Origin: a bacterium
GTDB lineage: Bacteria > UBP7 > UBA6624
NCBI GenBank assembly: GCA_014384545.1
Contig: JACNFQ010000070.1
Span: 1 to 10,835, forward strand
Reading direction: 5' to 3'
Length of the DNA stretch: 10,835 nucleotides
Shown here: positions 1 to 10,835 of the stretch, one piece after another
How the letters are laid out: each line of letters opens with the position of its first letter
Numbering within the stretch: the first letter of the stretch is position 1
Made by a program: the position numbers and the translations under genes
The notes under the pieces: generated by a model
Database searches by the model: none
What the model was told of the DNA's origin: nothing
What the model saw: the letters and a program-made list of their open reading frames with translations, nothing else

Positions 1-2
1 CG

Positions 3-155
3 AAGCGACCCTCCTCCTCCGAAAGACCTAGCCAGATCGCCTATCTGAAGGCAATTCAGCGCATGTTTGCAGCGATGTCCCACGACAATTTCGCCGAAAC
101 CACCCAACCACCCTTGACATTCAATGGAAAGCGTGCTACACTATGGACACTATAG
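3..155 (+). CDS. possible 3' end of an unidentified gene (partial)
   Basis: This frame is open from the left edge of the window to a TAG at 153-155, about 50 codons. It includes a helix-like stretch (SQIAYLKAIQRMFAAMS) that reads like real protein, followed by a polar tail. No family is recognised. Against it, the last 14 codons run through a good promoter (114-142), and an open frame of this length can occur by chance in GC-rich DNA. The sequence upstream of the window is needed to decide. Confidence 0.25.
   Translation, partial: KRPSSSERPSQIAYLKAIQRMFAAMSHDNFAETTQPPLTFNGKRATLWTL
114..142 (+). promoter_or_regulatory. sigma70-type promoter of the 198-1349 operon
   Basis: A perfect -35 box TTGACA lies at 114-119. 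A 17-base spacer separates it from a -10 box TACACT at 137-142, which matches TATAAT at four positions including the key T, A and final T. Transcription would start near 149, giving a leader of about 50 bases with a ribosome site before the ATG at 198. It is the only promoter in the window with a clear -35 box. A 9-base direct repeat overlaps its -10 box and start point. Confidence 0.75.
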
Positions 156-157
156 AC
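140..157 (+). repeat. tandem 9-base direct repeat over the promoter start point
   Basis: ACTATGGAC at 140-148 is followed without a gap by ACTATAGAC at 149-157, with one mismatch. The repeat covers the end of the -10 box and the likely transcription start, the classic position for a repressor site. Operator function is inference, since no regulator gene for it is visible in the window. Confidence 0.45.
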
Positions 158-197
158 ACCACATAGATTAGTAACGTTGTGGGGCTGGAGGTTGGTC

Positions 198-491
198 ATG
201 GATTCTTTGAGTAGAAAGAGAGCAGAGGTCAAGACGCTCTTGATTCCCTTGTTTTCTGCTTGGGCGCTGCTTGAGGCTAGGAAGCAGAAGTGCCTTGAAG
301 TGCCTGGAAGAGGCGTGGTTCCGAGTAGGCTTGTTGGCGCATTAGCGGCGCTTGCCACCCAATTGTTTGTGGGCAGCCAAAAGAGAGAGAGGCGAAATGC
401 GTCCTACGCATTGGGCGGTGTGCTGCTCGGCATCTTGGTGGAGCGACTTCTGTCACAGCGATGCCCTAAGCACCGGTCTTTGGAGGTTTAG
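198..491 (+). CDS. small membrane protein of unknown function, 97 aa
   Basis: This is the first gene of a three-gene operon behind the promoter at 114-142. I chose the ATG at 198 because GGAG at 187-190 gives a normally spaced ribosome site. A TTG in the same frame at 177 would add seven residues; a TAGATT lies 7 bases before it, so that start is not excluded. The protein has a basic N-terminus (SRKRAEVK) and three hydrophobic stretches at roughly 11-27, 40-59 and 68-86, separated by charged loops (EARKQK, SQKRERR). It is therefore probably an integral membrane protein with two or three helices. Two cysteines lie near residues 31 and 89. No family is recognised. The next gene starts five bases after its stop, and its ribosome site lies inside this gene's last codons, so the two are probably translationally coupled. 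Confidence 0.65.
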   Translation: MDSLSRKRAEVKTLLIPLFSAWALLEARKQKCLEVPGRGVVPSRLVGALAALATQLFVGSQKRERRNASYALGGVLLGILVERLLSQRCPKHRSLEV

Positions 492-495
492 CCCG

Positions 496-1020
496 GTGTT
501 CCTCTCTTCTCCTTGGTTGCCCCGTGTCCCCCTGAGGGAGAGGAGGATCTGGTGCGTTTGGGCTTTTTCGTGGAGCGTTGTCTGGTTATTTCTCCAGAGC
601 ATATCCCCCATTGCTTTGCTGAAGGCTCCCATTCCCTCTTGGGTCATCGCGCCGATTCTGCCCCTCCTCTTCCTGATCGTGTCTTGGATAAGCTATGAGA
701 GGTGGACCGATAAGGACCCCCCGTCGTGTCCCTCGCCAGCCGTCGTCCTTTTCTTCGTGCTTGCTGCCTACTTCACCCTTCCATGGTCCATTGACCTCGC
801 CATCCGGTGGACGACGTTCAATCCGAATCCTTCATTCATAGACGCTCTCTCAGGATACATTCTTATTTTGGCTTATGCCAACACGAGCCGCTTGTGGGCT
901 TGGCCGGACTGGGCAGCTGTCGCGGATTGGTGGTCCACAGACGGAGACACGCCGCCTCCATCGAGTAGCGGTAGCACGACAGAGGGGGAAGACTCAGAAG
1001 ACCTGGGAGTATCCTCGTGA
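496..1020 (+). CDS. four-helix membrane protein of unknown function, 174 aa
   Basis: This is the second gene of the 198-1349 operon. The reading frame stays open to the left, but the GTG at 496 is the likely start: it follows GGAGG at 482-486 by nine bases and clears the stop of the previous gene. The protein has about four hydrophobic segments, near residues 18-37, 47-67, 81-104 and 114-130, many of them rich in tryptophan. A short basic segment (RERR) precedes the first. The last 25 residues are a hydrophilic, acidic, Ser/Thr/Pro-rich tail that looks disordered. No family or catalytic motif is recognised. The stop TGA overlaps the GTG start of the next gene (GTGA), which argues strongly that the three genes are made together. 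Confidence 0.65.
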   Translation: MFLSSPWLPRVPLRERRIWCVWAFSWSVVWLFLQSISPIALLKAPIPSWVIAPILPLLFLIVSWISYERWTDKDPPSCPSPAVVLFFVLAAYFTLPWSIDLAIRWTTFNPNPSFIDALSGYILILAYANTSRLWAWPDWAAVADWWSTDGDTPPPSSSGSTTEGEDSEDLGVSS

Positions 1021-1349
1021 GCGAGTACAGCCCTATGAGCCTGCCCAAGCACTACCACGACAAGGCGGGAGCCCTGCGCGAGGAGCTCATCCGCCGGAAG
1101 GCTAGGGGCGAACAGATCCCCCGCGAATTGGAGGTTTTTCTCTCCGGGGCGGTCTGTCCCTACTGTGGAAATACGCAAACGACTTTGCCTTCTGGCTCCC
1201 ACAGGTTCGCGCGGTGTGTCGCTTGTGGCAAGCAATGGCATGCACTAAGGGCAGGCGAGCCCGATCTGGCGGAATTTGTCAAGGCGGTCGCCATGGTCGC
1301 CTTGGTTGGCTTTGGGCTCAAACTGATCACCGACCTGCTGGAGGATTAG
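1017..1349 (+). CDS. zinc-ribbon protein with C-terminal membrane helix, 110 aa
   Basis: This is the third gene of the operon, starting at a GTG that overlaps the preceding stop (GTGA); GGAG lies upstream near 1005. An ATG six codons further in (1035) is a possible alternative. After a basic helical N-terminus (about 11-45) the protein carries two knuckles, CPYC (C47, C50) and CVAC (C67, C70), 16 residues apart, followed by GKQW. This is a typical four-cysteine zinc ribbon. Residues 87-105 form one hydrophobic segment, so the ribbon is probably held at the membrane. Zinc ribbons bind nucleic acid or protein, and nothing here tells which. Given its neighbours it could be a membrane adaptor working with the two upstream membrane proteins. 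Zinc binding is a confident reading; function is unknown. Confidence 0.75.
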   Translation: MSEYSPMSLPKHYHDKAGALREELIRRKARGEQIPRELEVFLSGAVCPYCGNTQTTLPSGSHRFARCVACGKQWHALRAGEPDLAEFVKAVAMVALVGFGLKLITDLLED

Positions 1350-1363
1350 CCCCCATTGAGGCA

Positions 1364-1385
1364 ACCCCAGCCGTATTGCTGGGGT
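1364..1385 (+). terminator. hairpin after the 198-1349 operon
   Basis: ACCCCAGC at 1364-1371 and GCTGGGGT at 1378-1385 form a perfect 8-bp stem with a 6-base loop, 14 bases after the last stop of the operon. It lacks a clear T-run (GGTTCT follows), so it may be a weak terminator or an mRNA 3'-end stabiliser. Confidence 0.5.
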
Positions 1386-1483
1386 GGTTCTAGGGGGAAC
1401 GCTTCAGCCGGATTGAGGCGGCATAGCGTAGGTCTGAACTGTCCCGTGGTTGGCGATGTTCCACGTTCTTGAGATGCCAGAAA

Positions 1484-1511
1484 TTGGTGCAGAGAACATC
1501 TTGCGCACCAA
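1484..1511 (-). terminator. possible terminator of the HD-domain gene
   Basis: TTGGTGC at 1484-1490 and GCACCAA at 1505-1511 form a 7-bp stem with a 14-base loop, about 45 bases beyond the stop of the minus-strand HD gene. Read on the minus strand, the stem is followed by TTTCT, a short and imperfect T tract. Elsewhere in 1350-1556 I see only a weak 5-bp stem (CGTGG/CCACG near 1445-1464) and no convincing gene. Confidence 0.35.
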
Positions 1512-1556
1512 AAGGCGGTGTGAGCTGGACATCCCCGGATGGGCGGACAGTACACT

Positions 1557-2180
1557 CTAGGGATTGGGAGGTTGGGAGGTTGATGGAAGAGGTGCTCCTG
1601 CAAGTCCTAGGATTTCCGATTCTCCCTGCATGGCATCCAGAACGAACGCCATATGTTCCCAAAGGTCCACGCCCAAGGCTAGGGCACCTTTGGTCACGAG
1701 GTTCCTGTCCACTCCCGCCGCGAATGATAGCTGTTTCCACTTCTTGCGGATGGACTTGAGTTTGACCTCTCGGATGTCCTTGCTTGGGCGCACCAAGGCG
1801 ACGGCTGCGATCAGCCCTGTTACCTCATCGCAAGCGTAGAGCGTCTTTTCCAGAAGCGTTTCCCGACTTATGCCTGTGTGGTCGGCATGGCTGAGAATCG
1901 CCCGCAACGCCCAAGGGGGCCATCCCTCCGTTTCCAGCCAAGCCACCACCTTGTATGGGTGCTCTGAAGAGGTGGGGTGGCGTTCGTAGTCCAGATCGTG
2001 GAAAAGGGCGATAGCGCCCCAGGCTTCTTCATCTACCTCTTCAATCCCCTCCGCTGAGAACTTACGGGCATAGGCTCGCACCGCCACTTCCACCGACCGC
2101 ATATGCCTCTGGAGAGAGTGGGATGACACCCATCTGTCCAGCGTCTGTCCGGCACTCTCTCTGTCTGGTATCCATCCCAT
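1557..2180 (-). CDS. HD-domain phosphohydrolase-like protein, 207 aa
   Basis: The protein matches the pattern of the predicted HD-superfamily hydrolases of the COG2316 type, small cytoplasmic proteins without an established substrate. Metal-binding motifs are in order: H26 in a helical N-terminus, H61-D62 in FHDLDYE, H98/H101 in LSHADH, and D118 in YACDEVTGLI. The family-typical stretches VALVRPSKD (128-135) and KSIRKKWKQLSFAAGVDR (142-159) are present, so the domain is complete and should bind metal. The last 15 residues are a Pro/Ser tail that varies in the family. The ATG at 2180 has no Shine-Dalgarno sequence but has TAGACT exactly 6 bases upstream, so the mRNA is probably leaderless. It is divergent from the lipoprotein gene, with 53 bases between starts. 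Substrate (nucleotide or cyclic nucleotide) is unknown. Confidence 0.85.
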   Translation of the reverse strand: MGWIPDRESAGQTLDRWVSSHSLQRHMRSVEVAVRAYARKFSAEGIEEVDEEAWGAIALFHDLDYERHPTSSEHPYKVVAWLETEGWPPWALRAILSHADHTGISRETLLEKTLYACDEVTGLIAAVALVRPSKDIREVKLKSIRKKWKQLSFAAGVDRNLVTKGALALGVDLWEHMAFVLDAMQGESEILGLAGAPLPSTSQPPNP

Positions 2181-2192
2181 ACCCCTAGTCTA
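2181..2192 (-). promoter_or_regulatory. leaderless promoter -10 (TAGACT) of the HD gene
   Basis: On the minus strand TAGACT (2192-2187) is followed by six bases and then the ATG. No Shine-Dalgarno sequence fits. The complementary strand reads TAGTCT at 2186-2191, so the same site may serve as the -10 of the divergent lipoprotein gene. Confidence 0.5.
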
Positions 2193-2233
2193 TCGGTGAA
2201 ACTCCTCCCCTTATGATGGAGGTAAGTTCCGGT

Positions 2234-3667
2234 ATGAAGTATCTGATTCTCTCCCTCATTCTCTTTGTGGCCTGCGGCGGGGGAACTCCCACGCCGCCCC
2301 CTGCCCCCCTCTCTGCTTCCCTCCCCCCCGAAGTGCCCCAGTATTTGCGGGACTTGGTGGATAACAAGCCAACGGGAATCACTTACCATATGGATATCCA
2401 GGAAGCGTGTGCTGATAATGGGAACAATGGGCTTTTTCCCACTTGCAACGGAGGGCAGAGCACCGGAGGAAAACCGAACGGACCTATCAAGAATTTCGAT
2501 GGAATGTGGCGAGAGAACAACCCCGATGGGGTGGCTCTCTCCCCCGGAGACGAACTCCTTATCCACGCTGGCATCTATGCCCCAGCAGACTGCACCCCCT
2601 CCACCCAAACACTTTCCATCACCTTCCAAGGGAGCCAGGCGAACCCCATCCGCATCCGGGGAGAGGGGATGGGGATCACCATTCTTGAGGGAGGCTTTGA
2701 TCTGGACGACTTTGATGCGCAAGGGAATGGCGGATGCGGTCCCACCAACCACATTGACGACTACCACCAAGTGCCACGACTCCGCTTGGGCGGGCAGTGG
2801 GGCATCATCGAGAACCTCACCATCCAAGGTTGCTATCAGGTCTGTGTCTCTTTCTGGAGTGGATACGATTTCGTTTGGCAGGAGATCGAAATAGCAGGGG
2901 GCATAGAGGATGGTATCAAGACCACAGAGAGTTCAGGGCGGTTCTTGGTGTGGCGTGGAGATTTCCATGGGTGGGCTGGGGGGGGCGAAGCGTTGGACAA
3001 CTTTGGTGCTGACGACACATGGTATGCCCATAACACTTTCCACGATAATGATCGTTTGATTCGTCCTGGCGTGTATGGGCAAGTGATGTGGACCAAGGGT
3101 GGTGCCCATCGTGTCCACATCATTGAAAACAGTTTCAAAGACCTCATCATTGAGAGCCACGCTCTCAACTTAGGAGGGTGCTGTTGGAACAACTGGAGCC
3201 CCCCCGGAGGGAAGGGCAACGAACCAGTGGCCACGGATGTGGAGGCACTCCGAAATACCTTCACCAACATCACATTCAACCCCGCCTCTACCGCCTCCTA
3301 TCCAGGCGTGCTTGCGGTGGTGGGATGCTGGGACTGCCAAGCGATTGGCAACACGGTGGTGGATAGTCCCAATCCTTTCGCTGTCCAAGCGACCGCCGAC
3401 AACAGCAACGGTTGGCGTGTGCCTCCCAAAAACATCTTGTTTCAGGACAACCTTGCTGTGGGTATCCCCAACGGGAGAATCGTCTCTGCGACTTCATTGG
3501 ATGAACTCTCCACCACCACTTTTTCTGGGAACCTCTATTGCTTGGATGAATCCCCCACCTTCTCCATCAAGAATGAGTCCCCAGACCCCATGGACTGGTC
3601 AGCATGGCAAGGGCGGGGGTTTGATACCACCAGCATCCTCGCAACCACTGCCAACTGCCCTCCATGA
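2234..3667 (+). CDS. cysteine-rich beta-helix lipoprotein, 477 aa
   Basis: This is an exported lipoprotein. I chose the ATG at 2234 because GGAGGT at 2218-2223 is well placed and because translation then starts with a typical signal (MKYLILSLILFVAC) whose lipobox ends in FVAC, C14 being lipidated. A low-complexity linker (GGGTPTPPPAP) follows. From about 105 to the end the protein is built of parallel beta-helix rungs of the pectate-lyase-like type, with repeated N-ladder phrases such as IIENLTIQGC, AHNTFHDN, HIIENSF, LRNTF, AIGNTVVDS and FQDNLAVG. These folds often bind or cut polysaccharide, but I see no lyase active site. Besides C14 there are 12 cysteines (59, 71, 120, 168, 200, 204, 316, 317, 365, 368, 436, 475), enough for six disulfides. 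Its TGA overlaps the ATG of the VKOR-like gene. Runs of C7 (2323-2329) and G8 (2978-2985) lie in the frame. Confidence 0.85.
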   Translation: MKYLILSLILFVACGGGTPTPPPAPLSASLPPEVPQYLRDLVDNKPTGITYHMDIQEACADNGNNGLFPTCNGGQSTGGKPNGPIKNFDGMWRENNPDGVALSPGDELLIHAGIYAPADCTPSTQTLSITFQGSQANPIRIRGEGMGITILEGGFDLDDFDAQGNGGCGPTNHIDDYHQVPRLRLGGQWGIIENLTIQGCYQVCVSFWSGYDFVWQEIEIAGGIEDGIKTTESSGRFLVWRGDFHGWAGGGEALDNFGADDTWYAHNTFHDNDRLIRPGVYGQVMWTKGGAHRVHIIENSFKDLIIESHALNLGGCCWNNWSPPGGKGNEPVATDVEALRNTFTNITFNPASTASYPGVLAVVGCWDCQAIGNTVVDSPNPFAVQATADNSNGWRVPPKNILFQDNLAVGIPNGRIVSATSLDELSTTTFSGNLYCLDESPTFSIKNESPDPMDWSAWQGRGFDTTSILATTANCPP

Positions 3668-4017
3668 CACCCCATTGGACCCTCCATGCACTCTTGGGTT
3701 TCGCTTGGCTCAACGCCCTCACGTTTGAGCGGAGGGCAAAGGCGTGCGTCTTGGAGAGCCCCTGGGCCCGCTGGAGAGGGGTGCCCGTCACCAAAATCGG
3801 GTGGTTCGCCTACCCCGTCCTGTCGCTGGCTTGGCTCCTTGCCCCCCCCGATTGGCGCGAGGTCATCCGATGGGGCGCGGCTGGCGGGCTCTTCATCGCC
3901 AGCAGCAGGCAGGCATGGGGGTTGCGGTGGATCAAAGATCCCTGTCAAGCGTGCCTTTCGGGACACGCCCTTAACGCTATCGTCGTCTTGGGGCTGGTGC
4001 TAGGTTGGTTTGGGTGA
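3664..4017 (+). CDS. minimal VKOR-like disulfide-forming membrane protein, 117 aa
   Basis: This is probably a vitamin K epoxide reductase homologue, a quinone-linked membrane enzyme that reoxidises thiol oxidases so that exported proteins gain disulfides. The catalytic CXXC lies at C94-C97 in DPCQACLSGHA. The conserved loop CVLESPWARWRGVP (28-41) resembles the family's C...SPYA...GIP stretch, S32 matching the conserved serine. Hydrophobic segments lie near 5-20, 46-60, 66-82 and 102-116, a four-helix plan. At 117 residues it is shorter than usual bacterial VKORs (around 150 or more, often with a thioredoxin domain), and only C28 remains of the usual two loop cysteines. The start overlaps the lipoprotein stop (ATGA), so it is translationally coupled to a 12-cysteine exported protein, a likely client. 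A C8 run lies at 3842-3849. The family call rests on motifs only. Confidence 0.62.
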   Translation: MTPHWTLHALLGFAWLNALTFERRAKACVLESPWARWRGVPVTKIGWFAYPVLSLAWLLAPPDWREVIRWGAAGGLFIASSRQAWGLRWIKDPCQACLSGHALNAIVVLGLVLGWFG

Positions 4018-4024
4018 GATCGTT

Positions 4025-4034
4025 CTATCGATAG
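4025..4034 (+). repeat. perfect palindrome CTATCGATAG upstream of the antiporter
   Basis: This 10-base perfect palindrome ends six bases before the TAGACT -10 element of the antiporter gene. It could be an operator half-site or chance. Confidence 0.3.
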
Positions 4035-4039
4035 CCCTT

Positions 4040-4052
4040 TAGACTTCCCCTC
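4040..4052 (+). promoter_or_regulatory. leaderless promoter -10 (TAGACT) of the antiporter
   Basis: TAGACT at 4040-4045 lies seven bases before the ATG at 4053. There is no Shine-Dalgarno sequence in the 36-base gap and no recognisable -35 box at standard spacing. The gene therefore probably has its own leaderless transcript rather than being only the tail of the lipoprotein operon. Confidence 0.5.
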
Positions 4053-5093
4053 ATGAAGAGTTGGGGTTGGATGGTCGCTTCAGCGGGGGCTTGGGCTCTA
4101 GTCTGGGGTCCTGGGCATGGGTGGCCGAATGAACTCCGTTTCCTCGTGGCGTGTGGCGCAATCATCCCCCTTGCCGGGGGGATGGGGAAGGCGACCGAGG
4201 ACCTAGCCAACCGGTGCGGGGAGGCTTTGGGGGGATTCCTCAACGCAACCTTCGGGAATGCCGCCGAACTGATTATCGGTATCCTTGCCCTCAAGCGGGG
4301 TCTCATTCTCCTAGTCAAGGCGTCCCTTGTGGGATCAATCCTTGGCAACCTTCTCCTGGTGTTCGGGGCCGCCCTCTTGGCGGGAGGGTGGAAGCGGAAA
4401 GAGCAGGTCTTTAACCTCCAAGCCGCCACGGCGAGTTCGGCGCTCCTCGTCCTCGCTGTGGCGGGACTGGCCCTCCCTTCCCTTGAAAGGATGACACAGG
4501 GTGAGGCCCACGTTGGGTTCTCCACCGCCGCGGCCTATATCCTCTTGGGTGCCTATGGGCTCTCTCTCCTCTTCTCGCTGCGCACACACACCCACCTCTA
4601 CACCCACAACTGCCCCGAGGAGATGATCGACACCAAAACCACCCGCACCGCATTGGTAGGGAGGCTGGCCGCTTTCGCGGTCCTTATCGGTCTCTACGCC
4701 GAGGTGCTGGTCGGCGCTGTGGAGGGCGTCGCGGACTCATGGGGGTGGGGCGAGGTCTTTGTGGGCGTTGTCATCGTCGCCATTGTGGGGAACGCTGCCG
4801 AACACGCTTCAGCGGTGATGGTTGCCATGAAGAACCGCATGGATCTCTCCCTCCATATCGCTGCGGGAAGCACCACCCAAATCGCACTCTTCGTCGCCCC
4901 CGCGCTCGTCCTGGTTGGGCATGCGATGGGGCAACCGATGGATCTCGTTTTCTCCCCGCTGGAGGTGGTGGCGGTTGCGCTCTCCGTGGCGGGCTTCTCC
5001 CTCATCGTGCAGGACGGGCGTAGTAACTGGTTCGAGGGCACGCTCCTCCTCTCCCTCTACGCTCTCCTCGGCGTGGCGTTCTGGTTTGCGTAA
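4053..5093 (+). CDS. cax: Ca2+/H+ antiporter (CaCA superfamily, CAX type), 346 aa
   Basis: This inner-membrane exchanger uses the proton gradient to expel Ca2+ from the cytoplasm. Both signature alpha repeats are present. The first is GKATEDLANRCGEALGGF leading to FGNAAELI (E72 at the ion site), with GSILGN at 94-99. The second is IVGNAAEHA (E250), followed by GSTTQIALF at 272-280. The symmetrical arrangement with about ten or eleven hydrophobic segments and 346 residues is normal for bacterial CAX proteins. Between the halves lies a His/acid-containing loop (about 177-195: RTHTHLYTHNCPEEMID) that corresponds to the family's central hydrophilic loop. The ATG at 4053 has a -10-like TAGACT 7 bases upstream and no ribosome site. 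It is downstream of, but probably transcribed separately from, the lipoprotein-VKOR pair. Nothing looks broken. Confidence 0.93.
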   Translation: MKSWGWMVASAGAWALVWGPGHGWPNELRFLVACGAIIPLAGGMGKATEDLANRCGEALGGFLNATFGNAAELIIGILALKRGLILLVKASLVGSILGNLLLVFGAALLAGGWKRKEQVFNLQAATASSALLVLAVAGLALPSLERMTQGEAHVGFSTAAAYILLGAYGLSLLFSLRTHTHLYTHNCPEEMIDTKTTRTALVGRLAAFAVLIGLYAEVLVGAVEGVADSWGWGEVFVGVVIVAIVGNAAEHASAVMVAMKNRMDLSLHIAAGSTTQIALFVAPALVLVGHAMGQPMDLVFSPLEVVAVALSVAGFSLIVQDGRSNWFEGTLLLSLYALLGVAFWFA

Positions 5094-5197
5094 AATGTGG
5101 TTCTAATGAAAAGACGCCCTTATGTTGCGGATGCCCTTTTGACGGGGCTATTGTGCTTTGGTGCCAACGCCTTGAAGACTCCGTAACGATTTCCTTC

Positions 5198-5209
5198 TAG
5201 AATTCACCC
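5198..5209 (+). promoter_or_regulatory. leaderless promoter -10 (TAGAAT) of ispH
   Basis: TAGAAT at 5198-5203 lies six bases before the GTG start at 5210. No Shine-Dalgarno sequence is present. The nearest -35 candidate, TTGAAG at 5172-5177, has a 20-base spacer and is weak. The rest of the 116-base gap after the antiporter holds no convincing gene or terminator. Confidence 0.55.
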
Positions 5210-6139
5210 GTGCCCTTTGATATTATCATCGCTCAGCCCCGTGGATTCTGTGCCGGTGTGGATCGGGCCATTGAGATTGTTGAGCGTGCGCTTTCATCCC
5301 ATGGAGCCCCCGTCTATGTGCGCCACGAAATCGTTCACAATCGATACGTAGTGGAAAACCTCAAGAAAAAGGGAGCTGTTTTCGTGAACGAAGTGGCAGA
5401 GATTCCCGATGGTGGTGTCGCTATCTTTAGTGCACACGGTACTGCAAAAGCGGTCCTAGAACAGGCGTCCCAGCGTGACCTAACCGTGATTGATGCGGCG
5501 TGTCCTCTTGTAACAAAGGTCCACCGCGAAGCCATTCGCTACCACAAGGAAGGGTACTCAGTCGTCCTCATCGGTCATGCGGGGCATATCGAGGTGGAGG
5601 GGACGATGGGGCAACTACCCCCCGGAGCCGTCCATCTGGTGGAGAGGGCTGAAGATGTCACTTCCCTCTCCATCCCCGACCCCGAGCGGGTTGCTGTGAC
5701 GACCCAGACTACCCTCAGTATGGATGACACCGCCGAGGTGATGGCAGCTTTGAGGAAGACCTTCCCTTCCTTGGCTGTCCCCAAGGCGGATGATATCTGC
5801 TACGCTACCCAAAACAGGCAGAATGCCGTCAAATCTCTCGTTGAGACCTGCGACGTCGTCTTGGTGCTGGGTGCCCGCAACTCCAGCAATAGCAATAGAC
5901 TGCGCGAAGTGGGGGAACGAGCAGGCGCCAGTGCCTATCTCATTGATGATGAGGAATCCCTCAATCCCGATTGGGTGAAGGATGCCCGTATGGTGGGCGT
6001 CACGGCTGGCGCTTCAGCACCTGAAGTCTTGGTGAAAGGGCTGGTAAACCGTCTCGTTACTATTGGGGGCACCACACCTACATATCAAGAAGGCACCCCC
6101 GAGCGAATCACATTTCCTCTCCCCATAGAGATAGCTTAG
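5210..6139 (+). CDS. ispH: 4-hydroxy-3-methylbut-2-enyl diphosphate reductase, 309 aa
   Basis: This is the final enzyme of the MEP isoprenoid pathway: an iron-sulfur reductase turning HMBPP into IPP and DMAPP in the cytosol. The sequence is complete and canonical. Cluster cysteines are C14 (PRGFCAGV), C98 (DAACPLVTKVH) and C197 (ICYATQNRQ). Substrate residues include H43 (HEIVHNRYV), H76 (SAHGT), H126 and E128 (GHIEVEGTMGQ), the TQTTLS stretch near 165-170, S225/N227 (RNSSNSNRL) and the GASAPE loop near 267-272. Length is typical. The start is a GTG at 5210 with TAGAAT six bases upstream and no ribosome site, pointing to a leaderless mRNA. Its TAG overlaps the stop of the convergent metallophosphoesterase gene. 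The presence of ispH shows that the organism makes isoprenoids by the MEP route. Confidence 0.97.
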   Translation: MPFDIIIAQPRGFCAGVDRAIEIVERALSSHGAPVYVRHEIVHNRYVVENLKKKGAVFVNEVAEIPDGGVAIFSAHGTAKAVLEQASQRDLTVIDAACPLVTKVHREAIRYHKEGYSVVLIGHAGHIEVEGTMGQLPPGAVHLVERAEDVTSLSIPDPERVAVTTQTTLSMDDTAEVMAALRKTFPSLAVPKADDICYATQNRQNAVKSLVETCDVVLVLGARNSSNSNRLREVGERAGASAYLIDDEESLNPDWVKDARMVGVTAGASAPEVLVKGLVNRLVTIGGTTPTYQEGTPERITFPLPIEIA

Positions 6140-7137
6140 TCGGACAGTGACCCCATCGAAATCGGTTTGGTGTGGCTCCAGGTGTGCCACTCTGTAGTGG
6201 GTCGCTCTGGATCGTCCCGCGTCCACGCGACATCCCCTGCCTGAAGCCAGCCGTCCTTGATGCGGAAGACCGTGAAATGCCCCTGCTCACCGAAGGGCGT
6301 CCCCACGTTGTAGACGTCATACCCCTTCCACTGGTAGTGGCTTTCCTTGCGGGTGTTATGCACATGGCCGTGGATGATGGCGACGATATTGTATCCCTTA
6401 ATCACTTCGGCATACTCTTCCCGCTCACTCTCGGTCCACCAGCGGTCTTGGGTGCTGAAGGTATCAAATCCATAGTGGTGAATCAGGACAACGGGACGAC
6501 CCGAACCAGCAACCTGCTTCAAGAGAACACTCTCAAGAAACGCCAATGACCCTTGGGGATCTCGATGTGTGTCAGAACGGGGCCCACGACCAGGGTATAG
6601 GTTGAGTTGAAGGAAATGGACACCTTCCCAGACCCAGGTGTAGTGCCCATCTGTATCAATACCCAAAAGGTCGAATCTTTTAAGCATTCTTTCTCTTACC
6701 GCTTCTACCGCGGGCGCATCGCCACCGTACCACCAATCCTCTAAGGTGTCAAAGTCGTGATTCCCTGTGCCTTCATAGACTGGGAAATGGAGTTTTCCGT
6801 CCGTCCCATCCAGCCCATAGTCTTCTAAGAACCTCCCCAATTCGTTCGTCTCGCCAAACAGCCTCCACCGCCCATCCTGCCCGTTCTGCGTCAAGTCTCC
6901 TGCAATGAGAACGCCAAGCGGGGTTCTCACAGGTTCGCCCACCCACATAAACGCCGTGGGGGAACCATCCTCAAGTCTCTGCCCCCAGAGGGATCCTGGG
7001 AAGGTGTTCATCGCGGCAATCTGCCAGTCGTTCTTATCCTCTTGTCCACCACCATACTGGGGGTCGCCCATGGCGAAGAAAGTGATATCTGTTCCTCCAA
7101 GGAGAAGGAAGAAGATAGAGATAAGAAAGCGATTCAA
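6136..7137 (-). CDS. exported calcineurin-like metallophosphoesterase, 333 aa
   Basis: This is the last gene of the minus-strand operon. It is a two-metal phosphoesterase with motifs in order: GDPQ (D25, Q27), AGDLTQNG (D81), GTGNHDFD (N126, H127), LIHHYGFD (H220/H221) and IIHGHVH (H258, H260). The usual first motif D-x-H is D-P-Q, as in the CPPED1-like branch of the family. The start is a TTG whose bases overlap the arsC stop (TTGA), giving MNRFLISIFFLLLGG, a short signal-peptide-like segment; the substrate is thus probably extracytoplasmic. A later start would cut into the GDPQ motif. Long inserts between motifs (about 34-77 and 130-190) are rich in Trp and acidic residues. The TAA overlaps the ispH TAG on the other strand. 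The true substrate (phosphoprotein, nucleotide or phospholipid) cannot be read from the sequence. Confidence 0.88.
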   Translation of the reverse strand: MNRFLISIFFLLLGGTDITFFAMGDPQYGGGQEDKNDWQIAAMNTFPGSLWGQRLEDGSPTAFMWVGEPVRTPLGVLIAGDLTQNGQDGRWRLFGETNELGRFLEDYGLDGTDGKLHFPVYEGTGNHDFDTLEDWWYGGDAPAVEAVRERMLKRFDLLGIDTDGHYTWVWEGVHFLQLNLYPGRGPRSDTHRDPQGSLAFLESVLLKQVAGSGRPVVLIHHYGFDTFSTQDRWWTESEREEYAEVIKGYNIVAIIHGHVHNTRKESHYQWKGYDVYNVGTPFGEQGHFTVFRIKDGWLQAGDVAWTRDDPERPTTEWHTWSHTKPISMGSLSD

Positions 7138-7508
7138 AGGGTAGCGACCTTCGTTGCGATACGATCAAGAATCTCAGAAAGGAGATGGGGGTTTGATGCC
7201 GGATCGGGCAAGCCCCAATCCCAGTTTTTTTTGCCAGGGGGAATGGTGGGGCAAGCGTTTTCCATGCACCCCATCGTCACCACCAAGTCCCAATCCTCCA
7301 TCCCCCCCACATCACCCAACCCCTTGGAGAAAAGCCCTCTTGTGGGGATGCCCCTAGATTCAAGCGCTTCAAGAACGAGGGGATTTGGTGCCAAGGAGGG
7401 GGTTGTACCAGCACTCCCAACGACCAAGTCGGGTCGTATCTGGCGGGCGATTGCCTCGGCAGCAATGGACCGCCCCGCGTTGTGGCCACAGAGGAAGAGG
7501 ACCCTCAC
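7134..7508 (-). CDS. arsC: arsenate reductase, LMW-PTP fold (ArsC), 124 aa
   Basis: This is a cytoplasmic enzyme of the low-molecular-weight tyrosine-phosphatase fold, most likely reducing arsenate to arsenite with a thioredoxin-type or low-MW thiol donor. The P-loop is C7-GHNAG-R13-S14 right after the first strand (RVLFLC). A pair of cysteines in TMGCMENACP (C81, C86) is the redox relay typical of ArsC and absent from plain tyrosine phosphatases. D102 in LPDPAS is the catalytic acid. I chose the GTG at 7508 because it overlaps the symporter stop (GTGA) and puts strand 1 at the N-terminus; the open frame runs further upstream only into the symporter gene. Eight A's in a row (positions 7225-7232 on this strand) encode the KKN stretch. 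No ArsR, ArsB or Acr3 gene is seen nearby. Confidence 0.86.
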   Translation of the reverse strand: MRVLFLCGHNAGRSIAAEAIARQIRPDLVVGSAGTTPSLAPNPLVLEALESRGIPTRGLFSKGLGDVGGMEDWDLVVTMGCMENACPTIPPGKKNWDWGLPDPASNPHLLSEILDRIATKVATL

Positions 7509-8695
7509 CTCTTGGAGGATGCGTCCACCACGGCGGCACCCACTCCGTCTCCCCAGACGTTGACCGTGGTGCGAAATCTGTCCAAGAACCAATCCACCCC
7601 AATGATGATTCCTGCACCCTCAAGGGGGAGTCCCACAGCCGTCAAGACCAACGCCATCGTTACCAGTCCTGCTTCGGGTATGCCGGCAGCACCGATGCTT
7701 GCCAATGTCGCTGTGAGGGCGATGACGATTAGAGAGCCTAATGAGAGCTCCATTCCATACGCTTGCGCAATAAAGACGACGGCGACCGCTTCGTAAAGGG
7801 CGGTGCCGTCCATGTTGATGGTGGCACCCAAGGGGAGGACGAACTTCGCTGTCCTTTGAGAAACACCCGCATCTTCTACCCTCTCCATTGTGAGAGGAAG
7901 GGTGGCGCTGCTGCTTGCTGTGGAGAAGGCGTTGAGGAGGGCAGGTATAAGGGTCTTGGCGTAGGCCAGCGGAGAACGCCCCGTCTTTTTGAGGAGAAGG
8001 ACGAGAGTAATGAGGGCATGGAAGAGGAGCCCCGCAATAACTACGACCATGTACTTCCCCACCCCCCCCAGAATCTCCAACCCCCTTGTGGCAACGGTGG
8101 TGGCAACGATCGCAAAGACCCCGTAGGGTGTCAACCGTATCACCCAACCTGTAATGCGCATGACTGCCTCGAACATCGTTCTGAAAAACGCCCCTGCATC
8201 CCGTCCTTTCTCGCCCAACGATCCAATAGCGAATCCCATCAACAAACCCCAAAAGATAACAGGTAAGACCTTCCCGTCCGCCAAAGCCTCTACAGGGTTT
8301 TGGGGGATGAAGGAGAGGAGGATGTCCCGCACGCTCGTCCCCCTCTCTACTGCGGCAGGCGCATCAAAAGACCCCATCTCCAACCCGAGCCCAGCCCCTG
8401 GTTGAATCGTCGTGACCAATACCAACCCCAGCGTCACTGCAAGCGCGGTAGTCAGTAGGTAATACCCTATCGTATGGAAGGCGAGGCGTTTCGCACCTCC
8501 CTCTCCAGCCTCCATCGCCGAGAGCGCTGCTGTCACCATACTAAAGAGAACCAACGGGATAATGAGCATCTTCAGCAAGCGAAGGAAAAGGGTACCGACT
8601 GGTTCGACCCATTCCGCTCCTGTGGGCCAAAAAGCACCGAGTGCCAGTCCGGCAAGAAGTCCTACGAGAATACGGGGTCCGAGGGTACGATTCAT
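7505..8695 (-). CDS. dicarboxylate/amino-acid:cation symporter (DAACS family), 396 aa
   Basis: This inner-membrane importer couples uptake of an acidic amino acid or dicarboxylate to Na+ or H+. It is the first gene of the operon. The family's hallmarks are all present: the serine-rich hairpin FSTASSSATLP (257-267), GATINMDGT (290-298), the second hairpin IGAAGIPEAG (334-343), and DWFLDRFRTTVNVWGD (368-383). R375 sits where the archaeal glutamate transporter GltPh has the arginine that holds the side-chain carboxylate, so glutamate or aspartate is the better guess over neutral amino acids. Length is normal for a bacterial member. The ATG at 8695 has TAGGAT five bases upstream; its AGGA can also act as a ribosome site. 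The gene ends in a GTGA overlap with arsC. Confidence 0.92.
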   Translation of the reverse strand: MNRTLGPRILVGLLAGLALGAFWPTGAEWVEPVGTLFLRLLKMLIIPLVLFSMVTAALSAMEAGEGGAKRLAFHTIGYYLLTTALAVTLGLVLVTTIQPGAGLGLEMGSFDAPAAVERGTSVRDILLSFIPQNPVEALADGKVLPVIFWGLLMGFAIGSLGEKGRDAGAFFRTMFEAVMRITGWVIRLTPYGVFAIVATTVATRGLEILGGVGKYMVVVIAGLLFHALITLVLLLKKTGRSPLAYAKTLIPALLNAFSTASSSATLPLTMERVEDAGVSQRTAKFVLPLGATINMDGTALYEAVAVVFIAQAYGMELSLGSLIVIALTATLASIGAAGIPEAGLVTMALVLTAVGLPLEGAGIIIGVDWFLDRFRTTVNVWGDGVGAAVVDASSKR

Positions 8696-8721
8696 AGTGC
8701 ATCCTAGACCGTAGGACTAGG
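8696..8721 (-). promoter_or_regulatory. start region of the symporter operon with inverted repeat
   Basis: On the minus strand TAGGAT (8706-8701) is followed by five bases and the ATG. It can be read as a leaderless -10 or as a ribosome site (AGGA). An inverted repeat, CCTAGACC at 8703-8710 and GGACTAGG at 8714-8721 around GTA, with one mismatch in eight, overlaps it. A repressor bound there could block the operon. This is inference. Confidence 0.45.
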
Positions 8722-9001
8722 GCGGTGGTGCTGGGCTACACACCCAAGAAGACGCGTTGCGGGAGCCCCCGGGCACCTCCTGGTTTGGGGGAGGCTCTCC
8801 GTCATGTGCGCCGATAGTCTCATGCCACAGCAAAGGGGGCTGGTCAGGAGAGCGCGCATGTGCCTCAGGAGCGGGATAGAGGAAAACCCCCTTACTTTGA
8901 GCCCCGCTACTTACATTGAGGTTTAGGGACCCGTACGGGGCATTGGCGTTCTTGGGGCAAACTTTGCCTAGAGCCAAAGGTCATTGCGGAGGGTCTCGTA
9001 G
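8722..9001. other. gene-free stretch with a GC-rich hairpin
   Basis: No protein with convincing coding character is seen here on either strand. The clearest structure is at 8762-8800: GGAG and CCCCC (8762-8770) pair with GGGGG (8787-8791) and CTCC (8797-8800), with a 16-base loop and a 5-base bulge. A second small stem on the minus strand pairs CTTGGG with CCCAG near 8735-8752. CATGTGC occurs at about 8804 and again near 8857. I compared it by eye with SRP RNA, tmRNA, RNase P and common riboswitches and found no match. Confidence 0.35.
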
Positions 9002-9388
9002 GCGACCATCGACCAGACAAATTCTCGTTCCGCAAGCATCTACCTCAACCATCCTGTTCCTGCCCATGTAGAGGAACTCGCCTCCTTTTGGTGGCTGTGG
9101 GATGCAGAGGCGATGTTGGATGGCAATCCCTTTTCGGCAGGGGACCTGGCTCTTTATCCCAGCGATGCTCCCAACGGGCTTCCCCATATAGATTGCCTGA
9201 CAACAGAGGGGTCTGTTTGGCAATGGGGACGGTCCCTTATTGAAAGGGAGGAGACAGCGTACTTTCGTCAGAGTTCTACCGAACAAATCCTCTCTTGCTT
9301 TGGGTTTTTTGCCAGCAACCCAACTGCTGTCGCATTCACCTTCGCAAGGTCTCTGCAAAGAGCCGGCAATGGACATATCGTAGGATAA
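9002..9388 (+). pseudogene. fragment resembling a membrane glycosyltransferase
   Basis: This frame is open from just after a TAG at 8999 to a TAA at 9386, about 128 codons, but has no ATG, GTG or TTG until 9113. The protein-like part already begins upstream of that ATG: HPVPAHVEELASFWWLWDAE, then MLDGNPFSAGDLALYPSDAP. The phrase W-W-L-W-x-A-x-x-x-L-x-G-x-N-P-F...D-L-x-x-YP is typical of the first large loop of multi-membrane-span mannosyl/glycosyltransferase-like proteins, just after their first helix. That helix is missing, and the later part (residues about 65-128) lacks the expected membrane helices. It is therefore most likely the remnant of a larger gene with both ends lost. An unusual start codon or a small exported protein is the alternative. 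Family assignment is from motif memory only. Confidence 0.4.
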
Positions 9389-9392
9389 GCAG
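9381..9392 (+). promoter_or_regulatory. TAGGAT start signal of the phosphodiesterase gene
   Basis: TAGGAT at 9381-9386 lies six bases before the GTG at 9393. As in the symporter gene, the AGGA inside it could act as a Shine-Dalgarno (7-base spacing) or the hexamer as a -10 for leaderless mRNA. It overlaps the stop codon of the upstream gene fragment. Confidence 0.45.
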
Positions 9393-10421
9393 GTGTTCTT
9401 CCTCCCTGTTCTCCTCACCTTACTTCTCCCCGGGCAACTCTCCCCCCCCTTTGACCATGTGCTGATTATCAGCGTGGATGGGATGCGGGGAGATGCCTTA
9501 GGGGTTTGGGGAGAAGAGGGCTTGCCCGTCTTCCATTCCCTTTGGGATGTGGGAACGGTAAATGCCCGCACAGATCCCCTTCACACCAAGACGATGCCCA
9601 ACCATACGGGGATGATGACCGGGCGACTCGCCGAAGGGGAGGGGGGGCACGGATGGCTAACGAATAGGGACGATCCCGACGGGGGGACACTCCAAGAGAA
9701 CCTTGGCGGCGCCCTCACCTCCTTCTTTGATGTAGCACATAGCGATGGTGTGCGCACTTATCTCTTTGGGGGGAAAGGGAAGTTTGACCTTTTTACCCGG
9801 AGTTGGCAGGAGGTCTTGGATGTCGTCTTTGTGAATGATCTCTCAGACATCGCTACAACAGAAGTTGAGAATGGAATGCCCTTGGACGAGGCGCTTTTGG
9901 CACCATCGGAAGAGGTTGTAGACGCCCTATTGGAAAGATGGGATCCCCAAAGACGCTCTCTCGTTTTTCTACATTTGGCTGCACCCGACGGGGCGGGTCA
10001 CACAGAGGGGTGGAACTTATCTCTAGATTCCCTTTATGGACGCGCCTTGATGGGGACGGATGCATTGGTGGGACGGGTTCTTACGCATATTGAAGGGAGC
10101 AGAGGATTGGCAGGGCGCACAGCACTTATCCTGACCTCCGATCACGGAGGGGGTGCTCCTCACCGCCACCATGATCGTCCGGAACTGTGGGTGGACTTTG
10201 CGATTCCGTTTCTCGTTTGGATCGGTGGAGATGGAGGGGGGCAAGACCTTTACCTTTTGAATCCCCAAAGAGTAGAACCTGGCATCCTTCTGGGGGATGC
10301 TCCCATCAGAAACAGCGATGGTGCAAACCTCGCCCTTGCCCTTCTTGGACTACCAGCGATAGAGGGTTCTACTCAGAACAGTAGCCAAGACCTTCGGGTT
10401 TATCCCTTTCCTGCTAGATAG
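9393..10421 (+). CDS. exported phosphodiesterase, alkaline-phosphatase superfamily, 342 aa
   Basis: This is a two-zinc hydrolase of the type I phosphodiesterase/nucleotide pyrophosphatase group. The GTG start gives a short signal-like segment (MFFLPVLLTLLLPGQ), so the enzyme probably acts outside the inner membrane. Metal and catalytic motifs appear in order: ISVDGMRGD (D29), TKTMPNHTGMMTG (nucleophile T67, H71), APDGAGHTEG (D199, H203) and TSDHGGG (D250, H251), followed by a His cluster at 257-260. Threonine as nucleophile fits phosphodiesterases rather than serine-type alkaline phosphatases. It is shorter than eukaryotic NPPs and has a compact cap. A C8 tract at 9442-9449 sits just after the signal sequence and a G7 at 9641-9647. 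Substrate is not predictable (nucleotide, phospholipid or teichoic-type diester). Hairpins follow the stop, so it is probably a single-gene unit. Confidence 0.88.
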   Translation: MFFLPVLLTLLLPGQLSPPFDHVLIISVDGMRGDALGVWGEEGLPVFHSLWDVGTVNARTDPLHTKTMPNHTGMMTGRLAEGEGGHGWLTNRDDPDGGTLQENLGGALTSFFDVAHSDGVRTYLFGGKGKFDLFTRSWQEVLDVVFVNDLSDIATTEVENGMPLDEALLAPSEEVVDALLERWDPQRRSLVFLHLAAPDGAGHTEGWNLSLDSLYGRALMGTDALVGRVLTHIEGSRGLAGRTALILTSDHGGGAPHRHHDRPELWVDFAIPFLVWIGGDGGGQDLYLLNPQRVEPGILLGDAPIRNSDGANLALALLGLPAIEGSTQNSSQDLRVYPFPAR

Positions 10422-10486
10422 GTGAGGCTCCCACACCACGCCATCCCATCACTCACCATAAGGTTGGGGATGGTTAGGCTCTAACC
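10421..10486 (+). terminator. cluster of overlapping hairpins after the phosphodiesterase gene
   Basis: Three stems can form: GGTGAG (10421-10426) with CTCACC (10452-10457); CCATCCC (10441-10447) with GGGATGG (10467-10473); and GGTTAG (10472-10477) with CTAACC (10481-10486) around a 3-base loop. They share bases, so they compete. None has a T-run. They could end or protect the upstream mRNA, or regulate the next gene. Confidence 0.4.
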
Positions 10487-10563
10487 TGTGCGGATTGAAT
10501 ACCCATCGGTTCATAGGTACAGTCGCTCTGCTTGTGGCATAAGAACGGGCAGTCATCTTGGAG

Positions 10564-10575
10564 TAGACTGGTGTG
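10564..10575 (+). promoter_or_regulatory. leaderless promoter -10 (TAGACT) of the last gene
   Basis: TAGACT at 10564-10569 lies six bases before the ATG at 10576. A GGAG at 10560-10563 is 12 bases from the start, far for a ribosome site. No -35 box stands out. Confidence 0.5.
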
Positions 10576-10835
10576 ATGAAACGGTATAGATTCCTTTTGC
10601 TGATCCTCTGCTTGGCTGTCGCTGGGGGGACGGGAGAGCGAGAGGATCGTTGGGACGAGGCATTGGGGATTCTGGGATTGGAAGAGGAGGCATTGGGGTT
10701 CCGCCCCAAAGGGTATTGGGCACGGTATCCCCTGCCAGTGGAGCGCGGAATCCCCTATGTACTACCCGCATTCAACGACCTCTTGGCTGAACCCCTGCGT
10801 ATTCATGATTACACGAACTCTCTAGGCCACGCTGC
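10576..10835 (+). CDS. exported protein of unknown function (N-terminal part)
   Basis: The gene runs off the right edge after 86 complete codons. It begins with a classic signal peptide: a basic MKRYR, then FLLLILCLAVAGG with a likely signal-peptidase I site after AVA. The C12 context (LILC) is a poor lipobox. The mature part starts with a highly acidic and basic segment (GEREDRWDEAL), then two leucine-rich helices and aromatic stretches (GYWARYPLPVERG). It ends in LRIHDYTNSLGH. I recognise no family. TAGACT six bases before the ATG suggests its own leaderless transcript, separate from the phosphodiesterase gene 154 bases upstream. Confidence 0.75.
   Translation, partial: MKRYRFLLLILCLAVAGGTGEREDRWDEALGILGLEEEALGFRPKGYWARYPLPVERGIPYVLPAFNDLLAEPLRIHDYTNSLGHA

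Follow-up and report, generated by a model that had tools for sequence, protein, structure and literature searches.

The hexamer TAG[A/G]AT, together with TATAAT and TAGACT, is in all likelihood (probability about 0.9) the housekeeping -10 box of an uncultured bacterium, and the copies that end 6 or 7 bases before a start codon would give rise to leaderless mRNAs. Among the signals considered, the promoter -10 box is the one that the hexamer matches best.

How would a gene preceded by such a box be expressed? The housekeeping RNA polymerase would read TAG[A/G]AT, and also TATAAT and TAGACT, as its -10 box. With sigma-70-type polymerases, initiation falls some 6-7 bases past the -10 hexamer, so that at roughly one-third of the divergent genes, where 6 or 7 bases separate the box from the start codon, the first base of the transcript would be that of the start codon or the one preceding it. 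The resulting mRNA would carry neither a leader nor a Shine-Dalgarno site, and the ribosome would then start on its 5'-terminal AUG or GUG, while the downstream genes of an operon would be translated via stop/start overlaps and Shine-Dalgarno sites. The -10 hexamer would be the sole conserved element at most of these promoters, chance copies inside genes having been purged. Judged from the DNA, transcription very probably begins on or next to the start codon, with sigma contacting the box and ribosomes initiating on the leaderless end.

The window, that is, the whole stretch of DNA analysed (10,835 nucleotides), is contig C97 of an assembly of 107 contigs, 1.39 Mb and 79% completeness. We infer that the source organism is an uncultured marine bacterium from the same family as the genomes of UBP7, or Candidatus Bimafiota. 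Members of this phylum come from marine and saline habitats, with genomes of 0.83-1.39 Mb and a G+C content of 35.63-52.53% (PMC11382960); the source genome (1.39 Mb, 52.5% G+C) falls near the top of this range. Genome-wide counts were made on stretches of the same genome totalling 686 kb at first and 807 kb later. Gene starts, 680 in number, were called with a home-made periodic Markov model that ignores the upstream sequence and is thus blind to the motif; for the six window genes discussed below, it chose the same start as the earlier note in three cases (ispH, the symporter and the last gene). As for the 3' end of the 16S rRNA and its anti-Shine-Dalgarno sequence, these were looked for in the assemblies, and no rRNA was found.

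Boxes and genes in the window

The earlier note had described TAGNNT 5-7 bases upstream of six start codons, and all six copies were read directly in the window. The candidate boxes and their genes are the following:

2187-2192, minus strand: candidate -10 box TAGACT, 6 bases before the ATG (2180-2178) of the HD-domain gene
1557..2180, minus strand: HD-domain gene, predicted leaderless; match to PF01966 just under the cut-off
4040-4045, plus strand: candidate -10 box TAGACT, 7 bases before the antiporter ATG at 4053
4053..5093, plus strand: antiporter of the Na/Ca-exchanger family (PF01699), predicted leaderless
5198-5203, plus strand: candidate -10 box TAGAAT, 6 bases before the ispH GTG at 5210
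5210..6139, plus strand: ispH with a GTG start, predicted leaderless; relatives at 50-64% identity; start picked motif-blind
8701-8706, minus strand: TAGGAT, either a -10 box or an AGGA ribosome site (uncertain), 5 bases before the symporter ATG (8695-8693)
7505..8695, minus strand: dicarboxylate symporter (PF00375), heading a unit with the genes at 7508 (LMW phosphatase, PF01451) and 7137 (phosphoesterase, PF00149)
9381-9386, plus strand: candidate -10 box TAGGAT, 6 bases before the phosphodiesterase GTG at 9393
9393..10421, plus strand: type I phosphodiesterase with a GTG start, predicted leaderless; PF01663 from residue 23, N terminus resembling a signal peptide
10564-10569, plus strand: candidate -10 box TAGACT, 6 bases before the ATG of the last gene at 10576
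10576..10835, plus strand: last gene, ATG start, predicted leaderless; extends past the end of the window; start 10576 picked motif-blind

In this genome TAGNNT has a background of roughly 0.5% for each offset and start, so that finding it at offsets 5-7 before six of about 13 window starts corresponds to p ~2e-8. The operon-internal genes at 496, 1017, 3664, 7508 and 7137 lack the motif, as had been noticed before, and four of the five begin in an overlap (GTGA at 1017 and 7508, ATGA at 3664, TTGA at 7137). The product of one of them (3664-4017, plus strand) is a small membrane protein that matches the vitamin K epoxide reductase family weakly, below the threshold, and the start of this gene overlaps the stop of the preceding lipoprotein-like gene.

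Position, direction and avoidance of the hexamer

Does the arrangement extend beyond the window? TAGNNT stands at offset 6 or 7 before 66 of the 680 motif-blind starts; dinucleotide shuffling gives 4.6 +/- 2.0, with 10 as the highest value among 60 shuffles. Offset by offset, there are 37 copies at 6, 29 at 7, 1 at 5 and about 3 at each of the others. The enrichment that the earlier note had proposed to look for at 5-7 bases is thus found at 6 and 7, and fails at 5 (1 of 680). The symporter, with its offset of 5, is the weakest of the six cases, and whether it has a box or a ribosome site is uncertain. A count independent of the gene caller, made before every ATG, also peaks at 6 (73 against 33.6 expected), with 53 at 7, and the same test with TAT, TAC or TAA in place of TAG is flat. 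In a ranking of some 86,500 pairings of a gapped word with an offset, the top places go to TANNAT and TAG words at offset 6; the whole assembly contains 59 instances of TAGAAT-N6/7-ATG and 7 with the N15/16 spacing.

Of the 100 intergenic TAG[A/G]AT copies directed at a start, 52 lie at an offset of exactly 6 or 7 when starts are refined towards the motif; with motif-blind starts, and with TATAAT included in an enlarged set, the count is 49 of 149. About one-half to two-thirds of the start-pointing TAG[A/G]AT and TATAAT sites therefore lie farther upstream: either leadered genes use them too, or some of the starts are miscalled. A blind two-motif EM did not keep TAGGAT apart from AGGA ribosome sites, and its fractions were of no use.

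Alignment of the sites yields the consensus TAG[A/G]AT, of which TATAAT and TAGACT are weaker versions; the motif of the earlier note exists, and its TAGNNT is narrowed. Between genes, these hexamers are strongly oriented. The ratios of copies directed towards and away from the start are 56:1 for TAGAAT, 41:5 for TAGGAT, 21:0 for TATAAT and 31:6 for TAGACT, to be compared with 56:44 for all intergenic DNA and 10:25 for TTGACA. The motif precedes 26 of 102 divergent genes versus 26 of 460 same-strand genes, and with start errors allowed for, the excess amounts to 30-35% of the divergent and about 2% of the operon-internal genes. Inside genes the picture is one of avoidance: no hexamer is avoided more strongly in coding DNA than TAGAAT/ATTCTA (28 seen versus 155 expected, both strands), TAGGAT/ATCCTA ranks next, and the density of TAGAAT per base is 17-fold higher between genes than within them.

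Could the hexamer instead belong to an alternative sigma factor, as the -10 box of a single regulon and not of the housekeeping genes? The genome does contain a second sigma-70-family gene (L144:3637-4515). However, TATAAT behaves in the same way as TAG[A/G]AT, and a signal that stands ahead of about one-third of the divergent genes, and is avoided in coding DNA more than any other hexamer, is too broad for one regulon, so that this explanation is very unlikely.

Less probable still is a ribosome-binding signal of the Shine-Dalgarno kind, with AGGA as its core in the TAGGAT cases. The AGGA within TAGGAT does lie at a usable distance, and AGGA words likewise peak before starts, but TAGAAT, which lacks AGGA, is equally frequent. 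The motif clusters at divergent genes, Shine-Dalgarno sites in contrast being most frequent within operons, and coding DNA is purged of the motif on both strands, which is not what a ribosome site would predict. A Shine-Dalgarno site accompanies only 1 of 68 box genes versus 221 of 610 others. Another point is the base at -1 of the start codon, which is T in 19 of 31 six-base cases (61%) versus 134 of 530 elsewhere (25%, p = 4e-5); if the A of ATG were +1, a T would be expected there, as for an initiator. The earlier suspicion that the two TAGGAT copies in the window might be AGGA ribosome sites does not hold for TAGGAT in general, which favors the direction of starts and has 19 copies at 6/7. 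Since it behaves as TAGAAT does, the doubt is limited to the symporter.

Taken together, the 6/7 peak, the direction, the position at unit starts, the replacement of Shine-Dalgarno sites, the T at -1 and the coding purge argue for a -10 box and against a ribosome site, and they give computational support to the earlier proposal that the boxes are the -10 elements of leaderless units. A product of chance, or of TAG stop codons accumulating before starts, has a negligible probability: TAG at offset 6 is indeed in frame with the start codon, but offset 7, out of frame, is nearly as strong, the in-frame offsets 0, 3, 9 and 12 are near background, an A at position 5 and a T at position 6 accompany TAG, and the enrichment occurs where the upstream neighbour points away.

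Promoter elements, relatives and sigma factors

The hexamer seems to stand almost alone. At 16-18 bp upstream, matches to TTGACA average 2.39 for all sites and 2.39 for the control, and for TAG[A/G]AT alone 2.52 versus 2.40 +/- 0.09. The statement that -35 boxes are not recognisable near the six starts is thereby borne out as a trait of nearly all sites with the hexamer, with few exceptions. Directly before the hexamer there is no enrichment of TG or TGN, as an extended -10 would require, and within 100 bp upstream there is no spacing-shifted -35, no A/T tract or A/T-rich region, and no other word.

Canonical TTGACA promoters do exist in the genome, a handful in all. The window itself has a textbook example at 114-142 (plus strand), where TTGACA and TACACT are separated by 17 bp. 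In divergent pairs with 25-40 bp between the starts, -10 boxes on opposite strands lie back to back and fill the entire gap, so that any -35 would fall within the opposite gene.

Two sister genomes of low G+C content (35%) from the same family show a weak peak, the same avoidance of TANNAT words and, by the TTGACA test, no -35 in either. Among their orthologues of the leaderless genes, 9 of 31 have TANRAT at 6-8, versus 9 of 214 others (p = 6e-5). In a screen of 38 unrelated genomes, the TAGAAT-N6/7-ATG peak also appeared in two, G018 (36 versus 4) and G021 (32 versus 1), the latter with a sigma C-terminus that we take to be Thermus-like. The leaderless TAGAAT dialect is thus probably present in other groups too.

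Which protein would read these boxes? In the primary sigma (L074:3327-4772, minus strand, contig C55), region 2.4, which reads the -10, is conserved by alignment. About 90 extra residues lie inside region 3, a feature common to both sisters. In region 4.2, which reads the -35, the turn of the helix-turn-helix is six residues longer (KKLSEADGKPLTRERVR versus KKLNVTRERVR), an insertion that only the source genome has among those aligned. The second sigma-70-family factor (L144:3637-4515, plus strand, contig C69) matches regions 2 and 4 and not region 3.

The insertion in region 4.2 is not supported as the cause of the -35 loss: the sisters lack the insertion and also lack the -35, G018, with a normal helix-turn-helix, and G021 show the same peak, and some TTGACA promoters persist in the source genome. 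A wider proposal is that the standard promoter of the lineage, leadered and leaderless alike, is a bare -10 made specific only by genome-wide purging, and that the primary sigma, with its enlarged region 3 and, here, the widened turn of region 4.2, has largely stopped reading the -35. We regard this as unlikely. The sigma inserts offer a concrete protein for asking how a housekeeping polymerase copes with almost no -35 sites.

Comparison with known leaderless systems

What does this add to the story of leaderless expression? It extends the -10-adjacent form to an uncultured phylum and suggests a gene-calling rule for it, namely to seek TAG[A/G]AT 6-7 bases before starts. It also indicates that a draft genome can reveal leaderless use without RNA, through position, direction, missing Shine-Dalgarno sites and avoidance in genes. 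A narrow literature search turned up no earlier report of leaderless genes from the UBP7 phylum, from uncultured bacteria or from metagenome assemblies.

A computational survey of 953 bacterial genomes detected leaderless genes in 207 of them (Zheng et al. 2011, PMC3160421). As for the -10 motifs, another study (PMC1939733) describes selection on them across bacterial genomes, shaping their placement. The present genome resembles that account in that the placement of the -10 hexamer appears to be under selection; it differs in that avoidance falls on TAGAAT, the top avoided coding hexamer, and not on TATAAT only.

A close parallel is Deinococcus, where experiments have established a -10 that lies 6-7 bp before the start, mostly has no -35 and suffices alone (PMC12340547). 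Like Deinococcus-Thermus (PMC12340547, PMC3160421), the UBP7 genome combines a -10 at 6-7 bp with mostly no -35 and no ribosome site; unlike it, the word is TAG[A/G]AT instead of TANNNT/TACACT, and the organism is an uncultured member of a different phylum, known here from sequence alone. In Actinobacteria, a TANNNT-type -10 adjoins the start codon of a large minority of the genes of Mycobacterium tuberculosis (PMC3898074). The likeness to this phylum (M. tuberculosis and Streptomyces) is the TANNNT-type -10 beside the start codon, and the difference is that the UBP7 genome has G as the third base.

It is well supported that the mechanism proposed for this genome is one already known from Deinococcus-Thermus and Actinobacteria, apparently spoken here in a dialect of its own, TAG[A/G]AT. 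The -10 consensus of Streptomyces is TAGRRT.
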